From: Massilia aurea
Lineage (GTDB): Bacteria > Pseudomonadota > Gammaproteobacteria > Burkholderiales > Burkholderiaceae_D
Length of the DNA stretch: 64,000 bases
Reading direction: 5' to 3'
NCBI RefSeq assembly: GCF_014200505.1
Contig: NZ_JACHBX010000001.1
Span: 868,001-932,000, forward strand
Part shown: in pieces, positions 1 to 64,000 of the stretch
Numbering within the stretch: the stretch's first letter is position 1
How the letters are laid out: every line of letters starts with the position of its first letter
Position numbers and translations under genes: made by a program
Notes under the pieces: model-generated
What the model was told of the DNA's origin: nothing
Database searches by the model: none
What the model saw: only the letters and a program-made list of their open reading frames with translations

Positions 1-24
1 GGACGTTAGCGTTAGATCTAGACG

Positions 25-70
25 TGTCAGGTTTAGCTGAACTGCAGAGTTCGGTCATGGCGTCGTGCAA
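25..70 (+). repeat. Dispersed repeat, partial copy (3' half)
   Basis: The stretch resembles the 3' half of the repeat family described at 17639-17747: a TTTAGCTGAAC-like block followed by GAGTTCGGTCATGGCG. The 5' half is not recognisable, either decayed or outside the alignment I could make by eye. Confidence 0.4.
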
Positions 71-261
71 CTTATCACCGTTTCATGGCTCTCTTCAACA
101 CACTTTTTGTCACGGAACTGTAATATTTCTCGTCTATCTTCGAGTGTCTCTTAGATGTTCTACTTTCTGCCCGCTGACACATCGTTGCCGGGCTATTTTT
201 TTGGTGAACACACGTGTCTGCCATAGCACGATGCGCTTTACGAACACACATCGAGGCCAAG

Positions 262-496
262 ATGAATACTCTGATTACTGAACGACGTTCAAACCAAGTT
301 GATGAGGCGCATCCAGAAGACTCGTCTCATATCTCTAACGCGATCCGCCAAGGGTCTACTCCTGCAAAACCGAACTGGCACGCGCAGCGCCGTCGAGTGC
401 ATGAAAGCACTTAACGTTCCAGGAAGCGTCATTGGACGCGTGCTATCTGGTGGCACCATGCGAGTGGCGGACTGGGGTTCCGCAATGCAGAATTAG
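262..496 (+). pseudogene. Small hypothetical protein broken by a frameshift
   Basis: An ATG at 262 opens a frame (MNTLITERRSNQVDE...) that reads through NAIRQG and HAQRRR and then stops near 414. The continuation in the neighbouring frame (AVECMKALNVPGSVIGRVL) ends at 496. Together they would give a protein of about 77 residues. The C-terminal 'xxVPxxVIxRVLxGGTMR' pattern resembles short uncharacterised proteins common in Oxalobacteraceae and loosely recalls the QRVLxDGGPRR ending of the small family at 14677, 18760 and 19515. One indel near 395-405 would join the frames. This could also be chance. Function unknown. Confidence 0.3.
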
Positions 497-647
497 CCGG
501 ACCTGTTCGGCCGCACTCAGTCACCCATAGGTGGTGCACGATTAAGGCTGTGCATACGCTGATCGTCAGAAAGATGTATCAAAGGGGCACAGCCCGGCAC
601 TCTGCGGATTCCTTTAAGAGCAGTAGAGTTTTGATTTGGAAAACCTG

Positions 648-779
648 ATGTTTTCTCTCATCACTGGCATGTTTATTGCAACCGCGCTCGTCTTACTGGG
701 ACAGCGTCGCGCTGCAGGCTATGCTCTTCTAGCCGGTTTAGCAGGTCTCCTCCTACACCGCCTTGCTTCGATTGGATAG
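648..779 (+). CDS. 43-residue putative membrane peptide
   Basis: ATG at 648 opens a 43-codon frame ending TAG at 777-779. A GGAA-like Shine-Dalgarno lies about eight bases upstream. The peptide begins MFSLITGMFIATALVLLGQ, has an RR pair near residue 20, and ends with a second hydrophobic run (LLAGLAGLLLHRLASIG). This gives two short hydrophobic segments separated by a positive turn, the architecture of small inner-membrane peptides such as the DUF5993 type. I cannot assign a family with certainty. It lies upstream of the lone receiver gene but without evident coupling. Confidence 0.4.
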   Translation: MFSLITGMFIATALVLLGQRRAAGYALLAGLAGLLLHRLASIG

Positions 780-891
780 TCGCGCATTCATTCGAAGGTC
801 CTATAGCCGGTCGACATAAACATTGAAGACACTCGTTGCCAATGTGACGTGATAGAGTTCTGAATTAACATTCACTCCGTCTCCTGCACTT

Positions 892-1287
892 ATGGAAAAT
901 TCAGCTGGGCAGCACCGAATCCTCGTCGTCGATGATAACCAAGATGCTGCGGAGCTGCTGCAGATGATCCTCGAAATAGAAGGCTACAGAGTGCGAGTAG
1001 CATTTGATGGAGCGTCGGGCCTCAGACAAGCTGCAGACTTCCGTCCTCATGTGACATGTTCTGATCTCAATATGCCGGGATTGTCTGGATTCGAGCTTGC
1101 GTTAGCTATAAGAAAGAGCGATCACAGCTCTGGCACACACTTAATTGCAATGACTGGCCTCGATACCCAGGAAAATTTTAGCATGATGATGGCTTCGGGA
1201 TTCGACGTACATTTTTGCAAGCCATTCAGCTTGGACGAATTCACTAACCACCTTCGATCATTCTTCACGACGATCGATACCCGCTAG
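892..1287 (+). CDS. Single-domain response regulator (CheY-like receiver)
   Basis: A 131-residue protein that is one receiver domain with no output domain. Visible residues are the acidic pair D14-D15 (LVVDDNQD), the phosphoacceptor D58 in SDLNMPG, T88 in AMTG and K110 in CKPF, so the site for phosphotransfer from a histidine kinase is complete. Stand-alone receivers act by protein contact or as phosphorelay intermediates. No kinase is adjacent, but a bacteriophytochrome kinase (6779) and a hybrid kinase (10463) lie downstream in the same repeat-bounded region and are candidate partners by location only. A second, broken receiver of the same type lies at 9998. Followed by a repeat copy at 1383. 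Confidence 0.9.
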   Translation: MENSAGQHRILVVDDNQDAAELLQMILEIEGYRVRVAFDGASGLRQAADFRPHVTCSDLNMPGLSGFELALAIRKSDHSSGTHLIAMTGLDTQENFSMMMASGFDVHFCKPFSLDEFTNHLRSFFTTIDTR

Positions 1288-1382
1288 AGCTCAACCAGAT
1301 TCACGCTGGGCACGTGAATGTTTATTGCATCGCGAAATGCGCATTTCACTGAAATTCCTGATGGGAAATGTTCACGTATGCG

Positions 1383-1491
1383 AACGTCTGCAATGGGTCG
1401 GGAGCAGCCTATCGTAACACTTCGCGAGTTTTTCGCGTTGGCAACCTGTTATGCTGGTTCGACCGGCCGGCTTCGGCAAAAACCAGACGTT
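1383..1491 (+). repeat. Dispersed repeat, full copy with perfect 8-bp terminal inverted repeats
   Basis: Starts AACGTCTGCAATGGGTCG and ends CAAAAACCAGACGTT, so the ends are the inverted pair AACGTCTG / CAGACGTT. The interior has the family blocks CGAGTTTTTCGCGTTGGCAACC, a TATGCT hexamer and GGCCGGCTTCGGC. An open frame from 1318 runs through it, but that is not evidence of coding. Confidence 0.8.
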
Positions 1492-1521
1492 CGCCCGGAC
1501 TCTTGGTTCAATTACATAACT

Positions 1522-2433
1522 ATGTTGAAAATTGTTCATCTATTAAATGAGAATGCAGTGCGTGTGGCGACTAAATATGCTGCTGCCCATTCCTTTCTGT
1601 CTCCTACTTCACGGCTGCGGCGAAATTCACTGACGCACTGTTGCGCGATCGCGTTGCTCATGTTCTCGACAAGCCTTCTGGCCGCCGAACCGGTTAGTGC
1701 GATCCGTTTTTCTGAACGGATTTATAGCTCGACGGGTATATTCCCATCAAAACTCGCGGTCTTTGCCGATTGCGTCGAGCGACCGCGCATTTTCGGCAAA
1801 GTTGAACAGAGCCTGTATCAGATTGATTTACCCGCTGGGACCAGTTGCACAGTGCGTGTGGGCGAATGGGACTGGAACTCCCTTCCTATCGCGGTCGAAG
1901 ACGCTGCGGTAACTGTCGCTCTGCCTATCCTTGTCTACCCAAGAGAGGTCCCGGAACCGACGCTTGCCCGCGAACTGGTTGAAATGGGCAAGGAGGATCA
2001 GGCGCTGCGAGGTAAGCGCTGGCGCACGAATGATCCTGAGTTTCTCAACCGGGTACAAGCTGACGACGGTGCGCGCCAACAGCGACTTGCGGAAATCATC
2101 GCCGCCAAGGGGTGGCCGGCCTTATCGATGGTCGGCTGGGAAGCAGCTAACGCGGCGTGGCTCATCGCCCAGCATTCGCCCGCAGCACGCTTGAAACCCT
2201 GGCTTTTCCTCATGCAAGAGGCCGCTGCTAAGCACGAGATCGCCCCATACAATCTAGCGACTTCAATTGATCGTGTCCTCGTTTACGACAACAGAAAACA
2301 GTTGTACGGGACTCAGTACCGTACACGCGCGGATGGAGGGAACGAACCTTACCCGAGCGAGGATATGGATCAACTTGATCACCGTCGGTTGCGCATGGGG
2401 TTACCGATCAATGTTCCAGCGAAGGCACTATGA
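1522..2433 (+). CDS. DUF6624-like exported protein
   Basis: About 303 residues if started at the ATG at 1522; the frame is open further upstream but that part is repeat DNA. Near residues 35-55 is a hydrophobic stretch ending LLAAEPVSA that looks like a signal peptide cleavage region, so an internal start near 1663 is possible. The C-terminal half has the DUF6624 pattern: a D/Q pair (EDQALRG), GWPALSMVG, an AWLIAQH block and, after DRVLVYD, the signature QLYGTQ, followed by DHRRLRMGL. The function of DUF6624 is not established. The N-terminal half matches nothing I recognise. It sits alone between two repeat copies. Confidence 0.75.
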   Translation: MLKIVHLLNENAVRVATKYAAAHSFLSPTSRLRRNSLTHCCAIALLMFSTSLLAAEPVSAIRFSERIYSSTGIFPSKLAVFADCVERPRIFGKVEQSLYQIDLPAGTSCTVRVGEWDWNSLPIAVEDAAVTVALPILVYPREVPEPTLARELVEMGKEDQALRGKRWRTNDPEFLNRVQADDGARQQRLAEIIAAKGWPALSMVGWEAANAAWLIAQHSPAARLKPWLFLMQEAAAKHEIAPYNLATSIDRVLVYDNRKQLYGTQYRTRADGGNEPYPSEDMDQLDHRRLRMGLPINVPAKAL

Positions 2434-2480
2434 CCAGAACAATTATTCGCTGAGAATAGGCCTCGATAACTAAGTGCGCC

Positions 2481-2590
2481 AACGTCTTCTGTGAGTCGGT
2501 TCCTGCCCTTCGTAACAGTCCGCGATTTTTCCGCCTTGGTGGCCTGATATGCTCGGCTGAACGGCCGGGTTCGGCCAAAAGCGGCCCTTC
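2481..2590 (+). repeat. Dispersed repeat, full copy
   Basis: Begins AACGTCTTCTGTGAGTCGG and ends GGCCAAAAGCGGCCCTTCG. The middle, TTTTTCCGCCTTGG followed by TGATATGCT, is nearly identical to the copy at 15480. Confidence 0.8.
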
Positions 2591-3121
2591 GCTAGACTGA
2601 ATGTAACCACTTATTCGACGCTAAAGCCCAAGAAGCCGAAGCGGGGCTGGACAACTCGTCCCAACCATCCATCGCGCTTAGCGGCAGTCTGTCTGGAAAG
2701 AGTACGACCGGCTAGCAAGTGCAGTTTGCCCCTCAGCGGTTTAGATCTGATCGTCGCGGGACGTATTCACCTTCTAGAGACACAGTGGAATGTCGTAGCA
2801 TAGACGTAAACGGAAAACATACTATAACAGGCGAAGTCGTGCCGAATGCTGGACTTATCGTTGGCGGCACGTTGCCAAAGGCATAACAGAAGTGAGCCGT
2901 AACATCATTTATGCGGTGTCGACAATAAAATAGGCCGAATGATATAGGGGAACTATCTGTCCTACGCGCACAGTGGGAATCGCTGGCACGCGCTGGAAAG
3001 CCGTACTCTCGTCGAGAACAGCTCAACGACTTTCGCGGTTGATGTTACTCGCGCTGTAAAGTTGAGGTGAAGTGGAAGCGGAACTACTATTTTATACATC
3101 GCGCGCGTGAGCTACGTGCGG
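2591..3121. other. Intergenic stretch with no supported gene
   Basis: About 530 bases between the repeat at 2481 and the minus-strand gene at 3122. Short frames exist on both strands, the longest about 97 codons on the minus strand, but their translations are rich in Cys, Arg and Ser and show no start signal or family resemblance. I see no stem-loop or repeat of note. Confidence 0.5.
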
Positions 3122-3412
3122 TCAACTCGTCTTACCTCTACGTCTGAGTCCATTATAAACTTCATGTATCACCGGTTCAACCGACACATTAGATACTCTT
3201 TCCAGACTAAATTCATTAATTTGGTCAAGAAGCCAATCCTGGTACGCAGTCAGGTTACTAAACTGAGTCACGTGCGCAAGCAGATCTCGCCCACCAATCG
3301 TGCCCCTGACGTAGCCGCGCAACATCAACTCATCGGATGCGGATATTTTGATGCAATCTTCTTCCAGGTCACTGATCAGTTGCGCTATCTGCTTTCCTCG
3401 TAACTCTAGCAT
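3122..3412 (-). CDS. Hypothetical 96-residue protein, antitoxin-like motif
   Basis: The minus-strand ATG is preceded by a TTGGAG Shine-Dalgarno at good spacing. The translation has natural composition: an N-terminal helix (KQIAQLISDLEED), then LRGYVRGTIGGRDLLAHV, then a charged helix with DWLLDQINEF. The YVxGxIxxxDLLAHV pattern resembles the short segment found in VbhA-type antitoxins and related small helical proteins, but the match is short and no Fic toxin lies next to it. The opposite strand also has an open frame of similar length with less natural composition, so I prefer this one. Function unknown. Confidence 0.5.
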   Translation of the reverse strand: MLELRGKQIAQLISDLEEDCIKISASDELMLRGYVRGTIGGRDLLAHVTQFSNLTAYQDWLLDQINEFSLERVSNVSVEPVIHEVYNGLRRRGKTS

Positions 3413-4022
3413 TCAATACTCCAACTTATGGCTACTGTTCCCAGTCGATCTAAACTATGATGTCTGAATAGATTTCGAGCGATGATATGTCAACTTGGGA
3501 TTTAAAACAGTGACATTTCACTACTAACTTCTGGAAAACAACGATTCTTTCAGCAACATCAATAAATTCAGACGATATGCGATGTTTAGTAAGCCTTTTT
3601 GCATCTACCAACACTGCTTTGACGGATTTCCCTGTTGTAGATGGTTGTTTCCTGCAGTCGCGCTTAAAACACGCTACGTTTCTAACATAGCCTGCGGCGG
3701 CAAGCGGAAGCAGACGCGCCCACGTGGATATCAGGCCTCGATCCTGGCATCGACGCTTCGGCCGGCTCCGCTAGACGCGACGTTGCGAAGTTAACCAATG
3801 AACAAGCAGCATTATTGGTCACCAGGGGATTGCGACGGAAACTGCGCGTATGTACTGCATGACCACGTCTCAGCTAATGCTACAACTATGTGAGATAAAG
3901 TTTGCAGCTCGATGTGGTAGTTAGGCACAAGCAAGGTAAGAAAACGGTGTAAATTTCTAAAAAGAAATATATGATGATAGCTTTTTACTGAGCGCAGATG
4001 ACAGCTGCGCAAAAGCTTTCAA
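3413..4022. other. Intergenic stretch upstream of the GGDEF-EAL gene
   Basis: About 610 AT-rich bases. A short GC-richer patch near 3690-3790 contains a few open codons but nothing gene-like. No clear promoter could be called by eye, although the divergent arrangement of 3412 (minus) and 4023 (plus) means both promoters must lie here. Confidence 0.5.
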
Positions 4023-6281
4023 ATGGGTAATTTAGACAACATTGCTGCATGGCGTGAGCGCACTTTTTCGTCACTGATGTCAGTGGTAATTCTAGTTGGT
4101 GCTGTTTCTACAATCGCGATTTTTCCAGTTTTGTTACACAGCGGTATGTGGCACGTCGTCATTGCCGATACTGTAGCTTTGGCCTGGATGGTCGGTATTT
4201 GGCGTCTTAAAAATTTGAAGTACGCCATCCGCGTGTACAACTTCTTAGTAGTTGTATATGTATTGGCTATCATATTGATGATAACAGTCGGTTCGATTAG
4301 CTTAAGCTATTTATTAGGCCCTCCGCTCATAGCAGCAATTCTACTAAATTTACGTGCGGCGCTGATTGCAACAGGCTTAGGTGTAGCAGCGCTGATTGTA
4401 GCCGGCGCTACCGAATTACTTGATCTGAACGTAGCAGGGTGGGGCCATGCGCCGTTGAAGTCCTCGCTCGCTGCGGCTGTCAACTACAGCACTGTAAGCG
4501 TAATGTTATCGCTCATGTGCAGTACACTATTGTCAGGTTTATCGCGATCCTTAGGCGAACTTGAACTCACATCCGCTGCTGCTTCGAAATTGAACGATAT
4601 GGTGCTGATCTTTGCCACATCTAAGGGTACAAATTCAGACCGTCCGATTATTTTTGTCAATGATGCATTTCTGCAGCGTACGGGGCATGAGCGCGAGCAG
4701 GTACTTGGACGAGACTTGCGTATTCTGCAGGGCCCAAGCACCGATGCAGTAGTGATGACGAATCTGTTAAATTCAATGCCATGGTGCGGCTCGCCGAAAA
4801 TCGAAATGATAGGCTACACGAAGGCAGGCGCTGAATTTTGGCTTGAGCTCGAAGTCGTGCCGTTTACCAAGAGTGGTGATAGTGCTCACCATTGGGTAGT
4901 AGTTAGCCGGGACATAACCGATCGGCGCACTGCAGAACAGTCAATTCACCGTCTTGCATTCTACGACGTGCTAACCGGACTGCCAAATCGTCGGCTGCTG
5001 ATGGAACGCCTGACCAATGTGATAAGACAGAGTAGCTTTGACGCAGCGCAAAGCGCAGTGCTTTATTTAGACGTCGACAATTTTAAAAAGATCAACGACC
5101 AGCGGGGGCATGCTACTGGCGACTTGCTACTTGAACACGTCGCTGTACGGCTTAAAGAGACTGTACGCGGCAGTGACTTGGTCGCACGTCTCGGTGGCGA
5201 TGAATTTGTGATCGTTCTCGATGCTTGCGCAGTTGATACAGACGCCGTCATCCGCTCAGCACGGGAGGTCGCGAATAAAGTACGCGCAACGTTGGCCACA
5301 CCATTCGTGCTAGAAGGTCAGCCTTACAGGGTTTCGGCCAGTATTGGAATTGCTCTGGTCACACCCGGCACTAGTCCTAACGACCTGTTACGTGAGGCAG
5401 ATACTGCAATGTATTATGCTAAGGCCCGTGGTCGCGATAGTGCAGTAATATTTAATGGTGAGATGCTAATGCAAGTTCAGCACAAGCTGACACTAGAGCG
5501 TGATCTGGGAATGGCGTTTGATGCTCGTGAGCTGACAATGTACCTGCAACTACAGATAGATCAGAATGGCTCTGCAGTTGGTGCAGAATTGCTTATGCGC
5601 TGGCGCCGTCCTGATGGCACTATGGTGCGTCCTGACCTATTTATTCCAGCAGCTGAATCAAGTGGCCTAATTATTCCACTTGGTCAATGGGCACTGATCC
5701 AAGCATGCGAAATATGGCTAGCACTCGAGCGATCCGGAAACTTAATACACCTATCAATCAATGTTAGCCCATTGCAGTTTCGCCAGCAGAATTTTGTCGA
5801 TTACGTGCGTACACTGCTGGCAACCACCGGTGTTCCCCCGCACTACCTTATTTTCGAAGTGACCGAAGGTCTCTTCATTGACGACATCGATCAGACTATT
5901 TCTCGGATGCATGATCTAGCAAAGCTTGGCATTCGCTTCTCCGTGGACGACTTTGGTACAGGTTACTCAAACCTGACCTACCTCGCAAAAATGCCGCTCT
6001 ACGAATTAAAGATCGATAAGAGTTTCATACGTAATATTCCAAATGACCCTACAAGTTCAGCAATAGTGCATTCAGTCGTCGCGATGGCCGGACACTTGGG
6101 GCTACAAGTCGTTGCTGAAGGCGTTGAATCCATAGAGCACGTGCACTTCCTAGCTCAACATGATCAGGTAATAATGCAGGGATTCCACTTTCATCGCCCA
6201 GCTCCACTCTATAATGTGATCACACATTTACAGGGTCTGGATTTTGCTCGAAGGAATTTGTCGATTCCATCGAATTCTTGA
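4023..6281 (+). CDS. Membrane PAS-GGDEF-EAL protein (c-di-GMP turnover)
   Basis: A 752-residue bifunctional-type c-di-GMP enzyme. Residues 15-185 hold about six hydrophobic segments (an integral membrane sensor). Residues about 190-300 form a PAS domain of LOV-like shape (VLGRDLRILQGPSTD); the flavin-binding Cys of true LOV domains is replaced, so it is probably not a blue-light sensor of that type. The cyclase domain has an intact GGDEF at 391-395 with the product-inhibition RxxD motif (RGSD) five residues before it. The phosphodiesterase domain reads ELLMRW at E522 in place of EAL, keeping the metal-binding Glu, and has the DDFGTGYS loop at 642 and KIDKSFI. Both activities look possible. 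Located upstream of the bacteriophytochrome gene. Confidence 0.92.
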   Translation: MGNLDNIAAWRERTFSSLMSVVILVGAVSTIAIFPVLLHSGMWHVVIADTVALAWMVGIWRLKNLKYAIRVYNFLVVVYVLAIILMITVGSISLSYLLGPPLIAAILLNLRAALIATGLGVAALIVAGATELLDLNVAGWGHAPLKSSLAAAVNYSTVSVMLSLMCSTLLSGLSRSLGELELTSAAASKLNDMVLIFATSKGTNSDRPIIFVNDAFLQRTGHEREQVLGRDLRILQGPSTDAVVMTNLLNSMPWCGSPKIEMIGYTKAGAEFWLELEVVPFTKSGDSAHHWVVVSRDITDRRTAEQSIHRLAFYDVLTGLPNRRLLMERLTNVIRQSSFDAAQSAVLYLDVDNFKKINDQRGHATGDLLLEHVAVRLKETVRGSDLVARLGGDEFVIVLDACAVDTDAVIRSAREVANKVRATLATPFVLEGQPYRVSASIGIALVTPGTSPNDLLREADTAMYYAKARGRDSAVIFNGEMLMQVQHKLTLERDLGMAFDARELTMYLQLQIDQNGSAVGAELLMRWRRPDGTMVRPDLFIPAAESSGLIIPLGQWALIQACEIWLALERSGNLIHLSINVSPLQFRQQNFVDYVRTLLATTGVPPHYLIFEVTEGLFIDDIDQTISRMHDLAKLGIRFSVDDFGTGYSNLTYLAKMPLYELKIDKSFIRNIPNDPTSSAIVHSVVAMAGHLGLQVVAEGVESIEHVHFLAQHDQVIMQGFHFHRPAPLYNVITHLQGLDFARRNLSIPSNS

Positions 6282-6778
6282 ATGTAGATTGTGTTATTTG
6301 ACGTTGGCCTAGTTGATACGAGGACTACCGCTTCACATTTTTAACTGTGACAATATACTTGTAGCAACCAGATCTTACAAGGTGATTAACGAAAATCAAC
6401 CCTGCGTGACGACAATGCGGAACATCAATGAAGGTTAGACTCACGCCAGCCTCGACCATCCTTCAAATGGAAACCTAGCAATCTATCGTTTTTGGCCTGA
6501 TCGTCCGGATTCGATCAAAAATTACAGTAGACTTCAATCAAACTTTGGTCTTGCACTGGCTTCACACCGGGTAATAAACTTTACATTGTGTAACAGAAAT
6601 GCAACTTTATTGCTCAATGTGGCAGTGCTTAGTACGTTTTTTGCTACGCGCTAAGCTGGCTGATCCATTTTCCTATAAGATGTTGAAGAAATCTTTAATT
6701 ATTAAAATGTACATGCTATGCCGATAGGCGAGTTTCTGATGGTCGAGCTAGGGTACATCATTTTCCAAATCTTCTTCT
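6282..6778 (+). other. Intergenic stretch with a decayed repeat copy
   Basis: About 500 AT-rich bases. Around 6487-6533 the sequence GTTTTTGGCCTGATCGTCCGG followed by ATTCGATCAAAAATTAC matches the 3' part of the dispersed repeat with deletions. The rest shows no open frame of note. Confidence 0.45.
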
Positions 6779-9049
6779 ATGATCTTATCTGATATCGAGT
6801 CGACCATGGTTCGCTGCGAGAGTGAGCCAATCCATATTCCTGGTGCAATCCAGCCCTTTGGAATTTTACTTAGCGTCGAGCTTCCCTCCCTCGCCATTAC
6901 AAATGCCAGTGTAAATTGTTGCGAGGCGTTCGGGCTCGATGCAAAAGCCCTTGTTCAACATTCGTTGGTCGAATATCTTTCTGCAGCAAGCCTTCAGAAG
7001 ACGCAGCGATATCTACAATCTGAAGACCTTATTGAACAAGCGCCGATTATCGTACCACTCATCAATCATGCTACGTTGCTTGAAAGTGAGTGGGAACTCT
7101 GCGCCCAATATCGTGACGGCATTCTAATTGTTGAACTAGAAGCAGTACGATCACCGGAGACACTAGCCACACCGTTACAGCGTTTGATTCGGAATGGAGT
7201 CCACTCGATTTTTAGTGGGACTAGCCTTCAGGATTTATGCGATCGTATTGCGCAGCAGATTCATATCATTACAGGTTTCGACCGCGTAATGATCTATCGT
7301 TTCAATGAAGATTGGCATGGTCATGTTGTTTCTGAGGCAAGAAAACCATATGTGCAATCTTATTTAGATCATCATTTTCCGGCTTCTGATATTCCAGCGC
7401 AAGCAAGAAGTATATTTCTTGAAAACTGGTTGCGGATGATTCCCGATGTAAACTATATGCCCGTCCCTATTTATCCGGGGCGTAATCCGAAAACGGGCGC
7501 CTTACTAGACCTTGGGCTATCCAATCTACGGAGCGTGTCGCCGCTTCATGTCGAGTATCTCAAAAATATGCATGTAGGTGCGACACTGACACTGCCATTA
7601 ATTGATAATGGAAAGCTATGGGGACTTATTGCATGCCACAATGTTCAGCCAAGGAACTTAGCATCCGATAGCCGGCTGGGTACCAAAATGATTGCGCAGT
7701 TTGCTTCGTCGCAATTGGCATTAAAGGCGTCCAATGAGGATCAACGCTATAGGGCCGAAATTAAGCGTGCACAAGTGCAACTGCTCGGCCATATGGAGCG
7801 TGAAACGGACTTGGTCCAAGGACTGGCCAAGTACAAGTCCAGCATGCTGGACTTAGTAGATGTCACTAACGCTGCGGCAGCAATCTTTTACGACAATGAA
7901 TGGGTCCTCGCCGGCGACACTCCAACGGTCGCGCAGATCGCAGAACTCGTTGCCTGGGTGGCGAAGACGCATGGTACGGATGTGCCCTATACAACGAATC
8001 GGTTAAGTGAAGTATTTCCACCAGCCGAAGCATATAAAGAAATTGCTAGTGGTTTACTAGCTATCTCCATCCTGCGGTCCAAGCGCAATTTTATTTTGTG
8101 GTTCCGCCCTGGAACGGTCTCTACTATTACCTGGGCCGGTGAGCCAGAAAAACGTGTGGAGATAGATAACGGCATTACTCGTCTTCACCCACGCCTTTCC
8201 TTTGATTCCTGGGAGCAGACTGTCGACGGCATCGCGGCACCGTGGAAGCGGGTTGAAATTGATGCTATTTCAGAAGTGCGTACAAGTATTATCGCGCTTG
8301 ACCTACGCCGTGCCTTCAAACGCGAACAGGCGGCAAGAGAGATTGCCGAAAAGCTTAGCACTGAAAAGGAAAATATGATGCACATTGTTTCGCATGATAT
8401 TCGTAATCCACTCAGCGCTCTGAAAATGATGCTACAGCTGATGCAACGTAGTCAAATGATGACACCAGAAACACGTTCCGACTTCATCGCGCGAGGCATC
8501 CGCGCCACAGAGACCATGGAACGTCTTGTGAAATCGGTTCTCGACATCGCTAAATCGAATCATGCTGAACTTCTACCGGAGACGCAACAAGAGGACGCAA
8601 ATGTGCTGGTAGCGGATGCCGTCGATCTGGCACTGCCGCTTGGCGAGCGCGCTAATATTCGCATCACTGCATCACTGCACTACGAAGCACTTCACGTTTC
8701 CTGCAAGCGCGCGCGAGTCGAACAGATTTTAGGAAATCTAATTAGCAATGCGCTGAAATTTACAGCAGCTGGAGGGCATATTGCAGTGTCAGTGCAAAAA
8801 CTAGGTCAGGATGTCGTGATTGGGGTGGTAGACACAGGTACAGGCATCGCGCCGGAACTCATGCCTCATATTTTTGAGCGTTTTAAACAAGGTGCCGTGG
8901 GTGCCGAGAAAGGCGCCGGCTTGGGTCTAGCCATCGTTAAGGAGATTGTTGAGCAAGAAGGTGGGAAGATCTGGGTCGAAAGCACCCTGCACATCGGTAC
9001 CAAATTCCAATTCACTTTGCCTTTATCACGTTGTCACACCGTCGGGTAG
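6779..9049 (+). CDS. bphP: Bacteriophytochrome histidine kinase
   Basis: A 756-residue red/far-red photoreceptor kinase with the canonical order PAS, GAF, PHY, HisKA and HATPase. The biliverdin-binding Cys is present at C13 (VRCESEPIHIPGAIQPFG). The GAF domain has PASDIP at 201-206, the SPLHVEYL histidine and the ACHN histidine that contact the chromophore. The PHY tongue carries HPRLSF. The kinase core shows the phosphoacceptor in SHDIRNP (about residue 540), the N box (NLISNALKF), DTGTGIAPE, the F box and GAGLGLAIV, so it should autophosphorylate. No heme oxygenase for biliverdin synthesis is in the window. The receivers at 892 and 9998 and the GGDEF-EAL gene upstream are candidate outputs by neighbourhood only. 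Confidence 0.95.
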   Translation: MILSDIESTMVRCESEPIHIPGAIQPFGILLSVELPSLAITNASVNCCEAFGLDAKALVQHSLVEYLSAASLQKTQRYLQSEDLIEQAPIIVPLINHATLLESEWELCAQYRDGILIVELEAVRSPETLATPLQRLIRNGVHSIFSGTSLQDLCDRIAQQIHIITGFDRVMIYRFNEDWHGHVVSEARKPYVQSYLDHHFPASDIPAQARSIFLENWLRMIPDVNYMPVPIYPGRNPKTGALLDLGLSNLRSVSPLHVEYLKNMHVGATLTLPLIDNGKLWGLIACHNVQPRNLASDSRLGTKMIAQFASSQLALKASNEDQRYRAEIKRAQVQLLGHMERETDLVQGLAKYKSSMLDLVDVTNAAAAIFYDNEWVLAGDTPTVAQIAELVAWVAKTHGTDVPYTTNRLSEVFPPAEAYKEIASGLLAISILRSKRNFILWFRPGTVSTITWAGEPEKRVEIDNGITRLHPRLSFDSWEQTVDGIAAPWKRVEIDAISEVRTSIIALDLRRAFKREQAAREIAEKLSTEKENMMHIVSHDIRNPLSALKMMLQLMQRSQMMTPETRSDFIARGIRATETMERLVKSVLDIAKSNHAELLPETQQEDANVLVADAVDLALPLGERANIRITASLHYEALHVSCKRARVEQILGNLISNALKFTAAGGHIAVSVQKLGQDVVIGVVDTGTGIAPELMPHIFERFKQGAVGAEKGAGLGLAIVKEIVEQEGGKIWVESTLHIGTKFQFTLPLSRCHTVG

Positions 9050-9129
9050 CCCGTAGCTGCTCTAGCCAATTTTACGCGGCAACCGGCTCGCAGCATTCGC
9101 TACTATGGTGACAAGGCTCGCTGCCATTG

Positions 9130-9226
9130 AACAGCCGCTTTGGGTCGATTCGAGCCATCGTGTGAGTCTGGAATTTTGTCCCTATCGGCCTGCTATGTTC
9201 AGCTCAACGGTCGAGATCGAAGTCGA
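9130..9226 (+). repeat. Dispersed repeat, diverged copy
   Basis: Begins ACAGCCGCTTTGGGTCG. The 3' half GGCCTGCTATGTTCAGCTC is well kept, but the terminal AAAGCGG block is degraded (GATCGAAGTCGAG). Confidence 0.6.
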
Positions 9227-9257
9227 GTAGACTGAGATTTTCGGCACGACAATTCTC

Positions 9258-9677
9258 ATGGAACAAATCCTGCGTTACTTTATGGCGCCTCGGCTGGGCC
9301 GTGGAACCGTTTTCGCCAAGTTTACCCCTGAGGGAGGGGCGCTCATTACCATCGAGCTTGCCTCGCCTGTAGCTGGGCGAAGCTGCGTAGAACTTAGAGC
9401 TGTGCCTTCTCAGGTGAACTCAATGCCTTCGTCAGGCATTCACTCACTGTACCGTCTAAGTCGCCATGCTATATCACAGGTCCAACACTGCGTGAAAGGC
9501 GAATTGCTTGAGGGTAACGATCTGAAGCTGGACTGTTCTAGTCGACCTTGGAACGGTGACCTCGCCGAATCACCTTATGGAGGCGCTACTATAGGTTTTA
9601 CAGTGGATAAAGCATCAGGTGGATCATCCGCGCTACAACGAATTTCCTTGGCTTTTCATCTTCGACGTGGCGGCTGA
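9258..9677 (+). CDS. Hypothetical protein
   Basis: A 139-codon frame starting ATG directly after a repeat copy. The translation has no signal peptide, membrane segment or motif I recognise. Composition is ordinary in the first 60 residues (RGTVFAKFTPEGGALITIEL), then rich in Ser and Gly. It is followed by another repeat copy, so it would be a single-gene unit like several neighbours. It may be a genuine orphan gene or a fortuitous frame. Confidence 0.4.
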   Translation: MEQILRYFMAPRLGRGTVFAKFTPEGGALITIELASPVAGRSCVELRAVPSQVNSMPSSGIHSLYRLSRHAISQVQHCVKGELLEGNDLKLDCSSRPWNGDLAESPYGGATIGFTVDKASGGSSALQRISLAFHLRRGG

Positions 9678-9781
9678 ATTTGATCAAGAGAAGACATTAG
9701 GACCGGCGCTCTCGATGAGGCACGTATCGAACAAATTGTCAGATTTAGCATGATTCTTTGCCAACCACAGCATAGCTCCCG

Positions 9782-9892
9782 GAAGTCTGCTTTGGGTCGG
9801 AAGCGGGCTGTCGCGCCCACAGCTCACTTTGCAGCTTGGCAACCTACTATCTTGCCTTTCTCGGCTGGGTTCGGCCAGACGCTGCCCTTGAA
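9782..9892 (+). repeat. Dispersed repeat, full copy
   Basis: Begins GAAGTCTGCTTTGGGTCGG and contains CTTTGCAGCTTGGCAACC, then GGGTTCGGCCAGACG. Ends near the CCCTTGAACC seen also in the deleted copy at 18139. Confidence 0.75.
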
Positions 9893-9997
9893 CCCCTTCA
9901 GACTAAGATTCAGTGAGCAACTATGTTGCATTATGGATATATGTATTAAAATGCGCCCGTCAAGGCTGGTCATAATTTCTCTTTAAAATTTTAAATT

Positions 9998-10363
9998 ATG
10001 CCCGGTGAAAAAATATTGATCATCGAAGACAATCAAGACTCAGCAGAGATGCTAGGAATGTTGCTAGAATTTAATGGACATGTGGTGTATGGTGCAAATT
10101 CTGGTAGTGCAGGATTATCGCTCGCATCTAAGCTTGACGTAGATTTTGTACTCACTGACCTCGGCTTGCCTGACATGAACGAGATTGATGTAATTCGAGC
10201 TTTGTGAGCTCTACCAATAGTATCCTCACGCATCGTGATAGCGCTTACTGGCAAAGATGGTGCCGACATTAAGTTTGATGCCCACGAAGCCGGTGCAGGC
10301 TACTTTTTCTTGAAGGGAGACGAAGTGAGCAATCTTCTCTCACTTATTGAAAATCTGGATTAG
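9998..10363 (+). pseudogene. Receiver-domain gene with in-frame stop
   Basis: The frame from the ATG at 9998 encodes the first half of a receiver (ILIIEDNQDSAEMLG, acceptor Asp in LTDLGLPDM) and stops at TGA 10205-10207. The same frame continues without a gap to TAG at 10361-10363 and supplies the missing half: the conserved Thr in ALTGKDG and Lys in FFLKGD. Read through, it would be a complete 121-residue CheY-like protein similar in design to the one at 892. A single base change explains the break. It lies between the phytochrome gene and the convergent kinase gene, so it may once have been the phytochrome's response regulator. Sequencing error or readthrough cannot be excluded. Confidence 0.8.
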
Positions 10364-10462
10364 CAGATTATAATAAACCCAATCTTTGTAATGGTCGAAG
10401 TCACGTCCTTACCTTTTAAATTGGGATTACACTAAAACACGGGAATCGTGTGCAATAGCCTG

Positions 10463-12181
10463 CTAGTCTATCGACCGACGCTTTCCCTGTGCATTTTTAC
10501 GAATTGCTTGCAAGATGGCCTCGTTGATTGTCTGAATAACGAACGGCTTCCGAACGAACTGTACGTCGAGACCATGCAAACGCTCCGGTGAAAGCATAAA
10601 TCCACTGGTAAGGACGACCGCTAAATTAGGGTGTCCAGTAGCAAGCCAGCGGGCAAATTCGACGCCGTCCATTTTGCCTGGCATCATGACGTCGGAAAAA
10701 ACGAGATCGATCGCCGACAGGTCTGATTCGCGAGCAGTGTCAGCGTTGTAGACGTGGTACACGATAGCACCGAGCGATTGCAATAGCGCTACCGTCGACT
10801 CTGCGACATCGGGGTTGTCTTCGACATAAAGTATATTTAATCCAGCAAGCCCGTCTGAACGCTTTTCAAGTGTATTCAATTCAACCAGCACAATTTTCTC
10901 TTGGCTGCGAGGTAATAGAATGCCAACTGTTAGCCCGGCGTTTTCGCGCCGAATAAATGCAGTGCCATTGCTCTGGACAGCAAATCCATATACTTGAGAC
11001 AAGCCTAGGCCTGTTCCTTTCCCGACCGCTTTAGTGGTGAAGAAAGGTTCGAACGCCTGTTCGGCAGTATCTCCCGACATGCCAGGCCCGCTGTCCGTAA
11101 GTAGAATACCGACAAATTCGCCAACTAAGTGAGCAGCTTCCGGCATCATCGGGTCCGGCAATGTCCAGTTGGCAGAATCCATTGCGATTGTTCCAACATC
11201 GTCCATGGCATCACGCGCATTGGAGGCAATGTTTAGCAATGCGGCATCGAGCTGGGTCGGATCGGCAAGCACTGACCAGATGTGAGGTGCTATCTTAAGA
11301 GAAACTTGCACGCTGGACGGCAACATGCGCTGCAATAGTTCAAGTGATGAATCCATATGAACTTGCATGTCAATCACTATGCTCGCGAGTGGTTGGCGTC
11401 GGGCGTAGGCGAGCAATTGCTGTGTCAGCGTGGCCCCATGAGTAGTCGCCCGACGTATACCGTCTAATGAACGAGACAGACGTGGATCGACTGCACCGCC
11501 CAACAGCATACGCAACAATGTTTCGCTACCTGCAATTACTTGCAATATATTGTTGAAGTCATGTGCAATGCCCCCGGTGAGCCGCCCGAGCGACTCAAGC
11601 CGACGGGCCTCGACCAATGCATGCTCTACGCGACGCCGTCCTAGCACCTCCTGCTCCAGCCGCGCTGTACGTTCTCCGACAAGCGACTCCAGCTGTTGTG
11701 CATGGTCTGTCATTTCATGTAGCTGGTCGCGGAGGTCGAATTGCAGCCGGCGTGTGCGTAAGGCTGAGCGTAGCGCCATTACGATGGCAAGGCGGGTAGC
11801 CGGACGGGTTAGCACTGTGAAGTTGCCGATCTCGGACAAGCGAGCAAAGCGGCCAGTGTCAATGTTTCGGTTTTCTGCGTCGGCCAGCAACAGCATTGGA
11901 ATGTCCGACCAGGTGGGCTGTCGCCTTAAGCATTCTGACAACTCATCTAGCGAACATTGCGCTAGTCCTTCCTCAGTAACGGCAGCAGCCAGCGTACTGT
12001 CGTTCAGCAAGGCATAGAACTCGTTCTTGTCACGGCATAGGAGGACGCCCACCTGCTCAACCTCAATTAGCGCGCGCAGGGTAGCGGAATCGCCCAGTAC
12101 CGGGGCGAAGATGATAACGGCAGGAACTTTGTCAGTTTCCAAGAGAACCTGCGATTGGAATACTATCAATCCCACTAACAC
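10463..12181 (-). CDS. Hybrid histidine kinase with C-terminal receiver
   Basis: About 572 residues. The N-terminal 140 residues form a degenerate receiver-like module (WSDIPMLLLAD, RPATRLAIVMALRSALRTRR) usual in this class. A coiled coil leads to HisKA with the phosphoacceptor in GGIAHDFNN, an ATPase core (SNARDAMDD, DSGPGMSG, EPFFTTK, GTGLGLSQVYG) and a receiver with ILYVEDNPD, the acceptor in FSDVMMPG and a KPF lysine. The family transmits signals by His-Asp relay. The gene overlaps the upstream KaiC-like gene: a GTG at 12181 gives a 50-base overlap, and a TTG at 12142, behind an AGG, would give a short one. Translational coupling and a shared pathway with the KaiC-like protein are likely. 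Confidence 0.9.
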   Translation of the reverse strand: MLVGLIVFQSQVLLETDKVPAVIIFAPVLGDSATLRALIEVEQVGVLLCRDKNEFYALLNDSTLAAAVTEEGLAQCSLDELSECLRRQPTWSDIPMLLLADAENRNIDTGRFARLSEIGNFTVLTRPATRLAIVMALRSALRTRRLQFDLRDQLHEMTDHAQQLESLVGERTARLEQEVLGRRRVEHALVEARRLESLGRLTGGIAHDFNNILQVIAGSETLLRMLLGGAVDPRLSRSLDGIRRATTHGATLTQQLLAYARRQPLASIVIDMQVHMDSSLELLQRMLPSSVQVSLKIAPHIWSVLADPTQLDAALLNIASNARDAMDDVGTIAMDSANWTLPDPMMPEAAHLVGEFVGILLTDSGPGMSGDTAEQAFEPFFTTKAVGKGTGLGLSQVYGFAVQSNGTAFIRRENAGLTVGILLPRSQEKIVLVELNTLEKRSDGLAGLNILYVEDNPDVAESTVALLQSLGAIVYHVYNADTARESDLSAIDLVFSDVMMPGKMDGVEFARWLATGHPNLAVVLTSGFMLSPERLHGLDVQFVRKPFVIQTINEAILQAIRKNAQGKRRSID

Positions 12182-13610
12182 GCGGGCCGAGCTGGATGCC
12201 TTCCTCGGTCAATTCAAGCTGACGGATATCATGCGCATGCTTACCCTGACGTTTCTTCAATACTGAAATCGCTTTGTTGACCACATTGTCGCGCTCGTAA
12301 TAACGCATTGAGATGATATTGTCCGTAATGATGCTGACAGCATCAGGTTGTTTAGAGGTGTCAAGCTGGCTCGAATGCGCGCCAATGATTATCGCCATCA
12401 CATTCATGTTACTCATGTATGAGAAAAGCTCGTTCATCTGCGGTAAAAGAGATTTTTCCTCGGGAATGATATCAAGGTAGGAATTAATGCTGTCGATAAT
12501 GACAAGTTTAACATCTTCATCTTCTACCATACGGCGTACGTTCCAGATAAGTTCTCCCGGCGAGATCCGCGAAGGATTTATACGGCGCAGGATAAAGTTT
12601 TGCGCCTTTGTTTCATAGCTGCTATTCCCGTTGACTGTGCCATCACCTGTGACTTGGGCTTCGCCCATGTCAGCTACCAAACGTGACCGCAGCGTAGTCT
12701 CAGATTCATCAAAATTAAAATGGACAACCTTATGGCCAGCGCGCACTGCGGTCAAAGCATACTGCAAAGCGAGAGTCGTCTTGCCCACCCCGGATGGGCC
12801 AAGGATCATGGTCGAACTTCCAGTTGTCAAAGGGCCACCGATCAACTCGTCGAACGAAGATACTCCACTATAGATTTCTATCGGCGCACTCGTTCGGTGG
12901 TGTTCTTGTGCAATCAGACTAGGGAACACTAAAATTTCACCTGTGACGATTGCATAGTCGTGCCAGCCACTTTGAAAAGGACCACTGCGTAACTTGACTA
13001 CATGCAGGCGACGACGTGCTGCGCCAAAACTACGCTCCTGAAGTTCCAGACCGATTACACCATGCACTGCACTCTCAAGCTCATATTCCTGGCCGTCAGA
13101 GGTGATGTCATCAAGCATCAAGACAGTCGAGCCTAACCCCATCAAGTTTTTCCTAAGGGAAATTATTTGACGGCGATAATGAGCACTATCGTGCGCAAGT
13201 AACCGAACTTCCGCCATTGAGTCGATTACAACACGCGCAGAATTTGTTAGTTTTATGCGTTCCGAAATCTGTTCCACGAGACTAGCCAAGTCGGTTTCGG
13301 TAGGCAGCAAAATGGTTTGCGCATCTACTTCGTCAGGAACTGGGATCATTTCCGCAATATCAATACCGTGAAGGTCCCATCCATGGTTGTCGGCGCTCTC
13401 ACGTAGTTCATCTTCGCCCTCGGACAAACTCAAATATAGGCAAGTTTCTCCATTTTTGACACCTTCAATCAAAAAACGCAGCCCCAAGGTAGTTTTGCCA
13501 GTGCCAGGCTTTCCTTCGACCAGATGAATCCGTCCCTTAGACAATCCGCCATACATCACCGCATCAAGTTCCGGAACACCTGTGAGCAACCGTTGTACTG
13601 TTTTTTTCAT
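12132..13610 (-). CDS. KaiC-like double RecA-fold ATPase
   Basis: 492 residues with two RecA/KaiC domains. Walker A motifs are GKPGTGKT at 33-40 and GPSGVGKT near 271-278. The catalytic-glutamate positions read SEGE in the first domain (only the second Glu kept) and FDES in the second. In the second domain, where cyanobacterial KaiC has the phosphosites in ISTITD, this protein reads VSIITD: by my hand alignment the Ser is kept and the adjacent Thr is Ile. No kaiA or kaiB is present, so a cyanobacterial-type oscillator is not implied; proteobacterial homologues act in stress or light signalling. First gene of a two-gene unit with the hybrid kinase. Starts ATG AAA with a plausible GGAGT Shine-Dalgarno. 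Confidence 0.92.
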   Translation of the reverse strand: MKKTVQRLLTGVPELDAVMYGGLSKGRIHLVEGKPGTGKTTLGLRFLIEGVKNGETCLYLSLSEGEDELRESADNHGWDLHGIDIAEMIPVPDEVDAQTILLPTETDLASLVEQISERIKLTNSARVVIDSMAEVRLLAHDSAHYRRQIISLRKNLMGLGSTVLMLDDITSDGQEYELESAVHGVIGLELQERSFGAARRRLHVVKLRSGPFQSGWHDYAIVTGEILVFPSLIAQEHHRTSAPIEIYSGVSSFDELIGGPLTTGSSTMILGPSGVGKTTLALQYALTAVRAGHKVVHFNFDESETTLRSRLVADMGEAQVTGDGTVNGNSSYETKAQNFILRRINPSRISPGELIWNVRRMVEDEDVKLVIIDSINSYLDIIPEEKSLLPQMNELFSYMSNMNVMAIIIGAHSSQLDTSKQPDAVSIITDNIISMRYYERDNVVNKAISVLKKRQGKHAHDIRQLELTEEGIQLGPRVSGIDSIPIAGSLGN

Positions 13611-13942
13611 TACTACTCCGTCAGCTTCACTGGCTATTGACGCCTAAGATAAAACATTTCACTAGGAAATGAACCACCGTATAACGACGTATCGATTTTA
13701 CGGTAAAAAAATTATTGTATCTGCTACTAAAAATTGAGCGTTTGCCATGCCCGTCCTGTCCAGGGAGGGTAACTAGGCTTATTTTTCGTGATCGATCCCG
13801 CACAAATGAATAATCGATCGATCGAGCTAGCGGTTGCGCAGCCATGACCTACAACCAAATCCAACAAATAAAATGTTGCAAAAAACTAACAGAACCTAAA
13901 CGCACTGTTTTTCAGTTCCGACCAAAGTAATTTATAAGTAAT
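13611..13942. other. Promoter region of the KaiC-like unit; no gene seen
   Basis: About 330 AT-rich bases upstream of the minus-strand KaiC-like gene. Contains runs such as TACGGTAAAAAAATTATT and GATCGATCGATCGAG, but I cannot name a specific operator. No believable open frame. Confidence 0.45.
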
Positions 13943-14182
13943 TCAAGCTTGATCAGAATTCCGTTCTACAACACCGATTACGTACTCACACGTGCTTATG
14001 AAAAGCTGTGTCTCTCCCGGTATCATCGTCCCTTGAAGAAAGGCATGTTGTATTGATAGGTCAGCTTTGCTAGGCGGTCCGAGCGCTTCGTTGAAGCAGA
14101 GTACTAAATGTTGCCTCGTTGCCACTGAGGAATAGTCGACACGTGCTTTGAGTCTGCGATCGATAAGCTGCATATGAAGCAT
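13943..14182 (-). CDS. Hypothetical 79-residue protein
   Basis: A minus-strand frame with two possible starts (residues 1 and 4) and a GGAG/AGGG-like sequence upstream. Composition is natural for a small soluble protein: a basic start (LIDRRLKARVDYSSVATRQH), then beta-prone segments (HLVLCFNEAL, TQLFISTCEYVIGVV). This could be a small PilZ-like or regulatory beta protein, but no diagnostic motif is present and I do not assign a function. It lies upstream of the KaiC-like gene in the same orientation, about 330 bases away. Confidence 0.4.
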   Translation of the reverse strand: MLHMQLIDRRLKARVDYSSVATRQHLVLCFNEALGPPSKADLSIQHAFLQGTMIPGETQLFISTCEYVIGVVERNSDQA

Positions 14183-14676
14183 AGCCCTGTCTCCGCATCA
14201 GTTCTTCAGTGTGGGCGCGCCAGAAAACCATCTAAAAAGCATTGTACAAAAAACAATGGGCATCGACACTGTACGCACGATCAGTTGTTACCAGACATAA
14301 AGTGTGGCCGTAGTTTACAAACTGCATGCCTATCATGATTTGAAGCTGATTTTGTTCGTCTGCAGCCTGCTTGGTCTGTCGGAAAATTTCAAATTAGCAA
14401 CATACTATGCCCGTGCGGCTTGCTAGATTTGGGTAGAAGCGGACCTATCACACCCCGATTCGTAGTTCCTAAAACACCTTGTGGAACCTTGTTATGGATG
14501 AGCCAAGCTTCAAGCCTGAGTAGTTTATAAGCTGGTCAGGTACTGCCTAAGTTGTTACTAAACTTCGCCAGTGGTTACGTGCATAGGCATCGGTACGACA
14601 CAGCGCCTAATTCGGTCATGCTTAGATCATCTTGACAATTGCGCCACGTCTTACACCGAAACGTTAGTATTGACTA
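14183..14676. other. Intergenic stretch holding one decayed repeat copy
   Basis: About 490 bases between the minus-strand gene at 13943 and the small plus-strand gene at 14677. Apart from the repeat copy at 14357-14446 I see no gene, tRNA or strong stem-loop. Confidence 0.45.
14357..14446 (+). repeat. Dispersed repeat, strongly diverged copy
   Basis: CGTCTGCAGCCTGCTTGGTC at the start, AGCAACATACTATGCC in the middle and GTAGAAGCGGACCT at the end can be aligned with the family; the interior is shortened. Confidence 0.45.
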
Positions 14677-14886
14677 ATGGAAAATCGAATCGATCACTTT
14701 ACTAGCATCCAAGTCGATTTGGCCATGGCAGTTTCAGTTGCATTTGGATGGGCAGCAGGCGTTGAAGTAGCGCGAGATATGGGGATCGATATCCAGATTT
14801 TTCAGCGTGTATTACTCAAGGGTGGTCCGATGCATGCCACTAATAACGCGCTTGTACTGTCGTCACGTGCGAAGCCGTGCACGTAG
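14677..14886 (+). CDS. Small unknown protein, QRVL-GGP family member A
   Basis: 69 residues. It aligns without gaps over most of its length with the proteins at 18760 and 19515: an opening D-x-x-T, then VDLAMAVSVAFG, a Gly-containing turn, a helix (VARDMGIDIQ) and FQRVLLKGGPMH. This member has KGGPM where the other two have DGGPRR, and a longer unrelated tail. Conservation across three nearby paralogues argues that it is a real gene. Two amphipathic helices followed by a short basic tail is all that can be said of structure. Function unknown. Confidence 0.6.
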   Translation: MENRIDHFTSIQVDLAMAVSVAFGWAAGVEVARDMGIDIQIFQRVLLKGGPMHATNNALVLSSRAKPCT

Positions 14887-15044
14887 CATGCTGGGTTAGC
14901 AGATCGATTACTCAAGTTTATCGCGCTATTGTAATCGCGGACGCTATGGCGCCCGACTGATGACTTGGCGCTATCAGCGCGCTCGCAAGCTGAATCTTTC
15001 TTTGCGACAATGTCAAGTAAGCTTTGGCTAAAAAGCTAAAAATG

Positions 15045-15097
15045 CACTAAAGCAACTGGTATAGTGCTATAACACTAAAGCAACTGGTATAGTGCTA
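15045..15097 (+). promoter_or_regulatory. Two tandem 25-bp dyads upstream of the DUF6968-like gene
   Basis: The 25-base sequence CACTAAAGCAACTGGTATAG+TGCTA occurs twice, at 15045-15069 and 15073-15097. Each copy is itself a dyad (GCACTA or ACACTA ... TAGTGC) with a 12-base centre, and includes a TATAGT hexamer suitable as a -10. The second copy ends 17 bases before the ATG at 15115. Tandem operator or duplicated promoter are both possible. Confidence 0.55.
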
Positions 15098-15114
15098 ATA
15101 ATCTAGACGACTCA

Positions 15115-15420
15115 ATGACCGAATTATTTATAAGCCGCAAGTGTATGGTGCATCCACCTCAAGGGTCTGAGTTTTCAGTCCTCATTGGTGTCTTCGCACC
15201 AGAGGTCACTGCTGATCAAGCTTGGCACTGTCAGCTTAGCTTTGAAGGAATTCAAGACAAGGATCGATTTGCGTACGGCGTGGACCAGCGGCACGCGCTT
15301 CAGATGGGAGTGGAGATGTTCTGGGTAGAACTAAGTTTCAAAACTGCAATGGGATGGCGTTTTTCCTGGTTCGGCGATGAGCGGATGGAACCTGATGAAC
15401 TTCTTCCCCACTGGGGATAA
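15115..15420 (+). CDS. DUF6968-like hypothetical protein
   Basis: 101 residues, no signal peptide. The middle reads WHCQLSFEGIQ, then RFAYGVDQRHALQMGVEMFWVEL, which fits the DUF6968 pattern (polar beta sheet, then YGVDxxxALxLALE helix). The family has no known biochemical role but is frequent as an isolated accessory gene in proteobacteria. It stands alone, preceded by the tandem dyads at 15045 and followed by a full repeat copy. Confidence 0.65.
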   Translation: MTELFISRKCMVHPPQGSEFSVLIGVFAPEVTADQAWHCQLSFEGIQDKDRFAYGVDQRHALQMGVEMFWVELSFKTAMGWRFSWFGDERMEPDELLPHWG

Positions 15421-15479
15421 GAAGCTCCACCTAAGCTATCCACCCCGTTCTGTTAGTTCGCAGCACATTCCGTCGTGCT

Positions 15480-15586
15480 ACGTCTGCTCTGGGTCGTATC
15501 CGGCCTTTTGTGACAGTCCGCGATTTTTCCGCCTTTGTGGCCTGATATGCTCAGATGAACGACCGGGTCCGGCCAGAAGCGGACGT
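15480..15586 (+). repeat. Dispersed repeat, full copy
   Basis: Ends are ACGTCTGCT and AGCGGACGT, an imperfect inverted pair. The interior shares TGACAGTCCGCGATTTTTCC and TGATATGCTCAG with the copies at 2481 and 23153. Confidence 0.85.
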
Positions 15587-15691
15587 AGAAAGCCAGTGCT
15601 GAACCTGAGCTGAATCGAAGTTTGTTGTTGACCCTGCCCTTGGGGATGGCTTTAAGATAGCTGCACGATTAAGCAGAACTCGCCGAACCCT

Positions 15692-16714
15692 ATGGTCAAA
15701 AAATTGAATTCCTCTGAAGCTGCAAGTGAACTGGGCGTATCTACGAAGGCATTGAGGCTCTATGAGCAGAAGGGCTTAGTTAACCCTGAACGTACCTCCG
15801 CAGGGTATCGGGCCTATAGTCCTGAGGATATGGTCTGTGCTACTAAAGTAGTGGCGTTAAGAAACCTTGGCCTCAGTCTTTCGCAGGTCGCAGAGGTATT
15901 TGATGGGGACCCACAAAGCCTCCAGTCCGCGCTACTGTCGCACGATGCATTTCTTAACGAAGAGATGGGTAGATTAATTCAGCGTATGGAAAAGGTTCGT
16001 AGCCTCCAGTCCGGTCTTGCGCTGGGGCGTATACCAAGCAAGGAAGAACTCAGTATTCTACTTAATCCTGAGCCCAAAATTAGTCTCACCTTCTTACTCC
16101 CATGGCCTTGGGGAGGTGAACAATTTGAAATAAGAAATGTTCGCCCCTTAAATTACATTGTTGGCCCAGTAGGTAGTGGTAAAACAGTGTTTGCTCACTG
16201 CATCGCGAATGCATTAGCTGGCGGCGTTTTTATTGAGCCACAGCAATGGAAAAGCCCACAAGTGCTCAACGGAATGCATGAAAAGCACTCCAACACCCAG
16301 GAACGAGTGAGTCAAGCCATAACATGGCTAGTAGGAGAAGGGGCTATGCAAACAGTGACCCTGACAAATTTGCTTCAAATACTTGAAAGCAGTGCTGCAG
16401 CCATTTTGGTTGTCGATTTAATCGAAGACGATCTTGACGAAGCAAGCCAAGGAGCGTTGATCCGGTATTTGCGCAGACGAGCTCAACAGTGCAGCCCCCC
16501 TCTCTTTCTAATAACGCGGTCCTCAACCATTTTAGACTTGGACGCCGTTGGATATGACGAGGCGATCTACTCATGTCTTGCAAATCACAGCCCCCCGACA
16601 CGCGTACTTCCTTATCGGGGGAGTGCAGGATACGAATATATTGCCTCGTGTTTGGCTAGCCCGGATGTACGTGCACGCACCCAAGGTATGATTGCGAGCA
16701 TTCATGTTTCTTAA
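15692..16714 (+). CDS. MerR-family regulator fused to a P-loop ATPase domain
   Basis: 340 residues. Residues 5-75 are a MerR helix-turn-helix (SEAASELGVSTKALRLYEQKG, GYRAYSPEDM) and 80-115 a short coiled coil, as in MerR dimers. Instead of a small ligand-binding tail, the protein continues with a nucleotide-binding domain: Walker A GPVGSGKT at 158-165 and a Walker B-like ILVVDLIEDD around D242, followed by a sensor-like LFLITRSS. No ABC signature is evident. MerR regulators normally activate by twisting DNA on effector binding; here ATP binding may control this, which is inference. The gene stands alone between repeats, with no obvious target operon beside it. Confidence 0.85.
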   Translation: MVKKLNSSEAASELGVSTKALRLYEQKGLVNPERTSAGYRAYSPEDMVCATKVVALRNLGLSLSQVAEVFDGDPQSLQSALLSHDAFLNEEMGRLIQRMEKVRSLQSGLALGRIPSKEELSILLNPEPKISLTFLLPWPWGGEQFEIRNVRPLNYIVGPVGSGKTVFAHCIANALAGGVFIEPQQWKSPQVLNGMHEKHSNTQERVSQAITWLVGEGAMQTVTLTNLLQILESSAAAILVVDLIEDDLDEASQGALIRYLRRRAQQCSPPLFLITRSSTILDLDAVGYDEAIYSCLANHSPPTRVLPYRGSAGYEYIASCLASPDVRARTQGMIASIHVS

Positions 16715-16788
16715 AGTATCTTTTTGCGAGATTCTTTATTTCGAAAGCTTTTCGAATCCCATCCATGCAGATGTACTTATAAAGTGCG

Positions 16789-16895
16789 ACGTCCGGTGTG
16801 AGTCGACAGCTGCCAGTCGAGACTGTCAGTGACTTTTCTAGCCCGGCAACCTTTTAGGTTAACGCAAACTGCCGAGCTCGGTCACGCGCGGCGTC
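16789..16895 (+). repeat. Dispersed repeat, diverged full-length copy
   Basis: Starts ACGTCCGGTGTGAGTCGAC and ends GCTCGGTCACGCGCGGCGT. GACTGTCAGTGACTTTTC and CCCGGCAACC are the best kept blocks. Confidence 0.65.
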
Positions 16896-16981
16896 GCCCC
16901 TTGAGGTGATAAGCATACAAACACCATACATACCAGGTCATGGTTGCATATATTCTTATGACGGACAAAGTGATTGTTGGA

Positions 16982-17437
16982 TTACCTTTTAAAAAGGGAC
17001 CGATTAGTAGGCGGCAGCTGTACAGCTACAGGAATACGCTCGTTTGCTCGAATAATCAATAGAACGATAGTGGTCGGGAAATCATCAGGCAGATTTGTGA
17101 TACTCCCGAATCGCGTATCGCGACCATTTATCGAGATTAAAATATCATCGGACCGAACACCTGCTATGCCTGAAATACCTTCTGCAGATTCAACCAGACG
17201 GCCTTCTTTTATTTTTAGTCGCGAGAGCTCGCTGGTGTTGAGTGGGCGAGTCGCCTTGAGGCCAATTTTTTCAAGTAATGTCGGCCCGCTGTAAGTCCGA
17301 TTTAAACTAAGCTCAGGTTTTTTTGGGAAATCTTCGGCTCTAGACGCAGGAGAAAACGACGTTGCAAGCAATAATATTACTGAGGGAATCCCGATAAATA
17401 TGGAAACTGAATAAAATTTCTTACGTTTAATTTGCAT
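16982..17437 (-). CDS. Exported PDZ-like protein
   Basis: 151 residues from the ATG at 17437, chosen because a GGAG lies seven bases before it; an upstream in-frame ATG at 17458 lacks such a site. The N-terminus is a signal peptide (MQIKRKK, a hydrophobic run of about 20, then PASRAED). The C-terminal 90 residues form a PDZ fold: RLVESAEGISGIAGVRSDDIL followed by SINGRDTRFGS and a final strand VLLIIRANERIPVAVQL. PDZ domains bind peptide termini, and in type II secretion GspC-like proteins use one, but nothing else here suggests a secretion system. Encoded on the strand opposite to its neighbours, between two repeat copies. Confidence 0.7.
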   Translation of the reverse strand: MQIKRKKFYSVSIFIGIPSVILLLATSFSPASRAEDFPKKPELSLNRTYSGPTLLEKIGLKATRPLNTSELSRLKIKEGRLVESAEGISGIAGVRSDDILISINGRDTRFGSITNLPDDFPTTIVLLIIRANERIPVAVQLPPTNRSLFKR

Positions 17438-17638
17438 GCAAAACTCCATGTAGAACAATAGAAGAATCTGCGGACCAAAGTGTCACTACATCTTCTATTC
17501 TTTAACATGAACCTTAGCAAACTTATCTAACGCACTCCAGCGCGGGCAAAGACGAACCTCGCTACGGTGCTCGACGTTAAGCTTGAGCTAAGTCTTTGTA
17601 GCTTGTTGACAACGAAGGGATTGACGCCAGTGCCCGTC

Positions 17639-17747
17639 AACGGCTGCTATGGGTCGGTACCGGCCTGTCGTGACAGTCAGTGCTTTTTCAAGCCAGGCAA
17701 CCTGCTAAGCTGACTTAAACGGCCGCGTTCGGCCACAGCGGGACATC
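17639..17747 (+). repeat. Dispersed repeat, well conserved copy
   Basis: AACGGCTGCTATGGGTCGG at the start, CCGGCCTGTCGTGACAGTC (internal dyad around GTCGTGAC), GCAACCTGCTAAGCTGACTT, then GCGTTCGGCCACAGCGGGAC at the end. The most complete reference copy for the family; it ends about 25 bases before the start of the next gene. Confidence 0.85.
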
Positions 17748-17772
17748 TACGCTCTTGACTACGGGAGGAAAT

Positions 17773-18132
17773 TTGAAGACGCGTTTTGCGTACGTGGTAT
17801 TCGCTGTACTAGCTGGCTGTGCCAACGAAGAAAATCAGGTCAGGAAGGCTAGCTCGGCTATTGCAACCAAGTCCCCTTGGACTCAAAATGCGGCGGCAAT
17901 TTCGCCATATGCCGATCTGATAAGTGACCAACCCCGAGTACCTTTAGCGACCGATTTCGACGTCGCGTGGGACGGTATCGCACATGGAGGCGACATAAGA
18001 TGGGAGTGCCGTGGAGTCCCTAGCGGAAAATTTATCGCCAACTCACTATGTACAGATAAACCAATGGTCGACTTACGATGGCCAGATAAGAACGCACCTT
18101 CAAATTATGGTGGCGTCATTGTTACTGACTAG
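17773..18132 (+). CDS. Putative lipoprotein, unknown function
   Basis: 119 residues from the TTG at 17773, selected because GGGAGGAA precedes it; a second TTG at 17755 is in frame but lacks a Shine-Dalgarno. The N-terminus MKTRFAYVVFAVLAGC is a lipoprotein signal with lipobox LAGC. The mature part has two Cys (WECRG, NSLCTD) that could form a disulfide and ends GGVIVTD. I recognise no family. Starts immediately downstream of a repeat copy, so transcription probably begins in or near the repeat. Confidence 0.6.
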   Translation: MKTRFAYVVFAVLAGCANEENQVRKASSAIATKSPWTQNAAAISPYADLISDQPRVPLATDFDVAWDGIAHGGDIRWECRGVPSGKFIANSLCTDKPMVDLRWPDKNAPSNYGGVIVTD

Positions 18133-18138
18133 ACGTCT

Positions 18139-18172
18139 AACGGCTCCTTTTGGGTCGAAAGCTGCCCTTGGA
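18139..18172 (+). repeat. Dispersed repeat, internally deleted copy
   Basis: AACGGCTCCTTTTGGGTCG is joined directly to AAAGCTGCCCTTGG, that is the 5' end fused to the 3' end with the roughly 75-base interior missing. The following 275 bases up to the next gene show nothing recognisable. Confidence 0.6.
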
Positions 18173-18447
18173 ACTTAGCACGTGCGGTTCTTGATCTAAG
18201 TGAGCGTCCCCTGGAGTGCGTTCAGTCATTGCAAACGCGGATATTGGTGCCTTCACCAGCGCCGAAGTTGAGGGTCCCGGATCTACTTACTTGCGCTGAA
18301 AGCCAGTTTAGAAGTTAGATGCTCCAACGCTTATTTGTGCCAATTAATCAAAACCTTGCAAGCCTGGGCTGCGCTATTGATTCACTGGTTGTCGCCGTAT
18401 AAGTGCTTGATTAGATTGAAAGTGGTTGCGTTGAATAGCGCAGCAAT

Positions 18448-18705
18448 TCAGTCCTTCAGGCGCGACTGCTCGTGAATCACTAGCTTGTTTTCGAGCATCG
18501 TGCGCAGCGAGTCGGCCAGGATGAGCGCGGTTGACGATGAGCCCTGGCAAAAATAGTCATGCGCAGGAAGCGCTAGCGCGCGTAGCCGCGCCACCTCCCA
18601 CAATAGCGCGCGCACGTCAGAGGATCCCGGGTTGCGATCGTAGATCGCTTTCAGATCGTCATTGGTGAGCTCGGGTTTGAACCGCATGGCAGGAGTACTG
18701 TTCAT
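18448..18705 (-). CDS. Small conserved hypothetical protein
   Basis: 85 residues. The central part, LTNDDLKAIYDRNPGSSDVRALLWEVARLRALAL, is typical of a short helical protein widespread in Massilia-like genomes; the remainder is a second helix (TALILADSLRTMLENKLVIHE). No membrane segment or catalytic motif. Function unknown. It is transcribed divergently from the small protein at 18760 with only 54 bases between starts. Confidence 0.6.
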   Translation of the reverse strand: MNSTPAMRFKPELTNDDLKAIYDRNPGSSDVRALLWEVARLRALALPAHDYFCQGSSSTALILADSLRTMLENKLVIHEQSRLKD

Positions 18706-18759
18706 CCATACAGTGTATCATACTGACCCCTGCCTCTATTTACGCTCAGCCGAAAATAA

Positions 18760-18990
18760 ATGAATCCAATTCCGCGACTCGACCGTATAACTGCTGCTCA
18801 CGTCAACCTTGCAATTCACGTGGCGGCAGCATTTAGCCTGAGTGATGGCGTAAAATTGCTGCACGACACAGGTATTGCGCCAGCGCTGATACAGCGAGTT
18901 TTGATCGACGGCGGACCACGGCGCAGCGCTACTGCAGCCAGGCCTGAATTGTTTTCGCATGCTTCGCATCTCGGCGCAGAAACCCAATAG
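18760..18990 (+). CDS. Small unknown protein, QRVL-GGP family member B
   Basis: 76 residues: LDRITAAHVNLAIHVAAAFSL, a Gly turn, VKLLHDTGIAPALIQRVLIDGGPRRS. It is a paralogue of the proteins at 14677 and 19515, closest to the latter in the DGGPRR ending. The final 18 residues are not conserved. Predicted as two helices with a basic end; unknown role. An independent start close to the divergent gene at 18705 suggests a shared promoter region. Confidence 0.65.
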   Translation: MNPIPRLDRITAAHVNLAIHVAAAFSLSDGVKLLHDTGIAPALIQRVLIDGGPRRSATAARPELFSHASHLGAETQ

Positions 18991-19276
18991 CGCAGACCTG
19001 CCGCGCATCGTAGTCGTCAGCGCAGGCACTCAACTGCCACGCACGGCGCCGCCAGTGCGCTATCGAAGGATGCTTTTATCAGCATCTTCAATTGCAGTGT
19101 AGAGGTTGCGCCCTCGCACAGTTCATGCACGCAACCAACTCACACTGTTCAGAAGCGACGTTTTGACAACAACTAATGACCAGTGAATACAACTATTAGT
19201 GACTCGAATAGATAGATATTGTCAATATGCATCGGCGAACTTATGCTCCCCGGGTACAGAATTTACGAGAGAAAAG

Positions 19277-19456
19277 ATGTTTCGCGCGCTATTTAGGAGG
19301 TTGAACCCTCCCCACGAATGGGTAATTTCCGATGACCACAAACGCCGCCGTTGCGGCGTTTGTGGACGGAGGGAGGAGTACCTCGATGGGGATGAGTGGT
19401 ATGGCTTTTATTGGGAGATGACCCGAGCTGGCGACAAGAATGCTCACCTTCCGTGA
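19277..19456 (+). CDS. Small CxxC hypothetical protein
   Basis: 59 residues from the ATG at 19277, after AGAGAAAAG. An earlier in-frame ATG (19199) is possible. The sequence is basic at the start (MFRALFRRLNPPHEW) and contains RRRCGVCGRREEY, a single CxxC knuckle, then an acidic-aromatic stretch (DGDEWYGFYWEM). It may bind metal as a dimer. A perfect 13-bp inverted repeat with a CGTT loop (19336-19365) sits exactly on the KRRRCGVCG codons, which is unusual inside a coding region. Real-gene status is moderate. Confidence 0.45.
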   Translation: MFRALFRRLNPPHEWVISDDHKRRRCGVCGRREEYLDGDEWYGFYWEMTRAGDKNAHLP

Positions 19457-19514
19457 TCCTGCATCGACTTGCTTTTTGTGGCCATTTCATTGCGCCTAGT
19501 GCCATGCTCTGTCT

Positions 19515-19685
19515 ATGGACAGACGAACAGATTACCTCACCGCTACCTATGTCGACTTAGCAGTAAATGTCGCGTCCGTATTTGGGCTCGAGGCTGGCTT
19601 GCGTGTTCTCCAGCAGCAGACGCCTTTGCACGTGGTGCAGCGCGTTCTAGGTGATGGCGGACCACGTCGCCCTGGGGCCGTATAA
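19515..19685 (+). CDS. Small unknown protein, QRVL-GGP family member C
   Basis: A 56-residue frame, ATG at 19515 and TAA at 19683-19685. The protein begins MDRRTDYLTATYVDLAVNVAS and continues VFGLEAGLRVLQQQTPLHVVQRVLGDGGPRR. It matches members at 14677 and 18760 in the D-x-x-T, VDLAV, FGLxxG and QRVLxDGGPRR positions and is the shortest, so it probably represents the core of the family. The stop lies 17 bases before the next start. Function unknown. Confidence 0.65.
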   Translation: MDRRTDYLTATYVDLAVNVASVFGLEAGLRVLQQQTPLHVVQRVLGDGGPRRPGAV

Positions 19686-19702
19686 ATCAAACTTGGCAAA
19701 GG

Positions 19703-20083
19703 ATGACGACGGACAACGAGATGGTAGGCGGCCTTGAGGACCCGCCACAACGGTCTAGGATGGACATTCCGGACGCCGACTTTGTGCTATGGGAGCGAGC
19801 GGCGCGCGCGATCGGCGCTGTGCGAGTTGAAGTGATCGACGGCGAGGGCTATGTTAACCTTCACTTCAGCGACGGCTCGGTCGTGCACTGCTGGAATCCG
19901 CTCATATTCGGCGGCGACGCGCTCGACTTGCTCGTCAGGCGCCGACTTCAGGTCTACGTACACGAGCAGGCCACGCTGGCGATGAGTGCTGATCTGGAAT
20001 GGGTAGGCGAGCAGCATGGTGACGACGCCGGCGCCGCCACCCGTCGTGCCATCACCCGCACTGTGGGCCTGGCCGAGACCTAG
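19703..20083 (+). CDS. Hypothetical protein with phage DUF2591-like middle
   Basis: 126 residues at most; the ATG at 19703 is directly behind AAAGG (too close for an ideal site) and an ATG at 19760 after CTAGG is an alternative start. The segment YVNLHFSDGSVVHCWNPLIFGGDALDLLVRRRLQVYV resembles small phage proteins in which W-N/D-P-L is followed by GDAxxLAVxLRL. GC content is higher than its neighbours, consistent with separate acquisition. No catalytic motif. Placed just upstream of the IS element. Confidence 0.55.
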   Translation: MTTDNEMVGGLEDPPQRSRMDIPDADFVLWERAARAIGAVRVEVIDGEGYVNLHFSDGSVVHCWNPLIFGGDALDLLVRRRLQVYVHEQATLAMSADLEWVGEQHGDDAGAATRRAITRTVGLAET

Positions 20084-20234
20084 CGCGCTATCTCGGCCAG
20101 TCCTGGACCATCTTCGCGTGGAAAGCTGCGCACTTCGAATACTGGCGCATCCGCTCTATATCACAAGCCTGCCACGCGCCGTCGTCAGCACTATAGGCCG
20201 CTCAGCCGTCGGCATGGGGTGACCAGCGCTATAA

Positions 20235-20297
20235 AGTTGACGCTTTTCCTTTACAAAAATGTTCGCGTAAGCTTAAGGAAATAGGCCGCTATCGGCC
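20235..20297 (+). repeat. Left part of a dispersed repeat interrupted by the IS element
   Basis: ACGCTTTTCC, then GTAAGCTTAAGGAAATAGGCC and GCTATCGGCC align with CTAAGCTGACTTAAACGGCC and GCGTTCGGCC of the copy at 17639. The remaining tail, GGCCAAAAGCAGTCGTAG, is found on the other side of the IS at 21981-21998. Confidence 0.55.
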
Positions 20298-21980
20298 CAG
20301 GCTGTGTAAAAACGTAGCTTCGTGTAAACGGACGTCGTTTGGTAAACGTTAAGCCAGTATCTCATCAAGACGGATGCAAAATGAAGCGCTTTATTGAAGG
20401 CGAGGATCGTGGCCAAGGCACGCTGTTGCCTGAACTCTTGGACGACTACGTGGCCGAAGATAATCCAGTGCGGGTGGTCGATGTATTCGTGGACGAACTT
20501 GACCTTGGCCTCCTGGGCTTCACTCGGGTGCAACCAGCAAAGACGGGCCGGCCCGCTTACCATCCCGCCGTTCTTCTCAAACTTTACATTTATGGCTACC
20601 TTAACCGCATCCAATCGAGCCGTCGGCTCGAGCGCGAAGCGCAGCGCAATGTCGAGCTGATGTGGTTGACGCAACGCTTGGCGCCGGACTTCAAGACGAT
20701 CGCGAACTTCCGCAAAGATAATGGCAAAGCGATCCGAAATGTGTGCCGGCAGTTTGTCGTGCTGTGCCAGCAACTGGACCTGTTCTCGGACGCGGTTGTG
20801 GCGATCGACGGCAGCAAATTCAAGGCAGTCAACAGCAGCGACCGCAACTTTACCCAAGCAAAGCTCAAGCGCCGGATGGAAGAAATCGAGGCCAATATCG
20901 GCCGCTATTTGGCGGAACTGGACACGGCTGACAGGCAGGAGCCGGCGGTAAAGCAAGCGCGTAGCGCCCGACTTAACGACAAGATATTAGCGATGAAATT
21001 GCAGATGGCCGCGCTTAGAGAAATTGAAGCGAAGCTGGAGGAGTCTGGCGAAACGCAGATCTCGCTGACCGATCCAGATGCTCGTTCCATAATGACGCGG
21101 GGCTCAGGCTTCGTCGGCTACAACGTGCAAACCGCAGTCGACGCCAAGCACCATTTGATCGTCGAACACGAGGTAACCAACATCGGCAACGACCGCGATC
21201 AGCTGTCGCGAATGGCAAAGAAGGCTCGCACCGCAATCGGGACAGAGTCGCTGACTGCAATTGCTGATCGCGGCTACTTCAAGGGCGAGGAAATTTTGGC
21301 GTGCAAGCAAGCCGGGATTGCCGTGCTGGTGCCGGCTACCAGGACATCCAACGCCAAGGCCGACGGCAGATTCGACAAGGCAGATTTCGTCTATGACCGG
21401 GAGAAGGACGAGTACCGTTGCCCGGCGGGTCAGGCACTGATCTGGCGTTTCGCCGGCGTTGAAAAAGGCATGACGCTCAACCGTTATTGGAGCTCGAATT
21501 GCAAGACCTGCCCGCTCAAGGACAGGTGCACGCCTAGCCAGCAGCGCCGCGTGACGCGCTGAGAGCACCAAGACCTGCTCGACGACATGCAGGAGCAGCT
21601 TGAACGGAGCCCAGATGCCATGCGGATCCGGCGTTGCTCAGTCGAGCATCCATTCGGGACCATCAAGTCCTGGATGGGGGCAACGCACTTCCTGACAAAA
21701 GGACTGGAACGCGTGAAGACCGAAATGAGCCTGCACGTGCTCGCCTATAACGTCAAACGGTTGATGTCGCTGCTTGGGGTCGCTGGCATGATGGAAGCGA
21801 TTAGGGCGTATGCCTTTTTATTGGACCTGCAACGCGTATTTGGAGCGATTACCTTGCTGATCCGGTCAGTAACCTCAAAAACACGGCATTGCTCCCTGAG
21901 TTTCTTAAAGCGCCGCACAAAATGCATCGGCAGGTATAGTTCTCCTGCCAAGGCCTACTTCTAAGTTTTTACACAGCCTG
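20298..21980 (+). mobile_element. IS1182-family insertion sequence
   Basis: About 1.68 kb. The ends read CAGGCTGTGTAAAAAC on the left and GTTTTTACACAGCCTG on the right, perfect 16-bp inverted repeats. GGCC flanks both ends (20294-20297 and 21981-21984), consistent with a 4-bp target duplication or with a palindromic target, which cannot be separated by eye. It carries one transposase gene with an internal stop, so this copy is probably not autonomously mobile. It is inserted into a copy of the local dispersed repeat. Confidence 0.85.
20381..21964 (+). pseudogene. IS1182-family transposase with in-frame stop
   Basis: The frame from ATG 20381 (MKRFIEGEDRGQ) runs to TGA 21560-21562 and continues in the same frame to 21964. 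The N-terminal half has the DUF772 region (GRPAYHPAVLLKLYIYGYLNRIQSSR); the DDE core has the first Asp in VVAIDGSKFKAVN, a second in IADRGYFKGEEI, and the C-terminal Cys-rich CKTCPLKDRCTPSQ motif. The third acidic residue and VEHPFGTIKSWMG lie beyond the stop. In relatives this position is usually RxEH with Trp or Arg, so TGG or CGA to TGA is the likely change. The transposase acts by cut-and-paste DDE chemistry; here it would be truncated unless read through. Confidence 0.85.
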
Positions 21981-22065
21981 GGCCAAAAGCAGTCGTAGCG
22001 AATGACGCGTAATGCCTTGCACCGAGAAGGTCCATACGAGAATGGTCTAGCTGACTTTCCTACAC

Positions 22066-23151
22066 CTAGGTAAGTGCTGCAGAGAGGATTCGATCCATGT
22101 CCGGCTCAGCATTTTGGCAATTGGCCAAATGTATTATTGATATACGGGACTGGGGTACCCTAACAATCAGCGTGTTAAATCCCCAAAGACCGCCGTTATG
22201 GAACACAACTTCCTGCCCAAACCTTTCCGTGATCTCTAATCCAAATCGGTAGTCAGGCACTGTTCCATCCAAAAAGGGGGACGGTTGCAGCATTGCATGC
22301 AGCAGGCTTGAATGGTCGGCCCACTGGCGATGCCATTCGACTTCCCACAGTAGCAGCTGAGCGGTGCTGCCATAAATGCCGCCATCACCAACCGTGTTGG
22401 CATTACCCAAATGCTGTTTGTACCCAAAAGAACGCGCCGCGTCACTTTCATAGCTGAACACCCGATGTTCTATGACATCAAAGCGATCGTCATCGTATGT
22501 CATTTCCTGGATGCCGAGCGGCTCGAACAGCGTCTTCCTAGCATAGTCCTTGCACGTCATGCCGCTCAATCGCTGGACGAGAGTGGCTAGAAGGATGTAG
22601 TTGCTATTGCTGTACCGGTGTTCAGTCTGTGCAGGACACTCCACTGTGTCCATGCGAGAAATCAACTGCAGGATGATGTCGTTATTGAAGTAGTCAGCTT
22701 CGTGCCGTCCAAGCTGACACTGTAGGAACTGGAAATAATCTGGAATCCCGCTGCTATGATTTAACAGACTTCGCAACGGAAAGGGTTGCTCGAATTTGGT
22801 CAACTCTGGCAAATGTGCGCAAACGTCGTCATCAAGACTTATCGCGCCTTCGTGTACCAAGGACATGACGCAGGCCGCCGTGAATTGCTTCGATTCCGAT
22901 GCCAGGTAGTATGCCGAGTCGCGCGACAACGGCACTTTAAGTTCCAATGAAGCAAGGCCATGATGGCGCTCAAATAACGTTTCTCCTGCGCACAGGATCG
23001 CGGCGCTGAAACCCGGTCCCTGCGACGGCAAGATCGCTTCCAACTCGCTGTAATATTTTAAAAGTTTTTGCATGCGGTCCCGGCCTGTTTTTTGAGATAA
23101 AACCGAAATTGTACGTGCCAAGGCGTCTTTGGTATCGAAAAAACACTTCAC
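22066..23151 (-). CDS. Class C beta-lactamase-fold serine hydrolase
   Basis: 361 residues from a GTG at 23151, or 335 from the ATG at 23073 (MQKLLKYYSEL), which fits the family length better. Catalytic motifs of the beta-lactamase/DD-peptidase fold are present: SxxK as SESK in LASESKQFTAACV, YxN as YSN in YSNSNY, and HNGG in place of KTG. Also typical are LLNHSSGIPDY and GGIYGSTAQLLLW. No signal peptide is seen, so it is probably a cytoplasmic esterase or peptidase rather than a resistance enzyme. On the strand opposite to the similar gene at 23846, with a repeat copy and a VOC gene between them. Confidence 0.88.
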   Translation of the reverse strand: MKCFFDTKDALARTISVLSQKTGRDRMQKLLKYYSELEAILPSQGPGFSAAILCAGETLFERHHGLASLELKVPLSRDSAYYLASESKQFTAACVMSLVHEGAISLDDDVCAHLPELTKFEQPFPLRSLLNHSSGIPDYFQFLQCQLGRHEADYFNNDIILQLISRMDTVECPAQTEHRYSNSNYILLATLVQRLSGMTCKDYARKTLFEPLGIQEMTYDDDRFDVIEHRVFSYESDAARSFGYKQHLGNANTVGDGGIYGSTAQLLLWEVEWHRQWADHSSLLHAMLQPSPFLDGTVPDYRFGLEITERFGQEVVFHNGGLWGFNTLIVRVPQSRISIIHLANCQNAEPDMDRILSAALT

Positions 23152-23152
23152 C

Positions 23153-23257
23153 GACGACTGCTTTGGTTGATGTCTGCCCTTCGTGACAGTCTGCGACTTT
23201 TCCGCCTTGGTGACCTGCTATGCTCAGCTCAACGGTCGGGTTCGGCCAACAGACTTA
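23153..23257 (+). repeat. Dispersed repeat, well conserved copy
   Basis: CGACGACTGCTTTGGTTGATG at the start, then CGTGACAGTCTGCG, CTTTTCCGCCTTGG, CCTGCTATGCTCAGCTC and GGGTTCGGCCAACAGAC. The VOC gene starts 16 bases after it, and the open frame extending into the repeat is not part of that protein. Confidence 0.8.
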
Positions 23258-23272
23258 TCAAATAAGGAAAGT

Positions 23273-23650
23273 ATGCTGCATCACTTGTCTATTGCGGTCT
23301 CTGACTTAGACCGGACCTCTGCCTTCTATGACGCGGTGTTAAGGCCATTGGGGTACACCCAGGTCTTCGCTGACAACGAGGCCGTGGGCTACGGGTATGA
23401 GGGAGGTGACGATAAGCTGTGCTTGAAACGTGCAAAGCAAGTCATCGTTCCTGGCGAAGGCTTTCATCTGGCCTTTACAGCCACTGAACGGAGTCAGGTA
23501 CACGAATTCCATGCCGCCGCGCTGCGCCACGGTGGACGATGCAATGGCGCCCCAGGACCCCGGCCGGAGTATGGCGAAGGCTACTACGCCGCCTTCGTTT
23601 TCGATCCCGAGGGGTATCGGATTGAGGCGGTCATCAATGTGACAGCCTGA
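23273..23650 (+). CDS. VOC-family (glyoxalase/dioxygenase fold) protein
   Basis: 125 residues from the ATG at 23273, chosen because AAGGAAA precedes it and the frame upstream is repeat DNA. Two beta-alpha-beta-beta-beta halves are visible: MLHHLSIAVSDLDRTSAFYDAVLRPLGY, and FHLAFTATERSQVHEFHAAALRHGG followed by FVFDPEGYRIEAVIN. His5 and the final Glu sit at usual metal-ligand positions. Members of this family isomerise, cleave or simply bind small molecules; the substrate cannot be told. Close relatives are small stand-alone glyoxalase/bleomycin resistance-like proteins. Confidence 0.88.
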   Translation: MLHHLSIAVSDLDRTSAFYDAVLRPLGYTQVFADNEAVGYGYEGGDDKLCLKRAKQVIVPGEGFHLAFTATERSQVHEFHAAALRHGGRCNGAPGPRPEYGEGYYAAFVFDPEGYRIEAVINVTA

Positions 23651-23667
23651 CAGCTTGACACGAGTGA

Positions 23668-23729
23668 GCGCAATAGGTCGAAACTAGCCGGTCGCGACAG
23701 GCAGGAATCAGCCGAGAGCGATCCTTCGC
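23668..23729 (+). repeat. Dispersed repeat, short class
   Basis: ATAGGTCGAAACTAGCCGG, TCGCGACAGGCAGGAA and CAGCCGAGAGCG match the short copy at 26587. Its centre is a GTCGCGAC palindrome. Confidence 0.65.
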
Positions 23730-23845
23730 AAACGGCCGAGATCGACCAACGGCAGCATTGAATGCCATGTTGACGTAGATTGCCACGCCACGCCAGCGAT
23801 ACCTGAATACTGCATTATTATAGACACTAGATACTACAGAAAAGA

Positions 23846-25195
23846 ATGACGAAAATGTTCACGCTTGCCACGGCCAATGCTTCGAGCGCCCTTCACAACG
23901 GTTTTGCTACTTTGATCGACGCCACTATCGCCTCATTCTACAAGGTCAATGAACCAGGCGCGACCGTTATCGTCACCTGCAATGGCGCGACGATGTTCCG
24001 CAAAGCTTACGGGATGGCCAGCATCGCCAATCAGGAGGTGATGACGCCTGAGGCTACAATGCGCCTTGGCTCAATTACTAAGCAATTCACTGCCGTATCC
24101 ATTCTGATGCTCATCGAGGAAGGGAAATTATCCCTTACTGACAAACTAGTGGAATTCTTCGCCGACTACCCTGAGCAAGGGAGTCAGATAACAGTTGAAC
24201 ACCTTTTGACCCACACTTCCGGCATCGTCAGCTATACGGACAAGGAAGAGTTTGATGCCAACATTGCCGCCGAGCTTTCGGTGGCCGAAGTGATCGATAG
24301 TTTCAAGAATGATCCTCTAGAATTTGCACCGGGTACAGATTTCAAGTACAACAATTCCGGGTACTACTTACTAGGAGCGCTGATTGAGAAGATTTCTGGG
24401 CTACCTTACGCCAAGTTCGTCGAACAACGCATATTTCTACCCCTTGATATGAGCTGCAGCTACTACGAAGGCTATGAACTGAGCTTGCAGCGGGCAGCGG
24501 CTGGGCACACATATTGCGACGGCAGTTTCGTCCCGTGCGATCCGATGAGTATCAGCCAAGCATATTCAGCCGGAGCGCTGGTCTCGAACGTGGACGACTT
24601 GGCGCGCTGGGAGAATGCGATCGTCAGCGGTAAGCTGATCAGCGCAGCGAATTGGACGAGGGCGTTTTCGCCGCACAGATTGGCGGACGGCAGCTCCTGC
24701 GCGTACGGCTATGGATGGGAAATCGGAACGCTGCAGCAACGACCGATGTTGGCGCACGGTGGTGGCATTAATGGCTTCCAGACCTTTGCACTGCGCTTGC
24801 CGAAAGACCAGCTGTTCGTAGCGGTTCTAAGCAACGCTGACTTCGGCATCGTGGACCCAGGATATGTCGCACATAAAATTGCTGCGATTGCGATCGGCAA
24901 ACCGATCCAAGACTTCAAGGAAATCAAGCTGGACGCCAACGTGCTCGACGCCTACGTTGGCGTTTATACCGTTAATGCATTAGAGCAACGGACTTTCTGG
25001 CGTGATGCTGACCAGGTACTGATGCTCCGCACTGGAGGCGACATCACTCCAGTGCATCCTTATTCAGACAACGAATTCTTTATCAAGAACACACTAGTCC
25101 ACATGGAATTTGTTCGCGACACGACCGGCACCGTAGCGAAAGTCGTTCTCCATCAAAATGGTGAAGTGAACGAAAATCTTCGCGTCGCAGCTTGA
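23846..25195 (+). CDS. Class C beta-lactamase-fold serine hydrolase
   Basis: 449 residues. The catalytic set is SITK (S near 76, in LGSITKQFTAVSILMLIEEGKL), YNN in FKYNNSGYYLLGALIEKISG, and HGGG in LAHGGGINGF. LLTHTSGIVSY and a C-terminal domain of about 90 residues (LDAYVGVYT..., a lipocalin-like extension common in this family) follow. No signal peptide is visible, suggesting a cytoplasmic hydrolase. It belongs to the same broad family as the gene at 22066, but the two differ in length and C-terminus and are not a recent duplication. Preceded and followed by repeat copies. Confidence 0.9.
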   Translation: MTKMFTLATANASSALHNGFATLIDATIASFYKVNEPGATVIVTCNGATMFRKAYGMASIANQEVMTPEATMRLGSITKQFTAVSILMLIEEGKLSLTDKLVEFFADYPEQGSQITVEHLLTHTSGIVSYTDKEEFDANIAAELSVAEVIDSFKNDPLEFAPGTDFKYNNSGYYLLGALIEKISGLPYAKFVEQRIFLPLDMSCSYYEGYELSLQRAAAGHTYCDGSFVPCDPMSISQAYSAGALVSNVDDLARWENAIVSGKLISAANWTRAFSPHRLADGSSCAYGYGWEIGTLQQRPMLAHGGGINGFQTFALRLPKDQLFVAVLSNADFGIVDPGYVAHKIAAIAIGKPIQDFKEIKLDANVLDAYVGVYTVNALEQRTFWRDADQVLMLRTGGDITPVHPYSDNEFFIKNTLVHMEFVRDTTGTVAKVVLHQNGEVNENLRVAA

Positions 25196-25375
25196 TTACG
25201 ACAAAACATGTGCACAGCTTCTTGCATTCACGACTGCGACAATTCTTCAACGCGAACGAATGAGGGCGGGCAACTGATGAGTTGTTGCTAGCCTGCATGG
25301 GCGTTTTCCAGAAATTTTTACATTTGAAAACCGAAATACACTTCATTAATAAAGTTCCTCGCGATGCTGTAGTGA

Positions 25376-25478
25376 GGATTGCTTCGGGTCGCTAGCGGCC
25401 TGTCGAGACTACCTGTGGCTTTTCCAGCCTCGGCGAGCTGCCACGCTTAAGTGAACGAACGGGTTCAGTCACATACTG
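25376..25478 (+). repeat. Dispersed repeat, diverged full-length copy
   Basis: GATTGCTTCGGGTCGCTAGC, GCCTGTCGAGACTACC, GCTTTTCCAGCC and GAACGGGTTCAGTCACA align to the family. It ends about 30 bases before the next gene. Confidence 0.65.
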
Positions 25479-25508
25479 CCTACACCAGTCAATTTCTATT
25501 GAGATACG

Positions 25509-25997
25509 ATGATCGAAACCAGACTTGCCGCCTTAGGGGAACGCCTAGTAGTCAAAAACCTGATGGAACTCTACCAGCACGACTTTTCCGAGATCGACGG
25601 AACTGATCTGGGTGAGGACGGCCGATATGGCTATTACGATCTCGACTACTTTTGGATCCATCCCAACTGGTCAGCATATGTCATTGTCGTTGAAGGCAAG
25701 TGGGCAGGCTTTGCGCTGATAAATAATGAGGTACATATCCAGGGCAATACGCTTGCCATCGTCGAGTTCTTTGTGGTTCGAAAGTATAGAAGGCAAGGGG
25801 TAGGTAAGCTCGCCGCCAAAGCCATCATGGACGCGAACCCTGGTTCCTGGGAAATTCGAGTTTTGGAACAAAATCTAGATGCCAGTCGCTTCTGGACTGG
25901 GCTACTTGATAAACTCTGGCCTGCTAAGTACAGTGAGGCCCTGCTCAACGACGAACGTTGGCACGGTCCAGTTTTTTCTGTCGACACCCAATTGTGA
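25509..25997 (+). CDS. GNAT-family N-acetyltransferase
   Basis: 162 residues. The acetyl-CoA binding motif is clear in VEFFVVRKYRRQGVGKLAAKAIMD (R/Q-x-x-G-x-G/A), preceded by a beta strand (AYVIVVEGKWAGFALI) and followed by WEIRVLEQNLDASRFWTGLLDKLW, the usual beta5-alpha4 end. GNAT enzymes acetylate amines; the acceptor is unknown. Tandem with another GNAT gene at 26093, but sequence similarity between them is limited to the fold. Placed directly after a repeat copy. Confidence 0.88.
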   Translation: MIETRLAALGERLVVKNLMELYQHDFSEIDGTDLGEDGRYGYYDLDYFWIHPNWSAYVIVVEGKWAGFALINNEVHIQGNTLAIVEFFVVRKYRRQGVGKLAAKAIMDANPGSWEIRVLEQNLDASRFWTGLLDKLWPAKYSEALLNDERWHGPVFSVDTQL

Positions 25998-26092
25998 ACG
26001 GCCAAGTTCCGCCAAAACCGCACATTCCACAATTTAGGATTGGTTAGAGTTATGGATCGTTTCAACGATAGATGACCAATAAGAGGAAGTAC

Positions 26093-26539
26093 ATGAACGT
26101 CACGTTGGAATCGGTAACTATCAATAATTTTGAAGTTTTGATGGACATGGAGCTGCCGCCAGAGCAGGCACGATTCCTTGCTAGTAATGCTTATTCGATC
26201 GCACAATCGCACTACTACGCCGATTGGCGGCCGCGCGCGATTTACCGCGATGGCAGCCCAGCAGGCTTCGCTCTGTACGACGTGACTGGCAATGACGAGC
26301 CGGGACACTACGCAATTTATAGGCTTATGGTGGACTATCCTCACCAAAACAAGGGGATAGGCCGCCGTGCAATGGAGTTGCTGTTGGCGGAGATCCGAGG
26401 TTTCGCAGATGCACGCCGGATCACCATTTGCTACAAACCTGATAATGTCACCGCACGCAAGTTCTACGCTTCGCTGGGCTTCGTTGAAACTAATATCGAT
26501 GAACTTGGAGAAATGGTAGCTGAGATCGTGCTTCAATAA
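26093..26539 (+). CDS. GNAT-family N-acetyltransferase (polyamine-acetyltransferase-like)
   Basis: 148 residues from the ATG at 26093, which has AGAGGAAG six bases upstream; an ATG at 26072 is in frame but has no such site. The core reads YAIYRLMVDYPHQNKGIGRRAMELLLAEI with the Q/R-x-x-G-x-G acetyl-CoA loop, then ITICYKPDNVTARKFYASLGFVETN. The fold and the FYxSLGF ending resemble spermidine/BltD-type acetyltransferases, but the substrate is inference only. 95 bases after the preceding GNAT gene, with no repeat between, so the two could be co-transcribed. Confidence 0.88.
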   Translation: MNVTLESVTINNFEVLMDMELPPEQARFLASNAYSIAQSHYYADWRPRAIYRDGSPAGFALYDVTGNDEPGHYAIYRLMVDYPHQNKGIGRRAMELLLAEIRGFADARRITICYKPDNVTARKFYASLGFVETNIDELGEMVAEIVLQ

Positions 26540-26586
26540 CTTTCTCAAAAATTTGGTTTTGGTAATATTTCTATAGGTCAACCGTC

Positions 26587-26650
26587 AACGTCTCCTATGG
26601 GTCGAAACCAGCCGGTCGCGACAGACAGGAAACGGCCATAAGCGGTCGTA
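26587..26650 (+). repeat. Dispersed repeat, short class, well conserved
   Basis: AACGTCTCCTATGGGTCG at the start, GCCGGTCGCGACAGACAGG in the middle, AACGGCCATAAGCGGTCGT at the end. The ends form an imperfect inverted repeat. Confidence 0.8.
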
Positions 26651-26705
26651 CAAATTTGCTAGATACCGTAGAGTTTAAGTAATTTATCGACATACAGAGG
26701 ATGGA

Positions 26706-27047
26706 ATGAAAAAGTGCATCGTCGGGCTGGCTTTAATTGTTTTGTTCACCGCAGGTTGCGCAACTACGGTGCCTGCACCCGCAGCCATTCCTGCACCTAC
26801 TGACATGATTTCTGCACTTCCGGTCGTGAAGATTGGTTCGCCGCCGCTAGGTGAAGGTGAGTTTGTTCTCCATATCCCGGCTAATTCACCCGTACCACTG
26901 AAAGTGACCACGCGTGGATCTTTATTGAAGGGCAGCCAATCCCTGACCGGCAGCCTCACATTTGGGCGAGATATTTACATCTACAAATACTGGTCAAGCT
27001 ATGACCGCAAAACTTGGGAGCTACAAGGAGTGAATTCGATGCAGTAG
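26706..27047 (+). CDS. Putative lipoprotein
   Basis: 113 residues, ATG preceded by GAGGATGGA. N-terminus MKKCIVGLALIVLFTAGC is a lipoprotein signal with a TAGC lipobox. A Pro/Ala-rich spacer (TTVPAPAAIPAPTDM) is followed by a beta-rich body (EFVLHIPANSPVPLKVTTRGSLL, ...RDIYIYKYWSSYDRKTWEL). Such small lipoproteins are anchored in the outer or inner membrane; I do not recognise the family. Last plus-strand gene of the repeat-bounded series. Confidence 0.65.
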   Translation: MKKCIVGLALIVLFTAGCATTVPAPAAIPAPTDMISALPVVKIGSPPLGEGEFVLHIPANSPVPLKVTTRGSLLKGSQSLTGSLTFGRDIYIYKYWSSYDRKTWELQGVNSMQ

Positions 27048-27147
27048 TACGACGGATGCAGTCCTCCGCTCTGAACGACGTCGATCGAGGGGCTGGCTGC
27101 CCAAAATCACCACCAATCGCTTCTAAGCCTACCAATGTACAAACGAT

Positions 27148-27615
27148 TTACCGAACTGCTCGGAGCCATCCCAAGAAGGAATAACGAAGTGCCATTGCAT
27201 CATTTAAAGCATGATGCTCTCTCAAGGCGGTCTTTCTGTAAAAATCAGCACGCATCGCACCGTTTATATGGCGATAGCCGATACCGCGAAAGATTATGAA
27301 TCTTGGCGGGTTATCGGAAAAAATCTTTAGAAATAGAATTTTGTCATAGTCAGAGTCGAAGCAGAGCACTACTAGATCATCGTTTCTAATTGAATTTAGC
27401 CAATTTAATATTTTTTCACCCAAATCTTCGGGTGGAATCTGGCGAGTGCCTGCGAGTAGTGGTATTACTATATCAAGAGTGAATTGACTGCAGGAGGAGC
27501 GCGTGTAAGGTATTTCGGCATAGAACTCTTCAGCGTTTGCGGCCGCTAGTCCGATGCTGATCAGCTCAGGGTTGCGAAATCTGCTGAATTCGGTGTCGAG
27601 AAAAACTATTAGCAT
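27148..27615 (-). CDS. DEDD-type 3'-5' exoribonuclease-like protein
   Basis: 155 residues, a single RNase H-like exonuclease domain. Catalytic residues visible: D7 and E9 in FLDTEFSRF, an Asp in LCFDSDYDK, and H plus D in HHALNDAMALR, giving the DEDDh set. The short length and the family style (DUF5051/Rv2179c-like) suggest a stand-alone exonuclease acting on single-stranded RNA or DNA ends rather than a polymerase subunit. On the minus strand facing the lipoprotein gene. Low local GC, like its neighbours. Confidence 0.8.
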   Translation of the reverse strand: MLIVFLDTEFSRFRNPELISIGLAAANAEEFYAEIPYTRSSCSQFTLDIVIPLLAGTRQIPPEDLGEKILNWLNSIRNDDLVVLCFDSDYDKILFLKIFSDNPPRFIIFRGIGYRHINGAMRADFYRKTALREHHALNDAMALRYSFLGWLRAVR

Positions 27616-28749
27616 TTTTGTGCCTTATTTAGTTCAGTGCGCAAACTCTTGCGAATTACTTATGTAAATTTGAAATAGTTACGCTCTGTGAAAGAAGGAA
27701 AATTTTGCCGGCGGTCTAAAAAAACGGAAGGTTCTCATACTGATCGCTATGTAATGCGATCCTACAGCCTGTGAAAAAAAGAGGCAATGTAGTGTATTTG
27801 CTAAGTGCAATCTTTCACGATTCTAATTAGTATACACTGAAAGAGTGTACGGATCATAGATCCTTCTTTTTGAGATGTTATTAGACTGACAATGAGACTG
27901 ACGTTAACCTCTTACCAGTAAATTGTCTGCAAGGTCAAAATTTAAGGAAGGCTCCCTAAGGTGAAATTTTTGATGTGGTAATAGAATGTTCAGCGGGGCT
28001 ATTTTCTCTAATCGCCGCGCCTGCTCTAAAAGGTTGCTTAAATGTTCGAGGGCCATTGGTCAGCGCATTAGTTTTTACACTGGCAAGCCCGGTCCATCTT
28101 GCTTTCGACTTTGTATCCGTGTTTTCTGCTACTTGCTCACATATCCGTTGCAGAAGGCCACGATATAAAGTGCGCGGAAGATTTGGTTGGCAACCAGGTG
28201 CCACACCGCGATAGCGACTCGTCATCTTCATAGGTCTCGTCGCCTGATTGTTTTTATTTCAATCCTTCATTGAGTGACGAGCCGTCCTAGGTTAGGGAAT
28301 CAATACGATCTATTAGGTTTTCGGCCGCGAATATATTCTTCCCTAACTTTAGCTTGAATATCGTTCTTTTATCTAATCGGTGCTCAAACACATGGGACTA
28401 AGGGCGCGCGTTTAAGCAAATTCGAATTAGCCCATTGGATTCCATCTCATACAAGAGTGGGAATTTTACAATATGCACTGGAGTGCACGTTATGAATTTG
28501 CGTTAGATGCCTTTGTTTCGGGCCTACGTCACTCACTCACACACTGCGCGGGAGGTGGTTTACCCCAGATAATGGTTCGATTCCCTCAGGGCGGGCCAGA
28601 TTCCTCAATACTTTCAAACGCTTGCCGCATTCGCTCGCTGCCTACTCTTTGTACAACGCGCTATTCAATTCGGCTTGTGCTATTCAAATGTCAGTTTTCC
28701 GGGTTCCACACACTCCGGCCGCCGGCGATACACGCGCGGCGTGAGCTGA
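27616..28749. other. Long gene-poor stretch
   Basis: Over 1.1 kb with no gene I can support. Some short frames exist (for example on both strands near 27956-28230 and 28473-28826), but they have no start signal or family pattern. A tRNA-like T-loop (GGTTCGATTCC near 28572) is present without the rest of a tRNA. The stretch borders the phage remnant and may be the decayed left side of that insertion. Confidence 0.45.
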
Positions 28750-29106
28750 CTATCGGCCCAATGCCACTTCTTCTCCGGCATCGGCGTTTGGTCCCTGGCA
28801 CTTCTCCGCGCTGGCTGGCCAGATGACCGACCGGTTTGGACAGGTTCCTGCCCTTGCCAACCTATCAGCGCGGCAGGCCAGGGAGCTGGGACTGCTGACG
28901 AGCGGCACCTGTGGCCGGCATTCCACCCCTCAACGGCCAGCGCCGCCCTGCAGCAGTGTTTGAAGAGCAGGTTGCAGGCCCTGCTGCCCTTGTCTGCTTA
29001 ACTTGTACAGGCTGACTTGGATGCATCGGGTTACGCCGTCGGGGCGGCTGATCTGTGCGCTGCGGGCATTGGGGTGCGCCACAGCAACCGCTTCCAACAG
29101 CACGAC
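28750..29106 (+). pseudogene. Phage-type DNA cytosine-5 methyltransferase fragment
   Basis: One frame reads QCHFFSGIGVWSLALLRAGW, then PDDRPVWTGSCPCQPISAAG with the catalytic PCQP Cys, then DERHLWPAF. After a frameshift it continues RRPAAVFEEQVAG (position of the ENV motif), and after another LVQADLDASGYAVGAADLCAAGIG. This is the N-terminal catalytic half of a phage C5-methyltransferase; the target recognition part is absent because the sequence passes into the NinG remnant. At least two frameshifts make it nonfunctional. GC content is far above the surroundings. Confidence 0.75.
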
Positions 29107-29540
29107 ATGACGCACAAGATGTGCGGCCCGGACTGCAGCGCCGTGTTCGCCGTGGCCGAGCGGCAGCGCCTGGACGCCAAGCAGACCCGCGAAGCCAGGG
29201 CCAAGCTAAAGACGCGCACCGAGCACCTGGCCGATGCCCAGGCCGTGTTCAACCGGTCCATCCGCGCGCGCCGAGGCGCTGCGCTGCATCAGCTGTGGCC
29301 GGCACCACACTGGTATTCGAGATGCGGGCCACTACCGCTCGGACGGCGCTCAGCCTGCGCTGCGCTTCCACGAGGACGATGCGGACAAGCAGTGCGTGCC
29401 CTGCAATCAGCACAAAGGCGGCAATGCCATCGAGTACCGCATCGCTCTGCGCACGCGCATCGCGACGAGCGGCTCGAGTTCTTGGAGCGCGGGCACCCGC
29501 CGGCGAAGTACACGCTTGAGGACGCCTTCAATCTTAGGTC
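29107..29540 (+). pseudogene. ninG: NinG (Rap) recombination protein remnant
   Basis: Frame one gives CGPDCSAVFAVAERQRLDAKQ and KTRTEHLADAQAVFNRSIRAR; the next frame gives ALRCISCGRHHTGIRDAGHY, LRFHEDDADKQCVPCNQHKGG and EYRIALRTRI; the first frame resumes with ERLEFLERGHPPAKYTLEDAF. The CxxC...CxxC with AGHY and QCxxCNxHKxGN are hallmarks of lambda NinG, a structure-specific recombination nuclease. Two frameshifts inactivate it. It directly follows the methyltransferase fragment and precedes a RusA remnant. Confidence 0.8.
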
Positions 29541-29546
29541 GGCGAC

Positions 29547-29846
29547 GTGCTCTCGGCCAGCCTGAGTATGAAGATACCTGCGAGGTGGTCGAATTTGCGT
29601 CTCGCGCTGGCCGCTGCCGGCTCGATCGCGGTCACGAAGAAGCCCGAGGCAGATAACGTGCTCAAGGGGGAAGGACAGGTGCAACGGGATCATCTGGCGG
29701 ACGATGCGCAGGTGGTCTGCATCGAGCTCAATAAGCGGTATTCGGGAAAGCCAGAGGCGCACATCGACGTGATGGCGGGCGAGGGCGCGTCGGCGCAAGC
29801 GATCGTTTTGATAGGCCCGGATCATAGGATCGCGGGCCACAAGTGA
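29547..29846 (+). pseudogene. rusA: RusA-type Holliday junction resolvase remnant
   Basis: The open frame includes SIAVTKKPEADNVLKG, equivalent to the RusA KPDxDNxxK catalytic segment, then ADDAQVVCIELNKRYSGKPE, equivalent to the DDAQV...KRY segment. Between them the expected ALNGIIWR is found in a neighbouring frame (CNGIIWR), showing a frameshift pair. RusA cleaves Holliday junctions in lambdoid phages. Remnant only; no portal, lysis or integrase genes are present around it. Confidence 0.65.
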
Positions 29847-29848
29847 GA

Positions 29849-30451
29849 TTACGCTTGACAGCGGCGACGCGTGCTCAGGAAACCTATTGCTCCAATGGCT
29901 AGCAGGGTAATGCTGCCCGGCTCTGGAACAAAGGTAGGAATTATATGAGTATAAAGGGTGTCGTAATACCCACCAAGTTCATCTAGCTCCGCAGCAAACC
30001 GAGGATTTACTATCCCAACTGAGGCAGAGCCAATATGCTGACCAGCGAAGTCTTGGAAGCCTCCAATGAAAAATATCGAGCTCGTATAGTTTGCCACGTA
30101 GCTAAAACCGCCGTTAATTCCTTTCGAGAAAGTGACACCCAAGCTCGTGTATTGGTCGGCCCCGAAGTCGCTGTATATACCAAAATTCGTTGGCCCTTGT
30201 CCGCGGAATGAAGTAGTGGCGTAGGTGAGCTGCGTACTTCCATCACCAGCTTGAGGCGCTAACCACATACGAAACGGACGGCCCACCCCATCAATGGAGA
30301 GATCTAGATTGAAATATGCGATCGACTTGTCAGTATCGTGCTGGATGACGTGTCCAGATAACGGTCCGTTCAGGTCGTACTGCACATAGCCTGCGGAAGC
30401 ATTGACGGAAAAAAGTGCACCGGCGGCAAGTGCGATAATTGATTTAATCAT
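29849..30451 (-). CDS. PEP-CTERM sorting-domain secreted protein
   Basis: 200 residues. A signal peptide (MIKSIIALAAGALFSVNASAG) leads to a Gly/Tyr/Phe-rich mature body, and the C-terminus is a PEP-CTERM sorting signal: VPEPGSITLLAIGAIGFL followed by STRRR. Exosortase-type proteases cut at PEP and release or anchor the protein outside the cell, often with exopolysaccharide. No exosortase is in the window. It is a tandem paralogue of the gene at 30507, which lies 55 bases upstream in the same direction. Confidence 0.88.
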   Translation of the reverse strand: MIKSIIALAAGALFSVNASAGYVQYDLNGPLSGHVIQHDTDKSIAYFNLDLSIDGVGRPFRMWLAPQAGDGSTQLTYATTSFRGQGPTNFGIYSDFGADQYTSLGVTFSKGINGGFSYVANYTSSIFFIGGFQDFAGQHIGSASVGIVNPRFAAELDELGGYYDTLYTHIIPTFVPEPGSITLLAIGAIGFLSTRRRCQA

Positions 30452-30506
30452 TTTATAATTTATAGATATTGGATCGAAATTAAATTCTTGTGGGCCGATG
30501 GCTTTC

Positions 30507-31130
30507 TTACGCTTGACGACGACTGCGAATGTTCAGAAGGCCGAATGCGCCAACAGCCAGCAGTGCAAGGCTCGCTGGTTCAGGAATGTCACTAACATTG
30601 GGGCCAATGTAAAGTGGCACAAAGCGGGTATTGAGATTGTCGTAATAGCCGCCCATCTGATCCAGGCTACGGACGAAGTCAGGATTTATTTTCCCAACCG
30701 TTGCATAGCCAGTATGTTGACCATCGAATTGCTCATATCCATTTGAGAACATGATCGAGCTCGAATACTTTGCGACGTAATTGTATCTACCGTCTGCACC
30801 ACGCGCGAAGGCTAGGTTGAAGTACGTCATTTGGTCGCCTCCAAAATCGCTGTAAATGCCGAAGTTCGATGGACCGTTTCCAATGAAATGGGTCTGAGCA
30901 TAGGTAAGTTGAGTGGCGCCTTCTGAGTGCTGCTGCTGCAAATTGAAGCGGAAGCCAGATGGCGTTCCGTTAATTTTTACGTCAAAGTTGAAGTACGCCA
31001 TCGACTGGTCGGTGTCGTGTTGGACAAACGTGCCTGTGACGGGTCCAGTCAGCTCATATTGCACGTACCCAGCGGATGCGTTCATTGAGAAAAGGGCGCC
31101 GGCTGCGATTGCGATGATGGTCTTGATCAT
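30507..31130 (-). CDS. PEP-CTERM sorting-domain secreted protein (paralogue)
   Basis: 207 residues from the ATG at 31130, chosen because MIKTIIAIAAGALFSMNASAG matches the signal peptide of the neighbour; the frame is open for 31 more codons upstream. The body shares GYVQYELTGPVTG, QHDTDQSMAYFNFDV, LTYAQTHFIGNGPSNFGIYSDFGG and FDGQHTGYATVG with the downstream copy. The C-terminus is IPEPASLALLAVGAFGLLNIRSRR. A tandem duplication; the two proteins have diverged in the middle and at the linker. Probably extracellular or surface matrix proteins; specific role unknown. Confidence 0.88.
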   Translation of the reverse strand: MIKTIIAIAAGALFSMNASAGYVQYELTGPVTGTFVQHDTDQSMAYFNFDVKINGTPSGFRFNLQQQHSEGATQLTYAQTHFIGNGPSNFGIYSDFGGDQMTYFNLAFARGADGRYNYVAKYSSSIMFSNGYEQFDGQHTGYATVGKINPDFVRSLDQMGGYYDNLNTRFVPLYIGPNVSDIPEPASLALLAVGAFGLLNIRSRRQA

Positions 31131-31413
31131 TTTGTAATTGATAGAGTTAGATCGGAGCCAACCGTCATGCAATTCCCGTGCCAGTGGGAAATGCCTATAA
31201 GTTTCATGCACTTGTAAAAGCAATAATATGTTACTTTGTTATACTGTAAAGAATACCGACAGTAGCGAAGTCGCGTTCGGGAACAAATTCCACAGCGCCC
31301 CGAGCCTGAATCCTTGCTGTGCAGTGAACAAGTTTGAAGGCTAGCTTGGCTCAGCGCCCAAATACCATGCGTTCCAGAAGCAATAGATGAGCAAAGTGTA
31401 TCTCGCTGCGATG

Positions 31414-31448
31414 CCGTGCTCCTCCATGCAGGCAATGGAGGAGCACGG
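31414..31448. other. Perfect 14-bp stem-loop after the glycosyltransferase gene
   Basis: CCGTGCTCCTCCAT and ATGGAGGAGCACGG are exact inverse complements with a seven-base loop. The hairpin is immediately 3' of the minus-strand gene ending at 31452. It lacks a T-tract on either side, so it is a terminator only if Rho-assisted or mRNA-stabilising. Confidence 0.6.
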
Positions 31449-31451
31449 GAA

Positions 31452-33119
31452 TCATGGCTGCATCGGTTGCAGAATGCCTGGCTGTCGCGAGGATGCACTC
31501 TTGTATTCCCATAGCGTGCGCTGGGGATATGCAGCCTTTACTTCTGATATTGTTGTTTTGTCGCAGGAAACATAGATGACGTCTATTTGCGCCGCTTTGT
31601 CCGGATTACCAAGTTCGATGCCATTACGGGCTGCGTTATAGCCTTCGAGTTTGGCATAAATATCTTCCCGGTCCGAACGCGTGTCGACACAAACGACGGC
31701 GTTGGTCAAGCCATCAGCTTTGATCCGTTCATACATCTCGAACTTGCTCTGCGTTATATCTCGTAATGCAAATACGAGGAACACGGACATGATTCCAGCG
31801 TAGATGATCGAGAGGGCAATGGTTTTACGATAGAGATAGCGCCATCCGCCATGAAACAGCGGGATAGCTGACCCGATGGTGACAACCGCAAGAGGCCAAA
31901 AATCAAGATAATAGCGAGGGCCGATGCGAAAACCTGGGTGAAGGGGATAGAAAACGAAGATCAGAATACCGATTGGAAAAATCAGGTCCGCACCCACAAA
32001 CCGCTTGTTCCTGATAATTTTCCAGAGCGCTGCCAACCAGATCACATGGATCAGGGGACTGGTAAACAGTGCCAATTCTGCGTGGTGTACTGCGGTGTGC
32101 CGCAAGCCGATCAGAATGGACGGCAAATCGAAGTACAGGTGGTCGACCGTGCGTCCTGCATACCAGTACACAGGCATCGTAGGGTGACCGGTGATGGCAT
32201 ATTGGTAGGCCAACAATCCAATCAGGAACGGCGCACCGCCAAGGGTGATCAACATCGCTTTGGATACCAGCCGTCCACCGCGGGCCTGCTCCACTGTGAC
32301 TGCGACAATGACTGCCAGCGCTGCAACGTTGCGAGTTATGCCCAGCATGCCGATACATACCCCGAGCGCGATCAACAGGCCGGTTCGCGGTGACTGTCTG
32401 ACTTTATGCGAAACCAGCATCGTCAAGGCAGCGAGTGCAGCCGCCGAGGTATGCGAAAAAAGCGATCCACCATGGAACAGGACAAATGGCGAAATGACAA
32501 AAAATAAAACGGCCAGCCAGGCTGCTTCGCGATTAGCGCGTGCTTTTACCAGTTCGTACACAGCATAGGCTGCAACGAGTGTGCAGGCACCGTTGGCCAG
32601 GCGGCCGGTTGGGAACGAGCCTCCAAACAGGGCCAATATCAAAGGCCAGCCAGGGGGATATTGTGCTACCCATTTGCCGTCCTTGACCCAGATGTAATAC
32701 GTTGATTGCGCATCACCGAGCGGCGGTGGCGAATTCCAGAGCCGGAGTGCTTTGAACGTGTCGGCCTCGAACAGATACGCATACTCGTCTGCACACCAGG
32801 CATGGTTGGTAAATGAATAAAATCCGACAACAGCGCAACATGCCATCGTCAAAATCAGCAGTACGCTCAATGAATACTGCTGTTGCTCAGGAAAACGCGG
32901 CGTGCCTGGCAATAGTAACGCGAAGCCCATGCACAACGCTGAAAGCGTGATGATGGCAAAGCTGTCCATGCGTGGCTTGTAGTGACTGCCCAAAAAGACG
33001 GCATCGGCATGCAACAGATTGAAATAGATGAATCCCAGGATAATAAACGCGATGGCCATCGCGATGGTATTCCGGTAAGACGCGGGTCGTTCAGCGCGCA
33101 AAGCTAACCAGGTCGGCAT
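31452..33119 (-). CDS. Integral-membrane glycosyltransferase (ArnT/PMT-like, GT-C fold)
   Basis: 555 residues with about eleven to twelve hydrophobic segments. The first periplasmic loop has the acidic DEYAYLFEADTFKALRL, as in GT-C enzymes where Asp/Glu next to a transmembrane helix is catalytic. A long hydrophilic loop (GDAQSTYYIWVKDGKWVAQYPPGW) follows. The last 90 residues are soluble (CVDTRSDREDIYAKLEG). Such enzymes use polyprenyl-phosphate sugars and transfer to lipids or proteins in the periplasm; the acceptor is unknown. Located with the PEP-CTERM genes, all on the minus strand, which fits a cell-surface or matrix role but does not prove it. Confidence 0.8.
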   Translation of the reverse strand: MPTWLALRAERPASYRNTIAMAIAFIILGFIYFNLLHADAVFLGSHYKPRMDSFAIITLSALCMGFALLLPGTPRFPEQQQYSLSVLLILTMACCAVVGFYSFTNHAWCADEYAYLFEADTFKALRLWNSPPPLGDAQSTYYIWVKDGKWVAQYPPGWPLILALFGGSFPTGRLANGACTLVAAYAVYELVKARANREAAWLAVLFFVISPFVLFHGGSLFSHTSAAALAALTMLVSHKVRQSPRTGLLIALGVCIGMLGITRNVAALAVIVAVTVEQARGGRLVSKAMLITLGGAPFLIGLLAYQYAITGHPTMPVYWYAGRTVDHLYFDLPSILIGLRHTAVHHAELALFTSPLIHVIWLAALWKIIRNKRFVGADLIFPIGILIFVFYPLHPGFRIGPRYYLDFWPLAVVTIGSAIPLFHGGWRYLYRKTIALSIIYAGIMSVFLVFALRDITQSKFEMYERIKADGLTNAVVCVDTRSDREDIYAKLEGYNAARNGIELGNPDKAAQIDVIYVSCDKTTISEVKAAYPQRTLWEYKSASSRQPGILQPMQP

Positions 33120-33702
33120 CGATCAACCTTGCCGCGCGAGATCGCGCATCAGAAACACGGGCACCGCCCGTCCGGCCAGATCATTTGCAATCAAGGCACC
33201 AGCCGGTCGTATTTTGCAATCAGCTATGGAACCATTCATCTTCAATACCAATTAATTTCTCCGGTTTGCCGCAGGAAGCGCGTGTGAGGGCACAGACGCG
33301 CCATTCCATGCCAAAAAGCGTCTTAAAAAAATTGAAAAATTATAGACTTTTTTGCAAGTTAACCAATGTCTTTTTGTGTTGGCTTGACTTTTTTGTGCTG
33401 TAAAGAATGAATTAACAACAGCTTCGCTTTACAGCGCAGCGATCATCGGACCTAGCCTGGGGAAACATGAGTAATTCAGGGGCAGTGATGTCTGAACGAC
33501 GTCACTGGCGCGCTGTTCTCAATCGACTTTCGATAAGAGTCAGCACGGAGTTGGGGCAAAACCGGAGACCACATGGCGCAGGCGAGCATGCTCCCATGTT
33601 GATCAGATGCGAAAAAGGCCGTTTGAGCAACGGCCTTTCAAGTGGTAAGTCGGGCGGCCCGACGCAGTCAAGCCGTGCGATGCTCCAGAACCCGTGTTCC
33701 CG
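33120..33702. other. Intergenic boundary between AT-rich and GC-rich DNA
   Basis: About 580 bases without a supported gene. The base composition rises sharply here: to the left the DNA is AT-richer, to the right it is GC-rich. A terminator for the DUF4214 gene lies at 33614-33638. No integrase, tRNA or attachment repeat is visible to define an island end. Confidence 0.5.
33614..33638 (-). terminator. Rho-independent terminator of the DUF4214 gene
   Basis: AAAGGCCGTT and AACGGCCTTT form a perfect 10-bp stem with loop TGAGC. Read on the minus strand it is followed by TTTTTC, and it lies about 65 bases past the stop at 33703. Confidence 0.85.
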
Positions 33703-34743
33703 TCACGTCACGATGAACTCATAGCCAGCCTGCAACGAGCCGATGACCTGCGCCTGGTTTTCCGCGCTTTCGCTAAATTGCACGACGAGGTCGGCCCTGG
33801 TAATCGCATGGCGTTCCAGCGCGCCGAGCCAGTAGGCGAAGCCGGCGGCGTCCGGCGCCCGGTCCAGCACATTCGCGTAGAGCGTCGTAACGAGCGCGGC
33901 GTCCGTGGGCGCGGCGCCGTATTGGGTCTTGAATTCGGGCGAATCAACGAATGCCTGCGCCACTGACCGCAATGACTGGCCCTGACCCATTTGCCCGATC
34001 CAGTAACCCAGCCCGCCCGCGTCGGGCGTGCGGTCGAATGCGGCCTGGTACAGACGGTAAGCCTCGGCAGGAAAGCCCTGCGTTTCATACGAGATGAAGG
34101 CGCCATCGTCGAACGACAGGCGCTCGACGCTGCGCAGGATATCGGTGCCGTCGTAGCCGACCAGGTCTGTCACGGTGATCGCGCCATCACGCAGGCTGAC
34201 GGTGTATTCGTTGCGCCGGCCTTCCAGCACGAAGGTGTCGATGCCGGCGCCGCCATCGACGATGTCATTCGTGCGCGTGCCGTACAAGGTGTCGTGCGCG
34301 TCCGTACCGATGATTCGGGTGGTCGTGGGGAACCGGCTTTCGTACACGTTCACGCTGGCATAGGTATCGTAATAATCCTGATCCCATGAGGCGTCGATGT
34401 AGTACCAGCCGGTATAGGCCGCCGTGAACGCTGCGTAATCGTAGCCGTAGGCGCCGCTGCCGTCGTCGGCGGCAATCGCATTGCCAGCATCGTCGTAAAT
34501 CCGCAGCTGGAAAGGATCGTGGTAGCTGCCGCTTTGCACCGTATAACCCATGCCGGCGGTGGCGTGGAACACGAAGATATCGTCCTCGCCCGCATACGGA
34601 TCGGTCGTGCTGTAGCGGGCGGTGCGGCCGTAGAACTGGCCGAGTTCGGGGTCCCGCACCGGATCGAGGTCGAGGCGCCAGGCCCAGTTCATTTCCGACC
34701 GGGTCAGGTCATCCAGAAAATCCAGCGTGGGGTAGGCGGACAT
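33703..34743 (-). CDS. DUF4214 domain protein with RTX-like repeat
   Basis: 346 residues. Residues 30-140 form a beta-rich domain resembling pre-peptidase/PPC domains (DDIFVFHATAGMGYTVQSG, PFQLRIYDDAGNAIAADDGSG). Next is a calcium-binding nonapeptide-like element (GTDAHDTLYGTRTNDIVDGGAGIDTF). The C-terminus has DUF4214 in two helical repeats: YRLYQAAFDRTPDAGGLGYWI and YANVLDRAPDAAGFAYWLG. Proteins of this type in Massilia are usually secreted by type I systems without an N-terminal signal peptide, which agrees with its absence here. Function unknown, perhaps adhesion or matrix. Followed by a strong terminator. Confidence 0.85.
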   Translation of the reverse strand: MSAYPTLDFLDDLTRSEMNWAWRLDLDPVRDPELGQFYGRTARYSTTDPYAGEDDIFVFHATAGMGYTVQSGSYHDPFQLRIYDDAGNAIAADDGSGAYGYDYAAFTAAYTGWYYIDASWDQDYYDTYASVNVYESRFPTTTRIIGTDAHDTLYGTRTNDIVDGGAGIDTFVLEGRRNEYTVSLRDGAITVTDLVGYDGTDILRSVERLSFDDGAFISYETQGFPAEAYRLYQAAFDRTPDAGGLGYWIGQMGQGQSLRSVAQAFVDSPEFKTQYGAAPTDAALVTTLYANVLDRAPDAAGFAYWLGALERHAITRADLVVQFSESAENQAQVIGSLQAGYEFIVT

Positions 34744-34841
34744 GGCAGGCCTCGGGCATTGGGATGTCCGATTATAGGCTGGGCCATATCCGCCAATCCG
34801 CCGACATGGTTACGCTTTGTAAGCGTGCTGCGCTGCGGTCA

Positions 34842-35252
34842 TCACGCTGCGGCCGGGAATGGCTCGGTGCCGTCCCCCCAGGCCGCCAGCGCGCGGCGCA
34901 GCAGGCGACGCTCGCGGTGATCGATCATCTGGTCGGCCCGCACGATCTCGAGCATGCCCTTGAGCACCAGCGCGCGCAGCGCCGGATCCTGCACTTCGTC
35001 CAGCAGCGCGTCGATCGTCGCCGGCTCGATTTCGACCATGCCAGCAGCGTGGTTCGTGCTGTGGGTCAGCAGATCCTGCGTCAGCTCGCCGGCGGCATCG
35101 TCGAACGTGTCTTCGCTCACGCCCAGTACCTCGAGTACGCCGCTGCGGTGCAGCGTCTTGAGCTCCTGGGGCGCCAGGCGGCCGTCGGCGATCATCGCCA
35201 GGGCCAGCAGGCGGCTCATGGCCTTGGGACTGTCGGTTGGGTAATTTCTCAT
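34842..35252 (-). CDS. TerB-like protein
   Basis: 136 residues, all-helical. LALAMIADGRLAPQEL near the start and VLKGMLEIVRADQMIDHRERRLLRRALAAWG near the end are the paired acidic helix-turn units (DGxLxxxE, DxxIDxxE) of the TerB fold, which may bind metal. TerB-type proteins occur in tellurite resistance and in stress or phage-response clusters, but no other ter genes are here. GAGGAAG precedes the ATG. Divergent from the LysR gene at 35360 across 107 bases. Confidence 0.75.
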   Translation of the reverse strand: MRNYPTDSPKAMSRLLALAMIADGRLAPQELKTLHRSGVLEVLGVSEDTFDDAAGELTQDLLTHSTNHAAGMVEIEPATIDALLDEVQDPALRALVLKGMLEIVRADQMIDHRERRLLRRALAAWGDGTEPFPAAA

Positions 35253-35359
35253 TGCTTCCTCGCTTCATGTGAACTGAGTCACCAATATACGGTTGCGCAA
35301 TGCTAAAGTAAAATCGAATAATCTTTAGCAATTCTCAATATTTTTGGTGGTAACGGCGA

Positions 35360-36247
35360 ATGAATTACAAGCACCTGCAGTACTTTCATGCAGTCGCCAC
35401 GGCCGGCAGCGTCGTGCGCGCGGCCGAGCAGTTGCACGTCTCGGCGCAGGCAATCAGCACGCAATTGCAGCTGCTGGAAGACCAGTTTGGCGAGGAACTC
35501 CTGCGCAAGAAGGGACGCGGGCTGGTGCTGACCGAAGCTGGCAAGACCGTCTTGCGCTATACGGACCAGATCTTCAGTCTCGGCAATGAACTGGAGCAGG
35601 CGGTGCGGCGTGGCCTGTTCACCGAGACCGAGACACTGCGAGTGGGCCTGTGCGATGTGATCGCCAAGACGATGGCCTTCCGGCTGCTGCAACCTGCGCG
35701 CGATGCAGGGCTCGCCATGCACCTGGTCTGTCGCGAGGGGCGTTTTGGCGACCTGATGGAAGATCTCAGTGCGCACCGGCTCGACCTGTTGATTTCGGAC
35801 CAGGGTTTGCCGCCCGGTGGCGCCGTGCGTGGCCACAGTCATCTGCTCGGATCGAGCACTGTGACGGTCGTGGCGCATCCCGACGTGTGCCAGCGCTGGG
35901 CCGGCGACTTTCCGCAGCGCCTGAAAGGCGCGCCATTTTTGATGCCGGGGCAGGGCGCGGCCCTGCACAGCCAGCTGATGGCCTGGCTCGAGGCGCAGGG
36001 CCTGCGCCCGATCGTCGTCGGCGAATTCGATGACGGGGCGCTGCTGGGCGCATTCGCCGGCGCGGGTGCAGGCTTCATGGCGGCGCCAACCGTGCTCGCA
36101 GACTCACTGTGCGAACAATACGGGCTGGCGCCGGTGGGTGTGATTGACGCCATTGTCGAGCAGGTCTATGCCGTGACGGTCGAGCGCCGGGTCCACCATC
36201 CGGCACTGCGGCGCATCCTGGAACGGGCGCCGCAGGTGTTTGCCTGA
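35360..36247 (+). CDS. LysR-family regulator, NhaR-like
   Basis: 295 residues. The HTH is MNYKHLQYFHAVATAGSVVRAAEQLHVSAQAISTQLQLLE, closest in style to NhaR, the activator of Na+/H+ antiporter genes; the rest is the usual two-lobed effector domain (GLCDVIAKTMAFRLLQPAR, LDLLISDQGLP, MPGQGAALHSQLMAWLEAQGL). No antiporter gene is adjacent, so the target may be elsewhere or be the divergent TerB-like gene, which LysR regulators often control. Convergent with the S24 repressor gene. Confidence 0.88.
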   Translation: MNYKHLQYFHAVATAGSVVRAAEQLHVSAQAISTQLQLLEDQFGEELLRKKGRGLVLTEAGKTVLRYTDQIFSLGNELEQAVRRGLFTETETLRVGLCDVIAKTMAFRLLQPARDAGLAMHLVCREGRFGDLMEDLSAHRLDLLISDQGLPPGGAVRGHSHLLGSSTVTVVAHPDVCQRWAGDFPQRLKGAPFLMPGQGAALHSQLMAWLEAQGLRPIVVGEFDDGALLGAFAGAGAGFMAAPTVLADSLCEQYGLAPVGVIDAIVEQVYAVTVERRVHHPALRRILERAPQVFA

Positions 36248-36263
36248 CAGCTGGCAGCGCGTG

Positions 36264-37016
36264 TCAGATGCGGTCGCTTTCCTTGCGCACGACGCGGCCG
36301 ATCACGATGCACTCGTCGCCCTGACATAGCTTGCGGTGGTAGGTGCGCTGGTCAGGGTTGTCGGAGGTGAGCCACCACTGGGCTGCCTCACGCGCCAGGC
36401 GCTTGACCACGGCTTCGCCCTCAACATTGAACGCGAACACGGCGCCAGCCACCGGCTTGGTGTCGAGCGTGTTGATGACAACGATGTCGCCGGCGTACAG
36501 CGACGGTTCCATGCTTTCGCCCTTGACGTAGATCGCGATCAGATGCGAGGGACTGTACTGGTTGCGTTCCAGCCAGGTGCGGCGCATGCCGAGCGTGCCG
36601 CCATCGCGCGCTTCCGGCTCGGCCCGGTACCCGGTGATGCCCGCTGACAGGCGCAGCTTGACCATTGGAATGGGCACGAAGGCATCGTCATCGCCTTCGG
36701 CCACCACGCGAAGCAGGTTGGGCAACCCGGGTAGTCCAGGCAGGCCGGGGAGGGCGCCGCCGTCATGTGCCGGACCACCGCCCAGCGGCGCCAGGATCTC
36801 CGCCGGAAGACGGCAGCCGGTGACGCGGGAGATCGCCAGCAACTGCTTCAGGTTCGGGCTGTGCTTTTCATTTTCCCAGTGCGAGATATTGGCCTTGGTA
36901 TGGCCGCGGTCGGTACCGAGTTCGAGCGCAAGACGGGCGCCCAGCGCCGTCCCCGACAAGCCGGCGGCGGTGCGCGCTTCTTTCACCCAGTTAGCAATCA
37001 TTGTTTGAAGGTCCAT
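36264..37016 (-). CDS. XRE-HTH/S24 LexA-like repressor
   Basis: 250 residues. An N-terminal Cro/CI-type HTH (WVKEARTAAGLSGTALGARL, ANISHWENEKHSPNLKQLLAI) is joined by a linker with a short GLP repeat (ALPGLPGLPGLPNLL) to an S24 peptidase domain. The nucleophile Ser is in YVKGESMEPSLYAGDIVVIN and the general-base Lys in GEAVVKRLAR; the cleavage site is probably near the IPMVKLRLSAGITG segment. S24 repressors cleave themselves on RecA* contact. Two GTATAG/CTATAC dyads lie just upstream of its start, so autoregulation is likely. The divergent neighbour is a small membrane protein gene at 37172. Confidence 0.9.
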   Translation of the reverse strand: MDLQTMIANWVKEARTAAGLSGTALGARLALELGTDRGHTKANISHWENEKHSPNLKQLLAISRVTGCRLPAEILAPLGGGPAHDGGALPGLPGLPGLPNLLRVVAEGDDDAFVPIPMVKLRLSAGITGYRAEPEARDGGTLGMRRTWLERNQYSPSHLIAIYVKGESMEPSLYAGDIVVINTLDTKPVAGAVFAFNVEGEAVVKRLAREAAQWWLTSDNPDQRTYHRKLCQGDECIVIGRVVRKESDRI

Positions 37017-37036
37017 ATGCGTATGGTAAAGGAAAT

Positions 37037-37089
37037 CTATACATTGAAGTATAGCTTTTCTTTACTGCTGTGGTATAGTTTTCCTATAC
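37037..37089. promoter_or_regulatory. Two operator-like dyads between the S24 repressor and its divergent neighbour
   Basis: CTATAC-N6-GTATAG at 37037-37054 and GTATAG-N5-CTATAC at 37073-37089 are perfect inverted repeats with the same half-sites in opposite arrangement. They lie 21 bases upstream of the repressor start and about 83 bases upstream of the gene at 37172, a usual layout for CI-like operators. TTTACT and TATAGT hexamers overlap them. Confidence 0.7.
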
Positions 37090-37171
37090 TTTCACGCATC
37101 AGATTGATGTAGCGCAGGGTAGGCGTGGGCTTGCCGGTGCAGGTATCGCCGCAAGAAGAGGGGGAGACACG

Positions 37172-37378
37172 ATGATGATTGAAATACTGCAGCGTCTAAT
37201 GGACGCCAACCTGGCCGGACTGGCCACCGACTTGACGCCGACAGATATCGGCGCGCTGATCGGTATGTTCAGCGCCTTGCTGAGCACCATCGGCAACTTG
37301 CTGTACACATGGCGCAAGGATCGCCGCGAGCAGCGCGACAGCGATGCGGCATGGGCGCGGCGCCAGAAGGAACCTTGA
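37172..37378 (+). CDS. Small membrane protein, holin-like in layout
   Basis: 68 residues; the ATG (or the next one) is preceded by GAGGGGGAG. An amphipathic start (MMIEILQRLMDANLAGLATDL) is followed by one hydrophobic segment (IGALIGMFSALLSTIGNLLYTW) and a strongly charged C-terminus (RKDRREQRDSDAAWARRQK). This is the pattern of single-pass phage holin-like or lysis-control peptides, and its position facing an S24 repressor is suggestive, but no endolysin follows. Function is inference. Confidence 0.6.
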   Translation: MMIEILQRLMDANLAGLATDLTPTDIGALIGMFSALLSTIGNLLYTWRKDRREQRDSDAAWARRQKEP

Positions 37379-37474
37379 TGTCGTGCTGGTTGGCGTGCCT
37401 CGCCCGGTCCGGCGACCAGCCCGGCGCGGTAGAATAGCAATCCGCAAGCATATCGATCCCGGAGCAGTTCGCAC

Positions 37475-37891
37475 ATGGTTTTTCTCACCGTCCCCTACGC
37501 CGAAAAGGACGCCGCCAAGGCGCTCGGCGCCCGCTGGAATCCCACCCGCCGCCGCTGGTATGTGGCCGATGGTGTCGCCACCGAGCCGTTTGCCAAGTGG
37601 ATCGATGCTGCATCGGTTTCTGCATCGACTTCCACCTCTGCCTCGGCTGGCGGTGCCGCCAGGCCTGGCGCCAAGGCGGGCGCCGGTCGGGTGGACAGCT
37701 ATCAGGGCAAGACGGTGGTTGGCGTGAATTACGTGGCGCTTGATCACGATTGCAACCCATTCGAGGAATGCCCAAGCTGCAGGCAGACACTGGAAGGCAC
37801 CCCGTGGTGGCAGGCACGCACCAGCCTGGCGGCGCTGGTCGGTGGTATGCCGGGCACGTCGAGTAGCCGGACGCCCGGCAAGGCGGCGTGA
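37475..37891 (+). CDS. DUF5710 domain protein
   Basis: 138 residues. The N-terminal 45 residues, MVFLTVPYAEKDAAKALGARW, then NPTRRRWYVADG, are the DUF5710 signature also found at the ends of phage and plasmid primases. A low-complexity Ser/Ala linker follows, and then a C-terminal part with YVALDHDCNPFEECPSC in which Cys residues may bind metal. DUF5710 is thought to be a small nucleic-acid or protein-binding module, but its role is not established. Ninety-six bases after the small membrane gene and in the same direction. Confidence 0.8.
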   Translation: MVFLTVPYAEKDAAKALGARWNPTRRRWYVADGVATEPFAKWIDAASVSASTSTSASAGGAARPGAKAGAGRVDSYQGKTVVGVNYVALDHDCNPFEECPSCRQTLEGTPWWQARTSLAALVGGMPGTSSSRTPGKAA

Positions 37892-37950
37892 TCGCCATAC
37901 TGCCGCGTTAACGCTAAGATGCAAGCCTGATAATACCTCCCAACGACGCC

Positions 37951-39798
37951 ATGCATCCTGCGACCGCCAGCACGCGCCAGGCCGGCCACGCCCACAGCAA
38001 CCGGCGACTGGTTGGCGGTATTGCCATTTCGGTGCTGCTGCATGCTTTGCTGCTGTCGCTGCAGTTCGGCGTGCCGGGCAGCGATGCCGGCGGTGGCGGG
38101 CCGCTCAGCGTTGTGCTCGCGCCAGCGCCTCTTCCTCTGCCGGCACTTGTACCTGAGCCGGCGCCAACCGTCACTGCTGTGCCGGCGCCAACGGTCCCAA
38201 CACCTGTCCAGCCGCCGCCGGCGCTGCCCGTCGCCGCTGTCCCGCCAGCGCCGGCGCCTGCGCGCGGCCTGCGGCTGGTCGATCTGCCGCCCCCACCGCC
38301 GCCGCTGCCGGTTGCGGAGGTTGCACCGGCCCCAAAGAAACGTCCGCCTCGGCCGGCGCCAGTCGCGCCCAAGCGTGTTCTGCGCGACGTGGCGACGCCC
38401 GTGATTGCCATGGAAGCCAACCCGGAATCCGAGTTCGCTGTCGCGGTGCCATTACCCGAGGTTGACGCGGGTCCGCCGCCCACGGTTGTCGAGCCGCTTG
38501 AGGCGCCCGAAGAGGTGGCGGCCAGCGAGATACCAATCCCCCCGGAACCTGTCGTGGATGCCGAGGCGGAGCGCGTAGAGCGTGAGCAGGCACTGCAGCA
38601 GGAGCTGGCCTTGCAGCGAGAGCAGGAGCAGGCGCGGCTGGCACAGGCACAGGCTCAGGCACAGGTGGAGGCGCAACGCAACGCCGCCGAGGCAAGCAGG
38701 CTCGCCGAGCAGCAGCAGCAAGTGCAGCAGCAGCAGCAAGCGCTGCGCGATCAGGAAGCATTGGTGCAGCGTGAACAACAGGCCGCTGCGCGCGATCTGG
38801 CTGCACAGCGCGCGGCGCAGGAAGCGGCGACGCAGGAAGCCCTGGCGCAAGCCCAGTTACAGGCACGCCAGCGCGCCGAAGATGCCGCGCAGCGCGTGGT
38901 GCAGGAAGCCGCTGAACGGCAACGCAACGAGGAACTGGCGCAGCGCAGGCTGATCGAGGAGCGCGCACGCCAGCAAGCGGACGAACGCCAGCGCAACGAG
39001 GAAATCGCACAGCGCAGGCTGGCCGAGGAACAGGCGCGCCAACAAGCGGCCGAACGCCAGCGCGCCGAGGAACTGGCGCAGCGCAGGCTCGCGGAGGAAC
39101 GCGCACGCCAGCAAGCGGCCGAGCAGGCGCGCGTGGATGCCGAGCGGCTGGCGCGGGGCGCTGCCGAAGAAGCGGCCCGTCAGGCGGCGCAGCGCGTGCA
39201 GGCGCAGGCTTCAGGACCGGCTGCGGGGGCAGGCGCAGGACCAGCCGCTGGCAGCGCCGCTGCCGCCGCGCGCACGGACGGCGCTGGCGCTGGCGTGGGC
39301 ACGGGCAGCGGTGCGGGCATGCAAGCGGGGCCGGGCGCCATGGCTGGCTTGCCCGGCAATCGCGCACGCGAGTTGTTGCGCGGGGTCACGATCCCGAATG
39401 TGGACGCCTCCGGCTTGCCGCGCGACCGGCCGGCCGGCAACCGCCGCGTGGTGGCCGACGGCGGCGAGCGCGATGCGCCGCTGCGCTTGTACGTCGACAG
39501 CGTGCGCCAGAAACTCGAGCGCAACGCGGTGCTCGGCGGCGCGCGCCTGTCGCTGCGCGACGTACGCATCGATCCCCTGGTGAGCGTCTCGCTGCGCAGC
39601 GACGGCAGTATCGACGAGATCACCATCGTGCGATCGAGCGGCCGCGCCGACATGGACGATGCCGTGCGCCGCTTCGTGCGCCTGAACGCCCGCTACGCCG
39701 CGTTTCCGCCGAATGTCGCCGCAAACTTCGATGTGATCGAGATCCGCCGTGTCTGGCGCTTTGCCGAGGGACTCAAGCTCGTCGAAGAGATGCGCTGA
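37951..39798 (+). CDS. TonB-family energy transducer with long coiled coil
   Basis: 615 residues. A transmembrane anchor near residues 24-42 (GGIAISVLLHALLLSLQFGV) carries the TonB-like His. A Pro-rich segment (residues 55-135) gives the rigid periplasmic spacer. A very Gln/Ala/Arg/Glu-rich region from about 205 to 410 is predicted as a long coiled coil, including three tandem 23-residue repeats. The C-terminal 100 residues, VSVSLRSDGSIDEITIVRSSGRADMDDAVRRFVRLN and RVWRFAEG, form a TonB C-terminal-like domain. Such proteins pass proton-motive energy to outer-membrane receptors; ExbB/ExbD partners are not in the window. The TonB-dependent receptor at 44101 is a possible client, by proximity only. 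Confidence 0.78.
   Translation: MHPATASTRQAGHAHSNRRLVGGIAISVLLHALLLSLQFGVPGSDAGGGGPLSVVLAPAPLPLPALVPEPAPTVTAVPAPTVPTPVQPPPALPVAAVPPAPAPARGLRLVDLPPPPPPLPVAEVAPAPKKRPPRPAPVAPKRVLRDVATPVIAMEANPESEFAVAVPLPEVDAGPPPTVVEPLEAPEEVAASEIPIPPEPVVDAEAERVEREQALQQELALQREQEQARLAQAQAQAQVEAQRNAAEASRLAEQQQQVQQQQQALRDQEALVQREQQAAARDLAAQRAAQEAATQEALAQAQLQARQRAEDAAQRVVQEAAERQRNEELAQRRLIEERARQQADERQRNEEIAQRRLAEEQARQQAAERQRAEELAQRRLAEERARQQAAEQARVDAERLARGAAEEAARQAAQRVQAQASGPAAGAGAGPAAGSAAAAARTDGAGAGVGTGSGAGMQAGPGAMAGLPGNRARELLRGVTIPNVDASGLPRDRPAGNRRVVADGGERDAPLRLYVDSVRQKLERNAVLGGARLSLRDVRIDPLVSVSLRSDGSIDEITIVRSSGRADMDDAVRRFVRLNARYAAFPPNVAANFDVIEIRRVWRFAEGLKLVEEMR
38914..39120 (+). repeat. Three 69-bp tandem repeats in the TonB-family coding region
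   Basis: Three in-frame units (38914-38982, 38983-39051, 39052-39120), each encoding a version of ERQR(N/A)EE(L/I)AQRRL followed by xEExARQQA. Units two and three are closest. Such coding repeats expand and contract by slippage and change the coiled-coil length. Confidence 0.85.
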
Positions 39799-39823
39799 CG
39801 TTATCTGGTCGATCGTCGTTGCG

Positions 39824-40954
39824 TCACCCCTGCAGCTCGACCGATTCCACGACCCGCGCTTGCAGCGGCCCCGTCGCATGCAACAGACACTGGACACCAT
39901 GACGGACATTTGCCGCCGCCAGGTGCGGTCCGATCGGTAAGCTCAGCAGGGACGCTGCCATCGCGTCAGCGACGGGGCACGACGCCTCGGCTGCCAGCCG
40001 GGCGTAGGCAGGTTGCCGGTGGACCGGCACCGGGTAGTGCACGGCAGTCGGGACGCCGGCATGCGCCAGGATGGCGCGCACCTGCTCGCGCTGCTCGACC
40101 AGCACCGCATACCCCGCACAGGCGCTGGTGCGGTCGGAGCAGCAGCCAATGACAGGCAAATGCGGCTGCAGCATCTCGTCGTACGCAGCCGCGATGCGGC
40201 GGCGCTGCCTGATGTCCCAATCGAACCGTTCCAGCCTGGCCAGCACGATCGCGCATTGGAGCGTCTCCATGCACGCATCGTGGCCAAAACGGTGATGCGC
40301 ATGGCGCCGCGCCTGACGGCGCACGCGGATGTCGCGCATCGCGCCCGCGAGCGCATCGTCGTTCGTGAACAGGGCGCCGCCATCGCCATAGCAACCGAGC
40401 GGGTTGGTCGGGAAAAAACTGGTGCAGCCGATCGTGGACAGATTGCCGCTCTGGCGCCCGCGGTAGGTCGCACCAAAACTCTGTGCGCCGTCTTCGATCA
40501 CGGCCAGCCCGTGGCGGGCCGCGATGCCGTTGATGGCGTCCATGTCGGGCGGCTGGCCGTACAGCGAGACCGAGATGACCGCGCGCGTGGCCGGCGTGAT
40601 CGCTGCTTCGATCAGCTGCGGATCGAGCGTACAGGTGGCGCGCTCGATGTCGGCAAACACGGGCCTGGCGCCGACCAGCACGATCGCTTTGGCCGCCGCA
40701 CTGGCGGCAAACGGCGTGGTGATGACGTCGTCACCTGGCCCGACGCCAAGCGCCATCAGGGCGATCGCCAGTGCCGTGGTGCCAGAGGACGCAGTGATGC
40801 AATGGCGCGCGCCCGTGTAGTCGGCCAGGCGTTGCTCGAGTTCGGCGACTTCAGGCCCCATGATGGTCTGGCCGTGGTCGAGAACGGCCTGGATGCGGCT
40901 GTTGATCAGGCTGCGCGACGTCTCGTCCTGCGATCGCGGGTCGATGGATTGCAT
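39824..40954 (-). CDS. DegT/DnrJ/EryC1 aminotransferase homologue lacking the PLP lysine
   Basis: 376 residues of the WbpE type (3-keto-sugar transaminase in UDP-2,3-diacetamido sugar synthesis). Conserved parts: GPEVAELEQRLADYTGA, LGVGPGDDVITTPF, LDPQLIEAAITPATRAVI, VIEDGAQSFGATY, GCTSFF and CYGDGGALFTNDD. The Schiff-base Lys normally in FFPSKPLGCYGDGG is Asn184 here (FFPTNPLGCYGDGG). Further active-site departures are GHDACMETLQCA in place of GxNSRLDTLQAA. Unless another residue substitutes, it cannot form the internal aldimine and is probably not a transaminase. Lies 15 bases after the dehydrogenase gene in the same operon. Confidence 0.85.
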   Translation of the reverse strand: MQSIDPRSQDETSRSLINSRIQAVLDHGQTIMGPEVAELEQRLADYTGARHCITASSGTTALAIALMALGVGPGDDVITTPFAASAAAKAIVLVGARPVFADIERATCTLDPQLIEAAITPATRAVISVSLYGQPPDMDAINGIAARHGLAVIEDGAQSFGATYRGRQSGNLSTIGCTSFFPTNPLGCYGDGGALFTNDDALAGAMRDIRVRRQARRHAHHRFGHDACMETLQCAIVLARLERFDWDIRQRRRIAAAYDEMLQPHLPVIGCCSDRTSACAGYAVLVEQREQVRAILAHAGVPTAVHYPVPVHRQPAYARLAAEASCPVADAMAASLLSLPIGPHLAAANVRHGVQCLLHATGPLQARVVESVELQG

Positions 40955-40969
40955 GCGCTGTCCCTGGTT

Positions 40970-42298
40970 TCAAGCCTGCACGACGTTGGGCGAGCGGGTC
41001 GGGAACACCCCGCGCGTATCCACGATCAGGCTGGCGTTCTGGCGCACGAGTTCATAGTCGAAGGCGCTGTGGCCGGTGGCCAGTAGCACGACGTCATACG
41101 AGGCGAGCGACGCTGGTGTGAGTTCGACGCTGGACAGGTCGAAGTGATGCTCGCGCATGCGCGGGAAGACCGGCACATGGGGGTCGGAATACTCGACCAC
41201 GGCGCCACGCGCGCGCAGCAGTTCCATCAGCGCCACCGAGGGTGACTCGCGCATGTCTTCGACGTCTTTCTTGTACGCGATACCCAGCACCAGGATGCGG
41301 CTGCCCATGACGGCGCGGCTACGGCTGTTCAGTGCGTCGGCCACCTTGGCGATCACCCAGGCCGGCATATCGCTGTTGATCTCGCCGGCCAGCTCGATGA
41401 AGCGGGTGTGCAGCCCGAACTGGCGCGCTTTCCAGGTGAGATAGAACGGGTCGATCGGGATGCAATGCCCGCCCAGGCCCGGGCCGGGATAATAGGCGGT
41501 GAAGCCGAACGGCTTGGTGGCCGCAGCCCGGATGACTTCGTGGATGTCGATGTCCATGCGGTCGGCGATGATTTTCATCTCGTTGACCAACCCGATATTG
41601 ACGGCGCGGTGAATGTTTTCCAGCAGTTTGGTCAGCTCGGCCGCGCGGGTCGAGCTGACCGGGACGACGGTGTCGATCGCCTGCCGGTACAGGGCCAGGC
41701 CGGCTTCCAGGCAGGCGTCGGTGGAGCCGCCGCAAATCTTGGGAATGGTCCGGGTGTGGAAGTCGGGGTTGCCCGGATCTTCGCGTTCGGGCGAGAACAC
41801 GAGGAATACATCGTGGCCGACGCGCAGGCCGCGCGCTTCCAGGCGGGGCCGCAGTTCTTCTTCGGTGGTGCCGGGATAGGTGGTGCTTTCAAGTGACAGC
41901 AACTGCCCGGGGCGCATATGGGGCAGTAGTGACTCGACGGTGCCGATCACATACGACAAATCGGGCTCGCGATAGGCGGTCAGGGGCGTGGGGACGCAGA
42001 TGATCAGCGCATCGGCTTCGACCACGCGCGAAAAATCGCTGCTGGCGACCAGGCCTGCGGCGCGCGCCGCAGCGATTGTCTGCCCCTTGATGTGGGCGAT
42101 ATAGCTCTCGCCGCGGTTGAGCTGGTCGACCTTGGCGGCGTCGATGTCGATCCCCAGTACGTGAAAGCCTTCGGCCGCATAGCGCAGCGCGAGTGGCAAC
42201 CCGACGTAGCCAAGGCCAATGATGCCGATCACGGCGTGGCGCTCACGCAGCCGGGTCAACAGCTGCTCCAGGTGAACTGATTTGATCTCGTCTCGCAT
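40970..42298 (-). CDS. UDP-N-acetylglucosamine/UDP-sugar 6-dehydrogenase (WbpA-like)
   Basis: 442 residues of the UDP-glucose/GDP-mannose dehydrogenase family. The NAD-binding fold is [27 protein letters not shown]; the catalytic Cys is in [16 protein letters not shown], with the conserved E/K region [19 protein letters not shown] and the C-terminal [19 protein letters not shown]. Oxidises C6 of a UDP-HexNAc to the uronic acid, the first step toward diacetamido-uronic acids of O-antigen or capsule. GAGGAA before the ATG. Downstream is the DegT-like gene; the remaining genes of the pathway are not in the window. Confidence 0.9.
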
Positions 42299-42907
42299 GG
42301 TTTCCTCGACAGTGACAGTGGCAACAACAGGTAAATCAAAACCGGCAATTTCTCAGGCTGATCGTGCAGCAGCGTGTTATTGCCGCTGTACTGCCTGGGA
42401 TATCAAAGGCGTGACTGACTTTGAATCAACTGAATAACAGCACGGCAAAAAGCCAATAAGAAGAATGCGAAAATAAATAACCCAACCGAAAAGGAAAAAA
42501 ATGATGTTTGAAAATAAGCGAGGCGTCTGCGTTGAACGTCGTTGCCAGTTTTAATGTGACACCACGCTATAGGCAGAGGAGCCGTCAGGCCGCACTGCAC
42601 TCCAAGAAATTGATTCGAGAAAATGCCAGAAAAAAGCGCCGTAATTGCGCCGAGATACGGATCGAATTACCACGAATTTGATGGCCCGTTATTTGCGAGT
42701 TGATTATCCGACCCTGGCTGCATGACGGGATTGAGATCACTCAACAGCGCTCAGGGATAGTAGCGATGGAGCGTTATTCAAACGGTTTAATGAGAATGGA
42801 AATAGAATCAGGGAATTAAATTTCTAATCCCCTATTTCTTGAATGAAGATTCAAGCGGAGGAGGGTAACGTTCCCGGCCCGGCAAGCCGGAAACGAAAAG
42901 CAATATA
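42299..42907. other. AT-rich intergenic stretch
   Basis: About 610 bases, more AT-rich than the flanks. A minus-strand frame at 42403-42600 (65 codons with one hydrophobic run) has no Shine-Dalgarno that I trust. The stretch must hold the promoter of the wbpA-like operon; no operator is recognisable. Confidence 0.4.
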
Positions 42908-43873
42908 TTACGCGCCCGGTCGGCCAGGCCGCGGCTGCGGCGCCATTGGCGGCACCGTGATTGTCTCGTTCAGGCGCAGGAACTTGAAGCCGGCCAGCAT
43001 CTGGCCCGGCTTGCCGGCGCGCGCATTGTCCGCTTCACGTCCGGCCACCCGCGCCATGTACGACGCGAACGTCTCTTCGCGCACCTTTGGGGCCGACGAA
43101 TGCAGGAAGTGCCGCTCGCCGTTTGGCCCCAGCACCACCAGGCCCACGTGCGAGGCCCAGTACTCGCCGTTGCGGGTCGAGATCACGTTGACGAAGTCGC
43201 CTTCCTGCAACCCGTCGAGAATGGCGGCCACGCCGTCTTTCGGCACGTACGTCTGGCGGCTCGTTTCGACGGGGATGTCGCGCACCGTGTTGTGGCGCGT
43301 GCGCAGGAAGCGGGCGCGGTCGACCCGCATGTCGTAGCCGGGGCCGTTCGGGCCGGCCAGGTCGGCGCTGATATCGGTAACCAGCCAGCGGTTGGCCACG
43401 TTCCAGTCCAGCTCGGTGTAATGGTTGCGCGTGGCCACGCCGATCACGCCGTCGCGGTAGCGGATCCGCTGCAGCATCCAGAAGAATTCTTCCCACGACT
43501 GCGACAGCGCCATCGCATACGTGTGTTCCGCAAAGACGACGCAATCGCTTTGTTCGAGACTGTACATCGGCAAGCTGTCGTGGATCTCGAACGGAAACTC
43601 GCCCAGCAGGTTCAGCGAATAGGGCTGGCCGATGTTCTGGCGGCCGATCGCAGCGATGCGCTTGCGCAGGTCGGGCTGCGCACTTTGCATGTGCGGGATG
43701 TACTGGCCGGTCTCGAACGGCGTCATCTTGTAGATCGGCTTGTCCAGCAGGGCCGCCAGCGGCGTGGGTGGCGGTGGCGCGCCCGGGATCGGCGGCGTGG
43801 CGGCAGGAGGGCTGGCGCAGCCGGTCAGGACGGCGCTGGCAAGAAGCAGGCAGGCAAGGCGCATGGCGGTCAT
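42908..43873 (-). CDS. DUF1460 lipoprotein, NlpC/P60-like amidase fold
   Basis: 321 residues. Lipoprotein signal MRLACLLLASAVLTGC with lipobox LTGC, a Pro-rich linker, then the DUF1460 body. The presumed catalytic Cys is in SLEQSDCVVFAEHTYAMAL, and the His in YWASHVGLVVL is in the usual position for an NlpC/P60-superfamily dyad. LAGPNGPGYDMRVDRARFLRTRHN and YVPKDGVAAILDGLQEGDFV complete the family pattern. DUF1460 members are N-acetylmuramoyl-L-alanine amidase-like; the cell-wall substrate is likely but inferred. Divergent from the TonB-dependent receptor at 44101. Confidence 0.83.
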   Translation of the reverse strand: MTAMRLACLLLASAVLTGCASPPAATPPIPGAPPPPTPLAALLDKPIYKMTPFETGQYIPHMQSAQPDLRKRIAAIGRQNIGQPYSLNLLGEFPFEIHDSLPMYSLEQSDCVVFAEHTYAMALSQSWEEFFWMLQRIRYRDGVIGVATRNHYTELDWNVANRWLVTDISADLAGPNGPGYDMRVDRARFLRTRHNTVRDIPVETSRQTYVPKDGVAAILDGLQEGDFVNVISTRNGEYWASHVGLVVLGPNGERHFLHSSAPKVREETFASYMARVAGREADNARAGKPGQMLAGFKFLRLNETITVPPMAPQPRPGRPGA

Positions 43874-44100
43874 CTCGGGAGAAGGGAAAGTGTCACGCTA
43901 ATCCGGCGTGTGCGCTGGGGATAATGAATTCTGCGTAGGTGCCCATAACCTGAGCGATCCACGGGAAACATGCATTCCTCCCAGTTATACGAAAGCGAAC
44001 ACAAGTGATTATTCATCATGGCAATTCATCATCAATACTCGCCACAAGCATTTAAAAATTTGCCTTAATTTACCAAGAATCGCACCTTCCCAGGAGAGAG

Positions 44101-47100
44101 ATGATGTTCAAGCAGAAGCCGCTTGCCGCGGCCGTATCGATGGCCGTCTGGAGCCTTGCCACGTTGCCAGTGCTGGCGCAGGCGCAAGCGCAGGACCAGG
44201 AGACCCCGGCCGCCGTGCCGATGCAGACCGTGGAAGTGACGGGCATCCGCGCTTCGCTGGCCCGGTCGCTGGCGGTCAAGCGCGATGCGTCGGCCAACGT
44301 CGAGGTGATCACGGCCGAAGACGTCGGCAAGATGCCGGACAAGAACCTGGCCGATTCGCTGCAGCGTCTGGCCGGCGTGGCGGTGCGCACCGACTACGAC
44401 GAGGCCGAGAAAGTCTCGATGCGTGGCACTAATCCGGACATGTCGCTGATCATCTTCAATGGCCACGCCGTCAGCAGCGCCGACTGGTACGTGGCTGACC
44501 AGGGCTCGAGCTCGCGCTCGACCAGCCTGTCCCTGATGCCGTCGCACGTGCTGCAGCAGGCGGTCGTCTACAAGACGTCCCAGGCCAATATCGTCGATGG
44601 CGGCCTGGCCGGTACCATCAATGTCTCCACGCGTAAGCCCTTGTCGGCCAAGGAAAATCTGTCGGGCGTGATCAGCGTCGGCGCCAGCTACGCCGACCTG
44701 CCGGGCCGCTACGCGCCGGACATGAACGGCTCGGTCAACTGGAAGAACGAGGCCGGCACCTTCGGCGTGCTGGCCGCGCTGTTTGCCGAAAAGCGCTACG
44801 TGCGGCGCGATTCGGTCTCGCGGTTCGCCTATGGCACCAACAGCGGCTGGGATGTGATCAACACCAGCACGATGAAAGGCATCACCGATGCATCGCTCGC
44901 CGGCACCGGCTACACGGCGGCAGACCTGAACGGCGTGCGCCTGCCGGGCTCCATGAGTTCGGAATTCGTCGAATCCGTGCGCGACCGCAAGGGCGGCATG
45001 CTGTCGCTGCAATTCAAGCCGAACCGCGACCTCGACGTGACGCTCACGGGCTTTCATTCATCGATGGACGCCGACAACCACGGCCGCCTGACATCGAGCG
45101 CCATCTACTCCATGCTGCTCGGGAAGAACGCGCCGCTGGGCAGCACTGTCGCTACCGCCGCCAACACCAGTTCGAACGGCAAGCAGGTGTTCGCGCAGAT
45201 CCGCAATCCGGTCATCGTCAACGAGACCACCGTGTATGGCAACCAGCTGAAGGTACTCAAGGCCGCCGACATCGTGTTCCCGGACGGGACCACGCCGCAG
45301 TACGTCGGCAACTCGGAAGGCTTTTACCGCGACGGTGCCAAGGCCGAGAGCTCGTTCCTCGACCTGGATGCCAAGTACCGCGTCAACGACGACCTGACGA
45401 TCAAGACGCTGCTCTCGAGTACGCGCGGGGTGGGCACGACCGAACTCGATCAGGGCCTGACGCTGGCCCGCTACGGCACCGGCATTTCGTACGCGCTGGG
45501 CAGCCTGCATGACGCGCCGTTCGTGCAGTACCAGAACGCGGGCGGCAACCAGCCCGGCCTGAACGCCGATGGCAGCGGCTATACCATCGTCGACCGCGCC
45601 GCCTCGGGCGTGCGCACCGTCGACAAGGAATGGAGCGCACAACTCGACGCCGAATACCGCGTCGACCGCGGCATCTTCCAGTCGCTGGAAAGCGGCGTGC
45701 GCTTCTCGGATCACAAGCGCACCAGCGCGCGCCGCGGCCCGGCGTTCCGCAATGGCATCACGCTCGACCCGGTCACGGGCCGCGTTACGTCCAATACGCC
45801 GACGCCAACCACCGGCTGGCAAGCGTTCCCGGGCGACTTCGGCAATGGCCTGGACGGTCCGGCCGGCTGGGACAACACCGGCTTCACCTACACGCCGGAA
45901 GCGATCAAGGACTATATCGCGGGCAATACCAAGGTCACGAGCGACGCGTTCGAGCGCCGCGTGAGTTCCGAGATCGACATGCAGGAACGCCAGAGCGCTG
46001 CCTACCTGATGGCCAACCTGGAACGCGATCGCTGGTCGGGTAACGTGGGCGTGCGCTTCTCGCGTACGGAAGTAAAAGCCAATATCGCCACGCCGATTCC
46101 CGTTGGCGCCTGCCAGCGCGTCGCACCGGGCCAGGCGCCCGTGACGTGCGCCGCGTACCCTGGTGCGATCACCGATGCCGGCGACGCGACCCCGTTCTAC
46201 GACGGCACGAGTTTCAATCCACTGGCCGGCGTCCTCTACTACAAGACGCCAACCAAGCGCACCTTCGACAACTGGCTGCCAAGCCTGAATGTGCGCTACG
46301 ACATGGGCAACGACATGCTGGCGCGCTTTGGCGTGAGCCGCACGATCGGCCGCCAGAACTACAACCTGCTGGGCAGCGGCTTTGGTACGCCGGGTTGCGA
46401 CGCCAATGGCTGCCGCGTGACGGGCCCGAATCCGGACCTCGAACCGCAAACGGCCGACAACGTCGACTTGTCGTGGTCGTGGTACTTCGCACCGCGCTCG
46501 ATCGTCGCGCTGAGCGTGTTCCATTCGTCGATCGACGGCTATCCGAAGACGGGCGCGGTGGGCAGCACCACGATCGACCTGCAGGATCCGCGCGACCAGA
46601 CCGTCAAGTCCTTCTTCATCAACACGGCCTCGCAGCAGGGCGCGAAGATCAATGGCATCGAGCTGCAGTACGAGCAGCCGTTCGGGCAGACCAACTTCGG
46701 CTTCACGTCGAACATCAGCCGCGCCAAGACGAAGGTCGACGATGGCCGGCCGATGGTGGGCGCATCCGAATGGACCGGCAACCTGGGCCTGTACTATGAA
46801 GACCGCAAGCTGTCGGCGCGTCTGGTCGCAAACTACCGCGGCGAGTACGTCAACAGCACCACGGCGCCGGCGCCAACGGCCAACAGCCAGGGCCTGACCG
46901 TGATCAACGGCGTGGCGATGCCGACCGCGCCAACGTACGCCGATGCGGTGACGACGCTGGCGCTGTCAGCCAACTACTACTTCACCGACAACCTGGAGCT
47001 CGCGTTCAGCGCGACCAACCTGACCAACGCCAAACGCGCGCAATATCGCTACAGCGAAGAAGAGCAGCAAAAGCTCGACGTCAGCGGTCGTCAGTATTAT

Positions 47101-47124
47101 CTGAACCTGCGTTACAAGTTCTGA
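44101..47124 (+). CDS. TonB-dependent outer-membrane receptor
   Basis: 1007 residues, AGGAGAG before a double ATG. Signal peptide ending LPVLAQAQAQ. The TonB box is near MQTVEVTGIRASLARSLAVKR, followed by the plug (ANVEVITAEDVGKMPDKNLADSLQRLAGVAV, then VSMRGTNPDMSLIIFNGHAVSS, GGLAGTINVSTRKPL). The remaining 800 residues are the 22-strand barrel and end in the aromatic QYYLNLRYKF expected for Bam-dependent assembly. The 'GIRASLxxSLxxK' start and the 'GMPxKNLADSLQRLxGV' plug are typical of the large Xanthomonas/Caulobacter-type carbohydrate or maltodextrin receptors. The substrate is not determinable. No transporter or hydrolase gene is adjacent. Confidence 0.92.
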   Translation: MMFKQKPLAAAVSMAVWSLATLPVLAQAQAQDQETPAAVPMQTVEVTGIRASLARSLAVKRDASANVEVITAEDVGKMPDKNLADSLQRLAGVAVRTDYDEAEKVSMRGTNPDMSLIIFNGHAVSSADWYVADQGSSSRSTSLSLMPSHVLQQAVVYKTSQANIVDGGLAGTINVSTRKPLSAKENLSGVISVGASYADLPGRYAPDMNGSVNWKNEAGTFGVLAALFAEKRYVRRDSVSRFAYGTNSGWDVINTSTMKGITDASLAGTGYTAADLNGVRLPGSMSSEFVESVRDRKGGMLSLQFKPNRDLDVTLTGFHSSMDADNHGRLTSSAIYSMLLGKNAPLGSTVATAANTSSNGKQVFAQIRNPVIVNETTVYGNQLKVLKAADIVFPDGTTPQYVGNSEGFYRDGAKAESSFLDLDAKYRVNDDLTIKTLLSSTRGVGTTELDQGLTLARYGTGISYALGSLHDAPFVQYQNAGGNQPGLNADGSGYTIVDRAASGVRTVDKEWSAQLDAEYRVDRGIFQSLESGVRFSDHKRTSARRGPAFRNGITLDPVTGRVTSNTPTPTTGWQAFPGDFGNGLDGPAGWDNTGFTYTPEAIKDYIAGNTKVTSDAFERRVSSEIDMQERQSAAYLMANLERDRWSGNVGVRFSRTEVKANIATPIPVGACQRVAPGQAPVTCAAYPGAITDAGDATPFYDGTSFNPLAGVLYYKTPTKRTFDNWLPSLNVRYDMGNDMLARFGVSRTIGRQNYNLLGSGFGTPGCDANGCRVTGPNPDLEPQTADNVDLSWSWYFAPRSIVALSVFHSSIDGYPKTGAVGSTTIDLQDPRDQTVKSFFINTASQQGAKINGIELQYEQPFGQTNFGFTSNISRAKTKVDDGRPMVGASEWTGNLGLYYEDRKLSARLVANYRGEYVNSTTAPAPTANSQGLTVINGVAMPTAPTYADAVTTLALSANYYFTDNLELAFSATNLTNAKRAQYRYSEEEQQKLDVSGRQYYLNLRYKF

Positions 47125-47173
47125 CCGGGGGACGGCGCGCAAACGGGGGCTGTGGCCATGATGGCGTGGAGGG

Positions 47174-47272
47174 GTAGGGTGGACGGGTTCCCCGTCCACG
47201 CGTTCAACGTGACCTTGCCTGACACTGAACGCGTGGACGGCATAGCCGACTACGCGTCCCGGTCCACCCTAC
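47174..47272. repeat. Nested inverted-repeat element, about 99 bp
   Basis: The outer arms GTAGGGTGGAC (47174-47184) and GTCCACCCTAC (47262-47272) are exact complements; the inner arms CCGTCCACGCGTTCA (47192-47206) and TGAACGCGTGGACGG (47226-47240) are also exact. The element can fold into a long cruciform-like hairpin. It lies just after the receptor gene and looks like an intergenic palindromic repeat of the kind scattered in Massilia genomes; it is unrelated to the dispersed repeat of the left half. Confidence 0.75.
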
Positions 47273-47515
47273 GCTGTATTCCTCGCAGCCGGGTTCAACG
47301 AGCTCAGCCGTATTGACGCCCAAAGTGTGCGGCATCTAACGGTGAATATTGGACGCAGCCGTTAAGATGCTCCTGTCTGAGTGAGGAACGCGCGAAGTAA
47401 TTCGCAGCCATCCGACACCTCAACAGGTTAGCCGGTCGCCTCGAGGATCGGCACCAATTTCATGACCGGTGCGGGCCTTGTGCCTGCACCGGGCAGCAAG
47501 GAAGCGGAGGTTGCC

Positions 47516-47677
47516 ATGTACGATGCCAAGCATCCAGCCAAGCACCTGGTGCGCGAATATCTCGCGCGCCGTTCGCGCGATCCGAAGCCGCCACCGGCGC
47601 CAGAAGAAATCCGGCGCCAGCTTGGCTGGGCGACGTTGATCCCGGCGGCGCTCAAGACCGCGCCAACCCGCAACTAG
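47516..47677 (+). CDS. Small hypothetical protein
   Basis: 53 residues from the ATG at 47516, preceded by GGAGG at good spacing; an earlier in-frame ATG (47462) has none. MYDAKHPAKHLVREYLARRSR, then DPKPPPAPEEIRRQLGWATL. Small, basic and Pro-rich with no membrane segment. The GGAGG and natural composition favour a real gene; function unknown. Followed by another small basic protein gene at 47747 that shares a terminator. Confidence 0.55.
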   Translation: MYDAKHPAKHLVREYLARRSRDPKPPPAPEEIRRQLGWATLIPAALKTAPTRN

Positions 47678-47746
47678 CCTTCGCACACGTTTTCGCGTCG
47701 ACGTCCTGTCAAGGACGCGGCGCATAGTTCAACCAAGGAGACCGTT

Positions 47747-47923
47747 ATGACCAAGAGAATCGGAAGCAAGCACATCGCCCAACATCGCGGCAAGGCAGAA
47801 CGCATCGAGATCAAGCGCACCAACATCGCACGTGAAGCCGTACGCCAGGCTGAAGCACGCGCCAAGTACCGCAACGTGCCAAAGGGCCTGACCAAGCGCC
47901 AGGAAGCCGCCAGCGCTGCCTGA
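47747..47923 (+). CDS. Small basic protein, 58 residues
   Basis: The sequence begins MTKRIGSKHIAQHRGKAERIE and continues IKRTNIAREAVRQAEARAKYR, ending TKRQEAASAA. AAGGAG sits six bases before the ATG and a Rho-independent terminator follows 21 bases after the stop, so this is a well delimited transcription unit. About a quarter of residues are Lys or Arg, suggesting nucleic-acid binding, but no family is recognised. Confidence 0.65.
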   Translation: MTKRIGSKHIAQHRGKAERIEIKRTNIAREAVRQAEARAKYRNVPKGLTKRQEAASAA

Positions 47924-47944
47924 TCGTGCCTTGGCTGCATGGAG

Positions 47945-47971
47945 AACCCGCCCTTACGGCGGGTTTTTTTT
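47945..47971 (+). terminator. Rho-independent terminator
   Basis: AACCCGCC and GGCGGGTT form an 8-bp stem with loop CTTAC, followed by eight T residues. Terminates the unit of small genes at 47516 and 47747. Confidence 0.9.
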
Positions 47972-48103
47972 CGCCTGTATGTTTGGCGCGGGCGTCGATT
48001 CGCCGTTCGCCGGTATGGATTCGCCATTCACCGAAAACCACTTCCGCCAACGTGCCCACCCTTGTTATCGTGATCCCTATTCGATCACAAGGAGGTCCGC
48101 ACC

Positions 48104-48481
48104 ATGCAATCCGAAGAATCCTACCGCTGGCGCAAGCAAATCGTCTGGGGCTTGCTGCTCATCGTCGTCGGCGCCGTCGTGCTGCTCGATCGCCTGTACT
48201 ACATCAACGCCGAAGACTACTGGCACTACGCGCCGCTGCTGCTGGTCGCCGTCGGTATCAGCCAGACGATCGGCTATCCGAGTCCCAAAGAATTCGGCAA
48301 CGGCTTGTGGACGGTGTTTACCGGCCTGTGGCTGTTTGCGGTGCTCGAAAATGCATTCGGTCTGACGTTCCGTAACAGCTGGCCACTGTTCATCCTGATG
48401 TGGGGCATCAAGCTGGTGCTCGATCCGTTCATCGCCCGTCGTTTCCTGAATAACCAGAAGGTGGGTCGCCATGAAAAATGA
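48104..48481 (+). CDS. Small LiaF-like/DUF5668 membrane protein
   Basis: 125 residues, AAGGAGG before the ATG. Four hydrophobic segments can be drawn (WGLLLIVVGAVVLLDRLYY, YAPLLLVAVGISQTI, GLWTVFTGLWLFAVLENAF, WPLFILMWGIKLVL), the pattern of the DUF5668 N-terminal part of LiaF proteins, without the soluble C-terminal domain. First gene of a four-gene run. The next gene starts 11 bases inside it. LiaF-type proteins inhibit LiaS-like kinases of cell-envelope stress systems. Confidence 0.75.
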   Translation: MQSEESYRWRKQIVWGLLLIVVGAVVLLDRLYYINAEDYWHYAPLLLVAVGISQTIGYPSPKEFGNGLWTVFTGLWLFAVLENAFGLTFRNSWPLFILMWGIKLVLDPFIARRFLNNQKVGRHEK

Positions 48482-49196
48482 TCGCTTGCACAGGGGCGTG
48501 ACGGGCCAGGTGGTGCTGGGCGTGCTCGTCATCGGCATGGGGCTCTTGTTCCTGCTCGATAACCTCGGCCTGATCGACATGCACCGCGCGGTCTCGTTCT
48601 GGCCCATGTTGTTCGTGATCGTCGGCACGGTCAAGCTATGCGACACGCGCAGCCAGGGTGGCACGCTGCTCGGCGCGGCGCTGGTCGGCGTGGGCATCCT
48701 GATGATGCTCGACCGGCTCGACATCATCAACTTCAATGTGCGCACCATGTGGCCGCTGATCCTGATTGGCCTCGGCGGCTTCCTTGTTGCCAAGGCGCTG
48801 CGCAGCCGCGGGGTGCCGGGCAGCGTCGCCGGCAGCCCGGGCGCTGGGATGCTCGATGATACGGGCAGCGGCGAGACCGTCGACATCACGGCAATCCTGG
48901 GCGGCTACGAGCGCCGCGTGACCACGCAGGATTTTCGCGGCGGTGAAATCACGGCCGTCATGGGCGGCTGCGAACTCGATATGCGCAGCGCCTCGATCCG
49001 GGGCGAGGCGGTGATCAACGTGTTCGCGTTCTGGGGCGGCGTGACCATCAAGTGTCCGCCCGACTGGACCGTGATCCTGCTTGGCACGCCGATTCTTGGC
49101 GGCTTCGAAGAAAAGACCGCCGTGCCGCCCGACGGCAGCAAGCGCCTCATCATTCGCGGCTACGCCATCATGGGCGGTGTGGAAATCCGTAACTGA
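48471..49196 (+). CDS. LiaF-like protein with envelope-stress C-terminal domain
   Basis: 241 residues. Four transmembrane segments in the N-terminal 110 residues (VVLGVLVIGMGLLFLLDNLGL, VSFWPMLFVIVGTVKL, ALVGVGILMMLDRL, WPLILIGLGGFLVA), then a soluble beta-helix-like domain: DITAILGGYERRVTTQDFRGGEITAVMGGCELDMRSA and INVFAFWGGVTIKCPPDW, with repeated GG turns as in LiaF C-termini. Overlaps the gene before by 11 bases and ends as TGATG with the next, so translation is coupled to the LytS-like kinase. Probably senses envelope stress and modulates that kinase. Confidence 0.85.
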   Translation: MKNDRLHRGVTGQVVLGVLVIGMGLLFLLDNLGLIDMHRAVSFWPMLFVIVGTVKLCDTRSQGGTLLGAALVGVGILMMLDRLDIINFNVRTMWPLILIGLGGFLVAKALRSRGVPGSVAGSPGAGMLDDTGSGETVDITAILGGYERRVTTQDFRGGEITAVMGGCELDMRSASIRGEAVINVFAFWGGVTIKCPPDWTVILLGTPILGGFEEKTAVPPDGSKRLIIRGYAIMGGVEIRN

Positions 49197-50263
49197 TGGG
49201 CCGGATGTTCTGGGCGGGGCGCAGCGCCGCACTGTACCTGGCGGCCTGGCTGATGCTGGGGCTGATGCTTGCGGGTCTGCTGAACGCGGCCACCGGCGCC
49301 GGCATCCCGGGCAGCCTGCTGTTCGCGCTGCCGCTGATGCTGGTGTATGCGAGCGTGTGCGGCTTTTCGAGCTACTACCTGTGCCGCGCCTATCCGCTGG
49401 CAACCAAGTCGCTGCGCTCGGTGCTGGTCGTGTTCTTTGTCACGGCCGCCAGTGCGGCCTCCCTGTGGTGTGCGGCGGCGGTGGCGTGGGCGGCATTCTG
49501 GCGCTGGCTGGCGCCGTCGATGGGCGGCGTGCAGCTCTCGCCACCTGTCGCCGCGGTGATGTTTGGTGTGGGCGTGCTGCTGTACGGGATGACAGCCTGC
49601 GCGCATTATCTGGCGCTGGAGTTCGAGCGCGCGCGCCGGCTGGAAACGCGCGAACTCGAACTGAAGCTGCTGGCGCAGGACGCCGAACTGCGCATGCTGC
49701 GCACGCAGATCGACCCGCACTTTTTATTCAACAGCCTCAATTCGATCAGCGCGCTCACCAGCATCGATGCCGACGCCGCGCGCGACATGACCTTGCAACT
49801 GGCCGGCTTCTTTCGCCACACGCTGGGACTCGAGGCGCACCGCAAGGTCCTGCTGTCCGATGAAGTGGAACTGACGCAGCGCTTCCTGGCGATCGAGCAG
49901 GTGCGCTTCGGCCCGCGCCTTGCGTTCGCGTGCGAGATGGCGGATGACGCGGCGCGCTGCCTGCTGCCGCCGATGATTCTGCAGCCGCTGGTCGAGAACG
50001 CAGTCAAGCACGGGATCGGCCAGCTGCCGCAGGGCGGCGTGGTGCGCGTGCACGCGGTGCGCGCCGGCTCACAACTGAAGCTGCGGGTCGAGAACGACGT
50101 CGATCCGGATGACGGGGCGCCCGGCAAGGGCGGCGGCGTGGGCCTGGCGAACGTGCGCCAGCGCCTCGCCGCTGTGTATGGCATCGACGCGAGCGTGCAC
50201 GCGACGCGCGATGGGGCGATTTTTCGGGTGGACCTGATCCTGCCCGCAGACATGGGAGACTGA
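49196..50263 (+). CDS. LytS-type membrane histidine kinase
   Basis: 355 residues, start overlapping the stop of the preceding gene. Four hydrophobic segments fill the N-terminal 140 residues, with no separate sensory domain. The kinase core is of the LytS/His_kinase type: LRTQIDPHFLFNSLNSISAL with the phospho-His in DPHFLFNSLN, then LLSDEVELTQRFLAIEQVRFG, QPLVENAVKHGIGQL (N box) and GVGLANVRQRLAAVYG (G box). These kinases phosphorylate LytTR regulators, and the downstream gene is one. The LiaF-like proteins encoded before it could be its regulators, an arrangement that resembles LiaFSR in logic but uses LytSR-class partners. Confidence 0.9.
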   Translation: MGRMFWAGRSAALYLAAWLMLGLMLAGLLNAATGAGIPGSLLFALPLMLVYASVCGFSSYYLCRAYPLATKSLRSVLVVFFVTAASAASLWCAAAVAWAAFWRWLAPSMGGVQLSPPVAAVMFGVGVLLYGMTACAHYLALEFERARRLETRELELKLLAQDAELRMLRTQIDPHFLFNSLNSISALTSIDADAARDMTLQLAGFFRHTLGLEAHRKVLLSDEVELTQRFLAIEQVRFGPRLAFACEMADDAARCLLPPMILQPLVENAVKHGIGQLPQGGVVRVHAVRAGSQLKLRVENDVDPDDGAPGKGGGVGLANVRQRLAAVYGIDASVHATRDGAIFRVDLILPADMGD

Positions 50264-50267
50264 CAGC

Positions 50268-50996
50268 ATGCGGGTTCTGATCGTGGACGATGAACACCTG
50301 GCGCGCGCCGTACTGCGCGAATACCTGACGACGCACACGGACGTCGAGATCGTTGGCGAATGCGCGAACGGCTTCGAGGCAGTCAAGGCCATTGCGGAGC
50401 TCGACCCTCAACTTGTTTTCCTCGACATCCAGATGCCCAAGCTGGACGGCTTCGAGGTGGTCGAACTGGCCGGCAGCAAGCCGCATTACATCTTCGCCAC
50501 CGCGTACGATCAGTTCGCGCTGCGGGCGTTCGAAGTGCATGCGATCGACTATCTGCTCAAGCCGTTTTCACGTGCGCGCCTTGGCGAAGCGCTGGCACAG
50601 GCACGCCTGCGCACGCCCCAACCGGCGCAGATCGAGGCCGTAGTCAAGGAAGCCGCGGCGCGCCATACGCCGCTCGAACGCATCCTGATTCGCGACGGCG
50701 CCCGCGTGCACGTGGTGCCAACGGCGAGCGTGGATTACATCGAGGCGCAGGACGATTACGTCGCCGTCTGCGCGGACGGCAGGCAGTACCTCAAGCTTGG
50801 CAGCCTGGCCGAACTCGAGGCGCAGCTCGATCCCGCCGTCTTCGTGCGCATCCATCGTTCGCACATCGTCAATCTGGGCGCGATCGCGCGCATCGAACCG
50901 GTGAGCAAGGACAATCACTGCGCCGTGCTGAAAAGCGGCGTCAAGCTGCCCATCAGCCGCAGCGGCTACCAGCGTATCCGCGAGCTGCTGGCGTAA
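50268..50996 (+). CDS. LytTR-type response regulator
   Basis: 242 residues. Receiver with VLIVDDEHLAR, acceptor Asp in VFLDIQMPKLDGFEV and Lys in LLKPFS. The output domain is LytTR: LIRDGARVHVVPTASVDYIEAQDDYVAV, then GSLAELEAQL, FVRIHRSHIVNLGAIARIEPVSK and LPISRSGYQRIRELL. LytTR domains bind direct repeats near target promoters. It completes an envelope-stress-like operon with the preceding three genes. Its stop lies four bases from the stop of the convergent helicase gene. Confidence 0.92.
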   Translation: MRVLIVDDEHLARAVLREYLTTHTDVEIVGECANGFEAVKAIAELDPQLVFLDIQMPKLDGFEVVELAGSKPHYIFATAYDQFALRAFEVHAIDYLLKPFSRARLGEALAQARLRTPQPAQIEAVVKEAAARHTPLERILIRDGARVHVVPTASVDYIEAQDDYVAVCADGRQYLKLGSLAELEAQLDPAVFVRIHRSHIVNLGAIARIEPVSKDNHCAVLKSGVKLPISRSGYQRIRELLA

Positions 50997-51000
50997 GCGC

Positions 51001-53286
51001 TCAGCGCGAGTTGTGCGCGCCGAGCTCCCACCAGGCCGGCATCAACGCACGGATGCCTGGCTGCGCAAAGCGGTCGTCGATCAGCCACACCACGCCGCGA
51101 TCCTGTTCGGTGCGGATCACGCGGCCGGCCGCCTGCACCACTTTCTGGATGCCGGGGTACAGATACGTGTAATCGTAGCCGGCGCCAAACAGCGTCTGCA
51201 TCCGCTCGCGCAGCTGCTCGTTGACGGGGTTCACCTGCGGCAGGCCGAGCGTGGCGACAAACGCGCCGATCAGGCGCTCGCCCGGCAGGTCGACCCCTTC
51301 ACCGAACGCGCCGCCCAGCACCGCAAAGCCCACGCCCGCGCCGCCGATGGCGAAGCGGTCGATGAAGCCCTGGCGCGCGGTTTCGCTCATGCGGCGTTCC
51401 TGGCGCCAGGCCGTCACGCCCGGGTCCAGCTTCGCCAGCGCGCCGGCCACCTGGTCCATGTAGTCGAAGCTGCTGAAGAACGCCAGGTAGTTGCCAGGAC
51501 GTTCGTGGAACTGGCGGGCAATCAGTTCGGCGATCGGCTGCACCGACGCGGCGCGCGCCTGGTAGCGGGTCGAGATGCCTTTGGCGACATGCACGTCGAG
51601 CTGGCTGGCCGTGAACGGCGAATCCACTTCGACCCAGGCCGTGTCGGCCGGCAGCCCGAGCGTATCGGTGCAGTATTGCCAGGTGCCGAGCGTGCCGGAG
51701 AACAGCGTGCTCGAATGCGACGCGGCAAAGCGCGGACCGAGAAACGGTGCCGGCACCACGTTGCGGATGCAGATGGTCGAATCGCGCAAGGTCGGGCGGT
51801 CGGCGTCGCGCGACAGGTCCACCAGCGAATGCGGCCCGAACGACTCGGCCAGCCGCGCAAATTGCAGCGCGTCGAAATGAAAGCGCTGCAGGTCAGGGTC
51901 GAGCGGACCGGGGAAGGCGGCCAGGTGTTCGTTGATGGTGCTGGATGCATCCTGCAGTGCATCCACCAGTTTCGCCGGCATCGACTCGAGCAGCTGGTAC
52001 GGCGCGGGCGCGCCCTTGTCGACATTGGTCCAGGCGCGCCCGACGCGCTCGAGCGCTTTCTTGACGGCGGGCGGGGCGACGGCGCGCGCGGCGCGCAGCA
52101 GCTCGCGGTCGATCTCGGCGCTGTACATCGAGCGCGCGCGGTTGACCAGGTTGTGGGCTTCGTCGACCAGCACGCTGGCCTTCCAGCCATTGGCCTGTGC
52201 GAGCGCGTACAGCATCGCGCCGCCGTCGAAATAATAGTTGTAGTCGCCCACGATCATGTCGACCCAGCGCGTCATCTCGCTACCCAGGTAGTACGGACAG
52301 ACGTCGTGGTCGAGGGCGACCGTGCGCAGCGCTTCGCGGTCCAGCACCAGCACTTCTGCCGCAGCGGCGCGTGCGGCAGGCAGACGGTCATAGAAGCCGC
52401 GCGCCAGCGGGCAGGCGTCGCCATGGCACGCTTTATCCGGATGCTCGCAAGCCTTGTCGCGCGCGGTCAGTTCCAGCACGCGCAGTGGTGTTGCCGTGGC
52501 GCTGCATAGTTTGGCCGCGCCATCGAGCGCCAGGCGCCGGCCCGGCGTCTTCGCGGCCAGGAAAAACACCTTGTCGATGCCTTGCTGCGGCATGGCCTTC
52601 AAGGTCGGGAACAGGCTGCCGACCGTCTTGCCGATGCCGGTCGGCGCTTGTGCGAGCAGGCAGCGCCCGCTCGTGTTGGCGCGGTAGATGCTCTCGGCCA
52701 GGTGACGCTGGCCCGGCCGGAAGTCGGCATGTGGAAAGCGCAGCTGGGTCAGCGCATCGTTGCGCGCGGTGCGGTGCGCGCTCTCCTGTGCTGCCCAGCT
52801 CGAGAAGCGTTCACACAGGCCCGCAAAATGGGTCTGCAGCCAGGCGCTGTCGCGCTGTTCGCGCAGCACGGTTTCAACGCCGCTGCCGATGTCGTAATAG
52901 ACGAGGGCCAGGTTGACCGTATCCAGGCCGCGCTCCTGGCACAGCAGGTGGCCATACACGCGTACCTGCGCCCAGTGCAGGTGGCGATGGTTGTCGGGGA
53001 TGGACTCGGGGCGGCCGCGGTGCGTTTTGATCTCTTCGATCAGGTTCTCGTTTTCGTCGTAGCCGTCGGCGCGCCCGCGCACGCGCAAGCCGTTCCATTC
53101 GCCGGACAGCGGCAGCTCGGCGCGGTAGCCATCGCCCCGGCGCGCAGCGACGACGGCGTGGCCGGCAATGCCTTCCTGGGCGCTGGGCGAGGGCGTGAAG
53201 CGCAGGTCGAGGTCACCGGCCTTGGCGGTGAACTCGCACAGCGCGCGCACGGCGATCGTGTAGGCGGGTTGCGTGGTACCGGTCAA
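51001..53286 (-). CDS. PD-(D/E)XK nuclease-XPD/DinG-like helicase
   Basis: About 761 residues from a TTG at 53286, chosen because it starts right after the upstream nuclease gene stop. The N-terminal 130 residues form a PD-(D/E)XK nuclease (RVRGRADGYDENENLIEEIKTHRG, with Asp, Glu and Lys in place). The helicase half has Walker A in QAPTGIGKTVGSLFP, a DEAH box in LVDEAHNLVN, and Cys residues (CEHPDKACHGDACP, VCPYYL) at the expected 4Fe-4S position of XPD-like helicases. Later motifs include LFSGTLGTW and GAFGEGVDLPGERL. Superfamily 2, 5'-3' DNA unwinding expected. Forms an operon with the FAN1-like gene behind a LexA-type box. Confidence 0.88.
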   Translation of the reverse strand: MTGTTQPAYTIAVRALCEFTAKAGDLDLRFTPSPSAQEGIAGHAVVAARRGDGYRAELPLSGEWNGLRVRGRADGYDENENLIEEIKTHRGRPESIPDNHRHLHWAQVRVYGHLLCQERGLDTVNLALVYYDIGSGVETVLREQRDSAWLQTHFAGLCERFSSWAAQESAHRTARNDALTQLRFPHADFRPGQRHLAESIYRANTSGRCLLAQAPTGIGKTVGSLFPTLKAMPQQGIDKVFFLAAKTPGRRLALDGAAKLCSATATPLRVLELTARDKACEHPDKACHGDACPLARGFYDRLPAARAAAAEVLVLDREALRTVALDHDVCPYYLGSEMTRWVDMIVGDYNYYFDGGAMLYALAQANGWKASVLVDEAHNLVNRARSMYSAEIDRELLRAARAVAPPAVKKALERVGRAWTNVDKGAPAPYQLLESMPAKLVDALQDASSTINEHLAAFPGPLDPDLQRFHFDALQFARLAESFGPHSLVDLSRDADRPTLRDSTICIRNVVPAPFLGPRFAASHSSTLFSGTLGTWQYCTDTLGLPADTAWVEVDSPFTASQLDVHVAKGISTRYQARAASVQPIAELIARQFHERPGNYLAFFSSFDYMDQVAGALAKLDPGVTAWRQERRMSETARQGFIDRFAIGGAGVGFAVLGGAFGEGVDLPGERLIGAFVATLGLPQVNPVNEQLRERMQTLFGAGYDYTYLYPGIQKVVQAAGRVIRTEQDRGVVWLIDDRFAQPGIRALMPAWWELGAHNSR

Positions 53287-53287
53287 A

Positions 53288-54943
53288 TCAGGCCGCCATC
53301 TCGGGCGCCAGATCCCAGACCAGATAGCAGACGGCCACCGGCATCGCATGCGCGGCGCAGTACTCGATCCAGCGCTGCTGGTTGTCCTGCAGGCGGTCGC
53401 CTGGGCCTTTCACTTCGATCATCATGTAGCGGTTTTCGAGGGGGAAGAACTGGATCAGGTCGGGAAAGCCCGTGCGGTTTTCGCGCACGTCGGCCAGGAT
53501 CCGCTCGCACCACTTGCGCAGGTGCGCGGCCGGGATGCAGTCCAGCGCCAGTTCGACCAGCTCAAGACTGATGCCGTCCCAGTGCACGAACGGCGACTGC
53601 AGGCCGGCCTTGTCGCGGTAGGTCGCGCGGATGGTGTCGCGGTAGGCGCCGGAATCGAGTTCATCGAAGCAGGCGGAAAATTCGGCCAGCCGGCGCCCGT
53701 AGAAGTCGGCGCTGTACAGGTCGGCCGGGCCGCGATGGAACGGGTGAAAGAAGGCACCGGGGATCGCGGCGAAGATGGCGCGCCAGCACAGCAGGCCAAA
53801 CAGCGTATTGGCCAGCGCGTTTTCGACATAGAACACGGGCGCGCCGTCTTGCGCCAGATGGTCGCGCACCGCACCCTCGACCCAGCGCTCGCCGTTCGGT
53901 GGCGCCAGGCACAGGTCGATGCGCTGCACCTCGGTTTTCGGCAGCCGGCCCAGGCGCGCGTGACCCAGTCGGCGCGCCAGGCGCGGCGCGATGCGGGCCA
54001 GGTGCTGGCGCTCGGCGTCGTTCTCGGGGGTGGCCTGGGCCTCGGTCAGCAGGGCCCAGGCGTCGTCGAAGCGCTCGTGTTTTTCGAGCACGCGGATGGC
54101 GCGGCCGCGCGCGCCGGGATAGCGGCAGCGGGCGTAGGCGGCAAAAGCGCCATCCCAGTCTTTCTGCTTTTCGTAGTGCTGGCCGATCTGGAACACGAGC
54201 TTTTCGCGCCGGCTGGCCAGCCAGTCGTTGTCGAACGCATGCTCGGGCAGGTCGCGCACGACATCCTCGACGGCTTCACCGGCAGCGAAGCGTTCGCGGC
54301 ACGCGTGCAGCAGGATGTAGTGGTCGATGTCGGCGCGCTGGCGAAAACCCCGCGAGGCCGGCGAGATGTCGACCTGCTCGTAGCGGAACAAACCCAGGTC
54401 GGACAGCACGAAGTCGGTCCAGCCCTGGCGAAGGTTGCCGAAAAAGACCAGGCGCAGGCGATCGCACAGGGGCTTGACGTGGATGCGCCAGGCGACGTCG
54501 GCGCAGTCGCCGTACCAGCCCGAGAAGCGGCGGGGATCGGCGCAGTCGGCCCGCAACGCCTCGAGCAGGTCGCCCTTGCGCGCGCTTTTCTGGCGCAGGT
54601 GCGGGAAGGCCTCGGCGACTTCGGGCTTGGAGAGCAGATCGAACAGTTCGTCGAGCGAGAGTTCGGGATCGGCTTCGATCCAGCCGGTGCCCAGCAGGTG
54701 GCCAGCCGCCTCGACGGGGCAGCCGATCTCGGCGTAGCGGAGTTTACTGGCGCGAAACAGCGTGCCTTTTCGCATGACCATGCGCACGAACAGCGCACGC
54801 GCCGCATGTGGCAGGGCAGGGAAGGCGGCCAGGAACGCGTGCTCCTGCGCGTCGAGCAGGTCGGCATAGCGTTCGCCGATCCAGTCGAGAACGCGCTGAA
54901 AGTTGTCCAGATAATAAAACTCGTTTTCCAACAACCTGATCAT
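53288..54943 (-). CDS. FAN1-type VRR-NUC structure-specific nuclease
   Basis: About 551 residues from the ATG at 54943 (a GTG two codons upstream is possible). The C-terminal VRR-NUC domain reads NRTGFPDLIQFFPLENRYMMIEVKG followed by DNQQRWIEYCAAHAMPVAVCYLVW, with the Asp, Glu-x-Lys catalytic set. The helical region upstream has a TPR-like block (YEKQKDWDGAFAAYARCRYPG, ARGRAIRVLEKHERFDDAWAL) and an SAP-like N-terminus, as in Pseudomonas FAN1, an interstrand-crosslink nuclease with 5' flap activity. The downstream helicase gene starts two bases after its stop region. A LexA-type box lies seven to thirteen bases upstream of the start. Confidence 0.88.
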   Translation of the reverse strand: MIRLLENEFYYLDNFQRVLDWIGERYADLLDAQEHAFLAAFPALPHAARALFVRMVMRKGTLFRASKLRYAEIGCPVEAAGHLLGTGWIEADPELSLDELFDLLSKPEVAEAFPHLRQKSARKGDLLEALRADCADPRRFSGWYGDCADVAWRIHVKPLCDRLRLVFFGNLRQGWTDFVLSDLGLFRYEQVDISPASRGFRQRADIDHYILLHACRERFAAGEAVEDVVRDLPEHAFDNDWLASRREKLVFQIGQHYEKQKDWDGAFAAYARCRYPGARGRAIRVLEKHERFDDAWALLTEAQATPENDAERQHLARIAPRLARRLGHARLGRLPKTEVQRIDLCLAPPNGERWVEGAVRDHLAQDGAPVFYVENALANTLFGLLCWRAIFAAIPGAFFHPFHRGPADLYSADFYGRRLAEFSACFDELDSGAYRDTIRATYRDKAGLQSPFVHWDGISLELVELALDCIPAAHLRKWCERILADVRENRTGFPDLIQFFPLENRYMMIEVKGPGDRLQDNQQRWIEYCAAHAMPVAVCYLVWDLAPEMAA

Positions 54944-54955
54944 GACCACCCGCGT

Positions 54956-54975
54956 TACTGTTCTTATGTACAGTA
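54956..54975 (-). promoter_or_regulatory. LexA (SOS) box upstream of the FAN1-like operon
   Basis: Core CTGTTCTTATGTACAG matches the CTGT-N8-ACAG consensus exactly, and TA dinucleotides flank it on both sides. On the minus strand it overlaps a TATACT -10-like hexamer and ends seven bases before the GTG (13 before the ATG) of the FAN1-like gene, a typical repressor position. This predicts SOS induction of the repair operon. Confidence 0.85.
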
Positions 54976-55030
54976 TAAGCCCGGGTGGACAGGGAATCCA
55001 GCAGTTTCGGCGCGATCGTCCAGTGCGGCG

Positions 55031-55795
55031 CTAGCGCGTTGGCCGTGGACGACAGGGCTCGCCCGCGCAGCGGTCCGGGTTCATCTCGGGGTCGGGCAGG
55101 GCGTGGCCATTGGCGTGATAGATGACGGCCGAGATCAGGGCGACATCGCTGTCAGGTGGTTCGGTCGCCCCCACCGGTCCGGCATGTTTCGCTGGCCGCG
55201 CCGCCTGGCGCGGCACGGTTGCGCGCGCCTGGAACGGGGCTGGCGCTGCGGCCAGGGTCTTGGCCGTGCCGCGCTCGGGCATTGACGCCGTGCGCGTGGG
55301 CTTGACGGGCACTCGCGCCCCGTCCGCAGGACGCAACAGGCGCAGCGGCGGCACCGGCGGTGGCAGACCATGCAGGCCATGCGCTGTGCTGACTGCGGGT
55401 GCTGGCGTTGTCACTGGCGCTGACACGGGCGTTGCCACTGGCGCCAGCGCCGGCGCAGCGTCGACGATCACGGCCGCCGCCAGCGGCGCAGCAGGTTCGT
55501 CGGCCACGATTGCGCGCGCCGCCATCCCGGCGTGCGCGGGTTCGACCCGGTGCGGGCCGTCCTGCCCCGCCGCCAGCCAGGCCAGGGCGCCCGTCAACCC
55601 CAGCGCGACCAGCACGGCGCCGCCATACCAGGCCAGCCGTACGCCCGTGCCGCCGGACGCGGTGCGGCGCGCCGGCTCGCGTTCGAGCCTGGCGAGGATG
55701 CTGTCTTCGTTGCCGCCGCGCCGCGTCGACGACATCAGATCGGGCCGCAGATGCGGTTGCGTGGGGTTCGCTTGATGTTCGTCTGATGAACGCAC
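55031..55795 (-). CDS. Single-pass membrane protein with Ala/Pro-rich periplasmic region
   Basis: 254 residues from a GTG at 55795, behind TAGGAG. A cytoplasmic N-terminus (SSTRRGGNEDSILARLEREP) is followed by one transmembrane segment (LAWYGGAVLVALGLTGALAWLAAG) and a long Ala/Pro/Thr-rich stretch. The C-terminus has a short conserved-looking motif, SDVALISAVIYHANGHAL, and ends with a Cys pair (DRCAGEPCRP). It is divergent from the M15 peptidase gene of the T6SS block, 60 bases away. Function unknown; it may be a T6SS-linked accessory protein or an unrelated envelope protein. Confidence 0.6.
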   Translation of the reverse strand: MRSSDEHQANPTQPHLRPDLMSSTRRGGNEDSILARLEREPARRTASGGTGVRLAWYGGAVLVALGLTGALAWLAAGQDGPHRVEPAHAGMAARAIVADEPAAPLAAAVIVDAAPALAPVATPVSAPVTTPAPAVSTAHGLHGLPPPVPPLRLLRPADGARVPVKPTRTASMPERGTAKTLAAAPAPFQARATVPRQAARPAKHAGPVGATEPPDSDVALISAVIYHANGHALPDPEMNPDRCAGEPCRPRPTR

Positions 55796-55855
55796 GGCAG
55801 CACTCCTAAGATGGGGTTTTTCCAGTTCCGATTAGAAACAATCCTGGAGGTACCG

Positions 55856-56695
55856 ATGCTGATCTTTATCGCGCTTCTGTACGTTTGTGGCGCATCCGGC
55901 CTGATCTGGCTGGCCGTGTTCCCGACGGGTCGCGCATTGGCAACACGCGGCATCGGCCGTCTGCGCGCGCTGGCGCGGCATGCCGGCGCCTGGGGCCATG
56001 CGGGCGGGCGCGCGCTGGGCGCCGCGCGCGATGCGGCCGCGCTCACGCTGCGCGAGCGCCTGCTGCGCTTCCTGCGCCGGCATCGGGTGGTGTTCGCCAT
56101 TGTCGCGCCGGTGATCCTGATTCCGTCGCTGCTGGCGCTGGCACTGAGCAATCCCGCAATGCTGCCCGTGTATCAGGGCAGCGCCGCCATGCCGGATGAA
56201 CAGGTGGCGGCGCTGCTGGCCGGCGAACAGCTGGCGCCCCCGGTGGCGCTGCCGCCCGACGTGTTTACGACCGCCGAAGTCGAACTGATACGGCCGATGC
56301 TGGTGGGTGCGAGCCGCAACTGGGGCTTGCTGCACCCCGACTTCAGCGCGCGCCTGCTATTGGCCTTCAAGATCATGAAGGAGCAGCATGGCTACGAAAT
56401 GGCGCTGCTCGAAGGCTACCGCAGCCCGGCGCGCCAGGATGCGCTGGCGGCCAGTGGCAGCAACGTCACCAATGCGCGTGCGTTCCAGAGCTGGCACCAG
56501 TACGGCCTGGCGGGCGACTGCGCGTTCCTGCGCGACGGCAAGCTGGTGATTTCCGAAAAAGATCCGTGGGCGATGCGCGGCTACCAGGCCTACGGCCAGG
56601 TGGCCGAGTCGCTTGGCCTGACCTGGGGCGGGCGCTGGAAGATGATGGATTTTGGCCACACCGAGCTGCGCCTGCGCGGGGTGATGCGGCGCTGA
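55856..56695 (+). CDS. Membrane-anchored M15-type peptidase (T6SS-associated)
   Basis: 279 residues from the ATG at 55856, which has GGAGG before it. Two hydrophobic segments (LIFIALLYVCGASGLIWLAVF and VVFAIVAPVILIPSLLALAL) anchor it. The C-terminal 140 residues are a VanY/M15-like domain: YEMALLEGYRSPARQDAL, then SWHQYGLAGDCAFL and DFGHTELRL, which give the zinc-binding His, Asp and His. M15 enzymes cut peptidoglycan stem peptides. Placed directly before tssM, it probably clears wall for assembly of the secretion complex, as TagX does in Acinetobacter; that role is inference. Confidence 0.8.
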   Translation: MLIFIALLYVCGASGLIWLAVFPTGRALATRGIGRLRALARHAGAWGHAGGRALGAARDAAALTLRERLLRFLRRHRVVFAIVAPVILIPSLLALALSNPAMLPVYQGSAAMPDEQVAALLAGEQLAPPVALPPDVFTTAEVELIRPMLVGASRNWGLLHPDFSARLLLAFKIMKEQHGYEMALLEGYRSPARQDALAASGSNVTNARAFQSWHQYGLAGDCAFLRDGKLVISEKDPWAMRGYQAYGQVAESLGLTWGGRWKMMDFGHTELRLRGVMRR

Positions 56696-56835
56696 CGTGG
56701 TGCTGATGCGGCGCTGCGCCGGCAAGCGCCGGCGATGCACCAAGTCCACCGTGTTGCGCCCGCTCAAGCGGCGGCAGTCATGCGCGTGCGAGCATTTCCT
56801 GTGAGACTCTTTTTTCAACGGACCTGGGCCCCGCC

Positions 56836-59800
56836 ATGGCGCGATTCTGGAATTTCCTGACCGGCAGCCGCATGCTGATCCTGATCGGTGTGCTCGCCAT
56901 CGCGGCGCTGCTGGTGCTTGGCGCCGTGGCGCTGGACATCGCCATTGTCTGGGCCGCCATCGTGGGCCTGGCCTTGCTTGGCTGCTGGGGCGCCGGCTGG
57001 ATGATCCGGCGTGCCTGGCGTGCGCGCGAAGGCGCCAGGCTGGCGTCGGCCATGGCCGAGGGCGAGGGCAGTGGTCACGCCTCGGACGATGGGATGGACG
57101 ACAACGGCAAGGGCGACGTCGCCGTGCTGCGCAAGAATCTGCTCGATGCGGTCAGCACCATTAAGACGTCCAAGCTGGGCCTGACACGCGGCGCGGCGGC
57201 GCTGTACGAACTGCCGTGGTATATGGTCATCGGCAACCCGGCGGCGGGCAAGAGCAGCGCCATCGTGCGCTCGGGGCTGACGTTTCCGATCCCCGGCAAC
57301 AAGGCCGTGCAGGGCGTGGGCGGCACCCGCAATTGCGACTGGTTCTTCACCACCGACGGCATCCTGCTCGACACGGCCGGGCGCTACTCGGTGCAGGAGG
57401 ACGACCGCGACGAGTGGTTCGGTCTTCTCGACCTGCTGCGCCGCCATCGCCACCGTGCGCCGGTCAACGGCATCCTGATTGCCGTGAGCGTGGCCGAACT
57501 GATGGCCGGCCCGGCCACGGCATCGCACGAACTGGCCAAGAACCTGCGTACCCGCATGCAGGAGCTGACCGAGCGCCTGGGCGTGCATCCGCCCGTGTAT
57601 GTCGTGTTCACGAAAGTCGACCTGGTGGCGGGCTTCGTGGACTTTTTCCATGGCAGCGAACAGGCCGAGCGCGAGCGCATCTGGGGCGCCACGCTGCGCT
57701 ACAACCGCCGCAGCGCGCCGCAGGATGTGCTGGCCTTCTTCGACGATGAGTTCGAGGCGCTCGTCGATGGCCTGAAAGAGATGAGCCTGGCCGGCATGGG
57801 CGCCAACCGCAGCACCCTGATGCGCCCCGGCGTGTTCACGTTTCCCCTCGAATTCGCGGCGATCAGGACGCCGCTGCGCGCCTTTCTGGCCACGCTGTTC
57901 GACGAAAACACGTACCAGTTCAAGCCCGTGTTTCGCGGCTTTTACTTCACCAGCGCGCTGCAGGAAGGGAGCGTGCAAGACCTGTCGAGCCAGCGCGTGG
58001 CCAGCCGCTTCGACCTGGCGCTGGGCAATCGTGAAGGCGCGGTGGCCGAGCCGGCAGCCGGGCAATCGGGTTACTTTCTGCTGGACCTGTTTCGCAAGGT
58101 GATCTTCGCCGACCGCGACCTGGTCAGGCGCTACACGCATCCAGCAGCGGCGCGCTGGAAGCTGGGCCTGTTCTTCGCGGCCACGATCCTGCTGGGCTGC
58201 GCGATGGGCGGCTGGTCCTGGGCGTATATGGGCAACCGCCAGTTGGTGGCCAATGTGCAGGCCGACCTCGACAAGGTGACCAGGCTGCAGGCCGGCCGCA
58301 TCGACCTGCAGTCGCGGCTCGAAGCGCTGGACATCCTACAGGACCGCATCGAGCTGCTCGATGGCTACAGCCAGGACAAGCCGTGGGCGCTGGGCTTCGG
58401 CCTGTACCAGGGCGGGCAGCTGTCGCGCAAGCTGCGCGACGAATACTTTGCCGGCGTGCGCGCCGTGATGGTCGAACCGGTGACCGGCGCGCTCGAGACC
58501 ATGCTGACGGAGGTGAACAGCAATGCGGCCAGCCTCGATCCAACGCGCCAGGCGGCCACGCCGGCGGCCCGGCCCGGCCAGCCGTACCAGGATGCGTCGC
58601 CCACCAGCGTGGGCGACGCCTACAACGCGCTCAAGACTTACCTGATGCTGGGCGATAAAGCCCACGCCGAGCCGGGGCACCTGAATGACCAGCTCACGCG
58701 CTACTGGCGCGGCTGGCTGGAAGCGCACCGCGGCGCAATGCCGCGCGAGCAGATGATCCGCAGCGCCGAACGCCTGCTCAGCTTCCACCTGGCCAACATC
58801 AATGACCCGGCCTGGCCGCAGATGACGCTCAAGCTTGGCCTGCTCGACACCACCCGCGAGCACCTGCGCCGTGTGGTGCGCGGCACGCTGGCGCGCGAGC
58901 GCGTGTACGCCGACATCCGCACGCGCGCCGCGACGCGCTTCCCGGCGGTGACGGTGGCGCGCATCGTCGGCGAACAGGACAGCGCGCTGGTGGCCGGCAG
59001 CCATGCAGTCAGCGGCGCATTCACGCGCGCGGCGTGGGACAAATTCGTGCTGGGCGCGATCCGCGAAGCCTCGAACCGCGAACTCAATACCGTCGACTGG
59101 GTGCTCAAGACCACGGCGCGCGACGACCTGACGCTCGAGGGCAGCCCGGAGCAGATCCAGAAGGCGCTGATCGATCTGTACAAGGCCGACTATGCACGCG
59201 AATGGGTCAAGTTCGTGCAGGGCGTGGCGATCACCGACCTGCGCGGCTTCGATGCCAGCGTGCAGGCGATGAATCGTCTGGGCGACCCGCAGACGTCGCC
59301 CATCGCCAGGCTGCTGCGCACGATCCATGAAGAGACCGCCTGGGACAATCCGGGCGGGTTGCGCCAGCCCGCGAGCAAGACCGAGCGCGGCGTCGCCGAG
59401 TGGATCAAGCAGAAGATCCTGCGCCGGGCGCCGTCCGACGCGCGCACGCTGGCCGACACTATCGACCCGGCCGAACTGACCGGCGGGCCGCAAAGCGCGG
59501 GCCCGATCGGCCGCGAATTCGCCGGCGTGGCGCGCCTGGTCGGCGCCAAGGAGAAGGAGGCATCGCTGATGACGGGCTACCTCGATGCGCTGTCGCGCCT
59601 GCGCACGCGCCTGAACACGCTGAAGAACCAGGGCGACCCGGGGCCGGGCGCCAAGCAGTTCATGCAGCAGACACTCGAAGGGACCGGCTCGGAACTGGCC
59701 GAGGCGCTGCGCTACGTCGACGAGCAGATGCTCACCGGGATGAGCGAGAGCCAGAAAAGCGCGCTGCGGCCGCTGCTCGTGCGTCCGCTGACGCAGACCT

Positions 59801-60597
59801 TCGCCATGATCGTGCTGCCATCCGAGGCCGAGATCAACAAGACCTGGCAGGCGCAGGTCGTCGAGCCGTTCACGCGCACGCTGGCGGCCAAGTATCCGTT
59901 CGCGCAAGGCGCCAGCATCGAGGCCACACCGGGCGAGATCGGCCAGGTGTTCGGGCCCGACGGCGCGGTGGCCAAATTCGTTGGCACGGCCATGGGTCCG
60001 CTCGTGGTGCGGCGCGGCGACGTGCTGGCCCCGCGCACCTGGGCCGACATCGGCATCTCGCTCGCGCCGCAGGCAGTAGCGGCGTTTCCGGCCTGGATCG
60101 CGCCGCTGTCGAACAACGGCGTGGCGGCCGGCACGGCGGCGCAGACCGTGTTCCAGGTGCTGCCGCTCACGGCGCCCGGCACGCTCGAATACACGCTGGA
60201 GATCGATGGCCAGCAACTCCGTTACCGCAACACCCCGGCCAGCTGGAGCAATATGGTGCATCCGGGGCCGCAGGGTGTATCGGGTGCGCGCGTGTCGGCC
60301 GTCACGTTCGATGGCCGCACGGTGGAACTGTTCAACCAGCCGGGCCAGTTCGGCCTGCAGCGCCTGTTCGAGTCGGCCCAGCGCACGAAGAAGGACGACG
60401 GCGTGTTCGAGCTGCGCTGGAGCGGCAGCAATGTGACGGTGGCTGTCGACCTGAAGATCGTCAGCAGCCCGCAGGCGGGCGGGGGCGGGGGCGGGCAGGC
60501 GCAGGGCCAGGGTTTTCGTGGCATGCGCCTGCCGCCGGCAATCGTCGGCCGCTTCGATGCGGCGGCGCCTGCACTGGCCAGTACGGGAGGCCAGTGA
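56836..60597 (+). CDS. tssM: Type VI secretion membrane protein TssM (IcmF)
   Basis: 1253 residues, full family length. Two N-terminal membrane segments (residues 10-60) and a third near 450 (LGLFFAATILLGCAMGGWSWAYM) bound a cytoplasmic NTPase-like domain with Walker A GNPAAGKSS at 133-141. The large periplasmic C-terminal region and the final beta domain (VSGARVSAVTFDGRTVELFNQPGQFGLQRLFESAQ) are typical of TssM. With TssL and TssJ it makes the trans-envelope complex on which the baseplate docks. TssJ is not in the window. The stop overlaps the tagF start (TGATG). Confidence 0.95.
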   Translation: MARFWNFLTGSRMLILIGVLAIAALLVLGAVALDIAIVWAAIVGLALLGCWGAGWMIRRAWRAREGARLASAMAEGEGSGHASDDGMDDNGKGDVAVLRKNLLDAVSTIKTSKLGLTRGAAALYELPWYMVIGNPAAGKSSAIVRSGLTFPIPGNKAVQGVGGTRNCDWFFTTDGILLDTAGRYSVQEDDRDEWFGLLDLLRRHRHRAPVNGILIAVSVAELMAGPATASHELAKNLRTRMQELTERLGVHPPVYVVFTKVDLVAGFVDFFHGSEQAERERIWGATLRYNRRSAPQDVLAFFDDEFEALVDGLKEMSLAGMGANRSTLMRPGVFTFPLEFAAIRTPLRAFLATLFDENTYQFKPVFRGFYFTSALQEGSVQDLSSQRVASRFDLALGNREGAVAEPAAGQSGYFLLDLFRKVIFADRDLVRRYTHPAAARWKLGLFFAATILLGCAMGGWSWAYMGNRQLVANVQADLDKVTRLQAGRIDLQSRLEALDILQDRIELLDGYSQDKPWALGFGLYQGGQLSRKLRDEYFAGVRAVMVEPVTGALETMLTEVNSNAASLDPTRQAATPAARPGQPYQDASPTSVGDAYNALKTYLMLGDKAHAEPGHLNDQLTRYWRGWLEAHRGAMPREQMIRSAERLLSFHLANINDPAWPQMTLKLGLLDTTREHLRRVVRGTLARERVYADIRTRAATRFPAVTVARIVGEQDSALVAGSHAVSGAFTRAAWDKFVLGAIREASNRELNTVDWVLKTTARDDLTLEGSPEQIQKALIDLYKADYAREWVKFVQGVAITDLRGFDASVQAMNRLGDPQTSPIARLLRTIHEETAWDNPGGLRQPASKTERGVAEWIKQKILRRAPSDARTLADTIDPAELTGGPQSAGPIGREFAGVARLVGAKEKEASLMTGYLDALSRLRTRLNTLKNQGDPGPGAKQFMQQTLEGTGSELAEALRYVDEQMLTGMSESQKSALRPLLVRPLTQTFAMIVLPSEAEINKTWQAQVVEPFTRTLAAKYPFAQGASIEATPGEIGQVFGPDGAVAKFVGTAMGPLVVRRGDVLAPRTWADIGISLAPQAVAAFPAWIAPLSNNGVAAGTAAQTVFQVLPLTAPGTLEYTLEIDGQQLRYRNTPASWSNMVHPGPQGVSGARVSAVTFDGRTVELFNQPGQFGLQRLFESAQRTKKDDGVFELRWSGSNVTVAVDLKIVSSPQAGGGGGGQAQGQGFRGMRLPPAIVGRFDAAAPALASTGGQ

Positions 60598-61544
60598 TGC
60601 GCGCCGACCGGATCGGTTACTTCGGCAAGCTGCCGGCGCGCGCCGACTTCGTCAAGCTGGCGCACGAACCGGCCACGATCGGGATGCTCGACGCCTGGCT
60701 GGCGCAGGTGATGACGCTGCTGCCGTCCGATGCGCGCTGGCGCGTGCACTACGACGCCATGGCGCCGGTGAGCTTCGCCCTCGTCGGCCCGGCGCGCCAC
60801 CACGCGGTGGCCGGGCATCTGCTGGCGAGTCGCGACCAGTCGGGGCGGCGCTTTCCGTTTCTAACCACGCGCACGCTGACGGTGGCCGATCCGGCCGCGT
60901 TCGTGGCGCACTGTCCCGTCGCTTTTGCCCCGCTGTGGACGTTTTTGCAGGAGATCTGCCCGAACGTGCTGGCAGATGCCGATCCCACGGCGTCGTTGCA
61001 GGCGATTGCCGACAGCGCGATTGGCCTGGGGGATGTGGGCGCCTTCACTGCCTGGATCGACGCCGGCACGGTGGGTTCGCTCGACGCGCTGCTGGACGAC
61101 TGCGGTGTCGCGCGCCTGGTGCTCGCGCTTGGCCTCTTGCTGCAGCCCGTGATGCGCAGCCGGCCCCGCACGCTCGACAAGAGCCTCGTGCTGCCGCTGC
61201 CGGCCGACCCGGCGGCGCGCTATCCGGTGGCGGCGTTCTGGCTCGGACTGATCGCGCCATTCCTGCGGCGCGCCGGGTTCGACCTGGCGCTGTTCATCAC
61301 GCACCAGGACGGGCGGCCGGTGCTGGTGGTGGGCTTTTGCGCCGCGCTGGCCGACACGCTGCGCGCGATGATCGATCCGCTGGTGGGCGCCGACCTGCAG
61401 GTGCGCCTGCAGCACACGGCCTGGATCGACGAGCAGCTGCAGCTCGAGCCCGACGTGCGCGCGCTGGCCAGCCAGCTGGCCCAGCCCGACCTGCCGCTGG
61501 CGCTGGCGCGCACGCTGTTCATGACAACCTTCATCGGAGCCTGA
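60597..61544 (+). CDS. tagF: Type VI secretion-associated protein TagF
   Basis: 315 residues. The start ATG overlaps the tssM stop; longer in-frame sequence upstream belongs to tssM in another frame. The N-terminus, IGYFGKLPARADFVK, is the signature of TagF (DUF2094), followed by VSFALVGPARHHAVAGHLLASRD and GRRFPFLTTRTL. TagF is a post-translational inhibitor of T6SS assembly in Pseudomonas, opposed by a PpkA/PppA phosphorylation switch. No ppkA or pppA is visible in this window. Coupled by overlap to tssM and one base from the next gene. Confidence 0.9.
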   Translation: MRADRIGYFGKLPARADFVKLAHEPATIGMLDAWLAQVMTLLPSDARWRVHYDAMAPVSFALVGPARHHAVAGHLLASRDQSGRRFPFLTTRTLTVADPAAFVAHCPVAFAPLWTFLQEICPNVLADADPTASLQAIADSAIGLGDVGAFTAWIDAGTVGSLDALLDDCGVARLVLALGLLLQPVMRSRPRTLDKSLVLPLPADPAARYPVAAFWLGLIAPFLRRAGFDLALFITHQDGRPVLVVGFCAALADTLRAMIDPLVGADLQVRLQHTAWIDEQLQLEPDVRALASQLAQPDLPLALARTLFMTTFIGA

Positions 61545-61545
61545 C

Positions 61546-62322
61546 GTGATACTTCGCACACTGATCGTCATGCTGTGCCTGGCGGGCCTGCAGCAGGGCG
61601 CAGCCAAGGCCCAGACCCAGGTCCAGACCGACGCCCCGGTGCTGGTGACCGGCACCGTGGCCGACGAGGCGACCAGGGCCGCGCTGCTGGAACGCCTGCG
61701 CGGCGTCTACGGCGCCGCGCGCGTGGTCGACCAGCTGTCGGTCGGCACCGTGTCGACGCCCGCCAACTGGAACACGTATGTCGGCCGGCTGATCGGCCCC
61801 AACCTGCGCCTGGTGAAAGGCGGCCAGCTGCACATCGACGGCAACAGCGTCAGCCTGCGCGGCGACGTAGCCAGCGAAGAGCAGCGCCAGAGGATCGCGG
61901 GCGATATCGCGGCGAGCCTGAATCCCACCTACACGGTCAACAACGGCTTGCGGGTGCAGGTGTCGCAGCAAGTGGTGCTCGATACGGCGCTGGCCGACCG
62001 CATCATCGAGTTCGAATCGGGCAAGGCCACGCTCACGCCCACCGGCATCGCCGTGCTGGACGGGATGACCGTCGCGCTGCGCAAGATCAAGGGCGTCAAG
62101 GTCGGCGTCATCGGCCACACCGACAACGCCGGTTCGCGCGCCGGCAACCTGTCACTGAGCCAGGCGCGGGCCGAAGCGGTCAAGGCGTATGTGGTGGCCC
62201 AGGGCATTGCCGCCGACTCGATCGCGGTATCGGGCGAGGGGCCCGACCGGCCGGTGGCGGACAACCGCACGCCGGAAGGGAAGGCGCGCAACCGGCGCAT
62301 CGAGTTCAAGGTGATCCAGTAA
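61546..62322 (+). CDS. OmpA-family protein of the T6SS block
   Basis: 258 residues from a GTG at 61546, with CGGAG behind it. A signal peptide (MILRTLIVMLCLAGLQQGAAKAQ) precedes a BON-like middle region (LVTGTVADEATRAALLERLRG, then VSLRGDVASEEQRQRIAGDIAAS) and an OmpA C-terminal peptidoglycan-binding domain (DRIIEFESGKATLTPTGIAVL, VGVIGHTDNAGS, LSLSQARAEAVKAYVV, PEGKARNRRIEFKV). It is exported rather than membrane-anchored by a helix, unlike the classical TagL. It probably ties the secretion complex to the cell wall. Last gene of the plus-strand unit. Confidence 0.88.
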   Translation: MILRTLIVMLCLAGLQQGAAKAQTQVQTDAPVLVTGTVADEATRAALLERLRGVYGAARVVDQLSVGTVSTPANWNTYVGRLIGPNLRLVKGGQLHIDGNSVSLRGDVASEEQRQRIAGDIAASLNPTYTVNNGLRVQVSQQVVLDTALADRIIEFESGKATLTPTGIAVLDGMTVALRKIKGVKVGVIGHTDNAGSRAGNLSLSQARAEAVKAYVVAQGIAADSIAVSGEGPDRPVADNRTPEGKARNRRIEFKVIQ

Positions 62323-62327
62323 AGCGC

Positions 62328-62345
62328 CCCGGCCTTTCGGCCGGG
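62328..62345. terminator. Stem-loop between convergent T6SS units
   Basis: CCCGGCC and GGCCGGG form a 7-bp stem with loop TTTC, between the OmpA-like gene and the end of tssL. T-tract is weak on both sides; it probably serves both directions. Confidence 0.55.
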
Positions 62346-62357
62346 TCCATCCACGCT

Positions 62358-63122
62358 TTACGGCAATGTGATCGTCACGTTCGCCGCTTTCGGCGGCAGC
62401 GTCACCAGATCGTTGTAATGCGCCAGCGCATAGCCGGTGTCGTTGCCCAGCACGGTCCGGAAGCCCACGTATGCACCCAGTCCGGCCACCGTAAACACTG
62501 CCCCCAGAACCCACAGCGACAGGTCGCTGCGTACGCGGTTGACCACCTGGTCCGGCCGCTCGGCATGCGGCGCGAAGCCCCGCGTGCGGCCGCGCATGCG
62601 GGCGATCTCGTCGCCCAGGCGCGCCACCAGGTAGTCGAGCTTGTCCTTGCCGTCGAGCGCATAACGCCCCTGGAAACCCAGCAGCAGGCACATGTGAAAG
62701 ACCTCGAGCGCCTCGACCTGCTGCGCCCCGCGCGCGCGCAGGTCCTCGAGCCGGTGGAAGAAATGCTCGCCCGCGAGCTGGTCGCCGAACACCCGGAGTT
62801 GCAGGGGCCGGGTCTCCCACGCGTCGCGCACGTCGAAGGTCGAGCGCAGGATGATTTCATCGACCGCCGAGCAGAATGCGTACTTGGCGGCCAGGATATC
62901 GTCGGCCGCGATCCCGAGCGCCTTGGCGTTGCGGTCGACGTCCATCAGAAAGCTCGTCATGTTGTCGGCAAACGCGACCTTGTCCTGCGGCCCGCACCCG
63001 GTCTTGAGCAGGAACAGCGCGTAGAACCCTTCGTACATGATGTCGCTGAGGCGTTGCGTGCGGACGGCGCGCTCGCCCGTATCGCCTTTGGGCGCGGCGC
63101 GGCGCTCGATGAACGCGCTCAT
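62358..63122 (-). CDS. tssL: Type VI secretion membrane protein TssL (DotU/IcmH)
   Basis: 254 residues. The cytoplasmic DotU domain is all-helical (RLSDIMYEGFYALFLLKTG, LAAKYAFCSAVDEIILRSTF, GEHFFHRLEDLRARG, LEVFHMCLLLGFQGRY), followed by one transmembrane helix near the C-terminus (SLWVLGAVFTVAGLGAYVGF) and a short periplasmic tail without a peptidoglycan-binding domain. That gap explains the separate OmpA-like protein nearby. TssL partners TssM in the membrane complex. Overlaps the upstream tssK by four bases. Confidence 0.93.
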   Translation of the reverse strand: MSAFIERRAAPKGDTGERAVRTQRLSDIMYEGFYALFLLKTGCGPQDKVAFADNMTSFLMDVDRNAKALGIAADDILAAKYAFCSAVDEIILRSTFDVRDAWETRPLQLRVFGDQLAGEHFFHRLEDLRARGAQQVEALEVFHMCLLLGFQGRYALDGKDKLDYLVARLGDEIARMRGRTRGFAPHAERPDQVVNRVRSDLSLWVLGAVFTVAGLGAYVGFRTVLGNDTGYALAHYNDLVTLPPKAANVTITLP

Positions 63123-64000
63123 GCCGACACCGCGATCAGTTCGAGGCGCAGTTCACGCAGCCCGTTGGGGACGTACACCGACATCGCCTGCGACTTGAGC
63201 ATGGCTTCGTACAGCGCCCCGCGCACGTCGAGGACGAAGTAGACCATGTCGGGCCGTACGGGAATCGCGCTGGGCACCTGCGGCGCGTGCAGCAGCCTGA
63301 CGCCCGGCAACGCTGACAGCACGCAGCGGTCGACGTCTTCGGGCGCGCCGACCTTGAATTGCAGCGGCACGGTTTCGACCAGGCGCAGCGCCGGCAGGTC
63401 GGCGGCCACGGCAAGGTACAGCGTGGTCTGCGGGGTGATGCGGCCCGAGTCGAGCGCGCCGTGGTAGTACGACGGGCGGTCGTGGTGCAGGGCGATGGTG
63501 AAGTAGCGCGACGAGATCACGGTGTCGAGCAGGTCGCGGATGATGCCGTCCAGGCGCGCGAACGGCGGCCCCGGATCGGCGTGGACATACGCGGGCAGGT
63601 CGTCCAGCCGGTAGCTGCGCGAATACGTCATCAGCCCACCGGCCAGGTGCAGCAGCGCGCCGTACAGGCGCTCGGGATGCAGCTCGCGGTGGTGCAGGTA
63701 ATGGGCCAGCGCCGCATAGCCGGCACTGGCCGTGTGCAGCAGCCAGAACGCCGACACGTCGCCGCCGCGGATCTCGACCACGTTGCGGCTTGGTTCGCGC
63801 AGGTCGCCATACAGCGCGGTCACCTTGGCCAGCAGCTTTTCCATCAGCCGCGCCAGCGCGCCGTGCAGGCCCAGGCCCGGGCCGGCCACCGCATCGATCG
63901 ACAGGCTCGGTGGCATGAAGCCGGGATCGGGTTCGAAGCCGCCGGTGGCCACGCGGCGCAGCCGCAGCAGCGGAAAGCTCTCGTAGGCTTCGAGCGCGTC
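63119..64000 (-). CDS. tssK: Type VI secretion baseplate protein TssK (partial)
   Basis: The C-terminal 293 residues; the frame is open to the window end, so the N-terminus lies outside. Recognisable features are YESFPLLRL, PLLRL-type shoulder strands, then ELHPERLYGALLHLAGGLMTYSR, DLLDTVISSRYFTIAL and the final YVPNGLRELRLELIAV. TssK trimers adapt the baseplate wedge to the TssM/TssL membrane complex. The downstream tssL gene overlaps it by four bases. Codon use and GC match the rest of the T6SS block. Confidence 0.9.
   Translation of the reverse strand, partial: DALEAYESFPLLRLRRVATGGFEPDPGFMPPSLSIDAVAGPGLGLHGALARLMEKLLAKVTALYGDLREPSRNVVEIRGGDVSAFWLLHTASAGYAALAHYLHHRELHPERLYGALLHLAGGLMTYSRSYRLDDLPAYVHADPGPPFARLDGIIRDLLDTVISSRYFTIALHHDRPSYYHGALDSGRITPQTTLYLAVAADLPALRLVETVPLQFKVGAPEDVDRCVLSALPGVRLLHAPQVPSAIPVRPDMVYFVLDVRGALYEAMLKSQAMSVYVPNGLRELRLELIAVSA

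Follow-up and report, generated by a model that had tools for sequence, protein, structure and literature searches.

Background

Bacterial FAN1 already has structures and biochemistry, and the paper titles in one reference list show that it has been studied for the unhooking of crosslinks. The FAN1 of Pseudomonas aeruginosa (PA1865; structures 4r89 and 5y7g) and human FAN1 have the same domain order and catalytic residues as the Massilia FAN1 described here, and homology to the P. aeruginosa protein is nearly full-length. According to the available text of a 2026 UV study of P. aeruginosa (PMC12796719), expression of PA1865 rises with UV-C and ciprofloxacin and falls with hydrogen peroxide, and PA1865 and PA1866 are named among the genes outside three known damage regulons. 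The same text neither states LexA control of PA1865 nor assigns the gene to LexA, whereas LexA control of the Massilia gene is predicted from a box at its promoter.

The second gene of the Massilia locus has its closest described counterpart in EndoDinG of Bdellovibrio (PMC11981726, section 3.7), with which it has in common the PD-(D/E)XK residues H, E, D, E and K, a four-cysteine Fe-S motif and an XPD-type core. EndoDinG is also defined, according to that review, by a truncated Arch domain and the missing strand 7 of MD2. Section 3.7 mentions neither LexA nor SOS in connection with EndoDinG, whereas the Massilia helicase has FAN1 as its partner and a LexA-type box upstream of the pair, and the main text of the review gave no match for FAN1 or VRR. 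The review also describes E. coli DinG and YoaA as XPD-type helicases under LexA, and FANCJ as acting in crosslink repair (PMC11981726). Human FANCJ/BRIP1 and XPD have a related helicase core; they are eukaryotic proteins with no nuclease domain and serve as an analogy only. Against the NCBIfam DinG and YoaA models the Massilia helicase scores 81 and 79 bits, compared with cut-offs of 598 and 680. To our knowledge, DinG and YoaA of E. coli have neither a nuclease domain nor a FAN1 partner.

A search of titles and abstract openings, in which subscription papers were mostly outside the scope, found no report of a bacterial FAN1 in the LexA regulon. The parts of the locus are of known kinds, and the joint, conserved SOS membership of FAN1 and EndoDinG appears to be unreported in the literature searched.

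Results and discussion

The gene pair and its box

We use "the window" for the whole 64-kb stretch of DNA that was analysed. The locus consists of the following features:

54972..54977, minus strand: -10-like hexamer TATACT (upstream alignment; 7 of 7 aligned same-genus loci)
54956..54975, minus strand: LexA-type (SOS) box TACTGTACATAAGAACAGTA, 16-bp core at 54958-54973 (sequence, pattern scan, conservation)
53288..54943, minus strand: FAN1 nuclease gene, 551 aa, ATG at 54943 (Pfam domains, structure-sequence matches)
53321..53650, minus strand: VRR-NUC catalytic domain of FAN1, residues 432-541 (Pfam)
51001..53286, minus strand: EndoDinG-type nuclease-helicase gene, 761 aa (DEAD_2, Helicase_C_2, 9kqh match)
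52849..53259, minus strand: N-terminal PD-(D/E)XK nuclease domain of the helicase, about residues 10-146 (conserved residues, predicted model)
52297..52449, minus strand: four-cysteine Fe-S motif of the helicase, C280, C287, C292 and C330 (residue conservation)

The perfect CTGT-N8-ACAG box that the original prediction placed before FAN1 is real, and it belongs to a longer match: both the sequence and a pattern scan agree with TACTGT-N8-ACAGTA at 12 of 12 positions. The core reads CTGTTCTTATGTACAG on the plus strand (TACTGTACATAAGAACAGTA being the coding strand) and is separated by 14 bases from the FAN1 ATG, ahead of which lies an in-frame GTG at 54949. The TATACT hexamer and the box have two bases in common. 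A promoter scan of the FAN1 upstream region returned no consensus promoter, hence no consensus -35.

The identification of the first gene as a FAN1-type VRR-NUC nuclease is borne out by the whole domain set and by the match to a known structure. Three Pfam families, FAN1_HTH, FANC_SAP (SAP) and VRR_NUC, score above cut-off, the match to 4r89 reaches 663 bits, and both 4r89 and 5y7g are matched over residues 6-544. Residues E374, D495, E510 and K512, taken to be those of the catalytic site in the FAN1 structures, are kept in 255, 255, 254 and 255 of the 255 FAN1 loci compared, 239 of which are distinct in sequence. In-frame stops had been reported for some FAN1 or helicase genes; at 15 of 16 loci the aligned part contains no such stop, and the stop at residue 548 of L042 is the natural end.

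The second gene was described at first as a PD-(D/E)XK/XPD-like helicase, and its DEAD_2 and Helicase_C_2 domains, conserved residues and structure match agree with that description. By sequence, residues 11-753 of its 761 match the DinG of Finegoldia magna (PDB 9kqh). Nuclease residues H43, E57, D74, E85 and K87 are kept in all 225 loci compared, and the cysteines C280, C287, C292 and C330 in 223, 220, 224 and 224 of them. The predicted model has block pLDDT values of 87-95 over residues 41-160, except for one block of 66, and is of low confidence beyond the N-terminal domain (mean pLDDT 72.7, pTM 0.50); superpositions of this weak model (rmsd 13-22 among the matches listed) were left unused. 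Judged by its PD-(D/E)XK residues and CCCC Fe-S motif, the helicase matches the EndoDinG subgroup.

The probable start of the helicase is a TTG one base after the FAN1 stop, in keeping with the expected distance of no more than two bases. Across loci, the most frequent arrangement is a 4-base overlap of the helicase start with the FAN1 stop (73 of 213), and spacing falls between -30 and +60 in 144 of the 213, with no start placed in 48; these figures favour short gaps because the script took the start nearest the stop.

Chance occurrence of the box

Three perfect 8-position boxes occur in the window, where 0.73 were expected and 2 of 100 shuffles reach three. Genome-wide, the count of 34 sites compares with 29 for a reversed control and is not an enrichment. 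The short box alone therefore proves little, and we rejected the bare 8-position box as stand-alone evidence. The full 12-position TACTGT-N8-ACAGTA is found at 6 of the 34 sites, against an expectation of 0.15 (independent bases, GC content of the window). Five of these six precede FAN1, Pol IV, imuA, an error-prone DnaE2-like polymerase (fragmentary, and scoring below the model's cut-off) and vsr, where the box also faces a 58-aa ORF. The sixth belongs to a tandem pair of boxes that separates a PAP2 gene from a 92-aa ORF. The genome's own lexA has a perfect box, TACTGTACAAAAATACAG, that starts 49 bp upstream, and its recA has a 7 of 8 site. The box at the FAN1 promoter matches that of lexA in the same genome, a feature of LexA regulon membership.

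Conservation of the box

FAN1 is present in 66 of 145 genomes of the window's own family. We read 64 of these loci, the other two being a fragment and a locus at a contig edge. Downstream of FAN1, all 64 have a helicase match in the stretch read, among them all 31 whose downstream sequence extends to 3 kb or more. A perfect box occurs within 200 bp upstream of FAN1 at 46 of the 64 loci and a box of at least 7 of 8 at 53, counts that are not independent events because the loci are related by descent. For comparison, dinucleotide shuffles of the same upstreams gave 0.2% perfect and 4.0% at least 7 of 8, and other windows of the family loci gave 5 and 111 of 1708. At least one genome has the perfect box in 11 of the 17 genera. 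The exceptions are concentrated in particular genera: g15 (4 loci; best scores 6, 6, 5 and 5) and g30 (1 locus; 6) have the gene pair and no box, g23 (best scores 7, 6, 5 and 5) and g22 are mostly without it, and in g26 it is missing from one of five loci. One g15 genome retains a perfect lexA box despite its boxless FAN1.

Within the genus, an alignment of seven upstreams (7 of 8 loci, one near-identical omitted) has TATACTGTA as an invariant island between diverged flanks.

FAN1 is far more widespread among the Pseudomonadaceae, where it was found in 352 of 398 genomes. To compare upstream regions more widely, we combined the best 80 of 546 confirmed FAN1 loci from a scan of named genomes, mostly Pseudomonas, with 70 Pseudomonadaceae loci from 69 genomes (one genome twice), comprising 30 best matches and 40 hand-picked ones among the matches listed. 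Another 23 loci were added from the genus of a PAO1-like genome, which was already included; one broken match was left out, and FAN1 is present in 25 of 25 genomes of that genus. Removal of identical upstreams left 159 (Pseudomonas, Halomonadaceae and others), a set in which two Massilia loci overlap the family set. The box is perfect in 39 of the 159 and at least 7 of 8 in 154, compared with 0.11% and 4.6% of shuffles. All 23 further loci of the PAO1-like genus, a subset of the 159, have a box of 7-8 of 8, while three Halomonadaceae loci reach only 5-6 of 8. The usual 7 of 8 form is CTGT-N8-CCAG, and the same form precedes lexA in the PAO1-like genome. In that genome, the nearest to P. aeruginosa among those searched, with a FAN1 93% identical to that of PAO1, a perfect box starts 37 bp upstream of the aligned FAN1 start, and the helicase adjoins FAN1.

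In the rest of the class, few genomes have a FAN1 relative (19 of 369, counting the window's own). Among the 18 other loci, one of which aligns in its C-terminal part only and so has an unsure upstream position, the box is perfect in 3, at least 7 of 8 in 6 and below 7 in 12; shuffles gave 0.6% perfect and 7.5% at least 7 of 8. The expectation that the box would be conserved in relatives holds for most of the family and nearly all of the wider set, but fails for some genera. Taken across genera, conservation of the FAN1 box, as scored in the upstream sequences, is far beyond the level of the shuffles.

Separated gene pairs

The helicase is not always the neighbour of FAN1: it is missing from that position at 24 of the 80 named loci (the best 80 of 546) and at 12 of the 70 Pseudomonadaceae loci. 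All 12 of these split Pseudomonadaceae genomes encode the helicase elsewhere, at 57-61% identity. In 11 of the 12, a 7 of 8 box of its own precedes the separated helicase, no more than about 110 bp from the aligned start, and the twelfth has a site of only 6 of 8; the FAN1 box of 7-8 of 8 is kept in all 12. Control windows reached at least 7 of 8 in 21 of 256 cases, although these were 215 bp long, compared with the 290 searched upstream of the helicases. Most of the split genomes look like one clade, and the data probably reflect one or two separations rather than twelve. By this pattern, the apparent switch accompanies each gene in most of the examined bacteria in which the pair is separated.

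Proposed regulation and function

The SOS link suggested by the original reading of the box is strongly supported, because the comparative evidence (conservation of the box, the boxes of lexA and recA, and the split pairs) points the same way. Gene identities, the tight junction, the conserved box and the presence of boxes on both genes when they are split are features of the sequences themselves. From these features we infer that LexA binds the box, that the two genes share one transcript and are induced in this organism, and that their products cooperate on a crosslink or stalled-fork substrate. Most probably, the genes of FAN1 and EndoDinG make up an SOS-regulon operon for DNA repair, and direct LexA control of the pair is very likely, given the form and conservation of the box.

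In the proposed mechanism, LexA would sit on the palindromic box, overlapping the -10 region, and keep the operon low. Damage would lead to RecA-stimulated cleavage of LexA and release of the operon, and FAN1 and EndoDinG would be produced together from one message. From what is known of the two families, FAN1 would cut 5' flaps and unhook crosslinked or branched DNA, and EndoDinG would unwind in the 5'-3' direction and trim with its own nuclease domain. The strand, once cleared or resected, could then be passed to recombination or translesion polymerases for completion of repair.

The boxes predict LexA control of PA1865 and PA1866 as well, PA1866 being presumably the helicase from the order of the genes. 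If this is true, part of the extra layers of regulation that the available text of the 2026 UV study leaves unexplained in P. aeruginosa (PMC12796719) would be plain SOS. LexA control of the pair would also make the substrate and partner of FAN1 testable in ordinary bacteria, and would give EndoDinG, the role of which is only predicted in section 3.7 of the review (PMC11981726), a partner and a likely job.

What that job is can be read in more than one way. Crosslink repair is a plausible purpose in view of the FAN1 literature. The pair could also be SOS-controlled and act mainly at stalled or collapsed forks and on recombination intermediates (flaps, gaps, R-loops) rather than on crosslinks as such, a reading that we consider a serious possibility while leaning somewhat against it. 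Section 3.7 of the review likens the EndoDinG nuclease domain to RecE, EXO5, Cas4, AddA and Dna2 (PMC11981726), and the agents to which PA1865 responds in the available text of the UV study (PMC12796719), UV-C and ciprofloxacin, are not typical crosslinkers, both of which suit a role at forks; the paper titles that tie bacterial FAN1 to crosslink unhooking do not. The two roles overlap, moreover, and sequence cannot separate them. More tentatively still, and with some doubt on our part, FAN1 and EndoDinG may constitute a dedicated, damage-induced unhooking-and-resection unit, a bacterial counterpart of what FAN1 plus FANCJ/DNA2 do in human crosslink repair, that is held under SOS control across Beta- and Gammaproteobacteria and would explain the induction of PA1865/PA1866, assigned to no regulon in P. 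aeruginosa.

LexA control itself could be mistaken if another regulator bound at the box, or if the box were under constraint as an element of the promoter. In favour of this, the TATACT hexamer shares bases with the box and has been conserved along with it, and the box is absent from some genera. However, conservation extends to both palindromic arms, perfect boxes in the family begin anywhere between about 28 and 127 bp ahead of the gene (180 bp in one case), and the site is similar to the box of lexA in the same genomes, which together make this explanation improbable.

A LexA-controlled repair operon also accounts for the locus better than a role in defence, in which the helicase would be a CRISPR type IV DinG or another defence protein and the pair would act against phages or plasmids. 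The PADLOC typeIV_DinG model PDLC01439 does match the helicase (E=1.1e-113), and the patchy distribution of FAN1 in its own family is of the kind often seen for defence genes. Yet FAN1 matches no PADLOC model and is near-universal in Pseudomonadaceae, and the helicase has a nuclease domain and four intact Fe-S cysteines, unlike CasDinG, for which the source text describes a vestigial FeS domain. We regard a defence function as very improbable and set it aside.

That the VRR-NUC gene is an antibacterial effector of nearby type VI secretion genes is scarcely credible: VRR-Nuc effectors are on record (PMC9635880, in the text available) and icmF (IcmF/TssM family; 56836-60597, opposite strand) starts about 1.9 kb from FAN1, but the protein has the whole FAN1 domain set and its 663-bit match to P. 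aeruginosa FAN1, Pfam reported only FAN1 domains and no N-terminal PAAR or PAAR-like domain, and a conserved helicase partner stands in place of an immunity gene.

Other observations

A phage origin was tested against the viral collection, in which FAN1 has no relative and the helicase only three (L350, L351 and L352). Each starts at a contig end, and they are perhaps host DNA beside prophages.

Three distant FAN1 relatives (L118, L119 and L120; 23-25% identity) have no helicase match in the locus, and all three have boxes of 7-8 of 8: TACTGTATATAAATATAGTA, TACTGTTTTTATAGACAGTA and AACTGTATATAATTATAGTA.

Several other perfect 8-position boxes of the Massilia genome lie before recognizable genes. 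These are the vsr endonuclease gene (G000:C2:984436, L052), a gyrase-B-type gene that is probably parE (G000:C4:374110, L060), a PA0069-family radical SAM gene (G000:C3:73103, L053) and an rSAM_link_UDG gene (G000:C4:118028, L057). A box at 49580 of the window is internal to a histidine-kinase gene and was put down to chance.

In the window, at 18698-18990, a perfect LexA-like box, TACTGTTCATCCATACAGTG, starts 62 bp before a 76-aa ORF. Two paralogues of this ORF, at 14686 and 19524, are both without a box. Relatives (among them loci L337, L338, L339 and L343) were found in 18 of the genus's 61 genomes, its own included. The main match is preceded by a perfect box, at a distance of up to 200 bp, at 5 of 15 loci, again counting its own; TACTGTACGTTTATACAGTA is an example. 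These ORFs could possibly represent an unknown family of small proteins under SOS control.
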